A stretch of DNA of 64,000 nt from Acinetobacter sp. XS-4. GTDB lineage: Bacteria; Pseudomonadota; Gammaproteobacteria; Pseudomonadales; Moraxellaceae. Under the pieces are notes generated by a model. That model was given only the letters and a program-made list of their open reading frames with translations, did not search any database and was not told the DNA's origin. Shown here in pieces: positions 1-64,000 of the stretch. Where the stretch lies: the NCBI RefSeq assembly GCF_023920705.1, contig NZ_CP094657.1, positions 2,294,001 through 2,358,000 of the forward strand. The letters run 5' to 3'. Both the position numbers and the translations under genes were made by a program. Each line of letters starts with the position of its first letter. Positions within the stretch are counted from its first letter, which is position 1.

Positions 1-1495
1 ATGCTGAAGCCCCGAACATACCTTCACACTGTTTTTGCGCTCGAATGAGGTCTGCAAAAAGCATTGGTTTAAAGACCATGCGAATATTTAAACTATCAAA
101 GTTCTTTTTCCAAAGTTCAGCACTTTGCTGCCCGATACTGTCACTGCGCGCCATATACTCAATAACGAGAGGTTTTCCGTCTGGTTGCGTACGCCAACCT
201 GAGGCATCTTTTTTATAGTGATATCGATCTAATAGTAAATTAGCTGCTTTCACCGAATATGGAGTACTCGTTCTATACTGAGGTTCATATCCCACTACTC
301 CAGGTGGAACTGGAAAATGTAAACGCTGAGCATCATCATTTCTGACTAATTTAATTTCTTGATCTAATGAGCGAGACATTGCAATTGCACGGCGTAATGC
401 AATTTTTTCTTTACTCATTCCACCAACAACTGGGTTTTTAAGATTCCAATAAATATAGCTAATTTCAGGGTCAACAATACGTGATAGTTGCACACCTTCT
501 TTGGCAAGCTCAGGTCTTAATTTACCGTCTTTAATCGCCTTCGCAACCAATTGCCCTTCTAGCTGAAATATATCAATTTCACCTCGCTGAAATGCCAGCC
601 ATCGCGATTGGTTTTCTTCCATAACCTGAATATCAATAGTGCCTATTTGCGGCATTTTTTTACCTTTAAGGCGTTTTACGATTGCCTGATCTTCAGGGCT
701 ACTGGCAGTAAAATTCCAAGTAAAACCACGAAAATCAGGATTCGCTTTTAAAACAATGCGTGAAGCAGGTACCCACTTACTCAGTACATAAGGCCCTGTT
801 CCCACAGGATGGCCCATTACATAACCTGCTTTATCTTTATATTTTTCGATGACTTCACGCGCCACAGCTCCTGTCGGGTCATGCGCAAGTAACAAAGGAA
901 AGTTATAGTCAGGCTGAACTAAACGAATAACTAAGGTATATCTATCTGGTGTTTGTAAACCACTTACGTTTTGGTCATAGTTAAATTTTCCGGTTTTATT
1001 AGCTGCTTTTATTAATGTATCCATACCTTCAATTTTGTTCTCTAACAACCAGCTATTTGGAGAACGTAAATTCGGGTCCAATAACCGCTTAAAAGAGTAC
1101 GCATAATCGTTGGCTGTTAATTCTCTCGGCTTCCCTTTAAAGACTGGATCTGGCGTAAAGTAAATACCCTTTTTTATATGAATGGTATAAGTCAGGCCAT
1201 CCTTACTAACTTCTGGTAGGGCTGTTGCTATCTGCGGAATGAGTTTTGCAGGCCTTGCTAAATAGTCATAGGTATACAAAGTTTCAAATATCGAAGTGGT
1301 TACATGAGCCGAATATAAATCATGGATATAAGCTGGGTCGAAGCCAGTTTCAGCTGTCGGGAATACATAACGTAAAACTTTATTCGGATCGGCTGGACTT
1401 TTTGCAAATATAGTCGTAGATCCAGTTAATGCCATACTGGCAAATAACAAACCGACACTACAATGCTTGAGCTGTTTTATTAAATTTTCAGTCAT
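1..1495 (-). CDS. Peptide-type ABC transporter solute-binding protein (family 5), partial
   Basis: The reading frame is open from an ATG at 1495 down to the left edge, so about 498 residues are visible and the C-terminus is missing. It begins with a Sec signal peptide (MTENLIKQLKHC, a hydrophobic stretch, then IFAKS) and continues with the family-5 binding-protein fold: LPEVSKDGLTYTIHIKKGIYF, GHPVGTGPYVLSKW and ALRRAIAMS are characteristic of DppA/OppA-like proteins. The family binds peptides or related solutes in the periplasm for an ABC importer. It lies 18 bp after the similar gene at 1514-3292, so the two are probably cotranscribed tandem paralogues. No permease or ATPase gene is visible here; they may lie beyond the edge. 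Family is certain, ligand unknown. Confidence 0.88.
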   Translation of the reverse strand, partial: MTENLIKQLKHCSVGLLFASMALTGSTTIFAKSPADPNKVLRYVFPTAETGFDPAYIHDLYSAHVTTSIFETLYTYDYLARPAKLIPQIATALPEVSKDGLTYTIHIKKGIYFTPDPVFKGKPRELTANDYAYSFKRLLDPNLRSPNSWLLENKIEGMDTLIKAANKTGKFNYDQNVSGLQTPDRYTLVIRLVQPDYNFPLLLAHDPTGAVAREVIEKYKDKAGYVMGHPVGTGPYVLSKWVPASRIVLKANPDFRGFTWNFTASSPEDQAIVKRLKGKKMPQIGTIDIQVMEENQSRWLAFQRGEIDIFQLEGQLVAKAIKDGKLRPELAKEGVQLSRIVDPEISYIYWNLKNPVVGGMSKEKIALRRAIAMSRSLDQEIKLVRNDDAQRLHFPVPPGVVGYEPQYRTSTPYSVKAANLLLDRYHYKKDASGWRTQPDGKPLVIEYMARSDSIGQQSAELWKKNFDSLNIRMVFKPMLFADLIRAQKQCEGMFGASA

Positions 1496-1513
1496 ATTTA
1501 TCTTTATCTAAAA

Positions 1514-3292
1514 TTATTTTTTAACAGGGGTAATATCAAGATATTGCCAGTTTGTATTCATCATTGGGTGGGGTTTAAAACCCTGAACTTGTGGTTGTAT
1601 CAACCAGTTACGAATTCGTGTTATATGAATAATCCATGGATTATCAGCTTCAATCTGGCGATTAAGCTTTTCATAATATGGTAAACGTTGTTCTGGTGGT
1701 AAATGAATGGCCTGACTATAAAGAGCATCATATGTTTTAGACTGATAACAAGCATGGTTCCCCTGTCCCGCATTTGGGCCATAAAGTAATTGAGCAAAAT
1801 TATCTCCTTCAGGATAATCCGCAATCCATGCGCCGCTCCAGATCATATATTTACATTGCGTTGCAGCTTTTAAGTTATCTGCAAAATTACTTACTTTAAA
1901 ATCAACACGAATACCAATTGCATCCAGATTTTTTTTCCAGAGTTCTGAATGAATAACCGAAGCTGAGCTATTTTCTGTATTAATTTTTAAAACCAAAGGG
2001 TTTCCGTTTGGCAAGTTTCTGTAGCCATCTCCCCCCTTTTTATAACCATAATAATCAAGTAGTTTATTTGCCAATAGCGGATTGTATCCTACGCTACTTC
2101 TGTACTTCGGGTTATAGCCATTTACACCTTCAGGTATAAACATTTCAGACCTAACAGCTTGACCTTTATAGGCCTGTCTTATACTTTCTTTTTGATCATA
2201 TGCCAACGTAATTGCTCTACGAAGAGCGATCTTTTCTGGACTAAAACCACCGATCACTGGATCACGCATATTCATCATCGTATAAGTAATTTCGGGATCT
2301 TTATTAGGGAAATGCTTAATTCCTCTTTTTTGAAAGGAATCCTTAAGTTGATTTCCATCTAAAGCTTGAGGAACTGCATTCGCAGTTAGTTTGTCAAAGT
2401 CCAGTTGGCCAGATTGAAAAGCTAACCATCGTGACTGATCCTCTTCAATAATGCTGACCACAACCTTGCCAATTTGTGGCATTTTCTTACCGCTCATTTC
2501 TCTAACAAGCTGGTTATCCCACGGTGTTCCTGTTGACTTAAAATTCCAGACAAAGCCTCGATAATCAGGATTGGCAACCAGTTCGACCTTACTTCGTGGT
2601 AAATATTTACTTAACATGTAAGGTCCAGTGCCGACCGGATGCATGCCAATACGGTCACCGTAATAATCAACAACCTCTTTAGCAACGCCACCAAATGTAA
2701 TATAGGCAAGAATATAAGGAAAATTAAAGTCTTGCCGAGTTAATGTGAATTGTAATGTATATCGGTCAAGTGTTTTGACTCCTGCAATAGGTGCAGCGTA
2801 ATCAAATTTTCCAGTTTTTTTTGCTTTCGCTACAACCGCATCAGCACCTAATAATTTACCATCAATAAAAGAAACAGAAGGTGCTCGGTTTTTAGGATCT
2901 AAAATCCGCTTAATTGCATAAACATAATCTTCTGCCACAAGTTCACGGCGTTTACCTTTAAAAGCAAGGTCATTAGTGAAATAAATACCAGGCTTAAGTT
3001 TAAATGTATAAACTTTACCGTCTTGTCCAACCTTAGGTAGGCTTTCAGCCGTATAAGGCACTAACTGTACGGGACGTGCCAGATAATCATATTTAAGTAA
3101 AGGTTCGAAAATAGCTTCTGCAATGCTGCCACTATAAAAATTGGTGGTTTTAACCATGTCAAAACCATCATCGGGTGCCTCATAAGCAACATGTAATATT
3201 TTGTTTGGTTGTGCAGGCGTTTGGGCGAAAGCACAAGAAACTGATGTAATAGCCAGACTTAAAATGGCGAGCTTAAAAATTTTTAATTTCAA
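1514..3292 (-). CDS. Peptide-type ABC transporter solute-binding protein (family 5)
   Basis: A complete 592-residue binding protein. An N-terminal signal peptide (MKLKIFKLAILSLA..., likely cut after CAFA) is followed by a family-5 solute-binding domain across the rest, with landmarks GKVYTFKLKPGIYFTNDL, HPVGTGPYMLSKYLP and IALRRAITLAYDQ. It should capture oligopeptides or similar solutes in the periplasm. It is clearly paralogous to the truncated gene just downstream, with the same motifs in the same order. The only start that keeps the signal peptide is a TTG at 3292; an AGGA lies only 2 bases before it, so initiation looks weak. The gene diverges from the TonB-dependent receptor at 4073, which hints at linked uptake across both membranes. 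The substrate cannot be read from the sequence. Confidence 0.88.
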   Translation of the reverse strand: MKLKIFKLAILSLAITSVSCAFAQTPAQPNKILHVAYEAPDDGFDMVKTTNFYSGSIAEAIFEPLLKYDYLARPVQLVPYTAESLPKVGQDGKVYTFKLKPGIYFTNDLAFKGKRRELVAEDYVYAIKRILDPKNRAPSVSFIDGKLLGADAVVAKAKKTGKFDYAAPIAGVKTLDRYTLQFTLTRQDFNFPYILAYITFGGVAKEVVDYYGDRIGMHPVGTGPYMLSKYLPRSKVELVANPDYRGFVWNFKSTGTPWDNQLVREMSGKKMPQIGKVVVSIIEEDQSRWLAFQSGQLDFDKLTANAVPQALDGNQLKDSFQKRGIKHFPNKDPEITYTMMNMRDPVIGGFSPEKIALRRAITLAYDQKESIRQAYKGQAVRSEMFIPEGVNGYNPKYRSSVGYNPLLANKLLDYYGYKKGGDGYRNLPNGNPLVLKINTENSSASVIHSELWKKNLDAIGIRVDFKVSNFADNLKAATQCKYMIWSGAWIADYPEGDNFAQLLYGPNAGQGNHACYQSKTYDALYSQAIHLPPEQRLPYYEKLNRQIEADNPWIIHITRIRNWLIQPQVQGFKPHPMMNTNWQYLDITPVKK

Positions 3293-3832
3293 GTTCCTAC
3301 CTACTTAATTAATATTTTAAAGATATTATCCTTTTGAGTAACATCTAAATCCGCATAAGAAAAGTTCTTTCTCAACAGACTACTTTCTTCTTTGTAAATT
3401 ATTAGCCTTTTTATTCAATCTTTTATTTGATCGAATGGAAAATATCATAATAAAATTAGAAAGCTGTAACTATCTAATATAAAGCGAATTTCATGCCATA
3501 TTTTATGATCAAGAATAATCCCTATAAAAATATTTAAAATTTACATTTTAATTAGGCACTTAAAACTTGTGGAACTATATAAATAAAAGTAAGTTTTTGC
3601 CAAATATTATATTTATATAGCTTATCCATCATCAGCTCATATTGCACAATTAAAAGTCATAAATGTTTCATTCTAGTTCAGAAAAAATTTATATCACAAA
3701 TAAAAAAACAAGAATGTAATAATTTGATTTATATTAAATATATGTGACAAAGAAGAAATGTTACATTATATAATTACATTTTAAATAGTTCTAAAAAGAT
3801 ACAAAAGTCAAATCTAAAAACATGAAAAATCC

Positions 3833-3845
3833 AATAATGATTATT
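3833..3845. promoter_or_regulatory. Fur-box-like palindrome
   Basis: The sequence AATAATGATTATT is a perfect inverted repeat around a central G. Its inner 11 bases match the core of the classical Fur box (ATAATnATTAT). It lies 228 bp before the receptor start in very AT-rich DNA, so chance occurrence is possible. Iron control of a TonB/Exb operon would be plausible, but this is a weak call. Confidence 0.3.
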
Positions 3846-4002
3846 TTTTATACAAATATTTTTGGAACTTTTAGCCACCACAAAAAAACTTACCAAATGG
3901 AAAAATTTTTAGGTGAAGATAAAACACTAAATCCTCACCACAAACATAATAAAATCAATATATATCAATATTTTGCATAAAATAAAAAAGAAAAATATAT
4001 AG

Positions 4003-4019
4003 TTGGCACTTGCTTTGCT
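4003..4019 (+). promoter_or_regulatory. Sigma-54 (RpoN) promoter, -24/-12 type
   Basis: The sequence TTGGCAC-N5-TTGCT matches the sigma-54 consensus TGGCACG-N4-TTGCW except for the G after TGGCAC. The invariant GG (4005-4006) and GC (4017-4018) are separated by exactly 10 bases, the required spacing. A transcript would start near 4030 and leave a leader of about 43 bases before the receptor ATG at 4073. I did not recognise the enhancer site that a sigma-54 activator would need. Confidence 0.65.
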
Positions 4020-4072
4020 TAAAAACTTTCCAGCAATATCGCTAACTACAACAAAAAGGGATCAAATCCACG

Positions 4073-6766
4073 ATGAAAAAAAAATACAATGTTCGATCTC
4101 AGGTAACCCCCAAGATTGGCAAAACAATGCTTAAATTAAGTACCCTTAGTTTAAGCATGATGTGTCTTACCATGGCACAAGCAGCAGAAACAGAACAGTC
4201 AAGCAATGATGATAAACCCGTCAAAGTTGTAAAAGTTGCTGTAACAGGCTCTTCAATCAAAGGAGTTGCAGCTCAAAGCGCCTCACCCATTACTATTGTA
4301 AAAGTTGATGAAATTTTAAAACAAGGGGTGACCACAACCGAAGAGGCCTTAGCCAAAATTAGCGCAAACCAATCTAATTTTGTTACCGCGAGCAATGTGG
4401 GCCGAAGTAAAGCAGAGGGTTCATCAGCAAACCTGAGAGCCTTAGGTGCCAATAAAACACTTGTTTTACTGAATGGTCGTCGGTTAGCTGCAAATGCATA
4501 TGATAGCGGCGTCACAAACTTAAATATTATTCCACTCGCAATGTTAGACCGTATTGAGGTTCTAAGAGATGGCGCCTCTTCCATTTATGGAACAGATGCA
4601 ATTGGCGGGGTAATTAACTTCATTACCAAAAAGCAGTTTACGGGCCTTAATCTAACCGCAGGTTATCAAAAACCAGAAGAAAAAGGTGGTGAACAACAAG
4701 ACTATAGTATCTTTGGTGGCTTCGGTGATTTAGATGAAAATGGCTATAACGTTTTTGGTGTTGTCGACTATCGAAAAGGCGATGATGTCATGGCCAAAGA
4801 CCGCAAAGTCAGTCGGCGTGGAGGCATATTACCTGAATTAGGTATAGAAAAAGCCAGTAGTGGCTCATTCCCTGCTAATGTCCCAGGTTTAGGTAACCCT
4901 TACGCATCCACTGGTTGTGGTAGTAATCCTCTTGTTACGACGAGTCAGGATGGGAAAAATTGTCTATATAACAGCCAAGCTGTGATTGGAATTGTTCCAA
5001 AAACAGAAGATATATCTGTAATGGGACATGCCACTTTTAAACTGAATGATAATTTTAACGCAATTGCAGAATATTTATATGCAAGAAGTGAAGTCACTAC
5101 TTCAGTTGCGCCAGATGTATTTTTTGATTTGACGCTTGACCCTAGCAGTAAATATTATCCAGGAAATGGCATAACTCCTGCCCTAGCTGGTGCTACGGGG
5201 CCTATCCCTCTATATCTGCGTTCACAATCGGGGAATCGTGTAAGTAATAGTATTAACCAGTCACATAGAATATTTGCTGGTATTGAAGGTGAAACTCATG
5301 GTTGGGATATTAATTCAGGCGTTACCTATGCCCATAGCAGTGCCTCGGATGCTGTCGTAAGCGGCTATTTAAATTTTGACAAAACACAAGAAGCTTTAAA
5401 CAATGGTATTTTAAACCCATTCGGGCCGCAAAACCCTGAAGATGCTAATGTATGGAATGAATTAGGAGTTGAAGGTAAATACTTAAAAGCTAACCTAGAT
5501 ACAACTACCGTTGATTTCACTGCAAGCCGACCTATATTTAAATTACCAGCAGGAGATGTTGGGTTCGCTATTGGAGCAAGCTATCGTTATGAAGATTGGA
5601 CTTCAAAAGTCGTTACTGATGTTGCCCGAGTCGCGCCTAGTACAGGCGTCGATCCTGATGAACCAGTAAATACTGGCGATCGTAATATTAAATCCGTATT
5701 TACCGAATTTCATATCCCACTTCTTAAAACTTTAGAAGCTCAAATCGCTGCTCGTTATGATGACTACAACGACTTTGGTGATACGTTTAATCCTAAATTT
5801 GCACTTCGTTGGGAACCTATCAAACAGTTAATGTTCCGTACAACTTATAGTACAGGCTTCAGAGCTCCAACACTTTGGGAAGTTAATGGACCAAACTCAG
5901 TAACCAATACCGGTGGGTACTATTATGATCCCGTACTCTGCCCAGGGAATGTCTTAAAACCAGGTGGTGTAAGAGAACGTGATTGTAATATGCAATTTGA
6001 TAGACAAAATGGGGGAAATAAAACTCTAGATCCAGAAGAGTCAAAGTCTTTTACTGCTGGCTTAGTATTTGAACCAATTAAAAATTTAGCCTTCACTCTT
6101 GATTACTTCAATATCGAAGTAGACAAGCAAATTGCTACACTTTCAGAAACTGCTATTTTTGATGACCCTGTGAAATATGCAGATAAATTTGTACGTAATC
6201 CTGATGGCTCATTAGATTATATTATTACAACACAACAAAATTTAGGTGGAATTAAAACATCTGGTTTCGATGTGGGCTTAAGTTGGGTTTCTCCAATGAC
6301 TGCTACAGGTCGTTTTGGTTTCAATATTGATGGAACATATATTACAGACTACAAATATCAAGCCGAGCCAAATGGCGAATGGAAAAGTGTTGCCGGCACT
6401 TATAGCGGTCTAGACTACCAAGCTATTATTCTACGCTGGAAACATACTGCAAACCTAAATTGGAATTATGAAAACTGGGCTTTAAACCTCCAACAAAACT
6501 TCTCTCGCGGTTATCAAGATCAAAATTCAACGTCTTCTGTTAAGCCTGGTTATCAAAATCACAAAGTAAGCGACTATACAACATACAACATTTCAGGCAC
6601 ATACAAAGGTTTTAAAAATCTAGAAGTGACCGCTGGTATTAAAAATATTTTTGATGAAGACCCTCCTGCTTCAAATGTTGGCGACAACTTCCAAATGGGA
6701 TATGACCCACGTTATGCAGATCCTTTAGGGCGTACGTACTTTGTCCGAGGTACATATAAGTTCTAA
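4073..6766 (+). CDS. TonB-dependent outer-membrane receptor
   Basis: An 897-residue outer-membrane transporter. Residues 1 to about 37 form a signal peptide ending AQA. A TonB-box-like segment (VVKVAVTG) follows near residue 52, then a plug domain (about 60-190, with GANKTLVLLNGRRL, IEVLRDGASSIYGTDAIGGVINFITK) and a 22-strand-type barrel ending in the aromatic residue of TYKF. It would import a large solute using energy from TonB-ExbB-ExbD, and those genes follow in the same orientation. The plug style (VTGSSIKG, SASPITIV) resembles receptors often linked to peptide or carbohydrate uptake rather than classical siderophore receptors; that is inference. The neighbouring peptide-binding proteins support a peptide ligand. 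Transcription probably starts at the sigma-54-like promoter upstream. Confidence 0.92.
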   Translation: MKKKYNVRSQVTPKIGKTMLKLSTLSLSMMCLTMAQAAETEQSSNDDKPVKVVKVAVTGSSIKGVAAQSASPITIVKVDEILKQGVTTTEEALAKISANQSNFVTASNVGRSKAEGSSANLRALGANKTLVLLNGRRLAANAYDSGVTNLNIIPLAMLDRIEVLRDGASSIYGTDAIGGVINFITKKQFTGLNLTAGYQKPEEKGGEQQDYSIFGGFGDLDENGYNVFGVVDYRKGDDVMAKDRKVSRRGGILPELGIEKASSGSFPANVPGLGNPYASTGCGSNPLVTTSQDGKNCLYNSQAVIGIVPKTEDISVMGHATFKLNDNFNAIAEYLYARSEVTTSVAPDVFFDLTLDPSSKYYPGNGITPALAGATGPIPLYLRSQSGNRVSNSINQSHRIFAGIEGETHGWDINSGVTYAHSSASDAVVSGYLNFDKTQEALNNGILNPFGPQNPEDANVWNELGVEGKYLKANLDTTTVDFTASRPIFKLPAGDVGFAIGASYRYEDWTSKVVTDVARVAPSTGVDPDEPVNTGDRNIKSVFTEFHIPLLKTLEAQIAARYDDYNDFGDTFNPKFALRWEPIKQLMFRTTYSTGFRAPTLWEVNGPNSVTNTGGYYYDPVLCPGNVLKPGGVRERDCNMQFDRQNGGNKTLDPEESKSFTAGLVFEPIKNLAFTLDYFNIEVDKQIATLSETAIFDDPVKYADKFVRNPDGSLDYIITTQQNLGGIKTSGFDVGLSWVSPMTATGRFGFNIDGTYITDYKYQAEPNGEWKSVAGTYSGLDYQAIILRWKHTANLNWNYENWALNLQQNFSRGYQDQNSTSSVKPGYQNHKVSDYTTYNISGTYKGFKNLEVTAGIKNIFDEDPPASNVGDNFQMGYDPRYADPLGRTYFVRGTYKF

Positions 6767-6770
6767 ATGG

Positions 6771-6813
6771 TTGTTCTGCAAATGTAACATTCAACAGTTA
6801 GTTTGCAGAACAA
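6771..6813 (+). other. 12-bp perfect stem-loop between receptor and tonB
   Basis: TTGTTCTGCAAA (6771-6782) pairs perfectly with TTTGCAGAACAA (6802-6813) around a 19-base loop, starting 5 bases after the receptor stop codon. No T-run follows, so it is not a standard terminator. It may act as a 3'-end stabiliser or partial attenuator, keeping tonB-exbBD expression below that of the receptor. That role is inferred. Confidence 0.6.
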
Positions 6814-6876
6814 ATACTCATTCTTAGCCAAACAGTCATTTTAAAAAATTGTTTGTCTACAGTTTCAGGAGTAACT

Positions 6877-7590
6877 ATGGGCATGACTTTCACAGACATA
6901 GAAAATAAATCTGCAAAGCGCCTTATTGGTATTGCCGCAGTACTTTTTCTGCATCTTATTGTTGCCTATATTCTGATGTCAGGTTTAGCAAACAATATTC
7001 AAAAACCAGCAGAAAAACCTGTGGAATTACAAATTATTCAAGATATTAAACCACCTCCTCCACCTAAACCAGAGGAGCCAAAACCTAAGGAAAAACCGCC
7101 TGAGCCACCTAAAATGGTAGAAAAAATTGCCAAAGTTTCTGAGCCGCCAAAACAAGTAGAGAAAGTAGCAACACCGGTACAAAAAACGACACCAGTAGCT
7201 CAACCAACTAAAGTGGCTACCCCTGCTCCGGCTGTACCTAGCACCCCATCACCAAGTCCTGTTGCCGCACCGGCTCCAGTGGCAGCTGCCCCAGCTCCTA
7301 AACCAACTGGCGTAACTCGCGGTGTTTCGGAGGGTTCTGCTGGCTGCGAAAAACCGGAATATCCTCGTGAAGCACTGATGAATGAAGAACAAGGTACGGT
7401 TCGTATACGTGTTTTGGTTGATACTTCAGGAAAAGTCATTGATGCCAAAGTAAAAAAATCAAGTGGTAGTAAAACCCTAGATAAAGCAGCAACTAAAGCT
7501 TACAGCTTATGTACATTCAAACCAGCAATGAAAGATGGCATGCCTCAGCAAGACTGGTATGAAATTGAATATCCATTCGTAATTGAATAA
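6877..7590 (+). CDS. tonB: TonB family energy transducer
   Basis: A 237-residue TonB protein. A single N-terminal membrane anchor (RLIGIAAVLFLHLIVAYILM) is followed by a proline-rich periplasmic spacer (IKPPPPPKPEEPKPKEKPPEP, then alternating Pro/Ala/Thr) and a C-terminal TonB domain of about 80 residues with YPREALMNEEQGTVRIRVLV. Two cysteines in that domain (in GCEKPEYP and LCTFKPA) could form a disulfide. I chose the ATG at 6877 because AGGAG lies 5 bases upstream; a longer frame opens at a TTG at 6853 but has no ribosome site. It links the proton-driven ExbB-ExbD motor to the receptor encoded just before it. Confidence 0.93.
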   Translation: MGMTFTDIENKSAKRLIGIAAVLFLHLIVAYILMSGLANNIQKPAEKPVELQIIQDIKPPPPPKPEEPKPKEKPPEPPKMVEKIAKVSEPPKQVEKVATPVQKTTPVAQPTKVATPAPAVPSTPSPSPVAAPAPVAAAPAPKPTGVTRGVSEGSAGCEKPEYPREALMNEEQGTVRIRVLVDTSGKVIDAKVKKSSGSKTLDKAATKAYSLCTFKPAMKDGMPQQDWYEIEYPFVIE

Positions 7591-7630
7591 ACAACTGAAT
7601 TAGTAAGAAATTAAAAAAATTGGAGATAAT

Positions 7631-8512
7631 ATGATGAAAAAATCAACTCAACCACTCGTACGTTTCGCTTCTGCAAGTTTAATCGCAGCATGTTCATTGC
7701 TCCCATTAAGTACAGTTTTTGCAGAAGAAACAAATAATGTTCCTGTTGCAACAGCAACCACTGAGGCGACTTCAAATGCAAATACTCCAACTCCACCACC
7801 GAAACCAGCAACTAGTGAAACTGTTAAAAATCCTTACGGTCTAGAAGCTCTTTGGCGTGAAGGAGATTTAGTCGCTAAATCTACCTTATTTATATTGGTA
7901 CTGATGTCTATTGGTACGTGGTACATCATTATTTCTAAATTCTTACAACAAGCTAAAGTAAAACGCCAAGGCAAAGAGGCAGAGAAAAGTTTTTGGGAAG
8001 CAACCTCGCTAGATAATGCAGCTGATAATTTAGAGCAAAGTAGCGCATATCGCTTTATTGCAGAAAAAGGCATTAACTCAACCAAATCGCACGGCGGCTC
8101 TTTACTTGAGCGAATCGATTTTAATACATGGGTCAGCATATCAATTCAACGTGCAATTGAAAAAATACAAAATCACTTAGGTGGTGGCTTAGCCTTTTTG
8201 GCAACAGTTGGATCTACGGCACCATTTGTTGGTCTTTTTGGTACGGTTTGGGGAATTTATCATGCATTAACAGCCATCGGAATTTCAGGTCAGGCATCTA
8301 TTGATAAAGTTGCTGGTCCTGTCGGTGAAGCTTTAATTATGACAGCTATTGGTCTTGCAGTCGCAGTACCCGCTGTACTTGGTTATAACTGGCTAACTCG
8401 CCGTAATAAAGCCGTTATGGAAAATGTTCGTTCGTTTGGTTCAGATTTACACGCAGTTTTATTAAGCGGGGAAATTAATACCAATAATTCGGTTAACCGC
8501 AGCATTAAATAA
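7631..8512 (+). CDS. exbB: ExbB-type proton channel protein with N-terminal extension
   Basis: A 293-residue MotA/TolQ/ExbB-family protein, the proton-conducting partner of ExbD in the inner membrane. The N-terminus carries a signal-peptide-like segment (residues 1-34, ending VFA) and a Thr/Pro/Ala-rich stretch (about 35-65), then a first membrane segment (STLFILVLMSIGTWYIIIS), a cytoplasmic loop, and the conserved core GGGLAFLATVGSTAPFVGLF plus GEALIMTAIGLAVAVPAVLG. Such extended ExbB proteins are known in gammaproteobacteria and contrast with the short ExbB at 34232-34867 here. GGAGA precedes the ATG. It sits 40 bp after tonB and 15 bp before exbD. Confidence 0.92.
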   Translation: MMKKSTQPLVRFASASLIAACSLLPLSTVFAEETNNVPVATATTEATSNANTPTPPPKPATSETVKNPYGLEALWREGDLVAKSTLFILVLMSIGTWYIIISKFLQQAKVKRQGKEAEKSFWEATSLDNAADNLEQSSAYRFIAEKGINSTKSHGGSLLERIDFNTWVSISIQRAIEKIQNHLGGGLAFLATVGSTAPFVGLFGTVWGIYHALTAIGISGQASIDKVAGPVGEALIMTAIGLAVAVPAVLGYNWLTRRNKAVMENVRSFGSDLHAVLLSGEINTNNSVNRSIK

Positions 8513-8527
8513 CGAGGAGCGAACGTT

Positions 8528-8950
8528 ATGGGTATGAGTGTTGGTTCTGAAGATGACGACGAAATGATCGGCGCAATTAATACGACGCCTCTGGTTGATG
8601 TCATGTTGGTTTTACTTATTATTTTTCTTATTACTATTCCGGTAGTCACACATACGGTTCCAGTGAAACTACCAGAAGAAAAAAATACTCCATATGCAAC
8701 TACACCTGAAAATATTCAACTTTCAGTGAACAAGAAAGGAGATATTTTCTGGAATGAAAGCTATGTGCCGAATAAAGAAATATTGCTGTCAAAGCTCCAA
8801 GCAGTTGCACAAAAAAGGCCTCAACCAGAAGTTCATATTCGTGGAGATCAGCTTACTCATTTTGAGGCGATAGATCAGGTCATTAGCACGACCAAACAAG
8901 CTGGTATTGGCAAAATTGCTTTTGTTACTACCCCTCCAGCCTCCCAGTAA
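8528..8950 (+). CDS. exbD: ExbD biopolymer transport protein, first copy
   Basis: A 140-residue ExbD/TolR protein. A short cytoplasmic start (MGMSVGSEDDDEM) leads into one membrane helix with the motif NTTPLVDVMLVLLIIFLI, whose Asp (the D of VDVML) is the proton-carrying residue of the family. The rest is the periplasmic domain (VHIRGDQLTHFEAIDQV). It partners ExbB to energise TonB. The start follows AGGAG with suitable spacing. It is the first of two consecutive exbD genes, and the shared MGM.VGS..DD beginning points to tandem duplication. Confidence 0.93.
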   Translation: MGMSVGSEDDDEMIGAINTTPLVDVMLVLLIIFLITIPVVTHTVPVKLPEEKNTPYATTPENIQLSVNKKGDIFWNESYVPNKEILLSKLQAVAQKRPQPEVHIRGDQLTHFEAIDQVISTTKQAGIGKIAFVTTPPASQ

Positions 8951-8969
8951 TTATTTTAAGGAGAATTTT

Positions 8970-9383
8970 ATGGGTATGAATGTCGGTTCAAATAATGATG
9001 ACGATGTGATGTTAGAGGTCAACATGACACCTCTTATTGATGTCATGCTGGTACTTATTATCATGTTTATTATTACTATCCCTGCACCAAACAACACGAT
9101 TAATATTAACTTGCCAAACGGCACACCGCCACCAACAAATGAAAAGCCACCTGAAGTAATTGATGTAAGAATTGACGCAGCAGGTAAAGTGTTTTGGAAT
9201 AACCAGCAGGTTTCAGACCGCACCGCACTAGAGACGTTATTTCAAAGTGTGGTTGCTAAAAAAGATCAAGACCAGATCAAACTTAAACCAGATCAAATGG
9301 CTGAATATAAAAATGTAGCTATGGTCATGGCTACGGCGCAGCGTTTAGGTGTAACCAAAATTGGAATTGTGAGTAATAATTAA
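8970..9383 (+). CDS. exbD: ExbD biopolymer transport protein, second copy
   Basis: A 137-residue ExbD protein, paralogous to the previous gene. It has the acidic start MGMNVGSNNDDDVM, a membrane helix with NMTPLIDVMLVLIIMFII (the proton-path Asp is kept) and a periplasmic domain (IKLKPDQMAEYKNVAMVM). I chose the ATG at 8970 because AAGGAG lies 7 bases upstream; the longer frame from 8907 overlaps the previous gene and has no ribosome site. With two ExbD versions the motor could be heteromeric, as proposed for other tonB-exbB-exbD1-exbD2 clusters. It ends the operon before the terminator at 9412-9440. Confidence 0.93.
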   Translation: MGMNVGSNNDDDVMLEVNMTPLIDVMLVLIIMFIITIPAPNNTININLPNGTPPPTNEKPPEVIDVRIDAAGKVFWNNQQVSDRTALETLFQSVVAKKDQDQIKLKPDQMAEYKNVAMVMATAQRLGVTKIGIVSNN

Positions 9384-9411
9384 GTCATACATTTAATTTA
9401 TTCTTTCAAAT

Positions 9412-9440
9412 AAAAAAAGCCTCCGAAGAGGCTTTTTTTA
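9412..9440. terminator. Bidirectional Rho-independent terminator
   Basis: AGCCTC (9418-9423), loop CGAA, GAGGCT (9428-9433), flanked by a run of A on the left and T on the right. It can end both the exbD operon (plus) and glcB (minus). Confidence 0.9.
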
Positions 9441-9453
9441 TGACAGGCTGAAA

Positions 9454-11619
9454 TTAGTCACCTGTATAACCTTTTAACTTTAAACGAGCAGCATGAAGTA
9501 ACGGCTCAGTATAACCTGAAGGTTGCTCACAACCTTTAAAGATGAGGTCAGAAGCTGCTTGGAAAGCAATGTTAGTTTCAAAGTTAGCAGCCATTGGTTT
9601 ATACAATGGGTCATTCGCATTTTGCTCATCAACAATTTTCGCCATGCGTTTAAGCACTTCTTCAACTTGTTCACGAGTCACGATACCGTGACGTAACCAG
9701 TTTGCTACGTGTTGAGAAGAAATACGTAATGTTGCACGGTCTTCCATTAAACCTACGTTATTAATGTCAGGAACTTTCGAACAACCTACACCTAAGTCAA
9801 CCCAACGTACAACGTAACCCAAAATACCTTGGCAGTTATTTTCAAGTTCATTGTTAAGCTCTTCAGCTGACCAATTTGTTTCTGGTGCAAATGGAGGAGT
9901 CAACAAGTCATCTAATGACAACATTTCTTCAGCTTTCAACTGATCTTGACGTGCTTTAACATTTACTTGATGGTAATGCATCGCATGAAGCACTGCACCT
10001 GCTGGAGATGGAACCCAAGCACATGAAGCACCCGCATTTGGATGTGCAGCTTTAGTTGCCAACATATCTTTCATGCTATCTGGTTTTGGCCACATGCCTT
10101 TACCAATTTGTGCTTTACCTTGTAAACCAGTCTTCAAACCAATTGCAACGTTACGGTTTTCGTAAGCAGCAATCCATTTTTGTGTTTTTACGGCTTCTTT
10201 ACGAACAACTGGTGCAGCTTCCATTGAAGTATGAATTTCATCACCAGTACGGTCCATGAAACCAGTATTAATAAAGATTGTGCGATCTTTTGCAGCAGCA
10301 ATACAGTTTTTCAAGTTTACAGATGTACGGCGCTCTTCATCCATAATACCGATTTTTAACGATTTAGGTGGTAAGCCAATCGCTTGTTCAGCACGTTCAA
10401 ATAGCTCTACAGCAAACGCAACTTCTTCTGGACCATGCATTTTTGGTTTAACAATATACATAGAACCTTTACGAGAGTTCTTATTTTCGTTTTCACTACG
10501 GATGTCTGCAACTGATAACAATGGTGTTACCAATGCATCCATAATACCTTCGAAAATCTCTTCACCATCTACCAAAATAGCTGGGTTAGTCATCAAGTGA
10601 CCTACGTTACGAAGTAACATAAGTGAACGACCATGAAGTTTTGTAGTGCCACCAATTAAGTTTTTAATTTCGCGATCTTTATTTAAATCACGAACAATCG
10701 TTTTACCATTTTTCTCGATAGATTCTTGAAGCGTACCTTTCATTAAACCTAACCAGTTGCGGTAACCTTCAACTTTTTCTTCAGCATCTACTGCCGCAAC
10801 AGAATCTTCTAAATCCTGAATAGTAGTTACAGCTGCTTCGAATGTTAAATCTTTAACACCCGCTAAATCAGTTTGACCAATTGGGCTAGATGCATCAATT
10901 TCGATAATGACATGAAGACCATTACTTAAAAGAACAACTTCTGTAGGGTGCGCTTCCTCACCGTTGAAACCAACGAACTGAGCTTCATGAGCTAAACCTG
11001 TTTTTGAGCCATCTTTCAAAGTCACAACAAGTTTGTTTTGCTCAATTGCATATTTTGTCGCATCTGCATGTGAACCTTGTGCAAGTGGGAAAACTTCATT
11101 TAAGAAATTTTTAGCGAACTCAATCACTTTTGCACCACGTACAGGGTTATATCCTTTGCCTTTTTCAGCTCCGCCTTCTTCAGAAATTACATCGAAGCCG
11201 TAAAGTGCGTCATATAAAGAGCCCCAACGAGCATTTGCTGCATTTAAGCTATAACGTGCATTACGTACAGGTACAACTAACTGCGGCCCTGCCAATAATG
11301 CGATTTCTTCATCAACATTTTCAGTTGTAATTTGAAAGTCTTCAACTTCCGGCAATAAATAACCGATTTCAGTTAAGAACGCCTTATAAGCACCTAATTC
11401 AAATTTATTGTTACGGTGCCATTCATCAATTTTTGCTTGTAATTCATCACGCTTAGCCAATAATGCTTTATTTTTTGGGCTAAGATCGACAACAACTTGC
11501 TCAAAGTTCTTCCAGTAAGTTTCACTATCTAAACCAGAACCTGGTAAAGCTTCATTTTCGATAAAATCGTAAAGTTCTTTAGCAATCGCTAACTTGCCTT
11601 TTTGAATACGTGCAGTCAT
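9454..11619 (-). CDS. glcB: Malate synthase G
   Basis: A 721-residue malate synthase G, the usual length for this isoform (E. coli GlcB is about 723). It condenses glyoxylate with acetyl-CoA to malate in the cytoplasm, allowing growth on acetate, fatty acids or glycolate. Diagnostic segments are [37 protein letters not shown] and the C-terminal ADWLRHGI-like helix ([20 protein letters not shown]). The gene stands alone: no isocitrate lyase or glycolate oxidase genes are adjacent. The start is an ATG at 11619 with AGGAAAGA upstream (GGAAAGACAATG). It shares a terminator with the exb operon. Confidence 0.97.
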
Positions 11620-11985
11620 TGTCTTTCCTGAAGTTGCTACTTTTTATACCAAGAGAATCCTAGTATACCGATTTAAATTAAGCTGAATACTAATATCACA
11701 TTCCTAAATAGTGAGCATTTTCCCTTGTAAAAATATTGACAAAGATAAATTTCTCTATATATGAAATATTAAAATTCTAACTAGGATTCCCAATAATTTA
11801 TTCAATATTTAAAGATACTGAAACTAGACTTTTTGTTAACAGACAAAAAATTTCACTATCTTATTTTTCTAAAGCGTATTTAGTTATATCAAACTTTGCA
11901 GCATGAAAAAGCATTATTTAACTAAATTTATCTATTTTTGTTGTAAAAAAAGCGCCCTATATAGAGCGCTTTCCATATCTATTTT
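11620..11985. other. 366-bp intergenic region upstream of glcB
   Basis: AT-rich DNA between glcB and zapE, both on the minus strand. It should hold the glcB promoter. A T/A-rich stem-loop (TTTTTGT, loop TAACAG, ACAAAAA) lies at 11830-11849. The zapE terminator is at its right end. I see no ORF. Confidence 0.6.
11947..11970 (-). terminator. Terminator of zapE
   Basis: Read on the minus strand, AGCGCTCTATATAGGGCGCT forms an 8-bp stem with one G-T pair and a 4-base loop, followed by a run of seven T. Confidence 0.85.
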
Positions 11986-13128
11986 TTATGCGTTTTTAGC
12001 TTCATCAATATGACGATGTTCTGAATGTAAATATTCATCCGATTGCATTTCCAATAAACGCGAACGAGTACGCTCAATTTCAAAGGCTAATTTTTCACCT
12101 TGATAAATATCAATAATACTATCTTGAGAAGTTAAAAGTAGTTTTACTCCACGGTCATAAAATTCATCGACTAGATAAATAAAACGACGTGTACCTTCAG
12201 ACAAGAAATCTGTTAAATGAGGGACATTACTTACTAGAACCGTATTATAGATATTTGCAATTTCAATAAAATCTGCTGGGCTACGTGGTTTAAAGCAAAG
12301 TTCAGAAAACTCACACCACAAGACATCTTCTGTATGCCCTAAAGTCTCAACAATACGATTATTGATTACAATTGGCTCTTGAGAATGAGCTTGTGTATGC
12401 GTTAAAGCACTAAAACGTTCCGACATCCAGTTTTGGACTTCATTACTTAATGGCGATTTAAATAATTGAGCTTGTTTTAATACACGCAAACGATAATCCA
12501 CACCTGCATCAACATTTAACACAGCGCAATTCTTTTTAACCATTTCAATTGTTGGTAAAAAGCGATCACGATGAATACCGTTTTTATATAAGCCATCTGG
12601 TGCAATATTTGATGTTGCAATTAATGTCACACCACGAACAAATAATTTTTGAAATAAATCACTTAGAATCATTGCATCAGTTACATTTGACACAAAGAAC
12701 TCATCAAAACAAATAACGACTGCATCTTTATAAATTTGGTCAGCCACAATTTCAAGTGGATTGCGTTGGCCTGAAAGCTTATTTAACTCTTTATGAACAT
12801 GTTGCATGAAATGGTGAAAATGCATACGTGTTTTACGGCGAAATGGCACTGACTCATAAAATTGATCCATAAGCCAAGTTTTTCCGCGGCCTACTCCACC
12901 CCACATATAGACACCTTTAGGTGAAGTTTGGCGGCGAAAACGACGGAAAGCTTTTTTAGAGGCTTTATAACGGTTTAAAAGTTCTTTCCATACGCGATCT
13001 AGTTCTTGCACTGCCTGTGCTTGCGCTTCATCTGCCATAAACTGGCCTGAAGCTAAAGCCTCAGCATAGCGTTCTGCTGGGGAAGAAGGTGAGAATGCAG
13101 TACTATGAGAAGATTTTAAATTTAACAT
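11986..13128 (-). CDS. zapE: AFG1-family ATPase ZapE
   Basis: A 380-residue AFG1/ZapE-type ATPase. A Walker A motif is present in GGVGRGKTWLMDQFY (about residues 77-91), Walker B in VVICFDEFFV (about 137-146), and a sensor-like segment in LIATSNIAPDGLY. In E. coli ZapE is an ATP-dependent cell-division factor that affects FtsZ ring stability; the mitochondrial relative AFG1 works with respiratory-chain subunits. The length fits the family (about 375 residues). It is transcribed alone or with the AraC gene 77 bp upstream, and ends at a strong terminator. Confidence 0.93.
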   Translation of the reverse strand: MLNLKSSHSTAFSPSSPAERYAEALASGQFMADEAQAQAVQELDRVWKELLNRYKASKKAFRRFRRQTSPKGVYMWGGVGRGKTWLMDQFYESVPFRRKTRMHFHHFMQHVHKELNKLSGQRNPLEIVADQIYKDAVVICFDEFFVSNVTDAMILSDLFQKLFVRGVTLIATSNIAPDGLYKNGIHRDRFLPTIEMVKKNCAVLNVDAGVDYRLRVLKQAQLFKSPLSNEVQNWMSERFSALTHTQAHSQEPIVINNRIVETLGHTEDVLWCEFSELCFKPRSPADFIEIANIYNTVLVSNVPHLTDFLSEGTRRFIYLVDEFYDRGVKLLLTSQDSIIDIYQGEKLAFEIERTRSRLLEMQSDEYLHSEHRHIDEAKNA

Positions 13129-13205
13129 ATCGTTTTATTTCAATTTTAACTGATAGGAGTATAGCGAACATTTTGTTCAACCACATTAGCTTTTAGCATC
13201 AAGAA

Positions 13206-14228
13206 TTACGACGATGACTCTTTGCCATATTGTCGAGGACTCTGTCCAAACCATCGTTTAAATGCATGATTAAATGCCGCTGGTTCAGAATAACCAAGCA
13301 ATTCGGCAATAACCTCTATTGAGTATTCTCTATATTCCATAAGCTTTAATGCCTTATTCTTGATAATTTGTTCACGAATTTGCTTATAACTCGTATTTAA
13401 CTGTTGCAATTGATGCCTTAATGTCCTTTCAGGCATTTTCAATGCAAAAGCAGTTTCCGCCATGCTCGGGATAATTCCTTGTTGCAACTCAAGATAATCT
13501 TGCACACATTGTATGATATGTGGAGTTTGGTGATCTTGTTGATTTAATCTTGTTATTTCTGTAATGCATTTTGATTCATAAATACGATGTGTAATGATAT
13601 CCGCAGAAGGGATTTGGATTTCAAGCACATCCTTGCTTAGGCTAAATGCTGCATATTTACCATTAAAGTGCACATCATCACCATAGTATGCAAAATAGCG
13701 AGATAAAGTATCCGAGTCCGTTGGTTTTTCAAATGGAAGTTCTATACGCATAGCAGGCATTTGTAGCCCCATCATCGTATAAATATCTTGAATAAATTTA
13801 TAAGTCCCTGAAACTTCACATTGTGCCCGTAACTGTCCAACTTGCGTTTTCAAATCAACAGGCAAATAATTTAAAATGGTGCGTTCATCAGTCTCATATA
13901 GACCTAAAGCCCCAAATAAATGGGTAAGTCTTTGATATTGTATTCCTTTACTTAATGCAGTTTGAACATCCCTACTCGTTACAAGCAACATAAGTAATGG
14001 TCCGTAACCAGCTAAAGCATAATGCTGTCCAATAAATAGACCCTTTTCAGGCTCAACATTTTCACTAATAATTTGTTGAATATCCCATTCTAGCCGATCA
14101 TGAATTGTGGAACTCGGATCTAAAGCATCAAACTTAATTCCTATACCAGCCAAACGTGAGTCGACATCAATGCCTGCATTGCGCATTCCTTGAATTAAAT
14201 ACATTAAACCAAGTATCGACCGTTTCAT
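13206..14228 (-). CDS. AraC-family transcriptional regulator
   Basis: A 340-residue regulator with an N-terminal ligand-binding half of the arabinose-binding-like type (residues 1 to about 230) and a C-terminal AraC double helix-turn-helix (about 240-338, with MPERTLRHQLQQLNTSYKQIREQ and YSIEVIAELLGYSEPAAFNHAFKRWFGQSPRQY). It diverges from the flavin monooxygenase gene at 14389 across 160 bp, the standard arrangement for an activator of its neighbour. The ligand is probably the monooxygenase substrate or product (inference). It is paralogous in architecture to the regulator at 55353-56378. Confidence 0.9.
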   Translation of the reverse strand: MKRSILGLMYLIQGMRNAGIDVDSRLAGIGIKFDALDPSSTIHDRLEWDIQQIISENVEPEKGLFIGQHYALAGYGPLLMLLVTSRDVQTALSKGIQYQRLTHLFGALGLYETDERTILNYLPVDLKTQVGQLRAQCEVSGTYKFIQDIYTMMGLQMPAMRIELPFEKPTDSDTLSRYFAYYGDDVHFNGKYAAFSLSKDVLEIQIPSADIITHRIYESKCITEITRLNQQDHQTPHIIQCVQDYLELQQGIIPSMAETAFALKMPERTLRHQLQQLNTSYKQIREQIIKNKALKLMEYREYSIEVIAELLGYSEPAAFNHAFKRWFGQSPRQYGKESSS

Positions 14229-14388
14229 TCTTCTATCAATTTCCCTAGACTCAAATGTTTTACTATAAAGAAGAAAGAAAATTAATTGCCGAATCTATCA
14301 ATTTTCACGTCGATCCAATCATGTTTAAACTGATCAAAAAACGTTAGTCTTGCATGCAATCCTCTTTTCAGCTTATGCAGGGTTTCCA

Positions 14389-15897
14389 ATGCTAAACGCA
14401 AAGCAAGATGCTATTCAAAAAACTAAAATCGCTATTATTGGTGCTGGATTTGGTGGCCTAGCAATGGCTATCCGTTTACTGCAAAATCAACAGCAAGACT
14501 TTGTTATTTTAGAAAAATCAAATGATGTTGGTGGAACTTGGCGAGAAAATCGCTATCCAGGTGCGGCATGTGATGTTCAATCTCATATGTACTCCCTCTC
14601 TTTTGCACCCAAAACTGACTGGTCAAAACGCTATGCTGAAGCACCAGAGATTTTTCAATATATTCAAGATATTACAGAACAATATAAAATTAAAAATTAC
14701 TGTAAGTTTAATCATGATGTAACTCATGTCCAATATGATGAAATGCGTCACGTGTGGACTTTAGATTTTAAAAATCAACCTTCGATGGAAGCTCAATTTG
14801 TAGTTTTTGCATCAGGCCCGTTGCATATCCCACAAATCCCTCATATTCAAGGTATCGAAAAATTCAAAGGAAAAGTTTTTCACTCTTCACACTGGGAACA
14901 TGACTATAACCTAAACGGTAAATCAGTCGCATCTATTGGTACTGGTGGTAGTGCAATTCAATATATTCCAGAAATAGCTGGAGATGTTAAACAGCTCTAT
15001 GTATTCCAAAGAACGGCAGCTTGGGTAATACCACGAGATGAACGCAAATACTCTCGTTTGAGTAAAACATTATTCAAATCTTCTAATCTTTATCGCCAAA
15101 TTCATCGTAGTCGTCTTTACTGGAGTAATGAGTCGCGCGTTGTACCCATTGTTCAACCCCAAATTATGAAATATGGTCAAAAATTGGCAGAAGCTTTCAT
15201 TCGCTTCCAAGTGAAAGATAAAGAAGTAGCCAAAAAACTCACACCAGACTTTGTGATGGGATGTAAACGTATTCTTATTTCAAATAAATACTTCCCTACA
15301 TTTAACCGTAAAAATGTTGAGCTCGTAACGAATGGTATTCAAGAAATTAAAGAAAATAGTATTGTTACGAAAGACGGTAAAGAACGACCTATTGATTGTT
15401 TAATTTATGGTACAGGTTTTATTACTGACCCACGTATTTACTTGAAACACTTCACTTGTATTGGACGTAATCAAGTCGAGTTAAAACAGGCGTGGAAAGA
15501 TGGTGCAGAAAGTTATTATGGCATTATGACTAAAAACTTTCCCAATCTCTTCCAATTAGTCGGCCCTAATACAGTATTAGGTCATAATTCGGTTATTTTT
15601 ATGATTGAATCTCAAGTAAATTACATTTTACAACTCATTCAACTCGTAGAAAAGTCTGGGCAAAAAGCAATTGAGATCAAACCAGAAGTTCAAGATGCTT
15701 TTAACGAGCGGGTTCAAACTCAGCTTCAAGGGACTGTGTGGCAAGCTGGGGGCTGTAGTAGCTGGTATCAATCTGCCGACGGAAAAAACTTTTCACTATG
15801 GCCAACCTATACATGGAAGTATTGGTTAGAAACACGAAAAGTTAATCCTAAAGATTACTTACTATTAAATAAAAGCTCACAGAGCTATGCAGCCTAA
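14389..15897 (+). CDS. Flavin-containing monooxygenase, Baeyer-Villiger type
   Basis: A 502-residue FAD/NADPH monooxygenase. The FAD-binding Rossmann motif is IIGAGFGGLAMA near the N-terminus, with GGTWRENRYPGAACDVQSHMY following; the NADPH site is SIGTGGSAIQYIP. Between them FKGKVFHSSHWEHD fits the Baeyer-Villiger fingerprint FxGxxxHxxxW(P/D) except for E at the last place. Such enzymes insert oxygen into ketones or oxidise heteroatoms; the actual substrate is unknown. I use the ATG at 14389 rather than a TTG 39 bases upstream that extends the frame without a ribosome site. The divergent AraC gene probably controls it. A stem-loop terminator follows at 15911-15942. Confidence 0.88.
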   Translation: MLNAKQDAIQKTKIAIIGAGFGGLAMAIRLLQNQQQDFVILEKSNDVGGTWRENRYPGAACDVQSHMYSLSFAPKTDWSKRYAEAPEIFQYIQDITEQYKIKNYCKFNHDVTHVQYDEMRHVWTLDFKNQPSMEAQFVVFASGPLHIPQIPHIQGIEKFKGKVFHSSHWEHDYNLNGKSVASIGTGGSAIQYIPEIAGDVKQLYVFQRTAAWVIPRDERKYSRLSKTLFKSSNLYRQIHRSRLYWSNESRVVPIVQPQIMKYGQKLAEAFIRFQVKDKEVAKKLTPDFVMGCKRILISNKYFPTFNRKNVELVTNGIQEIKENSIVTKDGKERPIDCLIYGTGFITDPRIYLKHFTCIGRNQVELKQAWKDGAESYYGIMTKNFPNLFQLVGPNTVLGHNSVIFMIESQVNYILQLIQLVEKSGQKAIEIKPEVQDAFNERVQTQLQGTVWQAGGCSSWYQSADGKNFSLWPTYTWKYWLETRKVNPKDYLLLNKSSQSYAA

Positions 15898-15910
15898 AAT
15901 GTTCAAGACA

Positions 15911-15942
15911 TAATAGGTGGGTTAAAAACAATCCACCTATTA
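15911..15942 (+). terminator. Perfect 10-bp stem-loop abutting lysO
   Basis: TAATAGGTGG (15911-15920) pairs perfectly with CCACCTATTA (15933-15942) around a 12-base loop. It follows the monooxygenase stop by 13 bases and ends 4 bases before the lysO ATG. It looks like a terminator but has only a weak downstream T-run, and its left arm holds the only Shine-Dalgarno-like bases (AGGTGG) near lysO. Confidence 0.65.
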
Positions 15943-15946
15943 TTAT

Positions 15947-16858
15947 ATGCAATCTTTTTATCTCATCATTCAAATTTTTTTAGCACTTGCTTCCGGCTAT
16001 TTTCTAGCACCCAAACTATCTTTAAATATCCAAAAGTTTATATTTAAAATACTGCCCTATTTTTCTTATATTCTCTTAGCAAGTGTAGCTTTAGAATTAA
16101 CGCTAGCACTTGATCAAATTGAGAATCCTTCTGCCATAATTCCACCAGCTATAATCATTGCACTTACCACCTCTTTTGGTTCTTTTTTTACATGTTTATT
16201 GGCTTATACAATTTTTGATAAACAAAGTGTAAAAGGAAAAATCTCGCTTCAACTCTTTGTAAATGCTCTAAAGAATATTGCAAAAGCTTTTCTCGCCTTA
16301 GGTGTCGGTGTTCTATTAGGAGCTATTGCCACTCAATTCAATTCACATATGGCCTTTAATAGTTGGTATTTATTATTACTATTTATTTTCTTAATTGGTA
16401 TTGAACTGGCATTCACCCACTTTAACCGTACGTGGTTAAGCTGGAAAATTTTAATTGTACCTTTAGCCGCTTTTATAGGCTCATGTATCGCAGGCTTCAT
16501 CAACTACTTTTTGCTTAACAAACATTTTGCACTGAATGAGACGTTAGCATTAGCACAAGGTTATGGCTGGTACTCAATGTCAGGGATTTTATTTACGCAA
16601 TTGCACTCGGCAGAACTAGGTGGTATCGCATTATTAACTGATTTATTTAGAGAAATTGTTGCTATATTTTTAATGTATACAATGGGATGGCGCTTTCCAC
16701 GCCCTGCTATCTCAAGTGCTGGTGCAACTTCAATGGATGTTACATTAGCTATGGTAAAACAGTCATGTGGCACGCATTACGTACCACACGCCATGATGAG
16801 CGGCTTATTATTAAGCCTACTCGCCCCGCTATTAATTAGCTTATTTCTAAATTTTTAA
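15947..16858 (+). CDS. lysO: LysO-family lysine exporter
   Basis: A 303-residue inner-membrane protein with about eight hydrophobic segments. It matches the LysO (YbjE, DUF340) family, whose E. coli member exports L-lysine and thialysine. The C-terminal half carries the family signature: [46 protein letters not shown]. The length agrees with the family (about 300). No ribosome site lies at the usual distance from the ATG at 15947; a stem-loop ends 4 bases before it. The 3' end overlaps convergent pyrF by 4 bases. Annotation as lysine exporter rests on family resemblance. Confidence 0.85.
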
Positions 16859-17556
16859 GCAATTGAAGCAAGAATAGACTTCAACATTTCTGTTGGATTT
16901 TCTGCTTTAGTAATCGGTCGACCAATGACCAAATGTGTAGAACCATCAAGCATAGCTTGCTTCGGAGTCACAATACGTTTTTGGTCGTCCGCATTTGACC
17001 CTTCTGGGCGAATACCAGGTGTTACTAAAGAGAAGTCTTGTCCAATCAATTCACGAAGAATTTTAGCTTCTTGTGCAGAACAAACCACACCATCCAAACC
17101 ACTTTCTTTAGTGAGTTTAGCTAAGCGCTTTACATGCTCCACTGGTTCAACATCTAAACCAATATCTTTTAAATCTTCACGTCCCATTGAGGTCAATACA
17201 GTGACCGCAATCAACTGAGTTTGATAGTTACCTGCTTTTAAACGCTCTACACAAGTTTCCATCATTTTACGGCCACCTGAAGCATGGACATTTACCATCC
17301 ACACTCCCAAATCAGCTGCTGCACAAACAGCCTGAGCGGTAGTATTTGGAATATCATGAAATTTAAGATCAAGAAAAACTTCAAAGTTTTGTTCTTGAAG
17401 TTTTTTTACAACAGATGGGCCTTCATGAGTAAAAAGCTCTTTACCCACTTTTACACGACATAAAGTAGGATCAAGTTGTTCAACAATTTTTAAAGCGTCA
17501 TATTGGCTTTTTGCATCTAACGCAACAATGATACTCAAGAGACTTTCTTCCATCAT
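16855..17556 (-). CDS. pyrF: Orotidine-5'-phosphate decarboxylase
   Basis: A 233-residue OMP decarboxylase, the last step of UMP synthesis in the cytoplasm. The catalytic Lys-Asp-Lys-Asp array appears in [13 protein letters not shown] (about residues 59-71), with IVALDAK at the N-terminus and VTPGIRP and VIGRPIT as phosphate-binding loops near the C-terminus. The start is uncertain: tandem ATGs at 17556 and 17553 have no clear ribosome site, while a TTG at 17538 (giving SIIVALDAK directly after the start) has GGAAG about 8 bases upstream. The 3' end overlaps lysO by 4 bases, with no terminator between the convergent genes. Confidence 0.96.
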
Positions 17557-17701
17557 ATAAAATCAGCATCATTATAATAGACAAGTCATCAAGTAATAAA
17601 GGAATGTATAAGGAAGGCTTTCAAATTTAGAGACAAAATGCTATGGGGACTTATTTTTTAGAAAAATACAAAGAAGAACAAACTAATAAATTAAGGAATA
17701 T

Positions 17702-17731
17702 ACTACTCTTTACCCGTGAATAAAGAGTAGT
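17702..17731 (-). terminator. Perfect 11-bp stem-loop after lapA
   Basis: ACTACTCTTTA (17702-17712) pairs with TAAAGAGTAGT (17721-17731) across an 8-base loop. It lies directly after lapA on the minus strand and is followed by an A/T-rich tract. It is a likely terminator separating lapA from pyrF. Confidence 0.7.
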
Positions 17732-17738
17732 GTTCGAA

Positions 17739-18104
17739 TTATAACGGAGTAGAGTTTTTATCTTGGGGATAAACATCTAAAACAGTTTTTTCATGTCTTA
17801 CATTTGCAGCGGCTTCTGCTGCTGCTAATTGAGCACTTTGAATCTGTTCTTTTCTCAAATGGTCAATATCTTTGCGAAGACGTTTAATTTCCCAGCCTTT
17901 TTGAAATACTCTGAAAACTTGCACACCTAACAAAAGACCAACCACCGTTCCAAGTACCAATGTGAGTAGCAATAACAAGCCTAATCGCATAGCTGGAACT
18001 TGGGTAAATAACAAATCAACAGAAAGCTCTGTTGGATTTTGCAATACAAGTGCTAAAGAATAACCAAATACAACAATAAGCAATGCAATTAAAATATAAC
18101 GCAT
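17739..18104 (-). CDS. lapA: LapA-type membrane protein (lipopolysaccharide assembly domain)
   Basis: A 121-residue protein with two N-terminal membrane segments (YILIALLIVVFGYSLALVL and LGLLLLLTLVLGTVVGLLLG) and a charged coiled-coil-like cytoplasmic tail (KGWEIKRLRKDIDHLRKEQ). This is the LapA (YciS) architecture; in E. coli LapA works with LapB to tune LpxC turnover and LPS synthesis. I prefer the ATG at 18104, with AGCGGGG just upstream, over a GTG at 18110. It follows ihfB by about 25 bp, as in many gammaproteobacteria. The partner gene lapB, next door in E. coli, is absent here. Confidence 0.82.
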   Translation of the reverse strand: MRYILIALLIVVFGYSLALVLQNPTELSVDLLFTQVPAMRLGLLLLLTLVLGTVVGLLLGVQVFRVFQKGWEIKRLRKDIDHLRKEQIQSAQLAAAEAAANVRHEKTVLDVYPQDKNSTPL

Positions 18105-18129
18105 AGGCACCCCGCTTATAAATTTTTAT

Positions 18130-18432
18130 TTATTTCCCGGATTCGTTGACTGCATCACGCAGTGCTTTACCGGGTTTGAAATGTGGAACAGCTTTAGCTG
18201 CCACTTCTACTGATCTTCCTGTTTTAGGATTACGACCAACTCTTGGATCACGGTGGTGTAAAGCAAAGCTACCAAAACCACGGATTTCAATTCGATTATC
18301 AGTTGATAGGGCCTCTATCATTTGATCAATCATAATTTTAACCGCTTCTTCCACCAAAGGTTCAGCTAAGTGTGGGTTTTTTAGCGCAATGCGTTCAATT
18401 AAATCAGACTTATTAAGAGCTTCAGTAGTCAT
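18130..18432 (-). CDS. ihfB: Integration host factor subunit beta
   Basis: A 100-residue histone-like DNA-bending protein. The family signature is in [25 protein letters not shown] (the beta-arm region, about residues 44-68), and the Pro at the tip of the arm is present (GRNPKTG). With IhfA it forms the heterodimer that sharply bends DNA in replication, transcription and recombination; IHF often assists sigma-54 promoters. GAGG lies 8 bases before the ATG. It follows rpsA, the conserved cmk-rpsA-ihfB order, but two stem-loops between rpsA and ihfB suggest reduced read-through. Confidence 0.96.
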
Positions 18433-18491
18433 CTACGACCTCGTTATTTATTGCTACTCTATGTCGTCTGATAATAACCTGTTTAAATACA

Positions 18492-18530
18492 AAACGGTAG
18501 CGCAGTATGTTGAATACTAGGCTACCGTTT
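18492..18530 (-). terminator. Long stem-loop between rpsA and ihfB
   Basis: AAACGGTAGC (18492-18501) pairs with GCTACCGTTT (18521-18530), and inside it AGTAT pairs with ATACT. On the minus strand it ends in TTTTG. It is a terminator or attenuator after rpsA. Confidence 0.75.
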
Positions 18531-18546
18531 ACAGTAATTTGTATAA

Positions 18547-18579
18547 AAAGTACAATTCCGTTACATGAAACTGTACTTT
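18547..18579 (-). terminator. Terminator directly after rpsA
   Basis: AAAGTACA pairs with TGTACTTT across a 17-base loop, and on the minus strand a T-run follows. It begins about 10 bases after the rpsA stop and stands in series with the second stem-loop at 18492-18530. Confidence 0.75.
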
Positions 18580-18588
18580 GTTAACCTA

Positions 18589-20262
18589 TTACTTCATTTG
18601 TGCTTTAATCAAGTCACCAATAGTCTTAGGACCATTTTCTTGACTTGTTGTTGCTGTACGTAAAGTAGCAACTGCTTCTTTCTCTTCAGCTTCGTCTTTT
18701 GCTTTAACAGACAAGTTGATAGAGCGAGATTTACGATCAACGTTGATGATTTTCGCTTCAACTTCTTGACCAACTTCTAAGAATTTAGTTGCATCTTCAA
18801 CGCGGTCGCGATTGATTTCAGAAGCTTTAAGAGTAGCTTCTACTTCGTCAGCTAACTTAACAGTTGCGCCACGAGCATCAACTGCAGTTACAGTACCTTT
18901 AACTAAAGCACCGCGTTCGTTAGCAGCTAAGAAATCATTGAACGGATCGCTGTTCAATTGCTTGATACCAAGGCTGATACGGTTACCTTCAGCGTCTACA
19001 GACAAGATAACAGCTTCAACAGTGTCACCTTTCTTGTAACGACGAATAGCTTCTTCGCCTTGCTCGTTCCAAGAAATATCAGACAAGTGTACTAAACCGT
19101 CGATACCACCGTTCAAGCCGATGAAGATACCAAAGTCAGTGATAGACTTGATAGTACCAGATACTTTTTCGCCTTTCTCATGAGCTTTAGCAAACTCTTC
19201 CCATGGGTTAGCACGAGTTTGTTTGATACCAAGGCTGATACGACGACGTTCTTCGTCAACTTCAAGAACCATAACATCAACTTCATCACCAATCTGAACA
19301 ACTTTAGATGGGTGGATGTTTTTGTTAGTGTGGTCCATTTCAGAAACGTGAACTAAACCTTCAACACCTTCAGCGATTTCAGCGAAACAACCGTAGTCAG
19401 TTAAGTTAGTTACACGAGCTTTAACGATAGAACCTTTAGGGTAACGGCTCATGATCGCTAACCATGGATCTTCGCCTAATTGCTTAAGGCCTAAAGATAC
19501 GCGGTTACGCTCACGGTCAAATTTAAGTACTTTAACAGTAACTTCTTGACCAACTTCAACAACTTCTGAAGGGTGCTTGATACGCTTCCAAGCCATATCT
19601 GTGATATGGAGAAGACCATCAATACCGCCAAGATCAACGAATGCGCCGTAATCAGTAAGGTTCTTGATTGTACCTGTAACTGTTTGACCTTCTTCAAGCT
19701 GAGCAAGTAATGCTTCACGGTCAGCAGAAGATTCAGCTTCCATAACAGCACGACGAGATACAACAACGTTATTACGTTTAGCATCAAGTTTGATTACTTT
19801 AAACTCTAACTCTTTACCTTCAAGGTGAGTAGTGTCACGGATAGGACGAGTGTCAACTAATGAACCTGGTAAGAATGCACGAACAGGACCGATGTCAACA
19901 GTGAAACCGCCTTTAACTTTACCAGAGATAACACCAGTAACGATTTCGCCATCTTCAAAGATTTTTTCAAGTTTAGTCCAAGTTTCAGCACGCTTAGCTT
20001 TTTCACGTGATAAAACTGTTTGACCCATACCGTTGTCAAGAGCTTCAACAACTACGTCAACAGTATCACCAACCTGAACTTCAAGTTCACGTTGTTCATT
20101 TAAAAATTCAGCACGGTCAACAATGCCTTCAGACTTTAGGCCAGTGTCAACAGTTACCCAGTCGCTATCGATGTTTACAACAACACCTTGGATGACTGCA
20201 CCCTTTTCAACGTTGAGGTTTAATTCACTTTCTTCAAAGAGGGCTGCAAAAGATTCGGTCAT
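18589..20262 (-). CDS. rpsA: 30S ribosomal protein S1
   Basis: A 557-residue ribosomal protein S1, the same length as in E. coli. Six S1 (OB-fold) RNA-binding repeats follow one another; typical repeat cores are [42 protein letters not shown] and [21 protein letters not shown]. It unfolds and docks mRNA on the 30S subunit. It has its own promoter (20330-20357) in the gap after cmk and an AGGT ribosome site. In E. coli S1 represses its own translation through the mRNA leader; whether the leader here does so cannot be told. Confidence 0.98.
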
Positions 20263-20329
20263 GATATACCTGATAAATTCCGCGGTCTTGGATCAGACAA
20301 GGCCGGTTTAGTTAAGTATCAACATAGTC

Positions 20330-20357
20330 TTTATAGACTGATCAAGCTATGCGTCAA
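20330..20357 (-). promoter_or_regulatory. Sigma-70 promoter of rpsA
   Basis: On the minus strand, TTGACG (20357-20352) and TATAAA (20335-20330) are separated by 16 bases, a strong sigma-70 match. The -10 element lies inside a small palindrome (AGTCT, ATAA, AGACT; 20326-20339). The leader to the rpsA ATG would be about 60 bases. Confidence 0.65.
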
Positions 20358-20373
20358 CTGATAATTCTATTTG

Positions 20374-21054
20374 CTAAATGGTACGGCTATTGACATACTC
20401 AACCATTAACTTAAATACCTGATCGATCGTTAATTCCGAACTATCAATGATATAAGCGTCTTTGGCTGGCTTGAGTGGAGCAACTTCTCGCTCCATATCT
20501 CTTTTGTCACGCGCCTGTATATTAGCTAAAATGTCGTTTATTTTAGCATCTAGGCCCATGCCCTGCAACTGTTTTACTCTTCGCTCGGCACGCGACTCAG
20601 CTGAAGCCGTTAGATAAATTTTTGCATTTGCTTCTGGGAAAATAGCTGTTGCCATATCACGGCCATCTGCAACTAAGCCAGGATTTTGCGCAAAAGCTCT
20701 TTGGCGCTCAAATAATGCCTGTCTAAGCTCTGGAATTGCTGCAACTTTCGATGCATATTCACCAACCCGCTCTGTACGAATTGTTTGAGATACATCTTCA
20801 CCATCTAGAAAAACCAGAATACCTGCTGCGGAAGTTTCAAATTTAATATCGAGTTGACGTGCATATTGAATACATTCATCGAGCTGACTGTCTAATTTCT
20901 CTAATAAATCATGTTTATGTAATGACAACCCCAATAAACGATATAAGGCACCAGAATCGAGTAAATGATATTGATAATGTGCTGCAAGTTTTGCAGCCAA
21001 TGTTCCTTTACCCGAACCACTCGGACCATCAATAGTAATAATTTGAACTGTCAT
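20374..21054 (-). CDS. cmk: Cytidylate kinase
   Basis: A 226-residue CMP/dCMP kinase, phosphorylating CMP and dCMP with ATP. The P-loop is at the extreme N-terminus ([19 protein letters not shown]), and [16 protein letters not shown] holds the nucleotide-binding Asp/Arg. I chose the ATG at 21054, preceded by GAGAG at a good distance; a start at 21075 would overlap the upstream gene by 11 bases. It precedes rpsA, a widely conserved pair. A gap of 10 bases separates it from the SRPBCC gene, so they are probably cotranscribed. Confidence 0.96.
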
Positions 21055-21064
21055 TGAACTCTCA

Positions 21065-21505
21065 CTAAGAAGCAATTGTTTTAGCTAATCTCGAAAAGCC
21101 TAGTGTAATGGCTAGTTTTAGCTGTGCAAGGATTAATTTACTTACCACTGGAGCTTTTGCCGTTAACTCGATGCGGTATGTAACTAAAGTTATATATGGG
21201 GTAATTTCAGAAAACTCGATTCGACCTAAATGATGTTTAATCAAAGGATTATCTATTAATTTATATTCAATACTTTTATTTTCTTCAAGCAATGTAATTT
21301 CTTCTTTAAGGGGCTTGATTGGACCAAATCCCATACGACGAACTGAGCCTAAACCATCAGGTCTTTTAGAATCTGCTGAGTCTTTCACACGTACAACTTG
21401 TAAAGGTGCAAAAGCAGTATTGTAAGTTGCGTGTTTCGAGAGCAAGTTAAATACATCACTAAGAGGAGCATTAAATTCTTTTTTTACGGTCATTACATTA
21501 CGCAT
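21065..21505 (-). CDS. SRPBCC-fold (polyketide cyclase-like) protein
   Basis: A 146-residue protein of the START/SRPBCC type. The N-terminal strand-helix start ([26 protein letters not shown]) and the C-terminal long helix ([21 protein letters not shown]) are the family hallmarks; the fold forms a hydrophobic ligand cavity. No catalytic motif tells the ligand. AAGGA precedes the ATG. It sits between tadA and cmk in one orientation. The fold is a confident call, the function unknown. Confidence 0.75.
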
Positions 21506-21574
21506 TGAATATTCCTTATTAAAAAAATCATGGCAGTAAAATCGCGTTAGTTTGCCATAAGCTCGTGTTACTTT

Positions 21575-22078
21575 TTAATCATTTAAGGACGTTTTCTGTT
21601 GTTTTTCTTGTTTCTTTTGCTCGCGTCTTTGTTTAAAAAAATGACTGAGTTGTTGGGCACATTTTTCTTGTAAACAACCTTGTTCAAAGGTAAATCTGTG
21701 ATTGTAATAACCATGCTGTAGTAGCTGACGAGCACTTACCAATGAACCCGCTTTAGGTTCTGTCGTCCCAAAAACCACATGTTTGATTCTTGCATGTACT
21801 AATGCGCCTACACACATTGTGCATGGCTCAAGAGTGACATATAAAGTTGCATCTTCAGGTAAGCGATAATTATCTAATGATAAGCATGCTGCACGAATAG
21901 CTTGAATTTCTGCATGTGCGGTTGGATCAAACAAACTAATGGGAGCATTATAGCCCGATCCAATCACTCGATTTTGGCTCACCACAACCGCTCCAACTGG
22001 GATCTCACCCTGCTGAGCGGCTAATTCAGCTTGCTCGTAAGCAAGCTGCATCCAATATTCATCACTATATTCAGTCAT
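21575..22078 (-). CDS. tadA: tRNA-specific adenosine-34 deaminase
   Basis: A 167-residue deaminase that converts A34 of tRNA-Arg(ACG) to inosine in the cytoplasm. The zinc/catalytic motifs are HAE (residues 55-57, within PTAHAEIQAIRAA) and PCxxC (85-89, LEPCTMCVGAL). The tail after residue 150 is Lys/Gln-rich (EQKKQEKQQK). It starts 4 bases after the stop of the upstream acyl-CoA hydrolase gene, which suggests coupling. Family and function are well supported because TadA is nearly universal in bacteria. Confidence 0.96.
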   Translation of the reverse strand: MTEYSDEYWMQLAYEQAELAAQQGEIPVGAVVVSQNRVIGSGYNAPISLFDPTAHAEIQAIRAACLSLDNYRLPEDATLYVTLEPCTMCVGALVHARIKHVVFGTTEPKAGSLVSARQLLQHGYYNHRFTFEQGCLQEKCAQQLSHFFKQRREQKKQEKQQKTSLND

Positions 22079-22082
22079 TTAT

Positions 22083-23207
22083 TTAGGTGATCACACCATG
22101 CTGTCTAAGTAATGCATTCCAGCTATCTATTGAAGTGACTGGTGGACTATCAGCTAATATTCCTCTTAAGCTTAAGTCTTCACATGGTTTCCATTCTGGT
22201 GATAAATCTTTATCAACCAAACGTGCACGGACACCTTCTACAAAGTCAGGATGACGAATTTTCCACTCAGAAATCTGAGCTTCTAGATCAAAGACTTCGT
22301 CCCAAGAATGTATTTGCTTACCCCATTGCCACAACAACCAAGTAATGGCAGCAGTACTAGGAGATCCTTTTTGCAAGTTCTCACTCGCTTGGCGCAACCA
22401 ATCACTGCTCGCATCACGTAAGCTCACAATAGCTTGATAATCTTGTTCAAAATTAAAACCGCGGCAAACGCTATGAATCACGTCTAGCGAGTTTTGCAAT
22501 GGACCTGCCGCAACTGGGCGATGCAAACTATTTAAAGTATCATCAATTGCGCGGAAATCCCCAGCAGGATAATGAGCCCAATTAATATTTAAAACTTTCT
22601 GCAAAACATTATCACGCTGTGCTTCACAAATATGTGTTGCCCAGCCAATACTATACGCTCCAGCAGCTGTCATGATCGAACCAGTTAAACCAGTAAACAA
22701 ACCTACTGGGCCACGATCTGCTAGGAAACGACTCGCCCCAACATCTGGATATAAACCAATATTAATCTCAGGCATTGCTAAACGAGAATATGGGGTCACT
22801 AGACGGAATGGTGCTGCCATGAACAGGCCCAAACCACCGCCCATAACGTAGCCTTCGCCCCAAACAACCACGGGTTTAGCGTAATTATGTAAGAGTAAGT
22901 CTAAAGCATATTCTTGCTGAAAAAACTTATTCGCAGTATCTACTTCTTGATTAATAACAAGTTGACGTAATTTTCTAACATCACCGCCTGCACAAAAAGC
23001 TTTCGGCGTAGTTGAGTCTAACCAAATTGCTTTAACGCTCTCATTATCACGGAAATCTTCAAATACCCGTAATAATGCCGTTACGATTGATTCATCTAAA
23101 GCATGCAATGATTTAGGACGATTCAAACGTACTATACGCCAGCCGTTTTTTGCTTCTTCAACCACCAAGTCCGGGTGATAGTTATTTAGATTGGGAGAGT
23201 TCATCAT
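22083..23207 (-). CDS. Enoyl-CoA hydratase/isomerase family, 3-hydroxyisobutyryl-CoA hydrolase-like
   Basis: A 374-residue crotonase-superfamily protein of the ECH_2 group. An early CoA-binding segment ([17 protein letters not shown], then [13 protein letters not shown]) and the oxyanion-hole region [19 protein letters not shown] are clear, and [17 protein letters not shown] carries the Glu and Asp typical of 3-hydroxyisobutyryl-CoA hydrolase, an enzyme of valine degradation. The length (about 350-380) also fits that group rather than simple enoyl-CoA hydratases (about 260). No other valine-degradation genes are nearby. Its ATG overlaps the ung stop codon (ATGA), so the two are translationally coupled. 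Confidence 0.85.
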
Positions 23208-23917
23208 GCGTCCAATTGCCAGTCTATGGGCTCAATGCCATGTTGTTTCAAATATTGATTTGTTTTTGAGAACACTTTGCATCCAAAAAAACCACCTCTG
23301 TTTGCAGCGAGGGGCGATGGATGTGCAGCGGTTAAAACCAAGTGTTTATCTCTATTTATACGTTGTCCTTTGCGCTGTGCATAAGCACCCCACAAAATAA
23401 ATACGACATGTTCTCTTTGCTCATTCAGGACATCAATAACTTCATCCGTAAATGCTTCCCAACCCTGCTTTTGATGTGAAGTTGGCTGTCCAGCCTCAAC
23501 GGTAAGCACGCTGTTCAGTAAAAGCACCCCTTGGTTAGCCCATTTCGTTAAGTCACCATGGCGAGGGGCTGGAATACCCAAATCTGTATGCAATTCATGA
23601 AAAATATTACGCAAAGATGGTGGTAATGCAATACCTTTTTGAACAGAGAAACTTAATCCGTTCGCTTGGTTCGGTCCATGATATGGATCTTGTCCCAAAA
23701 TAACGACTTTCACCTCAGCCAAAGGTGTCGTATTTAGAGCACTAAAGATTTGTTTACTCGGCGGATATATTATTTTTTGTGCTTGCTTCTCTTGAAATAA
23801 GAAATCGCGCAAATTATCCATTTGGGGGCTTAACAAAAAAGATGCTAAAGATATTTTCCAGCTTTCTTCTAATTGAACTTTACTGAGTTTATCTTGCTGT
23901 TGCTCAGTTAATTGCAT
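23204..23917 (-). CDS. ung: Uracil-DNA glycosylase
   Basis: A 237-residue family-1 uracil-DNA glycosylase, which removes uracil from DNA at the start of base-excision repair. The water-activating motif GQDPYHG is at residues 75-81 and the DNA-intercalation motif HPSPL near residue 200. I chose the ATG at 23917, because AGGA lies 8 bases before it; that same AGGA overlaps the alternative ATG at 23926. The gene overlaps the start of the downstream acyl-CoA hydrolase gene by 4 bases. Confidence 0.97.
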
Positions 23918-23966
23918 TAATGTCATCCTAGATCAATTTTCAATTCTACAAATACAGTAATTCGAT

Positions 23967-24563
23967 TTACACTTCGACTTGTAAATCAACTTGAGGATTA
24001 TTAAATTTCATCCCTTTTTTCAAGTCTTCATACATTTGCGGATTTACCCACTCTATCTGAATTTGTTCTGAAAAAACAATTCCATCAAGACTTAAAATCC
24101 CCATTTGTTCGTTTTGAATATCTTCAATAAAGCTTTGAGCATATCCAGTATCAGTCTCATGAACAATAACTGAATAAACCTCAACATCACCTTCCCCATT
24201 TTGAGTGATTGTTGATTGTAAAACTTGCTGAGCTAGATAAAAGAAAATACGAGAGAATTGTTCAGCCGAGGGTGAAACAGGTAAAGAAATCCAGCGAGCA
24301 CTAAAAGTTTGACAAGCATCAATATATTGAGAATCATCTTTTTCCCAAAAACAGATTGCATGATCAAAGCTGTCGATAAGATCTTTTATTACCCCTTTTA
24401 AAAGCCCAAAATCATAAACCATTTGTCCATGATCTAATTTCGAAGCTTTAAGCAATAATTCGACTTTATAACTATGTCCATGAATTGATCGCTTACAACG
24501 ATCCGATGTACAGTTACGTACAACATGTGCATTTTCAAACTTAAATAACTTGCGAATTAACAT
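23967..24563 (-). CDS. queD: 6-carboxytetrahydropterin synthase-like protein (QueD family)
   Basis: A 198-residue member of the 6-pyruvoyl-tetrahydropterin synthase/QueD family, which makes 6-carboxytetrahydropterin from dihydroneopterin triphosphate on the queuosine route. The zinc ligands are H13 (FENAHVV), H28 and H30 (IHGHSY), with Cys18 and Cys23 before them. Cys23 lies five residues before the first His of HGH rather than the usual four. The protein is longer than typical QueD (about 120-150 residues). The function is probable, but other members of this family act on different pterins. No strong ribosome site precedes the ATG. Confidence 0.78.
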   Translation of the reverse strand: MLIRKLFKFENAHVVRNCTSDRCKRSIHGHSYKVELLLKASKLDHGQMVYDFGLLKGVIKDLIDSFDHAICFWEKDDSQYIDACQTFSARWISLPVSPSAEQFSRIFFYLAQQVLQSTITQNGEGDVEVYSVIVHETDTGYAQSFIEDIQNEQMGILSLDGIVFSEQIQIEWVNPQMYEDLKKGMKFNNPQVDLQVEV

Positions 24564-24790
24564 GTGCCAAATCGATCATTCCTTCTAGGAACATTATTAT
24601 AAAGCAAAAGATGAAAACTTCGCACCACTTTTCAATTAGAAACAATTAGCGAAAAGTATGATAAGACTTGTGAAGAAATATTGAAGATAAATATATAGAA
24701 AATTTATCTTTATTCTATTTAGTCAAGAGAGAAATTTCTACCCATGACTTTTTAATAAATAATCAAAAAAAATAAATCAAAATTTTTCAA

Positions 24791-25750
24791 CTAGTTAAAT
24801 GGCGACATATTTCTAGAATAAACATAAACCTGCTTATCATTACGCATTAGCGCACTTGTAAATTGTCTTTTCCTATTATTTAGCACAACCTCAATTTGTG
24901 CTTGAAAAAAACTCGACTTTACATCTAACAGGCTATTCACCTCAGTTCTATTTTGAGTATCAACTGTTGAAAAAGCATTCAGTTGCCATAATTCATCAAC
25001 ATTTTGAAAGAATTTTAAATTTTGTTGGCGCATCTGAAGTTCTTTTTCTATCGCTCCTAAATCTAATTTTTGATCCATACTCGCTAAAACTAATGGAGAA
25101 GCCGTATTAATATTCACTTTTGTATTTTCGGGTAAAGCAGAAATATAGGGAGCAATTAAATCATATTTCTTCCCGTCAAAACCTCTTACTAACTTCAACT
25201 CTTCAATACTGTGAAATTTGGCATTTGAAGTTAAATAGCTAGGATCAAGCCCCTCATAATAACTACTTTCTGCACCCATAGGCCCAGATGGTTCGTCATC
25301 TGGATCTTGCCAATCGATGACTGCTTGACTTAATTCTGCTGGCAAGCCTACACGTACAAGTAATCGCTCAAACCAATTTTTAGCAGCTTCGTTTACCTTG
25401 CCTTCATTCGTCGTTAAATTGTTTAGGTTAAATTTGCCTGACTCATCTAGTAAACGCCCTGACACTGATCCATCTTCTATAGGAAAAGGTGGCATCGGCT
25501 GTGCCCACGTTTCTTTTAAATGATCAACGCCACCAGCATTGTTTGCATCTTGAATTAATAATTCAGAAAAAAAGGCCTCTGCACTTTTAGCATAAAGTAG
25601 TGACTGATTTTGACGCATCAAATAGCCAGTATTTGCCATCGTATTAGTTTGATGCTTTGCAATAGAAGCAGCTAAAATTGTAGCCAAAGCAACCATAATT
25701 AGAATGGTTAGCAAAGCTATACCTTGCTGATTTTTTTTATAGAATAACAT
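24791..25750 (-). CDS. gspK: Type II secretion minor pseudopilin GspK
   Basis: A 319-residue minor pseudopilin. A short leader ends at Gly10, and the mature N-terminus (IALLTILIMVALATILAASIA) is the hydrophobic helix; it lacks Glu at +5, as GspK proteins do. The large periplasmic domain contains the GspK landmarks LLDESGKFNLNNL, VIDWQDPDDEP and VNINTASPLVL. GspK caps the pseudopilus tip with GspI and GspJ. Its ATG overlaps the gspJ stop (TAATG). It is the last gene of gspH-I-J-K. No clear terminator follows. Confidence 0.94.
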   Translation of the reverse strand: MLFYKKNQQGIALLTILIMVALATILAASIAKHQTNTMANTGYLMRQNQSLLYAKSAEAFFSELLIQDANNAGGVDHLKETWAQPMPPFPIEDGSVSGRLLDESGKFNLNNLTTNEGKVNEAAKNWFERLLVRVGLPAELSQAVIDWQDPDDEPSGPMGAESSYYEGLDPSYLTSNAKFHSIEELKLVRGFDGKKYDLIAPYISALPENTKVNINTASPLVLASMDQKLDLGAIEKELQMRQQNLKFFQNVDELWQLNAFSTVDTQNRTEVNSLLDVKSSFFQAQIEVVLNNRKRQFTSALMRNDKQVYVYSRNMSPFN

Positions 25751-26565
25751 TATTGCACTCCTTGCTTGGAGAGCGATAAATCACCTTGATTTAAACTATA
25801 AATCCACTCATAACTTACACCGGCAACTGTGAGTTGTATTTTTATTCCTTTCGGCAGCTTTCTAAATTCTTCAGGTTTTGTGGGGTCAATATTAATTTCT
25901 GGCCACTTTGTCACTTCTTGTGGCGTGAGTACCATAATTTGAAATTGCTCAACTTGGCTCAACAGCGTACTTGATAATGGCTGCTCTCTATTTGAAGTAT
26001 TCAAATTACTATATTTAAGACGATAAAGCTTTTTTTGATCAGGATCATATCGATATTCAATACGCTCAAAAGGTGATAATCCTTGCTTTAAGGGATCCGT
26101 AACACCAGCCTTACTAAAGCGAAGAACTTGGTTATCAAGCTCTAAGGCTGGACGTAATTGCCCGCCTTGATTAGCCGATAAAGGTATAATTTGCAATGTA
26201 TCTCGCAAAACTTGTTGATAAGCATCTTGTAATTCAAATAACTGTACTTCGTGTTGTGCATTACGATCACGGACTTTTAATAAATAATCAAAAATCTTCC
26301 AACCCAACAAAGATAGAACAGCAAAAATTGCAATTGCGACTAAAAGCTCAACTAAAGTAAATCCTGAGGCAGGAGTTAATCGAGCACTGCTCGATCGTGC
26401 CGTAAGACGAGAAACTGTGTTTCGAATGTGAGAGTCATTAAAGCCACGCTTTGTCTGAGCGCAAGACGAAGAGCTTTGCTCGGAGTAACCCCTCATCATC
26501 TGCTCCGATCGTGCAGCAAGATGAGAAGCTGGACTTCTTGAACGAAGATATTTATTTTTTATCAT
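25750..26565 (-). CDS. gspJ: Type II secretion minor pseudopilin GspJ with an unusually long leader
   Basis: A 271-residue minor pseudopilin. The prepilin peptidase motif is SGFTLVELLVAIAIFAVLS with Gly68 at -1, Phe69 at +1 and Glu73 at +5; the rest is the GspJ periplasmic domain. The leader is 68 residues, whereas pseudopilin leaders are normally about 5-20. Residues 7-67 are encoded by a cluster of palindromic repeats (26354-26545) that reads through in frame. The start at 26565 overlaps the gspI stop (TAATG), so the start is well supported; the internal Met23/Met24 would still leave a leader of about 45 residues, and no start codon lies closer. The leader is Arg/Lys-rich, compatible with a cytoplasmic position. 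Without it the protein would have an ordinary GspJ length (about 205-210). Confidence 0.88.
   Translation of the reverse strand: MIKNKYLRSRSPASHLAARSEQMMRGYSEQSSSSCAQTKRGFNDSHIRNTVSRLTARSSSARLTPASGFTLVELLVAIAIFAVLSLLGWKIFDYLLKVRDRNAQHEVQLFELQDAYQQVLRDTLQIIPLSANQGGQLRPALELDNQVLRFSKAGVTDPLKQGLSPFERIEYRYDPDQKKLYRLKYSNLNTSNREQPLSSTLLSQVEQFQIMVLTPQEVTKWPEINIDPTKPEEFRKLPKGIKIQLTVAGVSYEWIYSLNQGDLSLSKQGVQ
26354..26545. repeat. REP-like palindromic repeat cluster inside gspJ
   Basis: Two related direct repeats lie 114 bp apart: 26389-26426 and 26502-26539, both with CGATCGTGC followed by (C/A)G(T/C)AAGA(C/T)GAGAA and then a small hairpin. The hairpins differ in sequence but both pair: GAAAC-TGT-GTTTC (26411-26423) and AGAAG-CTGGA-CTTCT (26524-26538). 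A third, partial unit has GCGCAAGACGAAGAGC with GAGC-TTT-GCTC (26471-26481). ATCGAGC-ACT-GCTCGAT (26379-26395) is another palindrome. The 114-bp offset is a multiple of 3 and the encoded peptides repeat accordingly (SHLAARS and SRLTARS). I noticed no other copy in this window. Confidence 0.75.
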
Positions 26566-26945
26566 TATTTTGCTTTCATTGGATAATTAAAAAATACCAA
26601 GTGGGTAATACCATTTTGAACTTTCCCTTTATCAGAATCATATAAGCTAATTTGCAAATCCACTTTCTGAACATTCGGGCTGACTGTAGATTCAGCAGAT
26701 TTATCAATCTGCCAGGTTTCACCTTGAGAAGTAACTTGCTTACTTTGAGTACCTTGAAGCCATTCTTGATTTATCTCCATTAAAGCAACTTCATTCATAG
26801 CCACAAACTGAGCTTTTGTTCTAAGAATTGCATTTGAGGTAGATTGAGTATATTGCATGGCCACTTTAGTTAACGCGACGGCAGCTACCGCAAAAATTGC
26901 TAAAGCTACCATTACTTCTAATAGAGTAAAGCCTTTAGATTTCAT
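26565..26945 (-). CDS. gspI: Type II secretion minor pseudopilin GspI
   Basis: A 126-residue minor pseudopilin. The leader is only MKSKG; the mature protein begins FTLLEVMVALAIFAVAAVALT with Glu at +5, then a small periplasmic domain. GspI nucleates the tip complex with GspJ and GspK in the type II secretion pseudopilus. The start overlaps the end of gspH by 11 bases and the stop overlaps the gspJ start, so translation of gspH-I-J-K is tightly coupled. The short normal leader here contrasts with the 68-residue leader of GspJ. Confidence 0.93.
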   Translation of the reverse strand: MKSKGFTLLEVMVALAIFAVAAVALTKVAMQYTQSTSNAILRTKAQFVAMNEVALMEINQEWLQGTQSKQVTSQGETWQIDKSAESTVSPNVQKVDLQISLYDSDKGKVQNGITHLVFFNYPMKAK

Positions 26946-27489
26946 TTATTTTACCCAAATGATCAATTTGTATTTCTGAACCAATTGGTTTTTGTTCAAA
27001 GTAAAACTGTATTTTAACTGTTTTAGCTTCACCATTTCCAAACCAGATTAACTGCGGAGCCTGCCCGCCAATTAAATCTGTATTCGTAGCTTTTGAATAA
27101 GTTTGACCATCTAGAGGTTGTACTGTAAACGATACATGTTTAGGCAATTGGCGCGTAGTAAATTCTGGGTATTTCTGCCAACGGTTTTTTAAATCTTGAA
27201 CCTGTAGTTTACTCTGATCGTGGTATTCATACAGCTCATAAGAAAATGGAGAAACATCAGTTTCACTCATAGTAGATAGAGCTAAAACACGAGACTGGTC
27301 AAGTGACTCTTTACCGATTTTATGTGCATCAAGCAAAAACAACTCTCTTGCTTGCATCGCTTTCTTCTGGTCAACGCCACCTATATTGAGTACAACAAGA
27401 GAGGTCATAATCGTCATAATAACAATCACCACCATCACTTCAATGAGGGTAAAACCTTTTTGTGATTTAGGCAGTGATTGAAATTTCAT
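26935..27489 (-). CDS. gspH: Type II secretion minor pseudopilin GspH
   Basis: A 184-residue pseudopilin. The leader ends at Gly12 (SQKG), and the mature helix is FTLIEVMVVIVIMTIMTSLVV with Glu at +5. The periplasmic domain contains QLIWFGNGE-type strand segments (APQLIWFGNGEAKTVKIQF) typical of GspH. It links the pseudopilus tip to the major pseudopilin. It begins the gspHIJK block, 9 bases after the TetR gene. The remaining secretion genes are not in this window, which fits the scattered layout known in Acinetobacter. Confidence 0.92.
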   Translation of the reverse strand: MKFQSLPKSQKGFTLIEVMVVIVIMTIMTSLVVLNIGGVDQKKAMQARELFLLDAHKIGKESLDQSRVLALSTMSETDVSPFSYELYEYHDQSKLQVQDLKNRWQKYPEFTTRQLPKHVSFTVQPLDGQTYSKATNTDLIGGQAPQLIWFGNGEAKTVKIQFYFEQKPIGSEIQIDHLGKINEI

Positions 27490-27498
27490 ATCGACCTA

Positions 27499-28113
27499 TT
27501 AAGCATATTGTTCAACACTTTGTTTAGGTAAGGCTAATGCCTGATCAATATAAGCCACTCTTAAAGTATCTCTTGAACCTAAATAGCGTTGGTAAAAGCT
27601 TGAGTTGAGAATAGCTGCTGCACCATGAGTTAACGACCAAATAGATGCCAGATAATCTCGAGTTGTCATATTGCTTTGAATCGATTCTAAATAGTGATCA
27701 GTCATGCGAATGATAATTCGTAATCGCTGTTTACGCACTTGATAAAGCTCATTAAAAAGGTGATGCACACCTTGAGCTGTAATCGAAAGTTTTTCCTCAA
27801 TTTGATGAAATAAAACTGTCCGTTCAGGATGGTGTAAATGATGCAGCATAAAAAAGGCCAAATGTTCTGGAAAGGCTTTTTCAGTATCTTGAACCATTTC
27901 GAGTAACATACGTTCATTACGAATAATCAATAGCATGTACAATTCATCTTTACTTTGAAAATGTTTGTACAAAGTTCCTTTTGCTAAATCAAGCTCAGCA
28001 GCCAAGACATCAAGTGTCATTCCAGCTTCGCCATTTTCTAGCAATAATTGCTCCGCAACCTGAAATATTAATACTTCTCTTGCTCGGAACTGAGCCTGAC
28101 GATCCATCTTCAC
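27499..28113 (-). CDS. TetR-family transcriptional regulator
   Basis: A 204-residue TetR-type regulator. The N-terminal helix-turn-helix (residues about 12-58) reads LLENGEAGMTLDVLAAELD, then LAKGTLYKHFQSKDELYMLL, the family signature. The C-terminal ligand domain has no recognisable specificity. It lies 30 bases after tatD and 9 bases before gspH in the same orientation, so it is probably part of this long operon and may or may not control the secretion genes. An internal ATG at 28107 is an alternative start. Confidence 0.87.
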   Translation of the reverse strand: MKMDRQAQFRAREVLIFQVAEQLLLENGEAGMTLDVLAAELDLAKGTLYKHFQSKDELYMLLIIRNERMLLEMVQDTEKAFPEHLAFFMLHHLHHPERTVLFHQIEEKLSITAQGVHHLFNELYQVRKQRLRIIIRMTDHYLESIQSNMTTRDYLASIWSLTHGAAAILNSSFYQRYLGSRDTLRVAYIDQALALPKQSVEQYA

Positions 28114-28143
28114 GCAATTACTCTCTTATATAGTTTCTATAAC

Positions 28144-28917
28144 TTAAATCGCTTTTAGCAAGTTCTCAAAATTTTGTGAGGTGATCATTGCAATTTCCTC
28201 AACCGATTTATCATATACATCGCTGAGCGCTTTGGCTACATAAGGCACATATTTTGGCTCATTTGTTTTACCGCGATATGGCACAGGTGCTAAATAAGGA
28301 CTATCTGTTTCAATTAAAAGTCGATCTAGTGGAACTTGTTTAGCTACATCACGCAAGTCTTGTGCATTTTTAAATGACACAATACCTGAAAAAGAAATGT
28401 AATAACCACAATCCAGCACAGCTTTAGCAGTTTCCCAATCCTCAGTAAAACAATGCAAAATTCCATGAGTAGAGTTTTCAGCGCGAATAATATCTACCGT
28501 ATCATGCTTTGCTGAACGTGTATGAACAACGACTGGTTTTTTTACAGTTTTCGAAGCTTGGATATGTCTGGCAAAACATGCCTTTTGCTCTTCAATAAAA
28601 TCTATACTGTGATAATAATCCAATCCAGTTTCACCCAGAGCCCATACTTTTTCTGATCGAGCTAACTCGATCAAATGTTCAGTTGTTGCACGTGCCATCG
28701 TATCCACATCCTCACAAGGATGCACCCCTACCGTATATCCAACATCTTCATGCCTCTTTGCAATTTCTGCTAATGCAATATGGTCATCAAGATCAACGGA
28801 TATTGCCATAAATTTAGACACGCCTTCAGCTCGTGCTGCAGCGAGCGCAAGGTCCAGATCACCGTTGTAGGGCGTTAAATCTAACATCGTTAAATGGCAA
28901 TGCGTATCAACAAACAC
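28144..28917 (-). CDS. tatD: TatD-family metal-dependent hydrolase
   Basis: A 257-residue TatD/YcfH-type hydrolase with a TIM-barrel fold. The metal-binding HxH is at the N-terminus (FVDTHCHLTML), followed by GVHPCEDV, GETGLDYY, VHTRSA, LHCFTEDW and IETDSPYLAP, each carrying a metal or active-site residue. TatD proteins act as 3'-5' DNases or D-aminoacyl-tRNA deacylases; the YcfH-like group is less defined. The start is GTG at 28917 with AGGAT 6 bases upstream. It follows pilZ and holB, the same order as in Pseudomonas. Confidence 0.92.
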   Translation of the reverse strand: MFVDTHCHLTMLDLTPYNGDLDLALAAARAEGVSKFMAISVDLDDHIALAEIAKRHEDVGYTVGVHPCEDVDTMARATTEHLIELARSEKVWALGETGLDYYHSIDFIEEQKACFARHIQASKTVKKPVVVHTRSAKHDTVDIIRAENSTHGILHCFTEDWETAKAVLDCGYYISFSGIVSFKNAQDLRDVAKQVPLDRLLIETDSPYLAPVPYRGKTNEPKYVPYVAKALSDVYDKSVEEIAMITSQNFENLLKAI

Positions 28918-28934
28918 TTTTATATCCTATTTGA

Positions 28935-29276
28935 TTACATAGTATAACTTGGACGGTCTAGAGACATACTACCAGCCAAAACTCTTTCTGCCTCAGCTTT
29001 ATAGTAAACTCCCTTATCTCCACTTAATTGAATAGCAAAACCTTGGGGTTTAAATCCGCTCTGTTTGTGTGATATCCAAATCACCTTACCAGTAAGAGGA
29101 ATTTTTTGAGATTGCTCAGGCAAAGTAGCTAAAATGAAAATTTCTTGTCCCATTTTTACTTTTTGTTTTGAGGGTACAAATAGGCCTCCACCTTGTACAT
29201 ATCCCATATAGCTTGCTTGCAAAGTAGCTCTATCAGGAATATTTACCTGAATAATCCCCCCCATTTGCGGCTGCAT
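28935..29276 (-). CDS. pilZ: Type IV pilus protein PilZ
   Basis: A 113-residue single-domain PilZ protein. The start MQPQMGGIIQVNIPDRATL and the core GYVQGGGLFVPS and GKVIWI fit PilZ itself, the pilus-biogenesis protein of Pseudomonas and Xanthomonas that does not bind cyclic di-GMP; the RxxxR binding motif is indeed missing. In Pseudomonas pilZ also lies between holB and tatD, as here. It acts in the cytoplasm with the pilus ATPase PilB and FimX-like proteins. AAGGGGAAG precedes the ATG. It follows holB by 10 bases. Confidence 0.9.
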   Translation of the reverse strand: MQPQMGGIIQVNIPDRATLQASYMGYVQGGGLFVPSKQKVKMGQEIFILATLPEQSQKIPLTGKVIWISHKQSGFKPQGFAIQLSGDKGVYYKAEAERVLAGSMSLDRPSYTM

Positions 29277-29286
29277 AATCTTCCCC

Positions 29287-30267
29287 TTAAATATTCATTA
29301 ACGTTATAAACAATTGATCTATAATAAGTTGACTTTGTACATTTTGCTCAACAAGCTTTTTCGCTTGTTGTATTTCACTATAAATATTAAATAAGCTTTC
29401 TAAGTCGTAATATGGACTCAATTGATCAAAATCTAAATCCGTATTTTTTTGTGGTTGATTTAGCTTGACACAAATTAAATCTCCCAACAAGTACTCAAAA
29501 AGTACGATAAAATCGCTAAAACTTAATTCTTTTTGCCATTTTCCCGAGAAAAATAAAGGCATATTTTTTTGAGCTACAATTTTTAGCCAGTCATTTAAGA
29601 AAATCTGTCGTTTAGTAAACCAATCACTTTTTGCAATTTCTATTGCTTGTAAAGGCATATCATTAGATAGACCAAGCAATAAATCAGGTTGTACTTCTGC
29701 AATTTCAGATAAATGCTCATTCAAATATGAAGTAGCCTGTTCATATGAAATGCGATCTAAAGCAAAGTGCTGCAATCGGCTACGAATAGTGGCTGGTAAT
29801 TTAAGGTAGTGATCAGCCAATAAAATTAAAACAACACGCTCACCTGGTTCTTCTAAGGTTTTTAATAATGCATTTGAGGATGCTAAGTTAAGAGCTTCAG
29901 CAGGCTCAATAAGAATAACTCTCCAGCCCTCTCCAGTTTGTTGCACGAAAGGCAGTAAATCTCGAATCTTTTCGATTTTTATTTTTGCATTTTGCTTTTT
30001 ATTTTCTTCATCTGTTGTGATATGGACATAATTGGGATGGGTGTCTGATTTTAACCATTGACAGCTGCTACACTCACCACAAGCGCCATGAGACTGCTTA
30101 TTAAGACAAAGCACCCATGCCAAAAAATGCTTAGCAAAAGCATGTTTCCCACAGCCTTGCTTGCCATAAAATAATAGGCCATGTCCAATATTGGGAAACC
30201 TTGTTGTTAAGGTATCCCATGTTGTTTTCTGCCAAGGATAAACCTTTGAGGTTACATTCGGATTCAT
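29287..30267 (-). CDS. holB: DNA polymerase III delta-prime subunit
   Basis: A 326-residue clamp-loader subunit. A modified P-loop (LLFYGKQGCGKHAFAKHFL, about residues 29-47) is followed by the four-cysteine zinc module (CLNKQSHGACGECSSC) and the SRC-like motif of clamp loaders (TIRSRLQHF). Delta-prime is the rigid stator of the DnaX clamp loader that opens the beta clamp. The length matches E. coli HolB (334). It lies between kdsB and pilZ with gaps of 13 and 10 bases. No strong ribosome site precedes the ATG. Confidence 0.94.
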   Translation of the reverse strand: MNPNVTSKVYPWQKTTWDTLTTRFPNIGHGLLFYGKQGCGKHAFAKHFLAWVLCLNKQSHGACGECSSCQWLKSDTHPNYVHITTDEENKKQNAKIKIEKIRDLLPFVQQTGEGWRVILIEPAEALNLASSNALLKTLEEPGERVVLILLADHYLKLPATIRSRLQHFALDRISYEQATSYLNEHLSEIAEVQPDLLLGLSNDMPLQAIEIAKSDWFTKRQIFLNDWLKIVAQKNMPLFFSGKWQKELSFSDFIVLFEYLLGDLICVKLNQPQKNTDLDFDQLSPYYDLESLFNIYSEIQQAKKLVEQNVQSQLIIDQLFITLMNI

Positions 30268-30280
30268 TAAAAATTAACGC

Positions 30281-31042
30281 TTATTCAAAAGATTCGACAG
30301 GCATATTATTTAAGCGATCGAGATCAGCTTGAGTGTCCACACCAGGTGGTAAATTTGCTTGAGCAACAGCAATCGCAATACGATGTCCATTTTCTAAAAC
30401 ACGCAATTGTTCAAGACTTTCTAACTTTTCAAGCTTACCCATATCCCAGGTCACATATTCTTGCAATAAGCTCACTCGATACGCATATAAACCTAAATGA
30501 CGAAATGCTTGTGCATGTAAAGTCGGTTCATCATGCTTCGCCCCATCCCGATCGTAAGGGATAGTTGCCCGGCTAAAATATAAAGCTTCATTTTGTTTAG
30601 ACATGACTACTTTTACAATGCTATCGCGCTGAAATTCATCTAAGGTATGAATAGGCTCACACAACGTCGACATTGAACAATTTGGTTTATCAACCAAAAG
30701 TTTTGCAACTTGCTTAACAAGTTGGGCCGGCAATAAAGGTTCATCTCCCTGAACATTTACAATAATGTCATTAGCATCCCAACCTTTAATGCGCGCAACT
30801 TCGCTTAATCGGTCTGTTCCTGATGGATGATCAGGACTCGTGAGAACAACATCTACACCATCTGCACGACAAATCTCAGCAATACGTTCATCATCTGTTG
30901 CCACACATAGATCATCAAAACCTTCGACTTTTTTGGCTTGATCCACTACACGTAAAATCATAGGACGGTCATGAATAAGCAACAATGGTTTACCTGGCAA
31001 ACGCGAACTTGAGAAGCGTGCTGGAATGACGATGTGTTTCAT
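30281..31042 (-). CDS. kdsB: 3-deoxy-manno-octulosonate cytidylyltransferase
   Basis: A 253-residue CMP-Kdo synthetase that activates Kdo for addition to lipid A, a cytoplasmic step of lipo-oligosaccharide synthesis. The nucleotide-binding motif [16 protein letters not shown] is at the N-terminus, [10 protein letters not shown] carries the metal-binding Asp, and [13 protein letters not shown] and HLGLYAYR are Kdo-site segments. It follows lpxK by 9 bases and precedes holB. A GGAAGAAAAA ribosome site lies just before the ATG. Confidence 0.97.
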
Positions 31043-31051
31043 TTTTTCTTC

Positions 31052-32062
31052 CTAAGATAATTGGATATCAAGTTGTTGCAGTTGCTGCGTTAAAACCTGA
31101 TAACACTTTACAGACAGGATAGCTTTAACAGGAACAACCCAAATAGGCTGTTTAAATTCCGGATTTTTTTCAAGCAATGGTAATAATTTAACCGCATCTT
31201 TTTCAGTTGTAATAAGTGGCAGTTCATCATTAAAAATTAAATCATCGATTGAGTAATCATGATGGTCACGAAACGCATGTTCTTGAAATTGTTTCAAGCC
31301 TAAATCTTTAAGTGTTTGATAAAAACGCTGCGGAAAGCCAATACCCACCACAGCATGATAATTACTTTGAGGATTAAAACTGTGTTCGAACCTTGGCGAA
31401 GGATTGAGTAAATATGGCTGTCCAGTCTCAAGATGCATATTTAATTCTGTAGTTGGTTTATACGCATGTTCAATTACTGTCCCAGCCTCTAAACGCTCAA
31501 CTGGCTCCCTAAGATATCCTTCAGGTAATAGTTTTTTATTTCCTAAGCCACGATTTTGGTCGAGTACAATCCACTCGATTTGTCGTCCCAGTGCCCAATG
31601 CTGCAAACCATCATCACTAATAATTAAATCTACGGATGTTGATGCTAATAAGAGTTCTATTGCAGCCTGCCTATTAGGACCTACTGCCATTGGTACACTT
31701 GTCGATTGAACAATTAATGCAGGTTCATCTCCAACCTGAGTTGCTTGAGCACCCGAAGTAACCAACATTGGAAAAGGACCTGTACCACCATACCCACGGC
31801 TAATGACCCCAACTTTGACATTATGCTGTTGTAGATAATTCACCAGTTGTATTAATAATGGAGTTTTTCCACTTCCACCCACAGTAATATTACCAATCAC
31901 CATGACAGGTACAGGTGCCTTATAAACTTTTTTTAAACCCGCAGTATAAAAATTACGATTTAATAGAAACCCAGCACGATACAAACAAGATAATGGGCGT
32001 AAGGCAATCAACCAACTCGATTGCTTATTCCATGCATTCTGGATCAGCTGGGCCAATGACAT
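31052..32062 (-). CDS. lpxK: Tetraacyldisaccharide 4'-kinase
   Basis: A 336-residue lipid A kinase. A Walker A loop (VIGNITVGGSGKTPLLIQLV, about residues 56-75) and a second conserved segment (DVDLIISDDGLQHWAL-type: STSVDLIISDDGLQHW) give the catalytic Asp and His. It phosphorylates the 4' position of the lipid A precursor at the inner face of the inner membrane; an N-terminal hydrophobic helix (SWLIALRPLSCLYRAGFLL) anchors it. It starts 2 bases after msbA, whose product flips the finished molecule. Confidence 0.96.
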   Translation of the reverse strand: MSLAQLIQNAWNKQSSWLIALRPLSCLYRAGFLLNRNFYTAGLKKVYKAPVPVMVIGNITVGGSGKTPLLIQLVNYLQQHNVKVGVISRGYGGTGPFPMLVTSGAQATQVGDEPALIVQSTSVPMAVGPNRQAAIELLLASTSVDLIISDDGLQHWALGRQIEWIVLDQNRGLGNKKLLPEGYLREPVERLEAGTVIEHAYKPTTELNMHLETGQPYLLNPSPRFEHSFNPQSNYHAVVGIGFPQRFYQTLKDLGLKQFQEHAFRDHHDYSIDDLIFNDELPLITTEKDAVKLLPLLEKNPEFKQPIWVVPVKAILSVKCYQVLTQQLQQLDIQLS

Positions 32063-32064
32063 GC

Positions 32065-33792
32065 TTAGTTATCCTCAAAATTACGCTGATGTAATTGATA
32101 ATAAGCACCATGTTTTTCAAGAAGCTCTTTATGTGTACCTTGCTCAACAATTTTCCCTTGATCCATCACTACAATACGATCAGCATTTTCAATTGTTGAT
32201 AACCGGTGTGCAATAACGATCGTTGTACGGTCTTGCATCGCTTCATCAAATGCCTGCTGGATAAAATGTTCAGATTCATTATCGAGAGCACTTGTAGCTT
32301 CATCTAAAATTAGAATTGGAGCATTCTTTAAAATTGCTCGAGCAATTGCAATTCGCTGACGCTGACCACCTGATAGGTTTAGACCTTGCGCACCCAAAAC
32401 AGTGTCATAACCATTTGGCAAATTCATAATGAAGTCATGTGCATAGGCTGCTTTTGCTGCTGCATAGATTTTTTCATCTGATGCGCCTTCCAACTGACCA
32501 TATGCAATATTTTCACGAACGGTACGGTTAAACAATATAACCTGTTGATTTACCATTGCAATTTGCGTACGCAGACTAGAAAGCTCAATATCATTAATTG
32601 GCAAATCATCTAAATAAATTTGTCCACTCGATACTTCTTGAAAACGTACCAACATGTTAACTAATGAACTTTTACCCGCCCCTGAACGACCAACCAATGC
32701 CACAGTTTGACCTGGAAGAATATCCAAAGAAAAATCTTTAATAGCTGATACACCATCAGCATAATTTAATGTCACATGATCAAAACGAATTGCACCATTT
32801 AATTTAGGCTTCAATTGGCCATTGTTTTGCTCTTCAGGTAAATCTAGTAATTCAAAAACAGAATGAGCTGCTGCTAAACCACGTTGTAACTTTTCATTTA
32901 CATCAGTCAAGCTTTTAACTGGTTTTGCTAACAGCCCAGCCGCTGTAAGGTAGGCTACAAATTCACCAGCACTTGTAGTGCCTAAAATTTGAGGTCGTAA
33001 AGCTAGCCATACGATAAGCGCCATAGCACAAGCCATTACCACCTGAACAACTGGACTATTCAGGTTTTGTACAATCACCATTTTTAAACCACGTTTTAAG
33101 TTCTCTTCCGATGACTTATAGAAACGTTTTTGTTCAGATTCTTCACCAGCAAAAGTCTTTACTACAGCATTACCATTAATACTTTCTTGGACAACATGGT
33201 TCACATCACCCATCGTATCTTGAACTTGTAACGAAAGCTTTCGCATACGTTTCGAAGCTTTACGTACCAATACACCAATTACTGGTAAAAACACAAAAAC
33301 GCATAAGGTAAGACGCCAATTGGTATAGAACAGATAGCCTAATAGTCCAATAGTAATCATCCCATCCCTAACAATGGTTCTTAATGATTCCGAAGAAGCA
33401 GCTGTTAGCTGTTCAACGTTATACATAATTTTGGCAGTAATATGACCAGATGAATTATCTAAGTAATATTGTGCTGGGAGTCTTAAAAGTTTCGCATAAA
33501 CTTCCTGACGAATACTAAAAACTAAACTACGGGAAATCACCGCAGTATAGTAGCCGCCCATAAATAGGCCTAAGCCGCGGAAGAATACTAATAAAATAAT
33601 TAATAATGGGAACCAATCCAAATCTGCTCTACTACTGTTTTGGATTGCATCAATAATAAATTTAATCAATTTAGCAACGGAAACTTCTGTTGCTGAGTTA
33701 ATACCGAACCCGATAAGTACTAATAAGGCCACGCCCCAATAAGGTTTTAAATAGGCTAAGAGACGCGTATAAACCTTAAAATCTTGATTCAC
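32065..33792 (-). CDS. msbA: Lipid A export ABC transporter MsbA
   Basis: A 575-residue half-transporter with six N-terminal membrane segments (residues 1 to about 310) and a C-terminal ATPase (about 335-575). Motifs seen are Walker A GRSGAGKSSLV, signature LSGGQRQRIAIARA, Walker B ILILDEATSALD and switch His in IAHRLST. It flips core-lipid A across the inner membrane. Neighbours lpxK, kdsB and an exbB/exbD pair make this a lipo-oligosaccharide operon. The start overlaps the exbD stop by 4 bases. The length is typical of MsbA (about 580). Confidence 0.95.
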   Translation of the reverse strand: MNQDFKVYTRLLAYLKPYWGVALLVLIGFGINSATEVSVAKLIKFIIDAIQNSSRADLDWFPLLIILLVFFRGLGLFMGGYYTAVISRSLVFSIRQEVYAKLLRLPAQYYLDNSSGHITAKIMYNVEQLTAASSESLRTIVRDGMITIGLLGYLFYTNWRLTLCVFVFLPVIGVLVRKASKRMRKLSLQVQDTMGDVNHVVQESINGNAVVKTFAGEESEQKRFYKSSEENLKRGLKMVIVQNLNSPVVQVVMACAMALIVWLALRPQILGTTSAGEFVAYLTAAGLLAKPVKSLTDVNEKLQRGLAAAHSVFELLDLPEEQNNGQLKPKLNGAIRFDHVTLNYADGVSAIKDFSLDILPGQTVALVGRSGAGKSSLVNMLVRFQEVSSGQIYLDDLPINDIELSSLRTQIAMVNQQVILFNRTVRENIAYGQLEGASDEKIYAAAKAAYAHDFIMNLPNGYDTVLGAQGLNLSGGQRQRIAIARAILKNAPILILDEATSALDNESEHFIQQAFDEAMQDRTTIVIAHRLSTIENADRIVVMDQGKIVEQGTHKELLEKHGAYYQLHQRNFEDN

Positions 33793-34217
33793 TCAGAAAA
33801 ACCTCTAGAAGGAACTTTGGTACTAATATTGATGTTAACAAAACCGAGTTGTCCTGCCACATCCATAACGCGAATTACATCCTGATGAGACGCTTTGGCA
33901 TCCGCAGCAATGATGAACATAAAGTCACGGTGCTCTTGAGCAACTTGCTTAATTACAGTACTCAGATCAGCAACCTCTTTAGATGAAAGCGCTTGACCAT
34001 TCACAGCATAATGACCAGCAGAGTCTACCACGACTTCAATTTTATGATCGTACTGTTTTGGTGGAACACCTTGTGCATCTGGTAATGTTAAATTGATCCG
34101 ACTTGGCTGATTAAAAGTGGTCGACAGCAATAAAAAAACCAAAATGAATAGCAAACAGTCAATCATAGGCGTTAAATTGATATGAATGTCTTCAACCTGA
34201 GAACGTTTAAATTTCAT
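33789..34217 (-). CDS. exbD: ExbD/TolR-family protein
   Basis: A 142-residue ExbD/TolR protein with one membrane helix (INLTPMIDCLLFILVFLLLST) that keeps the proton-path Asp (IDCL), and a C-terminal periplasmic domain (DFMFIIAADAKASHQDVIRVM). It pairs with the exbB-type gene 14 bases upstream. In Pseudomonas and other genera the same pair precedes msbA/lpxK/kdsB, but its link to envelope lipid transport is unproven. It is separate from the tonB-linked exbD genes at 8528 and 8970. It overlaps msbA by 4 bases. Confidence 0.92.
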   Translation of the reverse strand: MKFKRSQVEDIHINLTPMIDCLLFILVFLLLSTTFNQPSRINLTLPDAQGVPPKQYDHKIEVVVDSAGHYAVNGQALSSKEVADLSTVIKQVAQEHRDFMFIIAADAKASHQDVIRVMDVAGQLGFVNINISTKVPSRGFSE

Positions 34218-34231
34218 CTGGCGTCCACCTC

Positions 34232-34867
34232 TTAACCAACACGGCGATGTTCAGCTACAGACGAAGAACGCTTATAAAACAATGAGGCATGAAATAAGGT
34301 CGATTGCTGCTCTAATTCAGCAATATAATCTTGCACCACTCTTTGAAAGTAGCGATAAGCAATTAAAGCAGGAATTGCAATTAACATTCCCACAGCAGTG
34401 GTAATTAATGCTTTAGAGATACCTGGTATCATTAAACTTGGACTACCAGCCGATCCAAAATCAATCACAAGAAATGACTCAATAATTCCCACTACAGTAC
34501 CAAGCAACCCTAAAAGCGGCGCTACAGCACTTAAAGTACCCAAGAAATTAATATTTTTTTCTAAATAGGAAATTTCTTGAGAAGCTGCAACTTCCATTTG
34601 CGCGCGAGCAAATTGCTCACCATGTTCGCGATGCTCAAAGCCTGCTTTTAAAATATGTCCCAATGCACTATTTTGCACTTCTACATTTTGTTCTAAACTT
34701 TCCACTATATCTTCAGCTCTTAAAGAGCTCTTACCGCTTAATGCTTCGGGTAGAACTTGTGAACGTCTTAACCGAACAAAACGTTCAATACTGATCGCAA
34801 CAGTTAAAATTGAGCATAGAATTAAAGGCAGCATCAACCAGCCACCCGCTCTCACAAGTTCCCACAT
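34232..34867 (-). CDS. exbB: ExbB/TolQ/MotA-family proton channel protein
   Basis: A 211-residue short ExbB-type protein with three membrane segments: an N-terminal one (GGWLMLPLILCSILTVAISI), and two in the conserved core (NFLGTLSAVAPLLGLLGTVVG and ISKALITTAVGMLIAIPALIA). It has no signal or proline-rich extension, unlike the copy at 7631-8512. With the adjacent exbD it forms a proton-driven motor whose client is unclear; location before msbA suggests an envelope role. GGGGAAG precedes the ATG. It is probably the first gene of the msbA-lpxK-kdsB operon, 50 bp after parB. Confidence 0.92.
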   Translation of the reverse strand: MWELVRAGGWLMLPLILCSILTVAISIERFVRLRRSQVLPEALSGKSSLRAEDIVESLEQNVEVQNSALGHILKAGFEHREHGEQFARAQMEVAASQEISYLEKNINFLGTLSAVAPLLGLLGTVVGIIESFLVIDFGSAGSPSLMIPGISKALITTAVGMLIAIPALIAYRYFQRVVQDYIAELEQQSTLFHASLFYKRSSSVAEHRRVG

Positions 34868-34917
34868 ATGTTCTTCCCCAAGAATATAAAATTAGAAATA
34901 CATGACCCAACTGCAAA

Positions 34918-35805
34918 TTATTCTGGCAAGCAAATATTTAAAATGCCATCTAACTCATCCAAGGTATGATAATGAATAACAAGTTTACCCTTACCTTTTT
35001 GGTTATGATCAATTTTTACATTAGCGCCAAAACGCTCTGATAGTTTTTGTGTCAATTGCTCAATATCTGGTGCTACAGGCGCTTTTTCCTTTTCCTGCTT
35101 AGGCTCACTTCTATCACGCACCAATTGCTCTGTTTGACGAACGGACAATCCTTTCTCAATTACAATTTTAGCAACTTCTAATTGATCTTTACCTTTCAAT
35201 GTCAAAATTGCTCGAGCGTGCCCCATATCAAGCTGGCCTTGCTGCATGAAATCTTTAATATCATCAGCCAAACTCAACAACCGCAACAGATTACTGACAG
35301 TAGTACGTGCTTTACCAACCGTGTCGGCAATTTCCTGATGGCTTAAACCAAATTCATCATGAAAGCGCTGTAGAGCTATTGCTTGATCAATCGGATTTAA
35401 ATCTTGACGCTGAATGTTTTCAATTAAGGCTAATGCAATTGCAACCTGATCATTTAAATCACGAACAATTGCTGGAATTTCAGTTAAGCCCGCAATTTGT
35501 GCTGCACGCCAACGACGTTCACCCGCAATGATTTCAAATGGATGAGCTTCATCATCAACTGGACGGATGACAATAGGCTGCATCACGCCATGTTTTTCAA
35601 TAGAAGATGCTAACTCTTGTAAATCATGCTCATGAATAAAACGACGTGGTTGATATTCACCACGTTTCAGTAAATTCACATCAACTTGCTTTAACTGTCC
35701 GTGGTCTAACGCCTGTGCTTCCAGTTGTAGTTTTTCTTTTTGAATTGAACCAAGTAATGCATCTAAACCACGTCCTTTAGCCAATCCGCGTTTTTTGATG
35801 CTCAT
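34918..35805 (-). CDS. parB: Chromosome-partitioning protein ParB
   Basis: A 295-residue ParB/Spo0J protein. The N-terminal CTPase-type domain contains GERRWRAAQIAGLTEIPAIV (about residues 92-111) and ENIQRQDLNPIDQA, followed by a helix-turn-helix (LSHQEIADTVGKARTTVSNLLRLL) and a C-terminal dimer segment. It loads at parS sites as a CTP-dependent sliding clamp and works with ParA in origin segregation. It overlaps parA by 4 bases (ATGA). No full consensus parS was seen in the window; a half-site is noted at 37284-37299. Confidence 0.96.
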   Translation of the reverse strand: MSIKKRGLAKGRGLDALLGSIQKEKLQLEAQALDHGQLKQVDVNLLKRGEYQPRRFIHEHDLQELASSIEKHGVMQPIVIRPVDDEAHPFEIIAGERRWRAAQIAGLTEIPAIVRDLNDQVAIALALIENIQRQDLNPIDQAIALQRFHDEFGLSHQEIADTVGKARTTVSNLLRLLSLADDIKDFMQQGQLDMGHARAILTLKGKDQLEVAKIVIEKGLSVRQTEQLVRDRSEPKQEKEKAPVAPDIEQLTQKLSERFGANVKIDHNQKGKGKLVIHYHTLDELDGILNICLPE

Positions 35806-36584
35806 ACTTTACTTCCTTTCTTCACTTTACTTCTCTTTAACATCTCAGCTGCAAGATTTAAGTATGCAACCGCACCTTTAGAACTTTTTTCGAAATAGAT
35901 AACAGGTAACCCGTGTGCTGGTGCTTCTGCTAAGCGAACATTTCGTGGAACAACAGTATCATAAAGTTTTTTGCCGAAATATTGCTCTAGTTCTGCTGAC
36001 ACATCGCGTGTTAAAGCATTTCGTGCATCGTACATCGTACGTAATACACCAATAATTTCTAAATCAGGATTGAGTGCTTTTTGAATACGATCAATAGTCT
36101 GAGTTAAATCAGCCAAACCCTCTAGCGCATAATATTCACATTGCATTGGAATAATGACACTATCTACAGCCGCCAAAGCATTGACAGTAATCAAACTCAA
36201 ACTTGGAGCACAATCCACAATGATATAGTCAAATGAGTTCCTGATTTCATTCAAAGCGTTCTTTAGAATGAATTCACGACCTTCCTGCTCTGCTATAGCG
36301 AGCTCTACACCTGAAAGCTCACGATTGGAGCCTAGAACTTTATATCCAACTTCTGCTTTTTGAATGGCTGTTTCAATTGGAACTTCGCCAAGAAGAACAT
36401 CTGTAATTGAATACAAAAGATCGTTCTTTTGAATACCAGACCCCATCGTAGCATTACCTTGTGAGTCCATATCTACAAGTAATACACGTTTTTTTAATAC
36501 AGCTAGAGACGCTGCAAGATTTACTGCAGTCGTTGTTTTACCAACACCACCCTTTTGGTTTGCAATCGCAATAATTTGAGCCAT
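35802..36584 (-). CDS. parA: Chromosome-partitioning ATPase ParA (Soj)
   Basis: A 260-residue Walker-type ParA. The deviant Walker A is NQKGGVGKTTTAVNLAASLA at the extreme N-terminus (signature Lys in KGGVGK), and YIIVDCAPSLSLIT is Walker B. The short N-terminus without a helix-turn-helix is typical of chromosomal Soj/ParA rather than plasmid type Ia proteins. It forms gradients on the nucleoid that pull ParB-parS complexes. It lies 21 bases after rsmG and overlaps parB: the conserved rsmG-parA-parB order. Confidence 0.97.
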   Translation of the reverse strand: MAQIIAIANQKGGVGKTTTAVNLAASLAVLKKRVLLVDMDSQGNATMGSGIQKNDLLYSITDVLLGEVPIETAIQKAEVGYKVLGSNRELSGVELAIAEQEGREFILKNALNEIRNSFDYIIVDCAPSLSLITVNALAAVDSVIIPMQCEYYALEGLADLTQTIDRIQKALNPDLEIIGVLRTMYDARNALTRDVSAELEQYFGKKLYDTVVPRNVRLAEAPAHGLPVIYFEKSSKGAVAYLNLAAEMLKRSKVKKGSKV

Positions 36585-36605
36585 GGTAACCTTAATACTT
36601 TTTAT

Positions 36606-37238
36606 TTAGATACGTTGAAGTAAAAGTAAATGACGTTGTTCATCAAGTCTTGGTACGCGCAGTTCAATCACTTTACATGAAAAGTCCTGCTTGAGCTGCT
36701 CAATTTCCTCAACTGGCACTACACCTTTCATCGCTGCGATTATACTGCTCTGATGAAGATATGGCTGAGCTGCATCTACAAAGTCCGTTAAAGAAGCAAA
36801 AGCTCGACTTGTTATGACGTCAAACTGGCCAAGCTCATCAATTGTATCTTGATTCTCAACACGTGTTTGTACTGCCACAACATTACTCAATTTAAGATCA
36901 GCAATAAATTGCTTCAAAAAACGAATTTTTTTACCATTAGAATCTAAAAGAACACATTGGCGTTGAGGCTGACAAAGAGCAATAATCATGCCAGGCATAC
37001 CACCACCTGTACCCACATCAAGTAGTCTACCTTCAGGTAAGTCATTTAAAATACTTAGACTATCCAACAAATGCTTCACTAACATTTCTTTCGGATCACG
37101 AATTGCTGTCAGATTATATGCTTTATTCCAAAGTACCAAAGCATCTTGATATTTTAACAATAATGCCAAAGCTTCATCGCTAAGCGATAAACCTAATTTT
37201 TGACTACCCTGTTGTAACTCTTGAAAAAACGGATGCAT
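36606..37238 (-). CDS. rsmG: 16S rRNA m7G527 methyltransferase
   Basis: A 210-residue RsmG (GidB) methyltransferase that makes m7G527 in 16S rRNA, a site linked to streptomycin response. The SAM-binding motif is LLDVGTGGGMPGMIIAL (about residues 69-85); ILNDLPEGRL precedes it and VITSRAFASLTDF is the family catalytic region. The length is standard (about 207). It begins the rsmG-parA-parB block. The promoter must lie in the 87-bp gap before murU. Confidence 0.97.
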   Translation of the reverse strand: MHPFFQELQQGSQKLGLSLSDEALALLLKYQDALVLWNKAYNLTAIRDPKEMLVKHLLDSLSILNDLPEGRLLDVGTGGGMPGMIIALCQPQRQCVLLDSNGKKIRFLKQFIADLKLSNVVAVQTRVENQDTIDELGQFDVITSRAFASLTDFVDAAQPYLHQSSIIAAMKGVVPVEEIEQLKQDFSCKVIELRVPRLDEQRHLLLLQRI

Positions 37239-37325
37239 AAACAGATAACATCTAAGTAAAATTTAAAACAAAGTATACCCATTTATGCATCGTGGAACAC
37301 TAGTTAACGATTAGGGATTACACAC

Positions 37326-38015
37326 TTAATCGTAGAAGCCTTCACGAATTTGCAAATCTAGCTCCATTAAGCGCCCAGGTGTTCCCACATCTACCCATGC
37401 ACCTTTAAGTTTTTCACCAGATATTTTTTGATTATGCATCGCTTGCTTCAATAGTGGGGCTAAAGGACGTTTGCCAGATTCCAATCCATCAAAAAGCTTA
37501 GGATGGATAACAGATACCCCACTAAAAGTGAGGTTCTCACCCGTTACATCTTGATCAAATGTAAAAGCGCGCCCATCGAATAATGTAAAGTCACCTTCAG
37601 GATGCTGTTTAGGGTTATCAACCAACACAAGATGTGCTAAATCGTCATTTAACTTAATATGGCGTAGACCTTCAAAATCCATTGTGGTCCACACATCCCC
37701 ATTCACCAGAATAAACGGATCTGTTCCAAGCAGTGGTAAAGCATTAATAATTCCACCCGCTGTTTCTAAACCTTCATCTTCTCGTGTCCAACGGATATCC
37801 ACACCAAATTGAGAACCATCGCCTAAGCTACTGATGAGTTTATCGGCCAACCATGCAGAATTGATGACGATTTCGGTCACACCAATTTTCTTAAGTTTTT
37901 CAATATGCCACACAATAAGCGGCTTACCACCTACTTCAAGCAGAGGCTTTGGTGTATATAGCGTAAGTGGACGCATACGATTGCCCAAACCAGCAGCAAG
38001 AATCATTGCCTTCAT
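37326..38015 (-). CDS. murU: N-acetylmuramate alpha-1-phosphate uridylyltransferase
   Basis: A 229-residue nucleotidyltransferase. The signature GLGNRMRPLTLYTPKPLLEVGG is at the N-terminus (residues 9-30), and FILVNGDVWTTMDF contains the metal-binding Asp. The pairing with amgK, whose stop codon overlaps its start (TAATG), identifies it as MurU of the muropeptide-recycling route described in Pseudomonas: AmgK makes MurNAc-1-phosphate, MurU makes UDP-MurNAc, bypassing de novo synthesis and giving fosfomycin tolerance. The assignment rests on both motif and pairing. Confidence 0.9.
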   Translation of the reverse strand: MKAMILAAGLGNRMRPLTLYTPKPLLEVGGKPLIVWHIEKLKKIGVTEIVINSAWLADKLISSLGDGSQFGVDIRWTREDEGLETAGGIINALPLLGTDPFILVNGDVWTTMDFEGLRHIKLNDDLAHLVLVDNPKQHPEGDFTLFDGRAFTFDQDVTGENLTFSGVSVIHPKLFDGLESGKRPLAPLLKQAMHNQKISGEKLKGAWVDVGTPGRLMELDLQIREGFYD

Positions 38016-39028
38016 TATGCTACTACCTCGTAGTTACCATATTTCTCGATAAATTTAGGCATCACTATGTCATTTATAAATACCATAAACTCATCAAGTT
38101 CAGCATAACCACGACTTTCTTCGAGTAAATACCACATGACACGTGGTAAATCTTTTAAATAACCTGATTTACCATCGCGCTCAAACAGACGCACAAAAAT
38201 GCCAAGAATTTTAATATGGCGTTGAATAGCCATTAAATCTGCATCACGCTTGAACTGTTCAAAACTACGGTTTTGTTTGGCAGACTCAGGCAATAAGTCA
38301 TAAAAGACTCTAAACCATTGGTAAACATGCTCTGCATTCCATTGAACATATGCATCACGAGTAATCGAAATTAAGTCATATGTATCAGCACCAATAACAG
38401 CATCTTGGAAGTCGATTACTCCAAGCTCTAGTTCATTTTCAATTTTCATCAGATTACGACTGTGAAAATCTCGATGTACAATCACTTGTGGTTGGGCTAC
38501 TGCGGTACGAGCCAAGAAATCAAATGCATCATCAATCGTTTTTTTCTGCTCAGCAGTCGGCTGAATAGCAAGTGATGGCAACATCCAGTCTGTAAGCAAC
38601 TGCATTTCCGACATTAATTTTTCGTAAGAATAAGCTGGAAACTGATTAGTGCCATCAATAGATTGCAATTGAATAAGTTGTTTAAAACTTTGTTCATAGT
38701 ATTTATCAACTGTTTCATCATTTAATAATGTAGACAACAGCACATCACCAAAATCTTCCAATAACAGAAAACCTTGAGCCAAATCTTTCGCGACGATCTG
38801 CGGTACGCGTACGCCATGGCCTGCAAAAAATTCGTCAATGGTCACAAACGGAACACAGTCTTCTTTTTCTGGAGGGGCATCCATGAGCATATACGTTTTA
38901 TTTTGTAACTGGATACGCGCATAACGGCGGAAGCTTGCATCACCTGCTAAAAAAGCGATCTTAAATTGATCACTTTCAAGAACAGATGTAAGCCATGTAT
39001 ATATCAATTGTTCACGTTGTGTATTCAT
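38015..39028 (-). CDS. amgK: N-acetylmuramate/N-acetylglucosamine anomeric kinase
   Basis: A 337-residue aminoglycoside-phosphotransferase-fold kinase. The catalytic loop is VIVHRDFHSRNLM (H-x-D-x4-N type) and LGVIDFQDAVIG holds the metal-binding Asp. AmgK phosphorylates the anomeric position of MurNAc and GlcNAc in cell-wall recycling. I use the ATG at 39028; a TTG at 39034 extends it by two residues and neither has a clear ribosome site. It is divergent from lptD and coupled to murU, the same arrangement as in Pseudomonas. Confidence 0.9.
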   Translation of the reverse strand: MNTQREQLIYTWLTSVLESDQFKIAFLAGDASFRRYARIQLQNKTYMLMDAPPEKEDCVPFVTIDEFFAGHGVRVPQIVAKDLAQGFLLLEDFGDVLLSTLLNDETVDKYYEQSFKQLIQLQSIDGTNQFPAYSYEKLMSEMQLLTDWMLPSLAIQPTAEQKKTIDDAFDFLARTAVAQPQVIVHRDFHSRNLMKIENELELGVIDFQDAVIGADTYDLISITRDAYVQWNAEHVYQWFRVFYDLLPESAKQNRSFEQFKRDADLMAIQRHIKILGIFVRLFERDGKSGYLKDLPRVMWYLLEESRGYAELDEFMVFINDIVMPKFIEKYGNYEVVA

Positions 39029-39148
39029 TTGCAATAAAATCTAAAACAAGCTGAGATTTTTGAAGGGTTAAGTGTAGCCACTTATAAACTTTTTCTCTAT
39101 CATGCGACAATAATTAATTGTGAATTAGCATACTTGGTTAATGAGACA

Positions 39149-41587
39149 ATGAAGCATCAGTTTAAATTTAATCCTTTAGCGACAGCTATTTTTACGCTCT
39201 TATGTGGCTCCATACAATCAAGTTATGCTGAGTCAGCTGATGTTGTCTCCAATATAGACAATAATCAACTTAAAGCGAGCATCAAAGAAGCCTACCCAGG
39301 TCAAGAATTCTTTCAACAGTATTATGTTGATAAATCTGCACCTGAGGCACAGCTTCGTGACAATAAATATTTAAGCTCGGCATTTTGCCAAGGTACTTGG
39401 GTTACACCGATTAACCCAGAGACCAAAGCCTTAGATGCCGATAAGACGACTTCTGTCGTTACGGCTAATTACGGACATTATAATCCTGCTGGTGACTCTG
39501 TTTTAGAAGGCGACGTCGTTATTGATCAGGAAGGACGTACAGTTCGTGCTGACAAGGTTACGATTGATAAGACCCAAACCTTCGCACACGCACAAGGCCG
39601 AGTACAACTCGCTCAAGGCGGGTTACTTTCACAGAGTGACGAAATTAATTACAACCTAAAAAACCAGACTGGTCATTTAGAAAATAGTTTTTATATTTCT
39701 GAACAACAACATGCTCATGGTCACGCAGGGAAAATCGAAAGGACATCACCAAATGTCATGGTTCTTAACGATGCTACCTACTCGACTTGTCCACCGGGTC
39801 AAAAACCAGGTTGGAAAATTCAGGCAAATAAAATCGAGTTAAATCAGGAAACTGGACGTGGTACAACCCACGGAACAAAACTATATGTTAAAGATGTTCC
39901 AGTTCTAGCAATTCCCTACTTTAACTTCCCAATTGATGATCGCCGAACTACAGGTATTCTCAATCCTCAGTTTGGTTTCTCAAACGATGGTGGTGTTGAG
40001 CTTTCTGTTCCGGTTTATTTAAACCTTGCACCTAACTATGATCTGACACTTACTCCGCGCTATTTAGCAGACCGCGGTGCAATGTTAAAAGGTGACTTTA
40101 GATATTTAACCGATGGTTTTGGTGCGGGTGAAATGTGGGGTGGCATGTTGCCATCTGACAAAGAATATGATGATAAAGATCGTAAAGATTTCCATTTCTT
40201 ACATAACTGGAATATCAACGATCAATGGTCGACTAATCTAGAATATAACTATGCTTCAGATAAAGACTATTTCTCAGACTTAGATAGCAGTCCTAACTCT
40301 AAAACAGACTTAAACTTACGTAGAGCATGGGAACTAAACTACCAACATGGTATTCCGGGTTTAAAAGCTCAGCTTAAAGTCGAAGATTTCCAGACACTTG
40401 ACCCTGATATTGCCGATGTTGATAAGCCTTATGCACGTTTGCCACAATTCTTATTGAATTATGTGACGGGTAATCCATTAGGCTTACAATACGAATTCAA
40501 TAACGATACCGCATACTTCAAGAAATCAATTAATGATGATTCTGCTCAAGAAAGTAGTGGTACACGTATCTACAACCAGTTTGCAACACGCTACAATTAC
40601 CGCACACCAGCAGCATTTGTAATACCTGAAGTTTCTGTACGCTCTATTCAAACATTCTATGATAAGGACAGTATTGCATCTCAAGGTCTAGATGGTGGTT
40701 CAGAGAATAAATCAGTCGTTGTACCTCAATTTACACTGGACACTGGGCTTAATTTTGAACGTGAAGGCAAGTATTTACAAACGCTTACCCCTCGCGCATT
40801 TTATGCCTATGCTCCATACAAAGACCAAAGCAGCTATCCAAACTTTGACTCAACTTCAGCATCAGTAAGTTACGATCAATTATTTAACCCTTACCGTTTC
40901 TATGGACATGACCGTCTGGAAGACAACAACTTTCTATCACTTGGCGTAAGTTATAGCCTTTTTGACACAGTAGGCTTAGAACGTTTACGTGCGAGTGTTG
41001 GTCAAAGTTATTATTTTGAAGATCGCCGTGTGACATTAAAACAACAAGACGAGATTGATACCGAAAGCAATACTGGTCCAGTTGTAAGTTTAACAAGCCA
41101 ATTAAACCAAAATTTCACAATCGCAGCCAACTCAGCATGGATGTCTAATGGTGATAACGCTCAGCGTGATTTCCAAGTTTATTATACTGGAGATAAAGGA
41201 AATCTTTATAACTTAGGCTATTTCTATCGTAAAGATATTGCAGGACGTCAAGACACCTACGATCAGGTTGTTGCATCGTTTATACAACCAGTTAAAGACA
41301 ATTGGCGTATTATGGGCCACGTACAATATGACATGGACAATGATGTTGCCCGCGAAATCTTATTAGGGGTTAACTATGAGTCATGTTGCTGGGGCATTTC
41401 TGTCTATGGTCGCTCATACTATAACGATCTAGATGATCCAAAATCTCCAGATGTTAGTGAAAAACGTGCCATTATGGCCGAAATTACACTAAAAGGTTTA
41501 GGTGGTTTAAACAATAAACTCGCGTCTTTACTTGAAAATCGCGTTTTAGGTTTTAACAAAATTAATCAATCTTGGACACAACGTTAA
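39149..41587 (+). CDS. lptD: LPS-assembly outer-membrane protein LptD
   Basis: An 812-residue outer-membrane protein that inserts lipo-oligosaccharide into the outer leaflet with LptE. A signal peptide (MKHQFKFNPLATAIFTLLCG..., ending YA) is followed by the N-terminal LptA-like jellyroll (about residues 100-230, LEGDVVIDQEG) and the C-terminal barrel. The cysteines needed for the conserved disulfides are visible: FCQGTW, STCPPG and the adjacent pair SCCWG. I chose the ATG at 39149; a TTG at 39134 extends the frame without support. The stop overlaps the surA ATG (TAATG), tying synthesis to its own folding chaperone. Confidence 0.96.
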   Translation: MKHQFKFNPLATAIFTLLCGSIQSSYAESADVVSNIDNNQLKASIKEAYPGQEFFQQYYVDKSAPEAQLRDNKYLSSAFCQGTWVTPINPETKALDADKTTSVVTANYGHYNPAGDSVLEGDVVIDQEGRTVRADKVTIDKTQTFAHAQGRVQLAQGGLLSQSDEINYNLKNQTGHLENSFYISEQQHAHGHAGKIERTSPNVMVLNDATYSTCPPGQKPGWKIQANKIELNQETGRGTTHGTKLYVKDVPVLAIPYFNFPIDDRRTTGILNPQFGFSNDGGVELSVPVYLNLAPNYDLTLTPRYLADRGAMLKGDFRYLTDGFGAGEMWGGMLPSDKEYDDKDRKDFHFLHNWNINDQWSTNLEYNYASDKDYFSDLDSSPNSKTDLNLRRAWELNYQHGIPGLKAQLKVEDFQTLDPDIADVDKPYARLPQFLLNYVTGNPLGLQYEFNNDTAYFKKSINDDSAQESSGTRIYNQFATRYNYRTPAAFVIPEVSVRSIQTFYDKDSIASQGLDGGSENKSVVVPQFTLDTGLNFEREGKYLQTLTPRAFYAYAPYKDQSSYPNFDSTSASVSYDQLFNPYRFYGHDRLEDNNFLSLGVSYSLFDTVGLERLRASVGQSYYFEDRRVTLKQQDEIDTESNTGPVVSLTSQLNQNFTIAANSAWMSNGDNAQRDFQVYYTGDKGNLYNLGYFYRKDIAGRQDTYDQVVASFIQPVKDNWRIMGHVQYDMDNDVAREILLGVNYESCCWGISVYGRSYYNDLDDPKSPDVSEKRAIMAEITLKGLGGLNNKLASLLENRVLGFNKINQSWTQR

Positions 41588-42897
41588 TGAAGACAAAGCA
41601 TCTTAAACAGTTTTTTAAAGCAACTACCCTTGCTGCCCTAATCTCTTCATCAATGCATAGTTTTGCCCAACCCGCTGATGAAGTTGTGGCAATTGTGGAC
41701 AATAGCGTAATTTTAAAAAGTGATCTTCAACAAGGGATGGCTGAAGCCGCTCACGAACTACAAGCACAAAAAAAAGAGGTTCCACCTCAGCAATATTTAC
41801 AATTTCAGGTGTTAGATCAACTCATCTTGCGTGAGGCACAACTTGAACAGGTTAAAAAATATGGCATCAAACCTGATGAAAAAAGCTTAAATGAAGCAGT
41901 CTTAAAAGTAGCCAGTCAATCTGGAAGTAAAAGTTTAGAAGCTTTCCAGCAAAAGTTGGATGCTATGGCACCAGGAACTTATGAAAGTTTACGTGGCCGA
42001 ATCGCTGAGGATTTAGCGATTAGCCGTTTGCGCCAACAACAAGTCATGTCCCGTATTAAAATTAGTGACCAAGACGTAGAAAACTTCTTGAAATCACCTC
42101 AGGGACAAGCTGCTTTAGGCAACCAAGCACACGTAATTCATATGCGTATTACTGGTGATAATCCGCAGGAAGTTCAATCTGTAGCTCAAGAAGTACGTTC
42201 GAAGCTTGCACAAAGTAATGATATAAACGCATTGAAAAAGCTTTCAACTGCAAATGCAAAAGTTGATGGGGCTGACATGGGATTCCGCCCACTTTCAGAT
42301 ATTCCTGCCGAACTTGCAGCACGTATTACTCCATTACAAGAAGGTCAAACAACCGACTTAATTTCAGTACGTGATGGTGTGCATGTCTTAAAGCTTATTG
42401 AACGCAAACAAAATGAGCAAAAAGCTTTAGTACCTCAATATCAAACTCGCCACATTCTCATTCAACCATCTGAAGTGGTTAGCCTTGAAAATGCCAAGCA
42501 AATTATTGATAACATCTATAAACGCTTAAAAGCTGGCGATGATTTTGCAACTCTTGCAGCGACCTATTCAAATGATACCGGCTCTGCGCGTGATGGCGGC
42601 AGTTTAGGCTGGGTAACTCCAGGCATGATGGTGCCTGAATTTGACAAAAAAATGCAGGAAATTCCTGTAGGTGAAATCAGCGAACCATTCCAGACTCAAT
42701 TCGGGTGGCATATCTTACAAGTAACTGAAAAACGTGAAAAAGATATGACTCATGAATATCAAGAACGTATGGCACGTCAAATCTTAGGTGAACGTCAATT
42801 TAATACCGAAATCGACAGTTGGCTGCGTGAAGTGCGTGCGAATGCTTATGTAGAAATTAAAGATCCAAGTCTAGACAAAAAGAACTTACAAAAGTAA
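41587..42897 (+). CDS. surA: Periplasmic chaperone and peptidyl-prolyl isomerase SurA
   Basis: A 436-residue SurA. A signal peptide (MKTKHLKQFFKATTLAALIS..., ending SFA) precedes the N-terminal chaperone domain (ADEVVAIVDNSVILKSDL) and two parvulin domains (about residues 175-275 and 285-390, the second with RHILIQPSE, ARDGGSLGWVTPG). It delivers unfolded outer-membrane proteins, LptD above all, to the Bam complex. I start it at the ATG overlapping the lptD stop. A strong terminator follows at 42914-42941. Confidence 0.96.
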   Translation: MKTKHLKQFFKATTLAALISSSMHSFAQPADEVVAIVDNSVILKSDLQQGMAEAAHELQAQKKEVPPQQYLQFQVLDQLILREAQLEQVKKYGIKPDEKSLNEAVLKVASQSGSKSLEAFQQKLDAMAPGTYESLRGRIAEDLAISRLRQQQVMSRIKISDQDVENFLKSPQGQAALGNQAHVIHMRITGDNPQEVQSVAQEVRSKLAQSNDINALKKLSTANAKVDGADMGFRPLSDIPAELAARITPLQEGQTTDLISVRDGVHVLKLIERKQNEQKALVPQYQTRHILIQPSEVVSLENAKQIIDNIYKRLKAGDDFATLAATYSNDTGSARDGGSLGWVTPGMMVPEFDKKMQEIPVGEISEPFQTQFGWHILQVTEKREKDMTHEYQERMARQILGERQFNTEIDSWLREVRANAYVEIKDPSLDKKNLQK

Positions 42898-42913
42898 GTC
42901 TTTTGTCTTCATT

Positions 42914-42941
42914 AAAACCTGCGTTCATCGCAGGTTTTTTT
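42914..42941 (+). terminator. Terminator of lptD-surA
   Basis: AACCTGCG, loop TTCAT, CGCAGGTT, then a run of T. Strong Rho-independent terminator. Confidence 0.92.
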
Positions 42942-42962
42942 ATGAATAAAATTTACTTAATA

Positions 42963-42997
42963 AAAAAACCGGCTATATAAATAACCGGTTTTTTTAA
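42963..42997. terminator. Terminator of fba
   Basis: AAAAACCGG and CCGGTTTTT pair around a loop of about 12 bases, with A-runs and T-runs on both sides. On the minus strand it lies about 20 bases after the fba stop; it could also back up the surA terminator. Confidence 0.8.
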
Positions 42998-43015
42998 ATT
43001 AAACCCTAATGGGAA

Positions 43016-44053
43016 TTATTTATAACGATCAACCATTTTCTCTAAAGAAATTGGACGAATCTTGTCAGCATTTCCAGCTGTACCAAATGCTTCATAACGA
43101 TCGATACAAATTTGCTTCATTGTATCAACTGTTTTAGCAAAGTATTTGCGTGGATCAAACTCAGATGGATTCTCTGCCATAAACTGACGAATTGCACCAG
43201 TTGAAGCTAAACGTAAATCAGTATCAATGTTGATTTTACGTACACCATGTTTAATCGCTTCTACAAGCTGCTCAACAGGTACACCATAAGTTTCGCCGAT
43301 ATTACCGCCGAACTCATTGATTACCTTTAACCATTCTTGTGGAACAGAACTCGAACCATGCATTACAAGGTGAGTATTTGGTAATGCCGCATGAATTTCT
43401 TTAATACGGTCAATTGCCAAGATATCGCCTGTAGGTGGACGCGTAAATTTATACGCACCGTGTGAAGTACCAACTGCAATTGCTAGTGCATCAACATTTG
43501 TATCAGCAACGAACTGAGTCGCTTCTTCAACAGAAGTTAAAAGTTGTGAATGGTCAAGTACACCTTCTGCACCAACACCATCTTCTTCACCAGCCATACC
43601 AGTTTCAAGGCTACCTAAACAGCCAATCTCACCTTCGACAGAAACACCACATGCATGTGCTAAAGCAACTACATTACGAGTTACATCAACGTTGTACTCG
43701 TAAGATGTAGGTGTTTTACCGTCTACACCTAATGAACCGTCCATCATTACTGAGCTAAAACCAAGCTGAATTGAACGCTGACAGATATCAGGGCTTGTAC
43801 CATGGTCTTGGTGCATTACCACTGGAATATGTGGCCATTCTTCAATTGCAGCCAAAATAAGATGGCGTAAGAATGGAGCGCCTGCATATTTGCGAGCTCC
43901 AGCTGATGCTTGAACAATTACAGGTGAATTGGTTGCATCCGCGGCAAGCATGATTGCGCGCATTTGTTCTAAGTTATTTACGTTAAATGCTGGTACGCCG
44001 TAGTTATGTTCAGCAGCGTGATCCAAGAGCTGGCGCATTGAAATGAGTGCCAT
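43016..44053 (-). CDS. fba: Class II fructose-bisphosphate aldolase
   Basis: A 345-residue zinc-dependent aldolase that interconverts fructose-1,6-bisphosphate with glyceraldehyde-3-phosphate and dihydroxyacetone phosphate. The zinc and catalytic motif is [14 protein letters not shown], with [25 protein letters not shown] and VMHGSSSVP further zinc and phosphate sites. The length fits the Calvin-cycle subtype (about 345-355). It follows pgk and a small lipoprotein gene in the same orientation, with terminators between them, so it is likely a separate unit. Acinetobacter use it mainly for gluconeogenesis. Confidence 0.97.
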
Positions 44054-44131
44054 AATATCCTCCCAGGTAGTGCGGGTTATTCTACCCTTTCATTTATTTC
44101 AATTCAGCAACAAATCACAGTATTTCAAAAA

Positions 44132-44157
44132 AAATCCCCGCATATGCAGGGATTTTT
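44132..44157. terminator. Terminator after the lipoprotein gene
   Basis: AAATCCC and GGGATTT pair around a loop that itself contains the palindrome GCATATGC, with A- and T-runs on the two sides. It ends the gene at 44175 on the minus strand. Confidence 0.85.
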
Positions 44158-44174
44158 TAACAAAAAACAACAAA

Positions 44175-44420
44175 TTAATGTGTTTCTGAAGCAGCAGCCT
44201 CACTTGATGCACTACCTTCAACCACATCGGTATTCTTTTCATCTAAAACTGGCTTATCAATCGCATCAATTGCTGCTTGTTGCTCAGGTGTTACTTTTTC
44301 AGAAACAGCGGTAGAAGCTGCCGATTCTTGTCCAGCCTGAGATGCTTCGTCTTTCTTAGCACAAGCAGTTAACATCATCGGTACAATTAACAGAGCAGCA
44401 AATGTAAGCTTTAAATTCAT
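44175..44420 (-). CDS. Small putative lipoprotein
   Basis: An 81-residue secreted protein of unknown function. The signal sequence MNLKLTFAALLIVPMMLTAC ends in a lipobox (LTAC), so the Cys near residue 20 should be lipidated and the rest exported. The mature part is hydrophilic and low in complexity (KKDEASQAGQESAAS, then EQQAAIDAIDKPVLDEK and an Ala/Ser/Glu-rich tail). I use the ATG at 44420 rather than the GTG at 44423. It is flanked by terminators on both sides, so it is probably an independent unit. Nothing indicates its role. Confidence 0.75.
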   Translation of the reverse strand: MNLKLTFAALLIVPMMLTACAKKDEASQAGQESAASTAVSEKVTPEQQAAIDAIDKPVLDEKNTDVVEGSASSEAAASETH

Positions 44421-44495
44421 CACTATTGTCCACAGTTGGTGATTTAATGCTCACTATTTTATTGCAGATATATGACAGTTTAATGACCTATCCAT

Positions 44496-44526
44496 GAAAA
44501 AAGGGACTGGTAACCCAATCCCTTCT
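44496..44526 (-). terminator. Terminator of pgk
   Basis: On the minus strand AAGGGA pairs with TCCCTT across a 12-base loop, followed by a T-run. It lies about 20 bases after the pgk stop. Confidence 0.85.
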
Positions 44527-44544
44527 TGTTTTTAGATAACAGTA

Positions 44545-45732
44545 TTAAGCACGCTCAAGTAAAACTGCAACTGCTGGCAAAGTCTTTCCTTCAACAAACT
44601 CAAGGAAGGCGCCGCCACCTGTAGAAATATAACCAATTTGATCAGCAACGTTATATTTATCAATCGCAGCTAAAGTATCTCCACCACCAGCAATAGAGAA
44701 ACCAGCAGATTCAGCAACAGCAAGCGAAAGCGCTTTCGTACCTTCACCAAACTGATCAACTTCAAATACGCCTACAGGACCATTCCAAAGAATCGTTTTT
44801 GACGTTGTTAAAATATTTGCAAATGCTTTAGCTGTTTCCGGGCCAACATCTAAAATCATGTCATTTGATGTTACATCTTCTACTTTCTTCACAACTGCTT
44901 GCGCTGCTGCTAAAGAACCCAAGAAATCTTCAAAGTTAATTTGCGAAGCATCCGCAACTACCACATCAGTAGGAAGTGGAACACTTACTTTAGCTGCAAT
45001 TTGTTTTGCAGTTTCAACCAAGTCAGCTTCGTATAGTGACTTACCAACATTGAAACCAGCAGCTGCCAAGAATGTATTTGCAATACCACCACCAACGATA
45101 AGTTGATCACAAATACTAGATAGTGAGTTTAGAACATCAAGTTTAGTTGAAACTTTAGAACCTGCAACAATTGCAACCATTGGTTTTTCAGGAGTTTGCA
45201 TTGCACGGCCCAGTGCATCTAACTCAGCTGCCAATAAAGGGCCAGCTGCTGCTACAGGAGCAAAACGAGCTACACCTTCAGTAGACGCTTCTGCACGGTG
45301 AGCGGTACCAAATGCATCCATTACAAATACATCGCATAATGCAGCATATTTTTGAGCAAGCTCTGGATTATTTTTCTTTTCGCCATGGTTAAAGCGTACA
45401 TTCTCAAGCAATACAACTTGACCAGCTTCAACTTCTACGCCATCTAGGTAATCAGTTAACAATTTAACTTCTTGACCCAATACTTCTGTTAAATAAGCAG
45501 CGACTGGTGCAAGTGATTGTTCTGGCTTTGGTTCACCTTCAACAGGACGACCTAAATGTGAAAATACCATCACTGCTGCGCCTTTTTCTAAAGCACCCTT
45601 GATAGTTGGTAATGCTGCACGTAAGCGAGCATCACTAGTAATCACACCATTTTTGACAGGAACGTTTAAATCTTCACGAATAAGGACGCGTTTACCTGTT
45701 AAGTTAAGGTCAGTCATACGCTGAAAATTCAT
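44545..45732 (-). CDS. pgk: Phosphoglycerate kinase
   Basis: A 395-residue glycolytic/gluconeogenic kinase that interconverts 1,3-bisphosphoglycerate and 3-phosphoglycerate with ADP/ATP. The N-domain substrate basic patch is [12 protein letters not shown], followed by [12 protein letters not shown] and ENVRFNHGE; the C-domain nucleotide site includes [22 protein letters not shown] and [12 protein letters not shown]. The length is normal. It has its own terminator, and the divergent gene DUF2237 begins 138 bp away. Confidence 0.98.
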
Positions 45733-45870
45733 GTAAAGCTCTCTTTATGATTTTAAAAACGCGCCAATTTTAAATGATTACATCAAAAAAGGTTAGTTTT
45801 TTTGCATAAAAGCTGTAGAAAGCCTGAGTTTTGATTATGATAGAGATAGTCATTTGATATTTCATCCATT

Positions 45871-46254
45871 ATGTCTATTCATCCAGATCCACAAATCAAT
45901 CGTTTAAATGTTTTAGGGGAACCTTTAGCAAGCTGTTGTTTCGACCCTATTACTGGCTATTTTAGAAATGGCTTCTGCCACACAGCAGTAACAGACCTTG
46001 GTCAGCATACCGTATGTGCGCAAATGACCTCTGATTTCTTAAATTTTTCACAAAAAATAGGTAATGATCTTATTACCCCTTTACCAGAGGTAGATTTCCC
46101 CGGCCTGAAGCCTGGTGATTTCTGGTGTATCTGTGTAACTCGTTGGGTAGAAGCTTATCAAGCGGGTCAAGCCCCTCCCATCAAAATACATGCATGTCAC
46201 CAAGCTGTATTAAGCTATGTGCCTTTAGATGTTTTAATGGAATTTGCAGTGTAA
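45871..46254 (+). CDS. DUF2237-family protein
   Basis: A 127-residue protein of the DUF2237 family. It has conserved stretches NVLGEPLASCCFDPITGYFRNG, HTVCAQMTSDFLNFS and PGLKPGDFWCICVTRW, and a cysteine-rich look (CCFD, GFCH, TVCA, WCIC). The family is found in many bacteria and has no known function; no enzyme motif is visible. Its stop overlaps the maf start (TAATG), so it is translationally coupled to the nucleotide pyrophosphatase gene. The family call is fairly sure, the role unknown. Confidence 0.8.
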   Translation: MSIHPDPQINRLNVLGEPLASCCFDPITGYFRNGFCHTAVTDLGQHTVCAQMTSDFLNFSQKIGNDLITPLPEVDFPGLKPGDFWCICVTRWVEAYQAGQAPPIKIHACHQAVLSYVPLDVLMEFAV

Positions 46255-46847
46255 TGGTTCAGCCACAAATTATTTTGGCATCAAGCAGTCAAACGCGTAA
46301 AGCCTTAATGGATCGCCTAGGGATTAACTATATCTGTGTGAGCCCAGATATTGATGAGAGCCCTCGCAAGGAAACCCATGCTGATGAACTTGCAAAAAGA
46401 TTAGCCTTCACAAAAGCTCAAGTGATTGCTGCACAAAACCCACATGCAATTATTATTGGTTCCGATCAAGTCGCATGGCGAGAGCACGCCCCTAATGACT
46501 TTATTGGTAAACCAATGACCATTGAAAATGCCAAAGTTCAGTTAGCAGAAAACTCAGGGCAAACTGTCTTTTTTAGTACTGCACTCAGTGTTCAATGGGT
46601 TGATGGGAATTTTGAGCAAACGCTTGTTGAACATTATCAAGTTAAATTCCGAACCCTAACTCAAGCTGAAATTGAACGATATATTGCATTAGACCAACCA
46701 CTCCATTGTGCTGGTAGCTTTAAGTGTGAAAGTTTAGGAATTAGTTTGTTCGAAAAAATGACAGGCCAAGATCAGACGACTCTTATGGGTTTACCAATGA
46801 TTCAACTTTGCCATATTTTAAGGCAGCTTGGTCTACAGATTCCTTAA
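46254..46847 (+). CDS. Maf-family nucleotide pyrophosphatase
   Basis: A 197-residue Maf protein that hydrolyses non-canonical or modified nucleoside triphosphates. The N-terminal signature IILASSSQTRKALMDRLG contains the phosphate-binding SSSxxR; IIIGSDQVAW holds the catalytic Asp and GKPM a conserved loop. The Asp-Gln-Val-Ala pattern suggests the YceF branch (m7GTP pyrophosphatase) rather than the YhdE branch. I use the ATG at 46254 overlapping the previous stop codon; a longer frame from 46125 is read within the upstream gene and is not credible. Confidence 0.9.
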   Translation: MVQPQIILASSSQTRKALMDRLGINYICVSPDIDESPRKETHADELAKRLAFTKAQVIAAQNPHAIIIGSDQVAWREHAPNDFIGKPMTIENAKVQLAENSGQTVFFSTALSVQWVDGNFEQTLVEHYQVKFRTLTQAEIERYIALDQPLHCAGSFKCESLGISLFEKMTGQDQTTLMGLPMIQLCHILRQLGLQIP

Positions 46848-46876
46848 TTTTAGATATTATTAAATAGGTTATTTCC

Positions 46877-48040
46877 ATGACAGAACCTTTAGCAGTTTTA
46901 GGCGGTATTACTGCCGAACAATTTTTAGCAGAATATTGGCAGAAAAAACCTTTACTAGTACGTAACGGGTTACCAGAGATTGTCGGTCTTTTAGAACCCC
47001 AAGATGTGCAAGAACTTGCGTTGGAAGAACATGCGAGTGCCCGACTCATTCGCCAAAAAGATAAAAATCCAAATGAATGGCACGTCAAGTCTTCACCTTT
47101 AACTAAGGGTGACTTTCAAAAGCTGCCAAAACTATGGACGCTTTTAGTACAAGCTGTAGATCACTATTCATTTGACCTTTCTGAACTTTGGAAAAAATTT
47201 CCATTTATTCCCCAATGGCGCCGCGATGACATTATGGTCTCTTACGCTCCCAAAGGTGGTTCAGTTGGAAAGCATTTTGATTTTTATGATGTGTTTCTAG
47301 TTCAGGGTCACGGACACCGTCGTTGGCAGTTAGGACAAATGTGCGATACAAATACGACATTTTTACCCAATCAACCATTAAAACTTCTGCCTGAAATAGA
47401 TGTGGAATTTGATGAGATTTTAGCGCCTGGCGATTTACTATATGTTCCACCTGGAATGGCACATTATGGCGTTGCTGAAGACAATTGCCTAACATTCTCA
47501 TTTGGCTTTCGCATGCCAAACATTGCAGGAATGATGGAGCGTATTAGCGACCAGTTTTCAGCTAATACTTTGTTGCAAAATCCGGTTTTAGACATTGCAC
47601 GCAAGCAAATGAGTCAAATTGGTGAAATTAACGCAACCGAACTGGGTCACCTCAAAGACTTAGTATTAGCTCAATTACAAGACTCAGCAGCACTTGATGC
47701 CGCGATCATGTCTTATATGAGTGAACCTAAATATCCTGATAATATTCCAGAAGCTGATGAAATCGAAGCCGATGACTTGAAAGAAATCCTACAAGAAGGA
47801 TACGAGGTTCTTTTAGAGCCAGCTTCTCGACTACTTTATACAGAACAAGACGGAACCCTAAACTTTTGGGGAAATGGCGAAGCACTCTTTATAACTGAGT
47901 CTTTTGGGCAAAAATTAAAAGCGATTGCCAATGGAGAGAGCCTGCCATTCGATAGCCAATTTAATGATGATGAAACACTAGAGAACGTTGCTCACTTGTT
48001 AAATGAATCTATTCTTATGCTTTTACCTCCTTCAGAATAA
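46877..48040 (+). CDS. roxA: Ribosomal protein uL16 arginine hydroxylase (JmjC type)
   Basis: A 387-residue JmjC/cupin 2-oxoglutarate oxygenase of the RoxA/YcfD type, which hydroxylates an arginine of ribosomal protein uL16 in E. coli. Iron ligands are visible as HFD (H133, D135, within GGSVGKHFDFYDVF) and H196 (PPGMAHYGVAE); QGHGHRRWQLG is the usual neighbour. The C-terminal half carries the dimer and winged-helix-like part. The length agrees with YcfD (373). It lies 29 bases after maf, probably in the same operon, and a stem-loop follows. Confidence 0.92.
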   Translation: MTEPLAVLGGITAEQFLAEYWQKKPLLVRNGLPEIVGLLEPQDVQELALEEHASARLIRQKDKNPNEWHVKSSPLTKGDFQKLPKLWTLLVQAVDHYSFDLSELWKKFPFIPQWRRDDIMVSYAPKGGSVGKHFDFYDVFLVQGHGHRRWQLGQMCDTNTTFLPNQPLKLLPEIDVEFDEILAPGDLLYVPPGMAHYGVAEDNCLTFSFGFRMPNIAGMMERISDQFSANTLLQNPVLDIARKQMSQIGEINATELGHLKDLVLAQLQDSAALDAAIMSYMSEPKYPDNIPEADEIEADDLKEILQEGYEVLLEPASRLLYTEQDGTLNFWGNGEALFITESFGQKLKAIANGESLPFDSQFNDDETLENVAHLLNESILMLLPPSE

Positions 48041-48050
48041 ATGTCTTAAT

Positions 48051-48090
48051 AAAAGTAGATTTTTTCATGAAAGTGGAAAAGTCTACTTTT
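48051..48090 (+). terminator. Stem-loop terminator after roxA
   Basis: AAAAGTAGA (48051-48059) pairs with TCTACTTTT (48082-48090) around a 22-base loop. It starts 10 bases after the roxA stop. Confidence 0.65.
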
Positions 48091-48268
48091 AAAAGGAACA
48101 ACCAAACGCACAGATACATTCCATTATTACTTATTAAATTTATCTACAACTCCTTAAACAACACGTAACTAAGGTTATTAAACTTAAGAAATGTTGAACA
48201 AAAAATTTAAAATAGAAAACCTGATTATTAAAGAAATGGCATAGCTCTTACTTACTTTTTCCTTAAAA

Positions 48269-48288
48269 TTTAAACGATACCGTTTAAA
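48269..48288. promoter_or_regulatory. Palindromic operator candidate before the TetR gene
   Basis: TTTAAACG and CGTTTAAA form perfect 8-base arms around ATAC. The site lies 122 bp before the TetR start, a common place for autoregulation, and is too regular for the AT-rich background. No protein has been assigned to it. Confidence 0.45.
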
Positions 48289-48409
48289 AAAATAATATCT
48301 TTTTTCTATCAATAACAAACAATACCTTGTAAAATTAAAAATCCAGATTCTCATTAATACAGATCACAGTTCAAGCGAATAGCAATTCATTTGTGAGAGG
48401 CTAAAAAAT

Positions 48410-48973
48410 ATGTCGAAGAAAGATGACATTATTAACACCGCATTAAGACTTTTTAACTCATATAGCTATAATTCTATAGGTGTAGATCGCATCATTAATG
48501 AATCTGGCGTTGCAAAAATGACTTTTTATAAGCATTTTCCATCGAAAGAAAAGTTAATTGAAGAATGCCTACTTCTACGGAATACGCTTTTACAAAACTC
48601 TCTTACTGCTGCCTTATCAGAACATGATGAGTTAGACCCTCTTGCGAGAATTAAAGCAGTATTTTTATGGTATTCCAACTGGTTTAATAGCGAAGATTTT
48701 AATGGCTGTATGTTTCAAAAAGCTTTGGAAGAAGTTTTAAAACAATATCCGTCAACGCATCAACCTGCTACGTTGTATAAAGCTTGGTTAACTCAACTGA
48801 TGCAAAATCTTCTTAACCAATATGATGTAAAAGAACCAGGCCCTTTATCTTTATTACTCGTTAATATATTGGAAGGTATGACTATTCAAGCTCAAGTCGA
48901 ACATGGTTCAATAAAAATTTATGATTATTGGAATCGAGTTGAAAAGTTAATCGACTTTGAAAGAGCTGCTTAA
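48410..48973 (+). CDS. TetR-family transcriptional regulator
   Basis: A 187-residue TetR regulator. The DNA-binding part (residues 1-50) reads DIINTALRLFNSYSYNSIGVDRII, then ESGVAKMTFYKHFPSKEKLIEEC. The C-terminal domain contains GCMFQKALEE, a feature of NemR/AcuR-like regulators that sense electrophiles or acrylates. GAGG precedes the ATG. No likely target gene is adjacent: an upstream palindrome at 48269 and a downstream one at 49091 may be its sites, but the next gene is an unrelated ArsR-type repressor. It looks like an orphan regulator. Confidence 0.88.
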   Translation: MSKKDDIINTALRLFNSYSYNSIGVDRIINESGVAKMTFYKHFPSKEKLIEECLLLRNTLLQNSLTAALSEHDELDPLARIKAVFLWYSNWFNSEDFNGCMFQKALEEVLKQYPSTHQPATLYKAWLTQLMQNLLNQYDVKEPGPLSLLLVNILEGMTIQAQVEHGSIKIYDYWNRVEKLIDFERAA

Positions 48974-49090
48974 AAATAAAGCGCGATATTATTCTTCTTA
49001 TATTAATATTCTTCTTCTCTATCACGCTGCGTCTGAAAGTCATTTTGGTTCAAAATTAGACGTTTTTTTCGACCCTACCGAACCAAAATA

Positions 49091-49106
49091 TACAGACCTG
49101 TCTGTA
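49091..49106. promoter_or_regulatory. TetR-type operator palindrome
   Basis: TACAGAC and GTCTGTA form perfect 7-base arms around CT. The pattern resembles the TACAGAC/AGACC-type operators of NemR- and AcuR-like TetR proteins. It lies 118 bp after the TetR gene and 334 bp before the next gene, so the promoter it would control is not evident. Confidence 0.45.
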
Positions 49107-49416
49107 CAGAACAGATTATATATTTAAAAAATAAAAACTCAATCATTTTTTATATTTCATTTAGAGATAAATTAGATTTAACTATTTATCTGAGTGAAAT
49201 AGCACTTATTTCACATTAGCTTCAATTCAATTATACTTAACAATTAAACTTATAACACAATGCAACACTTCAGACACAAAAGAAATACAAACAACTGTTT
49301 TTAATTAAAAATACTATTTATTTATCAGTTCCCCTTATATTGCTTTTCAACAAAAACAATTGGATTGATTAGTTTTGCTACATTCATTTCCGCAAGATCA
49401 ATCTATACTATGCCCG

Positions 49417-49430
49417 CTATATTGATATAG
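49417..49430. promoter_or_regulatory. Candidate operator of the ArsR-type gene
   Basis: CTATA-TTGA-TATAG is an inverted repeat that ends 9 bases before the ATG of the BigR-like repressor gene. A/T-rich dyads next to the start codon are typical of self-repressing ArsR-family proteins. Confidence 0.4.
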
Positions 49431-49439
49431 GTATAAAGT

Positions 49440-49751
49440 ATGAAAGATGGACTCCAAATTGAAGAAATGAAAAATGCGGCTGATTCGGTCGTTGGAATTC
49501 TCAAATCTTTGGCTAATACAGATCGGTTATTAATTTTATGTCACTTAGCTTATGAAGAGCTAAATGTCTCGCAAATTGAAGAGAAGACCCAAATTACACA
49601 GCCCACTCTTTCACAACAGCTTATGATGTTACGTAAAAGTGATGTTGTATCAACTCGTCGTGATGGTAAGCAAATTTTTTACTCTATTAAGGATGACAAT
49701 ATGCATTCAATTTTAAATACGCTTCACCAACTGTACTGTGCAAGTAAATAA
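49440..49751 (+). CDS. BigR/SqrR-like ArsR-family sulfur-sensing repressor
   Basis: A 103-residue winged-helix repressor of the ArsR family. The recognition helix region reads TQITQPTLSQQLMMLRKSDVV, followed by STRRDGKQIFYSI for the wing. Cys34 (LILCHL) and Cys100 (LYC) occupy the positions of the two redox cysteines of BigR, YgaV and SqrR, which form a tetrasulfide or disulfide when persulfides accumulate. I therefore call it a persulfide-responsive repressor (family inference). Its usual partners (rhodanese, persulfide dioxygenase, sulfite exporter) are absent nearby. A palindrome just upstream suggests autoregulation. Confidence 0.82.
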   Translation: MKDGLQIEEMKNAADSVVGILKSLANTDRLLILCHLAYEELNVSQIEEKTQITQPTLSQQLMMLRKSDVVSTRRDGKQIFYSIKDDNMHSILNTLHQLYCASK

Positions 49752-50164
49752 ACAATATCTTTAAATTATAAATTTATAATAATATTAGTAATTTCCTGAA
49801 ATATGCGATTTTTCAGCTTGAAAGCTTAGAGTTTAGTCCAAGCACAAAGTTTTGAAAATTCGCGTAGTTTTTCCAAAGTTTCATTTACTCCGTTTACCGT
49901 TCTATTAATTTATATCAGTGTAGTCATACGGGACTTTTACAGTTTTTGAAATAATTCATTTTTCCAACGAACAATTAACAAGCAAAGCCACCAATCAAAA
50001 ATGTTGAATTTAAATTAAAAACTAAATTAAAACAAAAACTTAATATTACCATTCATTATAAAAAACTCTAGTTGGTATAAAAAAGCTTAAGATTCACTTA
50101 ACTTAAGTATAAAATACTCCGCTTGTTCAACCTTTAGCCATGAATAGGTTAATAAGGTCTTTAT
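49752..50164. other. 413-bp intergenic region before sstT
   Basis: AT-rich DNA. A -10-like TATAAAAT at about 50108-50115 could serve the sstT promoter, but no good -35 element pairs with it. No ORF or strong hairpin was seen. Confidence 0.5.
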
Positions 50165-51367
50165 ATGCTTGAATTCCTTTCTCGATTAAGCTTGGTAGCC
50201 AAGATTATTTTCGCCATTATTTTAGGTATTGGCGTTGCATTATTATTTCCAGACTTTACGCCATATTTAAGTTTGTTTGGTGAGCTTTTTATTAAAGCAT
50301 TAAAATCTGTTGCGCCTATTTTAGTTTTTGTATTGGTACTTTCTTCTATCGCCAACTTTCAAGTGGGTCATAGTGCAAATTTACGTCCAATCATGATTTT
50401 ATACGTAGTCGGTATGTTGCTTGCTGCTTTCACAGCTGTGATTGTTAGTCTTTCTTTTCCTAGTACTTTGTTCCTTAACACTGTTTCGCACAATGATTTG
50501 CAAGCACCAGGAAGTTTAGCTGACATTTTAAAAAATCTGCTTTTAAGCTTTATTGCTAATCCAGTTCAAGCAATTAGTGAAGCAAACTTTATCGGTATTT
50601 TAGCTTGGGCAATTGGCTTAGGTTTAGCGATGCGCCATAGCTCAGACACCACAAAAGAAGTAATGCAAGATGTTGCACATGCTGTCAGCGCTATTATTCA
50701 TAAAGTAATTGCTTTTGCACCTGTCGGTATTTTCGGTTTGGTTGCAGTAACTTTTGCAGATGCAGGTCTCGCAACCCTTGAAAGTTATGCGCAATTATTA
50801 ATAGTACTGTTAGGTACGATGTTCTTTGTTGCTTTAGTTATCAATCCAATTCTTGTTGCACTTACTATACGTGGGAATCCATACCCTCTCGTGTTTAAAT
50901 GTCTTAAAGAAAGTGGGATTACTGCTTTTTTCACACGAAGTTCAGCAGCCAACATTCCAGTTAACCTAGATTTAGCAGAACGCTTAGGTGTTAATCCATC
51001 GACGGCAAGTGTGTCTATTCCATTAGGTGCAACAATCAATATGGCTGGTGCAGCAGTAACAATTACTGTACTCACATTAGCAACTGTACATACGCTTGGA
51101 ATTCATGTTGATTTTGCAACAATGCTTATTTTATCAGTTGTTGCTACAGTTTCAGCATGCGGTGCTTCTGGTGTAGCTGGTGGTTCTTTACTTCTGATTC
51201 CGGTAGCTTGTAGTTTATTTGGTATTTCAACTGAAATTGCCATGCAAGTCGTGGCTATTGGTATGATCATTAGTGTATTACAAGACTCTACAGAAACAGC
51301 GCTTAACTCTTCTACGGATGTTTTATTTACCGCAGCTGTAGATATTCGCTCTAAGCAAGCTTCTTAA
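50165..51367 (+). CDS. sstT: Serine/threonine:sodium symporter SstT
   Basis: A 400-residue inner-membrane symporter of the dicarboxylate/amino acid:cation (DAACS) family. Eight membrane helices and two re-entrant loops are expected; the transport core is visible as [22 protein letters not shown] and [22 protein letters not shown]. In E. coli SstT takes up serine and threonine with Na+. The length matches (414). AAGG lies 9 bases before the ATG. It starts a three-gene set with a DUF1275 and a DUF2058 gene, separated by only 3 bases each. Confidence 0.94.
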
Positions 51368-51370
51368 AAA

Positions 51371-52051
51371 ATGCCATTTCAACGTCTACCAAACTGGTTC
51401 CAAGTCGGAGCCTTTTTACTGGCATTCAATGCCGGAATGATTAATGTATTAGGGTTAATTACCCTTTTGCATCAATCTATTTCACATATGACTGGCAACG
51501 TTAGTATGCTAGCCATGAGTTTGGTAGAGTGGCAACCAGAACATATCATTTTCTTGCTTCTGGTGATTATTTGTTATGTTTGCGGTTCATTTTATAGTGG
51601 TTTTATTTTAGGCAGTAGCCACTTCCGATTAGGTCGTCGCTATGGTTTACCTTTGAGTCTTGTTGCCTTATTCATTTTCCTTTGCTGGCTATTACTTCCT
51701 TATTTTCCACGCTATGGATTATTATGGGCTTGTACAGCAATGGGGCTACAAAATGCAATGGTAAGCCATTATAAAGGAACCATTATTCGAACTACCCATC
51801 TATCTGGTGTTTTAACAGATATTGGTTTAGCACTTGGTTATAAAGCCAGAGGCTTACCGGTAGAAAACCGACGTATTGTTTTACACTTACTTATTTTTAC
51901 GGGTTTTCTGCTTGGTGGAATTCTCGCTGCGCTGGTACATCCGTATTTAAAGTTACAAGCATTTTTATTGCCAGCAACTTTAAGCTTAGTCTTAAGTATT
52001 TCTTACTGGGTAGTTTACTTGTATAGCCCCTCAACTTCACATAAGGATTAA
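51371..52051 (+). CDS. DUF1275 (YoaK) family membrane protein
   Basis: A 226-residue membrane protein with about six hydrophobic segments and the DUF1275 pattern: AFNAGMINVLGLITLLHQSISHMTGN at the N-terminus and GLQNAMVSHYKGTIIRTTHLSGVLTDIG in the middle. The family is widespread and its function is unknown. It begins 3 bases after sstT and ends 3 bases before the next gene, so all three are cotranscribed. Transport is plausible from the context but not shown. Confidence 0.86.
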   Translation: MPFQRLPNWFQVGAFLLAFNAGMINVLGLITLLHQSISHMTGNVSMLAMSLVEWQPEHIIFLLLVIICYVCGSFYSGFILGSSHFRLGRRYGLPLSLVALFIFLCWLLLPYFPRYGLLWACTAMGLQNAMVSHYKGTIIRTTHLSGVLTDIGLALGYKARGLPVENRRIVLHLLIFTGFLLGGILAALVHPYLKLQAFLLPATLSLVLSISYWVVYLYSPSTSHKD

Positions 52052-52054
52052 GTC

Positions 52055-52591
52055 ATGGTTAAAAATGCCTTACAAGCACAGCTACTAAAAGCTGGGTTAG
52101 TGGATAATAAAAAAGCAAAAAAACTAACAAAACAAGCTCACCACGAACAGCGTATCGGACAAAGCGATGAACCTGAAATCAAAGCGAATATTGAAAAAGC
52201 TCAACAAGAAAAGTTAGCTAAAGATCAGGCTTTAAACTTAGAAAAGCAACAGCAACTTGAGGAAAAAGCCCTCAAAGCATCCATCATTCAAATGATTAAA
52301 CATCATAAGATTTCAAATACTGATGGTGATAGTGTTTATCAATTTATTGATGAGGGTAAGATCAAGAAAGTATATATTTCTCAGCAAATATATAATGCCC
52401 TTGTGTCAGGCAGTTTGCTCATTGCTAAAGATCAAAATCAATACGCATACTTACCTAAACCATTAGCTGAAAAAATTGATCAAAAAATGAAAGGTTTTAT
52501 TCTATTGAACAATGCTGAGTCAAATGAACAAACCACAAATGAAGAAGATCCTTATGCAGCCTATGTTATTCCTGATGATTTAATGTGGTAA
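52055..52591 (+). CDS. DUF2058-family cytoplasmic protein
   Basis: A 178-residue protein of the DUF2058 (YaiL) family, nucleoprotein/polynucleotide-associated by some annotations. The N-terminus NALQAQLLKAGLVDNKKAKKL is typical, followed by a Lys/Gln/Glu-rich coiled-coil-like region (about 50-75) and a small globular domain (TDGDSVYQFIDEGKIKKVYI). It has no signal or membrane segment. The function is unknown. It is the last gene of the sstT set and is followed by a strong terminator. Confidence 0.83.
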   Translation: MVKNALQAQLLKAGLVDNKKAKKLTKQAHHEQRIGQSDEPEIKANIEKAQQEKLAKDQALNLEKQQQLEEKALKASIIQMIKHHKISNTDGDSVYQFIDEGKIKKVYISQQIYNALVSGSLLIAKDQNQYAYLPKPLAEKIDQKMKGFILLNNAESNEQTTNEEDPYAAYVIPDDLMW

Positions 52592-52601
52592 CACAGACAA
52601 G

Positions 52602-52634
52602 GGCCTTTATGATGCATAATATAAAGGCCTTTTT
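52602..52634 (+). terminator. Terminator of the sstT operon
   Basis: GGCCTTTAT (52602-52610) and ATAAAGGCC (52621-52629) pair around a 10-base loop and are followed by TTTTT. Confidence 0.9.
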
Positions 52635-52957
52635 CGAATTACTTTAAAAAGTATTAATTTAACAAATGTTCAAAATATTCAGAAAAAACAATTAAAGAAT
52701 AAATTCCTTCACCACTTCATCTATTAATCCCGATATAATAAATCATAATTTTTTAAGTCTTCGCGACATTCTTGAAGATTTCTTCAGGTATCCAAATTTT
52801 ACGTCATGTACTAATAAATGACGCACAACGTAATCAGTTCTGTGTATTTGCACATACTCAAAAGATCGAAAACTAAGTGATATTGATCTGACTGACTTTT
52901 TGTAAATTTAATTGCAAAGACTTAATTAAGTGGCTTTTGTCTTAAAGGTAGTAATTC
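52635..52957. other. 323-bp intergenic region before the ABC exporter gene
   Basis: Non-coding DNA with two small palindromes: TGAAGA-TT-TCTTCA (52773-52786) and CGTCAT with ATGACG (52802-52823). Both are operator-like, but nothing ties them to a regulator. No ORF is seen. Confidence 0.5.
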
Positions 52958-54805
52958 ATGCTGAAGTGGTTTGAAAAACTTGTAGATCCCTACCCAACAA
53001 AAGGTTTGGATGAACCTTTACCAACTCGTTTTTTCCCATTTGTCTGGCAAGCGACGGAAGGCTTACGCCCTTATTTATTCTTACTTATTCTTTTTACAGC
53101 AGGTGCTGCAAGCTTTGAAGCCTTACTTTTTTCAAAAATTGGACAACTTGTAGATTGGTTAAGTAAAAGTCATCCTGAAAGTTTTTTCAGTCAACATGCA
53201 ACTGATCTACTGCTTTTAATTGGTGTTTTATTTGCTAATATCTTTTTCGTAAATATTCAATCTATTGTTAAACACCAGATTTTATATAGTACTTTTCCAA
53301 TGCGTTTGCGTTGGCGTTTTCACAATCTTTTATTGAAACAAAGCTTAGATTTTTTCCATAACGACTTTGCTGGAAGACTTTCTGCAAAAGTGATGCAAAC
53401 TGCTCTAGCAATCCGTGAATTCTGGATTATTTTGGGCGACATGTTAGCTTACGTCGCTATTTACTTCATTACCGTTAGCATTGTCCTTGGGGCTATTTCC
53501 CCTATTTTGTTAATACCTCTTTTAGTTTGGTTAACTTTATTTCTATTAAGTGCATGGTTCTTTATTCCCCGTTTAAGTAAGGTTTCACAGCAACAAGCCG
53601 ATGCCCGAGCAGTTATGACTGGCCGCATTACCGATGCTTATACCAATATTCAAACTGTTAAATTGTTTGCTCATGCGGGACGTGAGAGCCAATATGCAAA
53701 AGCATCAATGAAAGAGTTTATGACAACAGTCTATGCGCAGATGCGTTTAGGCACTCTTTTTGAAATAAGTATCAACATGCTATCAGCCGTTTTGTTTATT
53801 GGCGTTATTGGTACTTCAGTTTGGCTATGGACTCAAGGTTTAGCAGCATTAGGTGTAATTGCGGCGACTACTGCCATGATTTTAAAGCTTAATAGTATGG
53901 CTGAATTTATGATGTGGCACATGTCAGCGTTATTTGAAAATGTTGGAACCATTCAAGATGGTATGCAAACATTGGGCAAAAAAATCAATATTCAAGACAA
54001 GGCCGAGGCAAAAACACTTAAAGTTCCCCAAGGTGAAATTGTATTTAAAGATGTAAGCTTTGCTTATAACAATAAAAATGTAATTGATCACTTTAACTTG
54101 CATATTAAAGCAGGCGAAAAGATCGGAATTGTTGGGCGCTCTGGAGCAGGAAAATCTACGCTTATCCAGTTACTTTTACATTTCTACCATCTTAAGCAAG
54201 GTGCAATTTTAATTGATGGGCAAAATATTGAAGATGTGACTCAAGATAGTCTAAGAGCAAATATTGCCTTAGTGACACAAGATACGTCTTTATTACATCG
54301 CTCAGTGGCTGAAAACATTAAATATGGGCGTCCAGATGCAACTGATGCCGATATGGAAAATGCTGTTAATAAAGCAAAGGCAGCCGAATTTATACCTCAA
54401 TTGGTTGATTTAAAAGGCCGTAATGGATATCACGCCCAAGTAGGTGAACGTGGCGTAAAACTTTCTGGGGGTCAAAGACAACGTATTGCTATCGCACGCG
54501 TATTCTTAAAAGATGCTCCTATTCTCATTTTAGATGAAGCGACTAGTGCGTTGGATTCAGAGGTTGAAGCAGCGATTCAATCCAGTTTAAATGACCTTAT
54601 GGTTGATAAAACTGTTATTGCAATTGCACACCGATTATCTACTATTGCACAAATGGACCGCTTAATTGTTCTTGATGAAGGTCGAATTGCTGAGCAAGGA
54701 ACACATGAAGAGTTAATTGCTCAAAATGGAATATATGCACAATTATGGAAACGTCAAACAGGCGGCTTCCTATTTGAACAAAAAGTTTTACAGGGTCAAG
54801 ATTAA
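52958..54805 (+). CDS. ABC transporter, fused permease and ATPase
   Basis: A 615-residue half-transporter of the exporter type. Six membrane segments lie in residues 35-330 (e.g. PYLFLLILFTAGAASFEALLF) and the ATPase in about 360-600 with Walker A VGRSGAGKSTLIQLLLHF, signature LSGGQRQRIAIARV, Walker B ILILDEATSALD and switch His (AIAHRLST). The substrate could be a drug, lipid or peptide. It differs from MsbA at 32065 in its longer N-terminus and divergent membrane part. Its last base overlaps the MaoC start, so the two are coupled. Confidence 0.93.
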   Translation: MLKWFEKLVDPYPTKGLDEPLPTRFFPFVWQATEGLRPYLFLLILFTAGAASFEALLFSKIGQLVDWLSKSHPESFFSQHATDLLLLIGVLFANIFFVNIQSIVKHQILYSTFPMRLRWRFHNLLLKQSLDFFHNDFAGRLSAKVMQTALAIREFWIILGDMLAYVAIYFITVSIVLGAISPILLIPLLVWLTLFLLSAWFFIPRLSKVSQQQADARAVMTGRITDAYTNIQTVKLFAHAGRESQYAKASMKEFMTTVYAQMRLGTLFEISINMLSAVLFIGVIGTSVWLWTQGLAALGVIAATTAMILKLNSMAEFMMWHMSALFENVGTIQDGMQTLGKKINIQDKAEAKTLKVPQGEIVFKDVSFAYNNKNVIDHFNLHIKAGEKIGIVGRSGAGKSTLIQLLLHFYHLKQGAILIDGQNIEDVTQDSLRANIALVTQDTSLLHRSVAENIKYGRPDATDADMENAVNKAKAAEFIPQLVDLKGRNGYHAQVGERGVKLSGGQRQRIAIARVFLKDAPILILDEATSALDSEVEAAIQSSLNDLMVDKTVIAIAHRLSTIAQMDRLIVLDEGRIAEQGTHEELIAQNGIYAQLWKRQTGGFLFEQKVLQGQD

Positions 54806-55245
54806 TGCTTTATTTAGAAGATTTGAAAATTGGTGATCGTTTCATTAGTCGTGAATATGAAATCACCTTAGATGAAATCAAAAAATTTGCAAATTCCTAT
54901 GATCCTCAAACATTTCACACTGATGAAGAGCAAGCTAAGCATGATCCTATTTTTCAGGGGATTGCTGCCAGTGGTTGGCACACCTCAGCCATCACGATGC
55001 GTTTATGGACAGAATGCATGCCTATTCATGGGGGTCTAATTGGTTCCGAATCTAGTCTACGGTGGCCACGCCCCACCCGACCTGGTGATAGAATTCATGT
55101 TGAAGCTGAAATTTCAGCTATCACACCATCCAAAACAAAATTAGATCGTGGTATTGTTAGTTACGTTACACAAGCCTTAAATCAACATGGGGATGTTTTA
55201 CTTATTTCAACAACAAAAATTGTTGTCTTTAAAAAAAATGTTTAA
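54805..55245 (+). CDS. MaoC-type dehydratase family protein
   Basis: A 146-residue hot-dog-fold protein of the MaoC/R-hydratase family, which hydrates or dehydrates acyl-CoA-type substrates. The motif SYDPQTFHTDEEQAKHDPIF followed by IAASGWHTSAITMRLW is the hydratase-2-like active-site region (Asp, His). It starts on the last base of the ABC transporter gene (ATTAATG), so translation is coupled. Substrate unknown. No acyl-CoA pathway gene is adjacent. Confidence 0.88.
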   Translation: MLYLEDLKIGDRFISREYEITLDEIKKFANSYDPQTFHTDEEQAKHDPIFQGIAASGWHTSAITMRLWTECMPIHGGLIGSESSLRWPRPTRPGDRIHVEAEISAITPSKTKLDRGIVSYVTQALNQHGDVLLISTTKIVVFKKNV

Positions 55246-55352
55246 AAATGGTTGATATGATTGTCTAACAGTTTTTATAAACTCAGATTATATTTCATGA
55301 CAAGATGTGTAAGAAATGCATGTGAAAAATTGATGAGAGCAATGGAACGCAT

Positions 55353-56378
55353 ATGAAAATTACCTCAGCTCGTCAAGATCAGGGTATTCCGGGTGTCTAT
55401 GGCTTATTGCTATTAGATGTTGTTTCGCGTTGGGGATACAACGATGAAACATTATTTGCTCCATTTCATCTTACCAGTGAGCAACTGGCTGACCCTGACT
55501 ATCGTATTTCTACACCAGTAGCAAATGAACTGGTAAAACACGCGCTTAATTTAACTGGCGAAACGACGTTGGGTTACCATCTTGGTACTCAAATGCGTAT
55601 CTCAATTCATGGCTTCATTGGCTATGCAATTATGACAGCCAAAGATATTACTGAAGCGATTGCTCTTGCAGCCCGCTTTATTCAGCTACGCTTGCCCTTT
55701 TTACAATTATATTTCTCAACTTTTGGGCCAAAAGCGACCTTACAATTACAGTGTGATATTGAACTAGAACCTTTACGTACAGAAATCGTTTTAGGTTTAA
55801 CTATTGGTATCATGAGCATGGCGAAAGCGATGACTGGTATTGAAGATTTAGCTGGTGATGTAGATTTAGATTTCCCAGAACCAGAAGGTTTTGACAAATA
55901 TAAAAATAAGCTGAGCAGCACAATTCGCTTTAACCAACCACATTTAATTTCAAGTTTTGATAAAAAGTATTTAGGGCTTAAATTAGTTAATGCTGACCCT
56001 ATCGCAAGTCAAGTTGCCATTAACCAATGTGAAGCTGAACTTTCTGCTTTGGGTGAACGCCGTCGTTTAGCAATGCGAGTTCGTGATATTTTAAGTAATT
56101 CTGAACAACATTACTTAAGCATAGAAAATGTAGCAGAATACCTACATATGTCAGATCGCACACTCAAGCGTCAACTAGCAGCAGAAGGAACTTCCTTTTC
56201 AACTTTGGTTGATGAAGTGCGTTATCGACATGCAACATCTCTGCTTTCCCGCACAGATTATAGTCTTGAACAAATTGCAGATGAACTTGGCTATTCGGAC
56301 GTTGCAAATTTTAGCCGAGCTTTTAAACGCTGGAGCGGCCGCAGTCCGAGCAACTGGCGTAAAGACCCATACTTATAA
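55353..56378 (+). CDS. AraC-family transcriptional regulator
   Basis: A 341-residue regulator with an N-terminal arabinose-binding-like ligand domain (residues about 20-220, HGFIGYAIMTAKDITEA is a family landmark) and a C-terminal double helix-turn-helix (about 240-338; LHMSDRTLKRQLAAEGTSFSTL and YSLEQIADELGYSDVANFSRAFKRWSGRSP). It resembles the regulator at 13206-14228 in length and layout. It follows the ABC/MaoC pair by 107 bp and precedes gcvH; which genes it controls is unknown. Confidence 0.9.
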   Translation: MKITSARQDQGIPGVYGLLLLDVVSRWGYNDETLFAPFHLTSEQLADPDYRISTPVANELVKHALNLTGETTLGYHLGTQMRISIHGFIGYAIMTAKDITEAIALAARFIQLRLPFLQLYFSTFGPKATLQLQCDIELEPLRTEIVLGLTIGIMSMAKAMTGIEDLAGDVDLDFPEPEGFDKYKNKLSSTIRFNQPHLISSFDKKYLGLKLVNADPIASQVAINQCEAELSALGERRRLAMRVRDILSNSEQHYLSIENVAEYLHMSDRTLKRQLAAEGTSFSTLVDEVRYRHATSLLSRTDYSLEQIADELGYSDVANFSRAFKRWSGRSPSNWRKDPYL

Positions 56379-56415
56379 TGTTTAAAAATATTGGACACAA
56401 GCTTAAGGAGTTATC

Positions 56416-56790
56416 ATGAACCATCCTTCGGAACTGAAGTATGCACGTACACATGAGTGGGTAAAGATTGAGGGTGATCTTGTTATTACAGGGATTACTG
56501 ATCATGCACAAGATGAACTTGGCGATTTGGTTTACGTTGAAACTCCAGAAGTTGGGAGTAAAGTTACTGCTGGCGAACAAGCTGGTGTGGTTGAGTCAGT
56601 AAAAACTGCTTCTGACATCCATGCGCCTGTTTCAGGCACTGTAGTAGAAGTAAATACTGACCTTGAAGATGATCCTGATTTTGTAAATGATGATCCGTAT
56701 GGTAAGGGTTGGATTTATAAAATCAAACCAGACAACATTGCAGATGTTGAAAAACTTTTAACAAATGCAGAATATGAAGCTGGCTTATAA
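56416..56790 (+). CDS. gcvH: Glycine cleavage system H protein
   Basis: A 124-residue H protein, which carries the aminomethyl-lipoyl intermediate between the P, T and L proteins of glycine cleavage. The lipoylated Lys is in the motif [18 protein letters not shown] (about residue 65), and [13 protein letters not shown] precedes it. The length is standard. AAGGAG precedes the ATG at a good distance. It is alone here: gcvT and gcvP are not in the window. A strong terminator follows at once, so it is a single-gene unit. Confidence 0.97.
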
Positions 56791-56820
56791 AAGATAGCTA
56801 TAGCTTTTCATATTTAATAA

Positions 56821-56850
56821 AAGCCAGTTTAGTCGTAAACTGGCTTTTTC
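56821..56850 (+). terminator. Terminator of gcvH
   Basis: AAGCCAGTTT (56821-56830) pairs with AAACTGGCTT (56837-56846) around AGTCGT, followed by T. Confidence 0.92.
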
Positions 56851-56890
56851 TTTATCTATTCAAAATCAGTTTTACAAATCGGTGACTTCT

Positions 56891-57589
56891 ATGACAAAGC
56901 TTGTTGTATTCTCTGGCGCTGGTATGAGTGCTGAAAGTGGAATTAGCACCTTTCGTGACAATAATGGTCTATGGGAAAATTACGATATCAAACAAGTTGC
57001 CACACCTGAAGCATGGCAAAAGAACCCTGCTTTAGTTCAACGCTTTTACAATGAACGCCGTAAAAATATTTTAGAGTCTCAACCCAATTCAGCTCATCAA
57101 TATATTGCCAAGTTACAAGATTATTTTGACGTACATGTTATTACTCAAAATATTGATGATTTGCATGAACGTGCGGGAAGTTCCAACGTTTTACATTTGC
57201 ATGGCAATATTCGGTTAGCAAAAAGTTCTGGCCCCAATGCGCAATTTACAACTCAGTTTTATGACATTAACGGTTGGGAATTAGATTTAGAACATGACCT
57301 TTGCCCAGATGGTTATCCCCTTCGTCCACATGTTGTTTGGTTTGGCGAAGCCGTACCTGCTTATGAAGAAGCAATTAGATTAGTGCAAAGTGCAGATACT
57401 TTTATAGTCATTGGGTCCACATTAAGCGTATATCCAGTTGCGGGTCTAGTACATGAAATTTCAGATCAATGTAAAGCTTACTATATAGATCCCAAAGCAG
57501 ATTATGGACGTGTTCCTCAACAATATGAATTGTTAATAATGTCAGCGACTCAAGGAATGCATCAACTTTTTGAGAATTTAACCCATTAA
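56891..57589 (+). CDS. cobB: Sir2-family NAD-dependent deacylase without zinc cysteines
   Basis: A 232-residue sirtuin. The NAD-binding motifs GAGMSAESGISTFR and TQNIDDLHERAG, and the catalytic His in LHLHG, are all present; FYNERR keeps the Tyr-x-x-Arg of desuccinylases (class III, like E. coli CobB). The zinc module, normally four cysteines between the catalytic His and RPHVVWFGE, is reduced to one cysteine (HDLCPDG), so zinc cannot bind in the usual way. I use the ATG at 56891; GTG at 56882 is an alternative. It lies after the gcvH terminator with about 40 bp between. Confidence 0.87.
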   Translation: MTKLVVFSGAGMSAESGISTFRDNNGLWENYDIKQVATPEAWQKNPALVQRFYNERRKNILESQPNSAHQYIAKLQDYFDVHVITQNIDDLHERAGSSNVLHLHGNIRLAKSSGPNAQFTTQFYDINGWELDLEHDLCPDGYPLRPHVVWFGEAVPAYEEAIRLVQSADTFIVIGSTLSVYPVAGLVHEISDQCKAYYIDPKADYGRVPQQYELLIMSATQGMHQLFENLTH

Positions 57590-57989
57590 GCGCTATTTTT
57601 AAGGACCAAATAAATTTAATTTGAATAAAAATTACTATTTTTTAGATAAAATTTTCTAGCATTGTTCTAATTTTGCTCAAAAAAACTTTATCCTCCAAGC
57701 ACTTTACAATTAGATTTAGAGTTATTTTTTTTAAAATATTTTTATTTCTCATAAAATCTTTAAAAAATAAATATTAAAAAATTATAAGTTAATGATTAAT
57801 ATTATAATTTTTCACTTAAAAAATCCACTTATTTTAAGTTACACAAAGATACAAAAGTACAATATAAAAATAACAGAGCAAAAAAAATCTTTTGTGGTTG
57901 AATCTCAACCTCTTGAATGCCGTACAAGAAAACAGCGACCTGGATTAGGTTACAATCACGGATTATGGATATAAGGACACACATCCATC
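57590..57989. other. 400-bp AT-rich intergenic region before putP
   Basis: Very A/T-rich DNA that should contain the putP promoter. A 60-codon frame at 57792-57974 lacks a ribosome site and homologous look, so I do not call it a gene. A leading TAAGGA lies 12-17 bases before the putP ATG. Confidence 0.5.
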
Positions 57990-59480
57990 ATGAGTTATTT
58001 TGATCCCACCCTCATCATGTTTATGGTGTACATCGTAGCAATGGTACTTATTGGCTTATTTGCCTACCGTGCTACAAGCGACTTCTCAGATTATATTCTC
58101 GGTGGTCGTAGTTTAGGCAGTTTCGTTACTGCGTTATCCGCAGGCGCATCAGACATGAGTGGTTGGCTACTCATGGGTTTACCAGGAGCAATTTATCTTT
58201 CTGGCCTATCTGAAGCGTGGATTGCAATTGGTCTTATTATCGGTGCTTGGCTTAACTGGCTACTGGTTGCTGGTCGATTACGCGTTCATACTGAAATTCA
58301 AAACAATGCATTAACTTTGCCAGATTATTTTACAAGCCGTTTTGATGACCAGAAAAAAGTACTTCGTATTTTCTCTGCTGTTATCATCTTGGTTTTCTTC
58401 GCTATTTACTGTGCTTCAGGCATGGTAGCGGGTGCCCGTTTATTTGAAAATTTATTCGGCATGTCTTACAACACAGCTATTTGGCTCAGTGCTATTGCAA
58501 CCATCAGTTATGTTTGTATCGGTGGATTCTTAGCAATTAGCTGGACTGATACATTCCAAGCTGGATTGATGATTTTTGCCCTGATCTTAACACCAATCGT
58601 GACTTACCTTGCGATCGGGGACACAACTCATTTTGTTACCCTGATTGAAACTGCACGTCCGCATGCATTTAATCTCATCTCAGATTTTGGTGTGGTAGCA
58701 GTTTTATCCTCCATGGCATGGGGACTTGGTTACTTTGGTCAACCACACATCCTTGTACGTTTCATGGCAGCCGACTCAGTAAAATCTATTCCTGCTGCTC
58801 GTCGTATTGGTATGACTTGGATGATCTTGTGTTTAGCAGGTGCTGTGGGTGCTGGTTTCTTCGGTATTGCTTATTTTGAACAACATCCTGAATTAGCGGC
58901 AGTTGTTAGCAAAAACCCTGAAACTGTATTTATGGAATTGACTAAAATTTTATTCAATCCATGGATTGTGGGTATCATTTTGGCAGCAATTTTAGCTGCT
59001 GTTATGAGCACGTTAAGCTGTCAACTTCTAGTATGTTCAAGTGCCTTAACTGAAGATTTATACAAAGGTTTCCTTCGTAAAAATGCATCTCAAAAAGAAC
59101 TTGTATGGGTTGGCCGTGTAATGGTTCTTGTCATTGCTGTTCTTGCTATTGCTCTTGCAGGGAACCCAGATAGTAAGGTTCTTGGCCTTGTTGCTTATGC
59201 ATGGGCTGGCTTCGGTGCAGCGTTTGGTCCGCTTATCATCTTGTCATTGTTCTGGAAACGTATGAATTTACAAGGTGCCTTAGCAGGTATGATCGTTGGT
59301 GCGGTTGTGGTTATTGGCTGGAAAAATCTTTTCGCAAGCACAGGTGTTTACGAAATCATTCCGGGCTTTATCCTTGCATTTATCAGCATCATTGTAGTGA
59401 GTCTTTTAACTAAAGCGCCAAATACGACTGTAACTGGACGCTTTGAAGAAGCAGATAAACTCTACAAAGAAAGCGTATAA
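57990..59480 (+). CDS. putP: Sodium/proline symporter PutP
   Basis: A 496-residue sodium:solute symporter with about 12-13 membrane segments. The N-terminal region ATSDFSDYILGGRSLGSFVTALSAGASDMSG and the helix ISWTDTFQAGLMIFALI are hallmarks of PutP, and ILAAVMSTLSCQLLVCSSAL carries the sodium-site Ser/Thr. It imports proline with Na+. The length matches E. coli PutP (502). It sits beside putA and an Lrp-type regulator, the complete proline-use module. A stem-loop shared with the regulator follows. Confidence 0.96.
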   Translation: MSYFDPTLIMFMVYIVAMVLIGLFAYRATSDFSDYILGGRSLGSFVTALSAGASDMSGWLLMGLPGAIYLSGLSEAWIAIGLIIGAWLNWLLVAGRLRVHTEIQNNALTLPDYFTSRFDDQKKVLRIFSAVIILVFFAIYCASGMVAGARLFENLFGMSYNTAIWLSAIATISYVCIGGFLAISWTDTFQAGLMIFALILTPIVTYLAIGDTTHFVTLIETARPHAFNLISDFGVVAVLSSMAWGLGYFGQPHILVRFMAADSVKSIPAARRIGMTWMILCLAGAVGAGFFGIAYFEQHPELAAVVSKNPETVFMELTKILFNPWIVGIILAAILAAVMSTLSCQLLVCSSALTEDLYKGFLRKNASQKELVWVGRVMVLVIAVLAIALAGNPDSKVLGLVAYAWAGFGAAFGPLIILSLFWKRMNLQGALAGMIVGAVVVIGWKNLFASTGVYEIIPGFILAFISIIVVSLLTKAPNTTVTGRFEEADKLYKESV

Positions 59481-59490
59481 ATCATTGAAA

Positions 59491-59520
59491 TAAATAAAGG
59501 GGCTTGGACCCCTTTATTTA
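59491..59520. terminator. Bidirectional terminator between putP and the Lrp-type gene
   Basis: TAAATAAAGGGG (59491-59502), loop CTTGGA, CCCCTTTATTTA (59509-59520): a 12-bp perfect stem with A- and T-rich flanks. The stop codon of the Lrp-type gene (59514-59516) lies inside the right arm. Confidence 0.9.
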
Positions 59521-60002
59521 TTTTTGGTTTTAATTTTAATTTTTGAAGTATCTTTCACTACCTGCATTACTGGATAACTCCGAGTTTCTTTCACTCCCGG
59601 TAACTGCCATAACACCTGCCCCGCAATACGTCTAAACTCTTCCATACTGCCACTTCGTAATTTAATTAAAAAATCAAATCCTCCACTCACCATATGACAT
59701 TCAACAATTTCCGGATAGTGAACCACAGCATCAATAAACTCATCTAGAACATTAGGTGTGGTTTTATCCAGTAATACTTCAACAAACACTAGAAAATTGG
59801 CATTTAAATTAACAGGGTTTAACTTAGCCTCATATCCTAAGATGAATTCATCTTTTGTCAGCTTTTGAACTCGCGCCATCACTGCAGTAGGAGATAAATT
59901 CACAAGCTCGGCTAATTTACTGTTCGAAATACGCCCATCTGTTTGAAGAATATCCAAAATTTTTAAATCAGTGCGATCAAGGCTTAATAATGGGCCATTC
60001 AT
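59514..60002 (-). CDS. putR: Lrp/AsnC-family regulator of proline catabolism
   Basis: A 162-residue Lrp-type regulator. The N-terminal helix-turn-helix reads LDRTDLKILDILQTDGRISNSKLAELVNLSPTAVMARVQKL in two overlapping halves, and the C-terminal RAM ligand domain includes HMVSGGFDFLIKLRSG. It diverges from putA (124 bp) and converges with putP, the layout of PutR-type activators that respond to proline. The PutA here has no DNA-binding domain, so this protein is the likely regulator of the module. The gene symbol is by analogy. Confidence 0.88.
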   Translation of the reverse strand: MNGPLLSLDRTDLKILDILQTDGRISNSKLAELVNLSPTAVMARVQKLTKDEFILGYEAKLNPVNLNANFLVFVEVLLDKTTPNVLDEFIDAVVHYPEIVECHMVSGGFDFLIKLRSGSMEEFRRIAGQVLWQLPGVKETRSYPVMQVVKDTSKIKIKTKNK

Positions 60003-60126
60003 CTGAATTTTCCTCTAAAAAATGGGATAAATATAGTGAGTTATTCGGTGTTTCTTCTGTAATGATAAATTATCTAAACCTCTCTACTCAAGATCTTTGT
60101 ACGAGAGTCGGTTGGCGGAAACAGAT
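60003..60126. promoter_or_regulatory. Divergent promoter region of putA and the Lrp-type gene
   Basis: A 124-bp gap between divergently transcribed genes. It must hold promoters and probably a binding site for the Lrp-type regulator. I see no perfect palindrome. Confidence 0.5.
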
Positions 60127-63100
60127 ATGAACACAATGGATACTTTTCATCAAATGGATAAATCTCACCAAGGCTATATCACCGAATTCAACGATAAAAG
60201 TGAGTTTGAACAACGCATCAATACAGCTTGGCGACGTGCTGAACCAGAAGCTGTAGAAGAGCTATTACAAGCTGCTGCGGTATCTGATGATTTAGATCAT
60301 AAAATTTATGACCTTGCTTTTAATCTTGCTAATAATTTACGTGAACGTAAGACCTCTTCAGGTAAAGCAGGTATTGTTCAAGGGTTATTACAAGAATTCT
60401 CTCTTTCTTCACAAGAAGGTGTGGCACTCATGTGTCTTGCTGAAGCTTTGCTTCGTATTCCAGACTCAGCAACACGTGATTTGCTTATTCGAGATAAGAT
60501 TAATCAAGGTAACTGGAAAGAGCACGTTGGCCAAAGCAGCTTAATGTTTGTAAATGCTGCGGCATGGGGCCTCATGTTAACCGGTAAGCTTATGGAAACA
60601 CCAAAGCAAACCAGTCTTTCAAGTGTACTTACTGGCCTTTTAGCACGTAGTGGACGTGGCATTATTCGTAAAGCTGTTGACGTTGCAATGCGTATGATGG
60701 GGGAACAGTTTGTAACTGGTGAAACCATTGAAGAAGCTGTCGACCATGCGAAAGTACTCGAAGACAAAGGTTTTCGCTATTCGTACGACATGTTGGGTGA
60801 AGCAGCTTTAACCGAGCATGATGCTGAACGTTACTTTAACGATTATAATCAAGCCATTCATGCAATTGGCAAAGCGTCTAACGGTAAAGGCGTTTATGAT
60901 GGCCCTGGTATTTCAATTAAGCTTTCTGCTTTACATCCTCGCTATCAACGTGCGCAAATTGAACGTGTTCATCAAGAACTTTACGGCAAAGTATTTGAAC
61001 TCGCTCGTTTAGCTAAACACTACAACATTGGTTTAAATATCGATGCAGAAGAGTCAGAGCGTTTAGAAATTTCCCTTGAGTTACTTGAGCGCCTTTGCTT
61101 CGAACCAGAACTTGCGGATTGGAAAGGTATTGGTTTCGTTATTCAGGCTTACCAAAAACGCTGTTTCTTCGTGGTTGATTATATTATTGATCTTGCGAAA
61201 CGCAGCCAAAAACGTCTCATGATCCGCCTTGTGAAAGGTGCTTATTGGGATAGCGAAATTAAGAAAGCGCAAATCGAAGGTATGGATGACTACCCTGTCT
61301 TCACGCGTAAAGTACATACCGATTTATCTTATATCGCTTGTGCTAAAAAATTACTTGCTGCGCCAGAGTTCATCTATCCTCAATTTGCAACTCATAATGC
61401 TCAAACATTGGCAACGATCTATCAGTTAGCTGATCCGAGCAAATATTATGCAGGTCAATATGAATTCCAATGCTTACATGGCATGGGCGAACCGCTTTAT
61501 GAACAAGTCGTTGGTTCACGTGAGCAAAATAAATTAGGTGTGCCATGCCGTATTTATGCTCCTGTTGGTAATCATGAAACGTTGTTAGCTTATTTAGTTC
61601 GTCGTTTACTTGAAAATGGTGCGAATACCTCATTCGTTAACCGTATTGCCGATAAAACACTTAAAGTTGAAGATCTGATTCAGTCTCCAATTTACGATAT
61701 TCGCAAAGCAGCTAAACTCGAAGGTTCAGTTGGTTTAAAACATCCATCAATTCCACTACCTTTAGATATGTACGGATCACTCCGTAAAAACTCTAAAGGG
61801 TATGATTTAGCAAATGATGCTCCACTTGAAGTCCTAGATAGCACAGCTCAACAGCTCCGTAATCGTATCTGGCAAAGCCATCCATTATTGGCAAATAACG
61901 ATTCATTAGAGCAAGGTCATTCTATTGCAATTACAAACCCAGCACAAAATGATGAAATTGTTGGGCATATACAAGAAGCTGATCTTAAGCATGTTGAAAT
62001 TGCACTTAATGCAGCTGAGCAAGCTCAATCTGAATGGTCAAATACGCCTAAAGATCAGCGTGCTCAATACTTAAAACGCGCAGCAGACCTCATGGAAGGT
62101 CGTATGCAAGAGCTTATGGTTCTTCTAAGCCGTGAAAGTGGTAAAACTTATGCAAATGCGATTGCAGAAGTTCGCGAAGCTGTAGATTTCTTACGTTACT
62201 ATGCAACTCAAGTTGAGAACCTTCCTGCAAATACGACAATTCAGCCTTTAGGTACTGTACTTTGTATTAGCCCATGGAACTTCCCTCTTGCCATTTTCTC
62301 TGGTCAAATTGCAGCAGCACTAGGCAGCGGTAACTGTGTTATTGCTAAACCTGCTGAACAAACACCTTTAATTGCAGCTCAAGCCGTTCAGATTTTATGG
62401 GAAGCTGGTATCCCACATGGTGCTGTACAGCTACTTCCTGGCCGCGGTGAAACAGTAGGTGCTCAGCTTAGCCAAGATAATCGTATCGATGGCATCATGT
62501 TTACTGGCTCGACTGAAGTTGCCAAAATTTTACAGAAAACTGTTGCGAAACGTTTATCTGATAATGGTCAATCTATTCCTCTCATTGCAGAGACTGGCGG
62601 TCAAAATGCAATGATTGTGGACTCATCAGCATTAACTGAACAAGTTGTACTTGATGTCGTAAGTTCTGCCTTTGATAGCGCGGGTCAGCGTTGTTCTGCT
62701 TTACGTATTTTATGTGTGCAGGAAGACAGTGCCACAAGCGTAATTAAAATGCTTAAAGGTGCAATGCAGCAGTTGATCGTAGGTAACCCTGCGATTTTAA
62801 AAACTGACATTGGTCCTGTGATTGATAACGAAGCGAAACAGACAATTGACCAACATATCCAGAAAATGAAGTCTAAAGGCTACCCTGTACATCAGTTGAT
62901 GTTCGGTGCGACAAGCCAAAATGAATTAGATAAAGGAACATTTGTTGTACCAACAGCAATTGAATTACCTAATCTTGATGATTTGCAACGCGAAGTTTTT
63001 GGTCCAGTTTTACACATCATTACCTATAAGTATGGTGAACTCGAACAACTCATCTCACGTATTAATGCCAAAGGTTATGGTTTAACAATGGGTCTACATA

Positions 63101-63879
63101 CCCGTATTGATGAAACCATCCAAACAGTTATTCAACATGCTGAAGTTGGTAACCTTTATATCAACCGTAATATTGTTGGTGCTGTTGTTGGTGTACAACC
63201 GTTCGGTGGTGAAGGCCTATCTGGTACAGGCCCGAAAGCTGGTGGTCCGCTTTACATGTATCGCTTAATGCAGCAGTGTTCAAACAAAGTATTAGCAACA
63301 CCATTTGCTATGAAGAATGAACAAACTGCTTTTGAAGACTTTAACCGTGAGGTTTATCAGAGCTTACAAAATTGGGCGAAACAGCATTTACCACAAGCAA
63401 ATCGTGATATTGAACCATTTGGTGTTGGTAAGTTTTATGAATTACAAGGCCCTACTGGGGAAAGTAACCAATATATTATTTTGCCGCGTCATCGAGTTCT
63501 TTCAATTGCAGACACTGAACAAAATCAATTACATCAATTGCTCGCAATTTTTGCAGTTGGTAGCCAAGCAGCAGTAATGCCAAATAGTCCATTATTGGCA
63601 AAATACAAACAAACCTTGCCAAAAGATGTGCTTGCTGCAATTACTACAGTCAAAAATATCAGTTCTGATGATTTTGATGCAGTTTTACATCATGGTAATC
63701 GTGAAGAAATCTTCTCATTACAGCAAGAAGTTGCTACGCGTTCTGGTGCAATTGTTGGTATTACACATGTTGAGCCGAATGAGAATATTCCACTTGAACG
63801 TTTAGTGATTGAACGTGCAATTAGTGTGAATACAGCTGCGGCTGGTGGTAACGCAAGTTTAATGACAATGTCTGATTAA
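60127..63879 (+). CDS. putA: Bifunctional proline dehydrogenase/pyrroline-5-carboxylate dehydrogenase
   Basis: A 1250-residue PutA that oxidises proline to glutamate: FAD proline dehydrogenase (about residues 85-560, with YSYDMLGEAALT, MIRLVKGAYWDSEIK, LLENGANTSFVNRIAD) and NAD-dependent P5C dehydrogenase (about 600-1110, with CISPWNFPLAIF, ETGGQNAMIVD, and the catalytic Cys in GQRCSALRI). A C-terminal domain closes the substrate tunnel. E. coli PutA is about 1320 residues; here the ribbon-helix-helix DNA-binding domain and linker at the N-terminus are missing. The ATG at 60127 follows GGCGGA; a TTG at 60097 would add 10 residues. It is divergent from the Lrp-type gene. Confidence 0.96.
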   Translation: MNTMDTFHQMDKSHQGYITEFNDKSEFEQRINTAWRRAEPEAVEELLQAAAVSDDLDHKIYDLAFNLANNLRERKTSSGKAGIVQGLLQEFSLSSQEGVALMCLAEALLRIPDSATRDLLIRDKINQGNWKEHVGQSSLMFVNAAAWGLMLTGKLMETPKQTSLSSVLTGLLARSGRGIIRKAVDVAMRMMGEQFVTGETIEEAVDHAKVLEDKGFRYSYDMLGEAALTEHDAERYFNDYNQAIHAIGKASNGKGVYDGPGISIKLSALHPRYQRAQIERVHQELYGKVFELARLAKHYNIGLNIDAEESERLEISLELLERLCFEPELADWKGIGFVIQAYQKRCFFVVDYIIDLAKRSQKRLMIRLVKGAYWDSEIKKAQIEGMDDYPVFTRKVHTDLSYIACAKKLLAAPEFIYPQFATHNAQTLATIYQLADPSKYYAGQYEFQCLHGMGEPLYEQVVGSREQNKLGVPCRIYAPVGNHETLLAYLVRRLLENGANTSFVNRIADKTLKVEDLIQSPIYDIRKAAKLEGSVGLKHPSIPLPLDMYGSLRKNSKGYDLANDAPLEVLDSTAQQLRNRIWQSHPLLANNDSLEQGHSIAITNPAQNDEIVGHIQEADLKHVEIALNAAEQAQSEWSNTPKDQRAQYLKRAADLMEGRMQELMVLLSRESGKTYANAIAEVREAVDFLRYYATQVENLPANTTIQPLGTVLCISPWNFPLAIFSGQIAAALGSGNCVIAKPAEQTPLIAAQAVQILWEAGIPHGAVQLLPGRGETVGAQLSQDNRIDGIMFTGSTEVAKILQKTVAKRLSDNGQSIPLIAETGGQNAMIVDSSALTEQVVLDVVSSAFDSAGQRCSALRILCVQEDSATSVIKMLKGAMQQLIVGNPAILKTDIGPVIDNEAKQTIDQHIQKMKSKGYPVHQLMFGATSQNELDKGTFVVPTAIELPNLDDLQREVFGPVLHIITYKYGELEQLISRINAKGYGLTMGLHTRIDETIQTVIQHAEVGNLYINRNIVGAVVGVQPFGGEGLSGTGPKAGGPLYMYRLMQQCSNKVLATPFAMKNEQTAFEDFNREVYQSLQNWAKQHLPQANRDIEPFGVGKFYELQGPTGESNQYIILPRHRVLSIADTEQNQLHQLLAIFAVGSQAAVMPNSPLLAKYKQTLPKDVLAAITTVKNISSDDFDAVLHHGNREEIFSLQQEVATRSGAIVGITHVEPNENIPLERLVIERAISVNTAAAGGNASLMTMSD

Positions 63880-63894
63880 CCCATAATTTTTCTA

Positions 63895-63926
63895 AAAAGC
63901 CCAAATCTCAGTATTTGGGCTTTTTT
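63895..63926 (+). terminator. Terminator of putA
   Basis: AAAAGCCCAAAT pairs perfectly with ATTTGGGCTTTT around CTCAGT, followed by T-rich sequence. It is a strong Rho-independent terminator. Confidence 0.93.
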
Positions 63927-64000
63927 ATTTAATCAGGTAATCTATTCTTAAATATATAAATTTTATCAAATCGAGATTCTAATAATGGTCTTTTTAGAAC

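Follow-up and report, generated by a model that had tools for sequence, protein, structure and literature searches.

An array of palindromic repeats in frame within the prepilin leader of Acinetobacter GspJ

The gspJ leader and the structure of its repeat

The window, a stretch of 64,000 nucleotides of Acinetobacter sp. XS-4, carries type II secretion system genes on its reverse strand, to which all window features below belong. Among them, gspJ (25750..26565) encodes the 271-residue precursor of a minor pseudopilin, recognized as an open reading frame with a Pfam T2SSJ match (E 1.2e-17) and an N_methyl match at residues 67–87. Its ATG overlaps the stop codon of gspI (26565..26945) by one base. 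Beyond gspI lies a gspH-type pseudopilin gene (26935..27489, N_methyl match only), which we take to be gspH from gene order, and downstream of gspJ lies gspK (24791..25750, Pfam T2SSK). The cleavage motif of GspJ, Gly68-Phe69-Thr-Leu-Val-Glu73 (GFTLVE), provides Gly at -1, Phe at +1 and Glu at +5, which together with T2SSJ places the protein among the minor pseudopilins; the initial annotation had located this motif and the start correctly. The leader before the Gly is 67 codons long (26365..26565) and mostly repeat-derived, while gspI and the gspH-type gene have short, element-free leaders in the same genome. According to the sequence and the N_methyl match, the GGA codon of Gly68 (26362..26364) is position -1 of the prepilin peptidase site, and it directly follows the TCA that ends the repeat element. 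The ATG at the gspI stop had been regarded as the only supported start, but further in-frame ATGs occur at codons 23 and 24; the claim of a long leader holds from any of these starts, as more than 40 repeat-made codons would remain. Between codon 24 and Gly68 there is no ATG, GTG or TTG, and in-frame translation beginning at any of these starts must therefore cross both of the better repeat units. The peptide beside the cut site is rich in Arg and Ser.

Three units make up the array. Unit 2 (26363..26427), next to the cut site, is a complete element with hairpin 1, a TCTTACG linker, hairpin 2 with a 3' bulge and the end TCAGG, and scores 75.0 bits with the covariance model R1. Unit 1 (26428..26486) scores 44.5 bits (E 3.6e-8); both belong to the 28 units on which the model was trained. 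Unit 0 (26496..26541), with arms AGAAG/CTTCT, is degenerate or partial and not significant alone (17.3 bits, E 0.48), and forms a direct repeat with unit 2. The two 26-nt direct repeats (26392-26417 and 26506-26531) are 85% identical and spaced by 114 nt, and the linkers of the units are spaced by 55 and 59 nt. The array had been described as two such repeats and a partial third; the repeats are real, but they belong to units 0 and 2, with unit 1 lying between them.

The element is about 60 nt long and consists of a 5-bp hairpin 1, a linker close to TCTTGCG, a 13-bp hairpin 2 with a 3' bulge and the end TCAGG, as in the copy L159:1501-1565. Its structure was drawn from alignment A1 (28 units, 66 columns), the basis of R1; 26 of these units come from prepilin leaders and 2 are intergenic, so intergenic copies may be undercounted. 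In this alignment 86.5% of 502 cells pair, and 97 cells show a change in both partners, compared with 35.8 +/- 5.1 after shuffling and 4–18 with the partner slid, although the structure was derived from the same sequences and is thereby favoured over its slid versions, and the shuffles ignore relatedness. In 14 of the 18 pairs, at least one unit has both bases replaced; the stems thus vary among copies. The compensatory arms first noticed in the leader, GAAAC/GTTTC and AGAAG/CTTCT, are both present there, and the pattern is well supported across copies. With two hairpins, compensatory changes and unlinked sites, the element represents a dispersed palindromic family. A known RNA family was considered and rejected, since Rfam 15 gave no match to E 1 over 26300-26620 and none at the gathering threshold over the whole window.

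Copies in other places and in other prepilin genes

A BLAST search with the gspJ leader found a related 58-nt tandem array at 2194 kb of the same genome (E 7.9e-7), and R1 detected nine copies there at E<=1e-3, including a site near 3346 kb and the leader of gspG. Besides the gspJ leader, copies in this genome score 62.9, 57.1, 56.0 and 50.9 bits; two loci that supplied training units hold the first three, and the fourth is the gspG leader, a locus outside the training set. The model further found the element in 106 of 119 Acinetobacter genomes (E<=1e-3) and, at E<=1e-5, in 120 of 199 Moraxellaceae genomes, covering six of the 16 sampled genera including Acinetobacter. Copies with the same linker and end occupy unlinked intergenic sites, sites beside tRNA genes and sites within other genes, both in this genome and in others. 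The leader repeat is therefore dispersed, in agreement with the initial annotation. A protein search for the in-frame repeat peptide elsewhere in the genome matched gspJ alone; the gspG copy, revealed by the DNA model and the N_methyl search, was presumably missed because of divergence.

The 2194-kb array (L007:1728-1936) overlaps the end of a 551-residue open reading frame (1921-3576, reverse strand), whose stop codon lies inside the last copy. The 64-kb window contains no tRNA gene; in other sequences, the copies L191:1637-1700, L191:1832-1895 and L197:1608-1672 abut tRNA 5' ends, overlapping the first three bases by coordinates, and one in genome G207 (L231:1500-1564) adjoins a tRNA in a 16S-tRNA-tRNA-23S spacer. 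G207 has seven places of equal score, and recent transposition was rejected as their cause: the three places examined are near-identical stretches of 3 kb, one of which is an rRNA operon spacer by Rfam, and they are thus probably operon copies. An in-frame copy also occupies the C-terminal part of a ThiF-family gene, presumably TcdA-like, in genome G095 (L186:1501-1563; ORF 1389-2219, reverse strand). In another Moraxellaceae genus, a copy (L242:1598-1662) lies in frame between GDS and DNALA of an rve-type (IS3-like) transposase (ORF 899-1882); the transposase at L246 loses its frame past the element, and at L240 no long open reading frame spans it. Prepilin leaders are accordingly not the only coding sites of the element.

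A census covered five genomes (G000, G095, G078, G017 and G084). It gave 75 copies at E<=1e-3, 20 of them in prepilin leaders. This share is probably too high, since long leaders guided the choice of three of the genomes and prepilins supplied 26 of the 28 training units. All 20 are in the sense orientation and none is antisense. They fall in 12 of 71 N_methyl matches (69 above the Pfam cut-off), the other 59 having no copy at E<=1e-3; in the genome of the window, gspJ and gspG are the two carriers among 11 prepilins. In Acinetobacter, long leaders that carry the repeat in frame occur in gspG, gspH, gspI, gspJ and type IV pilus prepilin genes, the products of these last looking, by their N-terminal motifs, like PilW, FimU/FimT and PilE. 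A context survey of 71 chosen copies, of which 59 belonged to the five genomes and the rest were 12 high scorers elsewhere, placed 18 in prepilin ORFs. Among the best 120 GspJ clusters of a longer list, nine lacked the motif and were set aside; the leader up to Gly has 15 residues or fewer in 51 of the remaining 111, 16–24 in one and at least 25 in 59, ranging from 5 to 125 among the matches listed. For GspG, likewise from the best 120 of a longer list, 112 of 119 motif-bearing clusters have leaders of at least 25 residues. Recurrence of the in-frame repeat in several prepilin genes is the pattern, and gspJ is one of several.

The junction with the mature protein is nearly constant. The copy at the cut site reads TCA-GG in 11 of 12 genes and GCA-GG in the other, so that the element end supplies Ser at -2 and Gly at -1. 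Among the long leaders in the best 120 clusters listed for each protein, Ser occupies position -2 in 55 of 59 for GspJ and in 111 of 112 for GspG. TCAGG also stands near the 3' end of 36 of 47 non-prepilin copies, and in this position the element end and a target motif are not separable. These 47 remained of 53 non-prepilin copies once a near-duplicate and five copies that were short or weak had been set aside, and served for a test of reading frames. Of the 36 copies ending in TCAGG, 26 are open in the frame that reads TCA as a codon, compared with 17 and 16 in the two remaining sense frames and 43% for shuffled sequences, suggesting that the element is somewhat suited to the Ser-Gly-Phe reading frame.

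Array length and selection in the leader

In the window and at 20 further loci of the A. calcoaceticus-baumannii complex, the leader begins at the same ATG and continues into GGATTTAC or GGGTTTAC, and 29, 47, 66, 67 or 85 codons precede the Gly; some of the 20 loci are one genome under two identifiers, and the readout shows open leaders only, in which all 21 sequences appeared. An element stands between the start region and the Gly codon in every complex gspJ read. L056, a locus read in addition to these, has 28 codons and is also open from the same ATG, and GspJ of cluster P0001 has 104 codons before the Gly. L049, named A. lactucae as is L056, has 66 codons, and L052 has 29, although it matches residues 48-271 of the window's GspJ at 97% identity. 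Close relatives thus differ in unit number, indicating that array length changes fast, and leaders are short or long according to the presence and number of units, as had been expected for an inserted repeat.

Filled and empty sites could be compared in genome G253, outside Acinetobacter, where one host repeat carries the element at four loci and lacks it at 20, some of these being halves of one copy. The empty sites mostly read GTCC-TTGCAG-GCTGATG and the filled ones GTCC-element-GCTGATG. About six bases are replaced, with no evident target-site duplication, and the four filled copies may derive from one event. This larger repeat (L234-L237, L251-L280) has GGGTCTGTTGAACATT ends and 41 partial or whole matches in G253; four of the copies read carry the element.

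Rates of change were compared in eight genomes chosen for leaders of 66–67 codons. The gspJ leader has dN 0.176, dS 0.232 and dN/dS 0.757, while the mature part of the same gene has dN 0.049, dS 0.904 and dN/dS 0.055; gspH and gspI give dN/dS of 0.064 and 0.035, with dS of 0.84 and 0.70. Of the 67 leader codons, 23 vary at the first position, 31 at the second and 30 at the third, which shows no excess. The leader peptide is nearly unconstrained and the mature domain strongly constrained, which bears out the earlier suggestion that the insertion costs little at the protein level. A free leader peptide in front of a strongly selected protein also argues that the leader is translated.

Synonymous change in the leader runs at roughly one quarter of the rate in the rest of gspJ, and paired leader columns vary less than unpaired ones (18/64 versus 66/137, Fisher p 0.009), a poor fit to a purely neutral passenger. 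These observations speak for an account in which the 5' hairpins are a domesticated nucleic-acid structure, kept to tune translation, mRNA stability or subunit ratio, with the peptide incidental. The leader dS is likewise low beside that of gspH and gspI, 96.1% of cells keep their pair across the eight orthologues, with three compensated pairs, and the predicted RNA fold of the whole leader (-60.7 kcal/mol, z -2.3) is better than 194 of 200 shuffles. However, the minimum-energy fold contains none of the 32 local hairpin pairs drawn, so the fold score lends no support to these hairpins; the compensation among orthologues is modest, comprising four cells, being equalled by six of 500 shuffles and matched in its three pairs by one slid version; and unit number varies among close relatives, while most prepilin genes of the five genomes are without the element. 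Conversion between copies would lower dS too, and it and a cis role would each explain the low value, indistinguishably here. We regard such a role as possible but rather doubtful. It can coexist with our preferred reading, that of a translated repeat later cut off, and the confidence placed in the two overlaps.

That the repeat-encoded peptide is itself functional and selected as protein, for example as a basic N-region guiding targeting, is unlikely. The Arg/Ser-rich stretch next to the site and the openness of all 21 complex sequences and L056 from the same ATG would suit it, but the leader dN/dS of 0.76 without a third-position excess would not, nor would the alternation of two endings, ARLTRAS-G and LRFVNPRS-G, among the orthologues, or the fact that 51 of the 111 motif-bearing GspJ clusters from the best 120 listed have leaders no longer than 15 residues. 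Ordinary local duplication of the gspJ leader, with the intergenic likeness a coincidence of simple palindromes, would account for tandem units and changing array length, but is scarcely credible given that the same element, linker and end recur at loci unlinked to gspJ, whether intergenic, next to tRNA genes or inside other genes.

Processing, interpretation and known systems

Published work on A. nosocomialis M2 bears on the fate of such leaders. According to the parts of PMC4713064 available, processing of GspG-FLAG depends on PilD, in whose presence the protein runs faster, and the theoretical masses of full and processed GspG are 18,549 and 14,360 Da; a pilD mutant shows an extra band of intermediate mobility that the authors read as degradation. 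The difference gives an M2 leader of 4,189 Da. Mature GspG read from L137 also has a mass of 14,360 Da. From the nearest ATG, L137 has an element-free leader of 631 Da, and its long-leader starts give at least 5,162 Da; since neither matches, M2 gspG must differ from L137 in leader length. Close to the M2 value is the 4,108 Da of the 38-residue leader, with the element, in GspG cluster P0139, which one source assigns to A. nosocomialis. With P0139 standing in for the M2 sequence, these masses support the view that the published blot fits removal by PilD of a leader of about 39 residues. The text on the blot, in those same parts, makes no mention of a repeat in the GspG leader, and the available part of PMC12802150 holds nothing on the GspJ leader.

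Considering the element itself, its dispersal, its frame and orientation, the variation in length and the relaxed selection at the protein level, we think it quite probable that the gspJ leader is an in-frame, protein-coding array of palindromic repeats, harboured where prepilin peptidase removes it. This supports the original proposal that a repeat element had inserted into the part of gspJ that the peptidase removes, as dispersed copies and unit-dependent leader length are both found. The repeat is probably translated and then cut off. The simplest form would be one element giving a leader of 28–29 codons before the Gly, presumably the first to arise, from which the longer forms of 47, 66–67, 85 or 104 codons may have grown. 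On this reading the repeat persists because its TCA-GG end fixes an orientation and a frame that is more often stop-free than the others, because the element supplies Ser-Gly and a nearby Arg or Lys, and because prepilin peptidase (PilD) would remove the repeat peptide and leave the mature pseudopilin unchanged. The gspG, gspH, gspI and type IV pilus prepilin genes show the same arrangement. The filled and empty sites of another genus suggest that the element is mobile, and tolerance of the insertion is a plausible reason for its location in prepilins. More tentatively, prepilin genes may be a safe harbour to which the element has become adapted: its end, which gives Ser-Gly in the basic and most often open frame, would rebuild a working peptidase site when inserted next to the Gly-Phe codons, and PilD would erase the insertion, with repeated independent entries into pseudopilin and pilin genes across the family. 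If so, it would be a mobile repeat exploiting a host processing step much as inteins exploit splicing. That the repeat recurs in a single kind of removable peptide, and does so in a genus that is well studied, would offer a simple and testable reason for where repeats live inside genes, and strain differences in the leaders, annotated starts and masses of Acinetobacter GspG–GspJ and minor pilins would have a cause unrelated to the mature protein.

REP and BIME sequences with RAYT are short dispersed hairpins, mostly intergenic, often paired or tandem, with a conserved stem. In appearance the Moraxellaceae element is similar, and the initial annotation had called it REP-like. However, its stems vary with compensation, and the REP-type Y1 transposase (Pfam PF01797) was over the cut-off in none of 14 genomes, with two weak matches below it; identity as a REP with RAYT was rejected on both grounds, and this search found no mobilising enzyme. 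Bacterial MITEs with in-frame ORFs, such as ERIC and YPAL, are likewise small, non-autonomous and able to fuse in frame, as the accessible text of PMC2229807 describes. At the one filled and empty G253 site read, no target-site duplication was evident. MITEAba12 of Acinetobacter is described as 111–114 bp long, with 9-bp duplications and ISAba12-related ends (PMC6382973, in part). A palindromic repeat is likewise read as protein in the palindromic amphipathic repeat coding sequence known from Mollicutes and elsewhere (PMC2996958, in part).

The closest likeness in behaviour is to the Rickettsia palindromic elements (RPE), which are also small palindromic repeats found both in intergenic regions and in frame in conserved protein genes; in the single tested case the protein product tolerated the insertion (PMC2229807 and PMC10969869, both from partial text). 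Residence of this type is seen here in intergenic copies and in prepilins, the ThiF-family gene and the rve-type transposase. In-frame palindromic elements had been said to be known mainly in Rickettsia; they are indeed known there but, by the sections of PMC2229807 available, are not confined to it, and RPE-similar elements are cited for Wolbachia. As far as the available text goes, reviews place in-frame palindromic repeats chiefly in Rickettsia, adding Wolbachia and a small number of enterobacterial examples. In titles and the beginnings of abstracts, mostly from the open literature and among the matches listed, no description of this element or of repeat-extended prepilin leaders was found. 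The element would best be read as working like an RPE, a likeness of behaviour, and we do not file it as RPE, REP or MITE. RPE, as described in those sources, measure 105–146 bp and occupy many unrelated genes, whereas the Moraxellaceae element is about 60 nt long and appears repeatedly in a single removable segment of a single class of proteins; this recurrence in the segment removed by prepilin peptidase is the new part.
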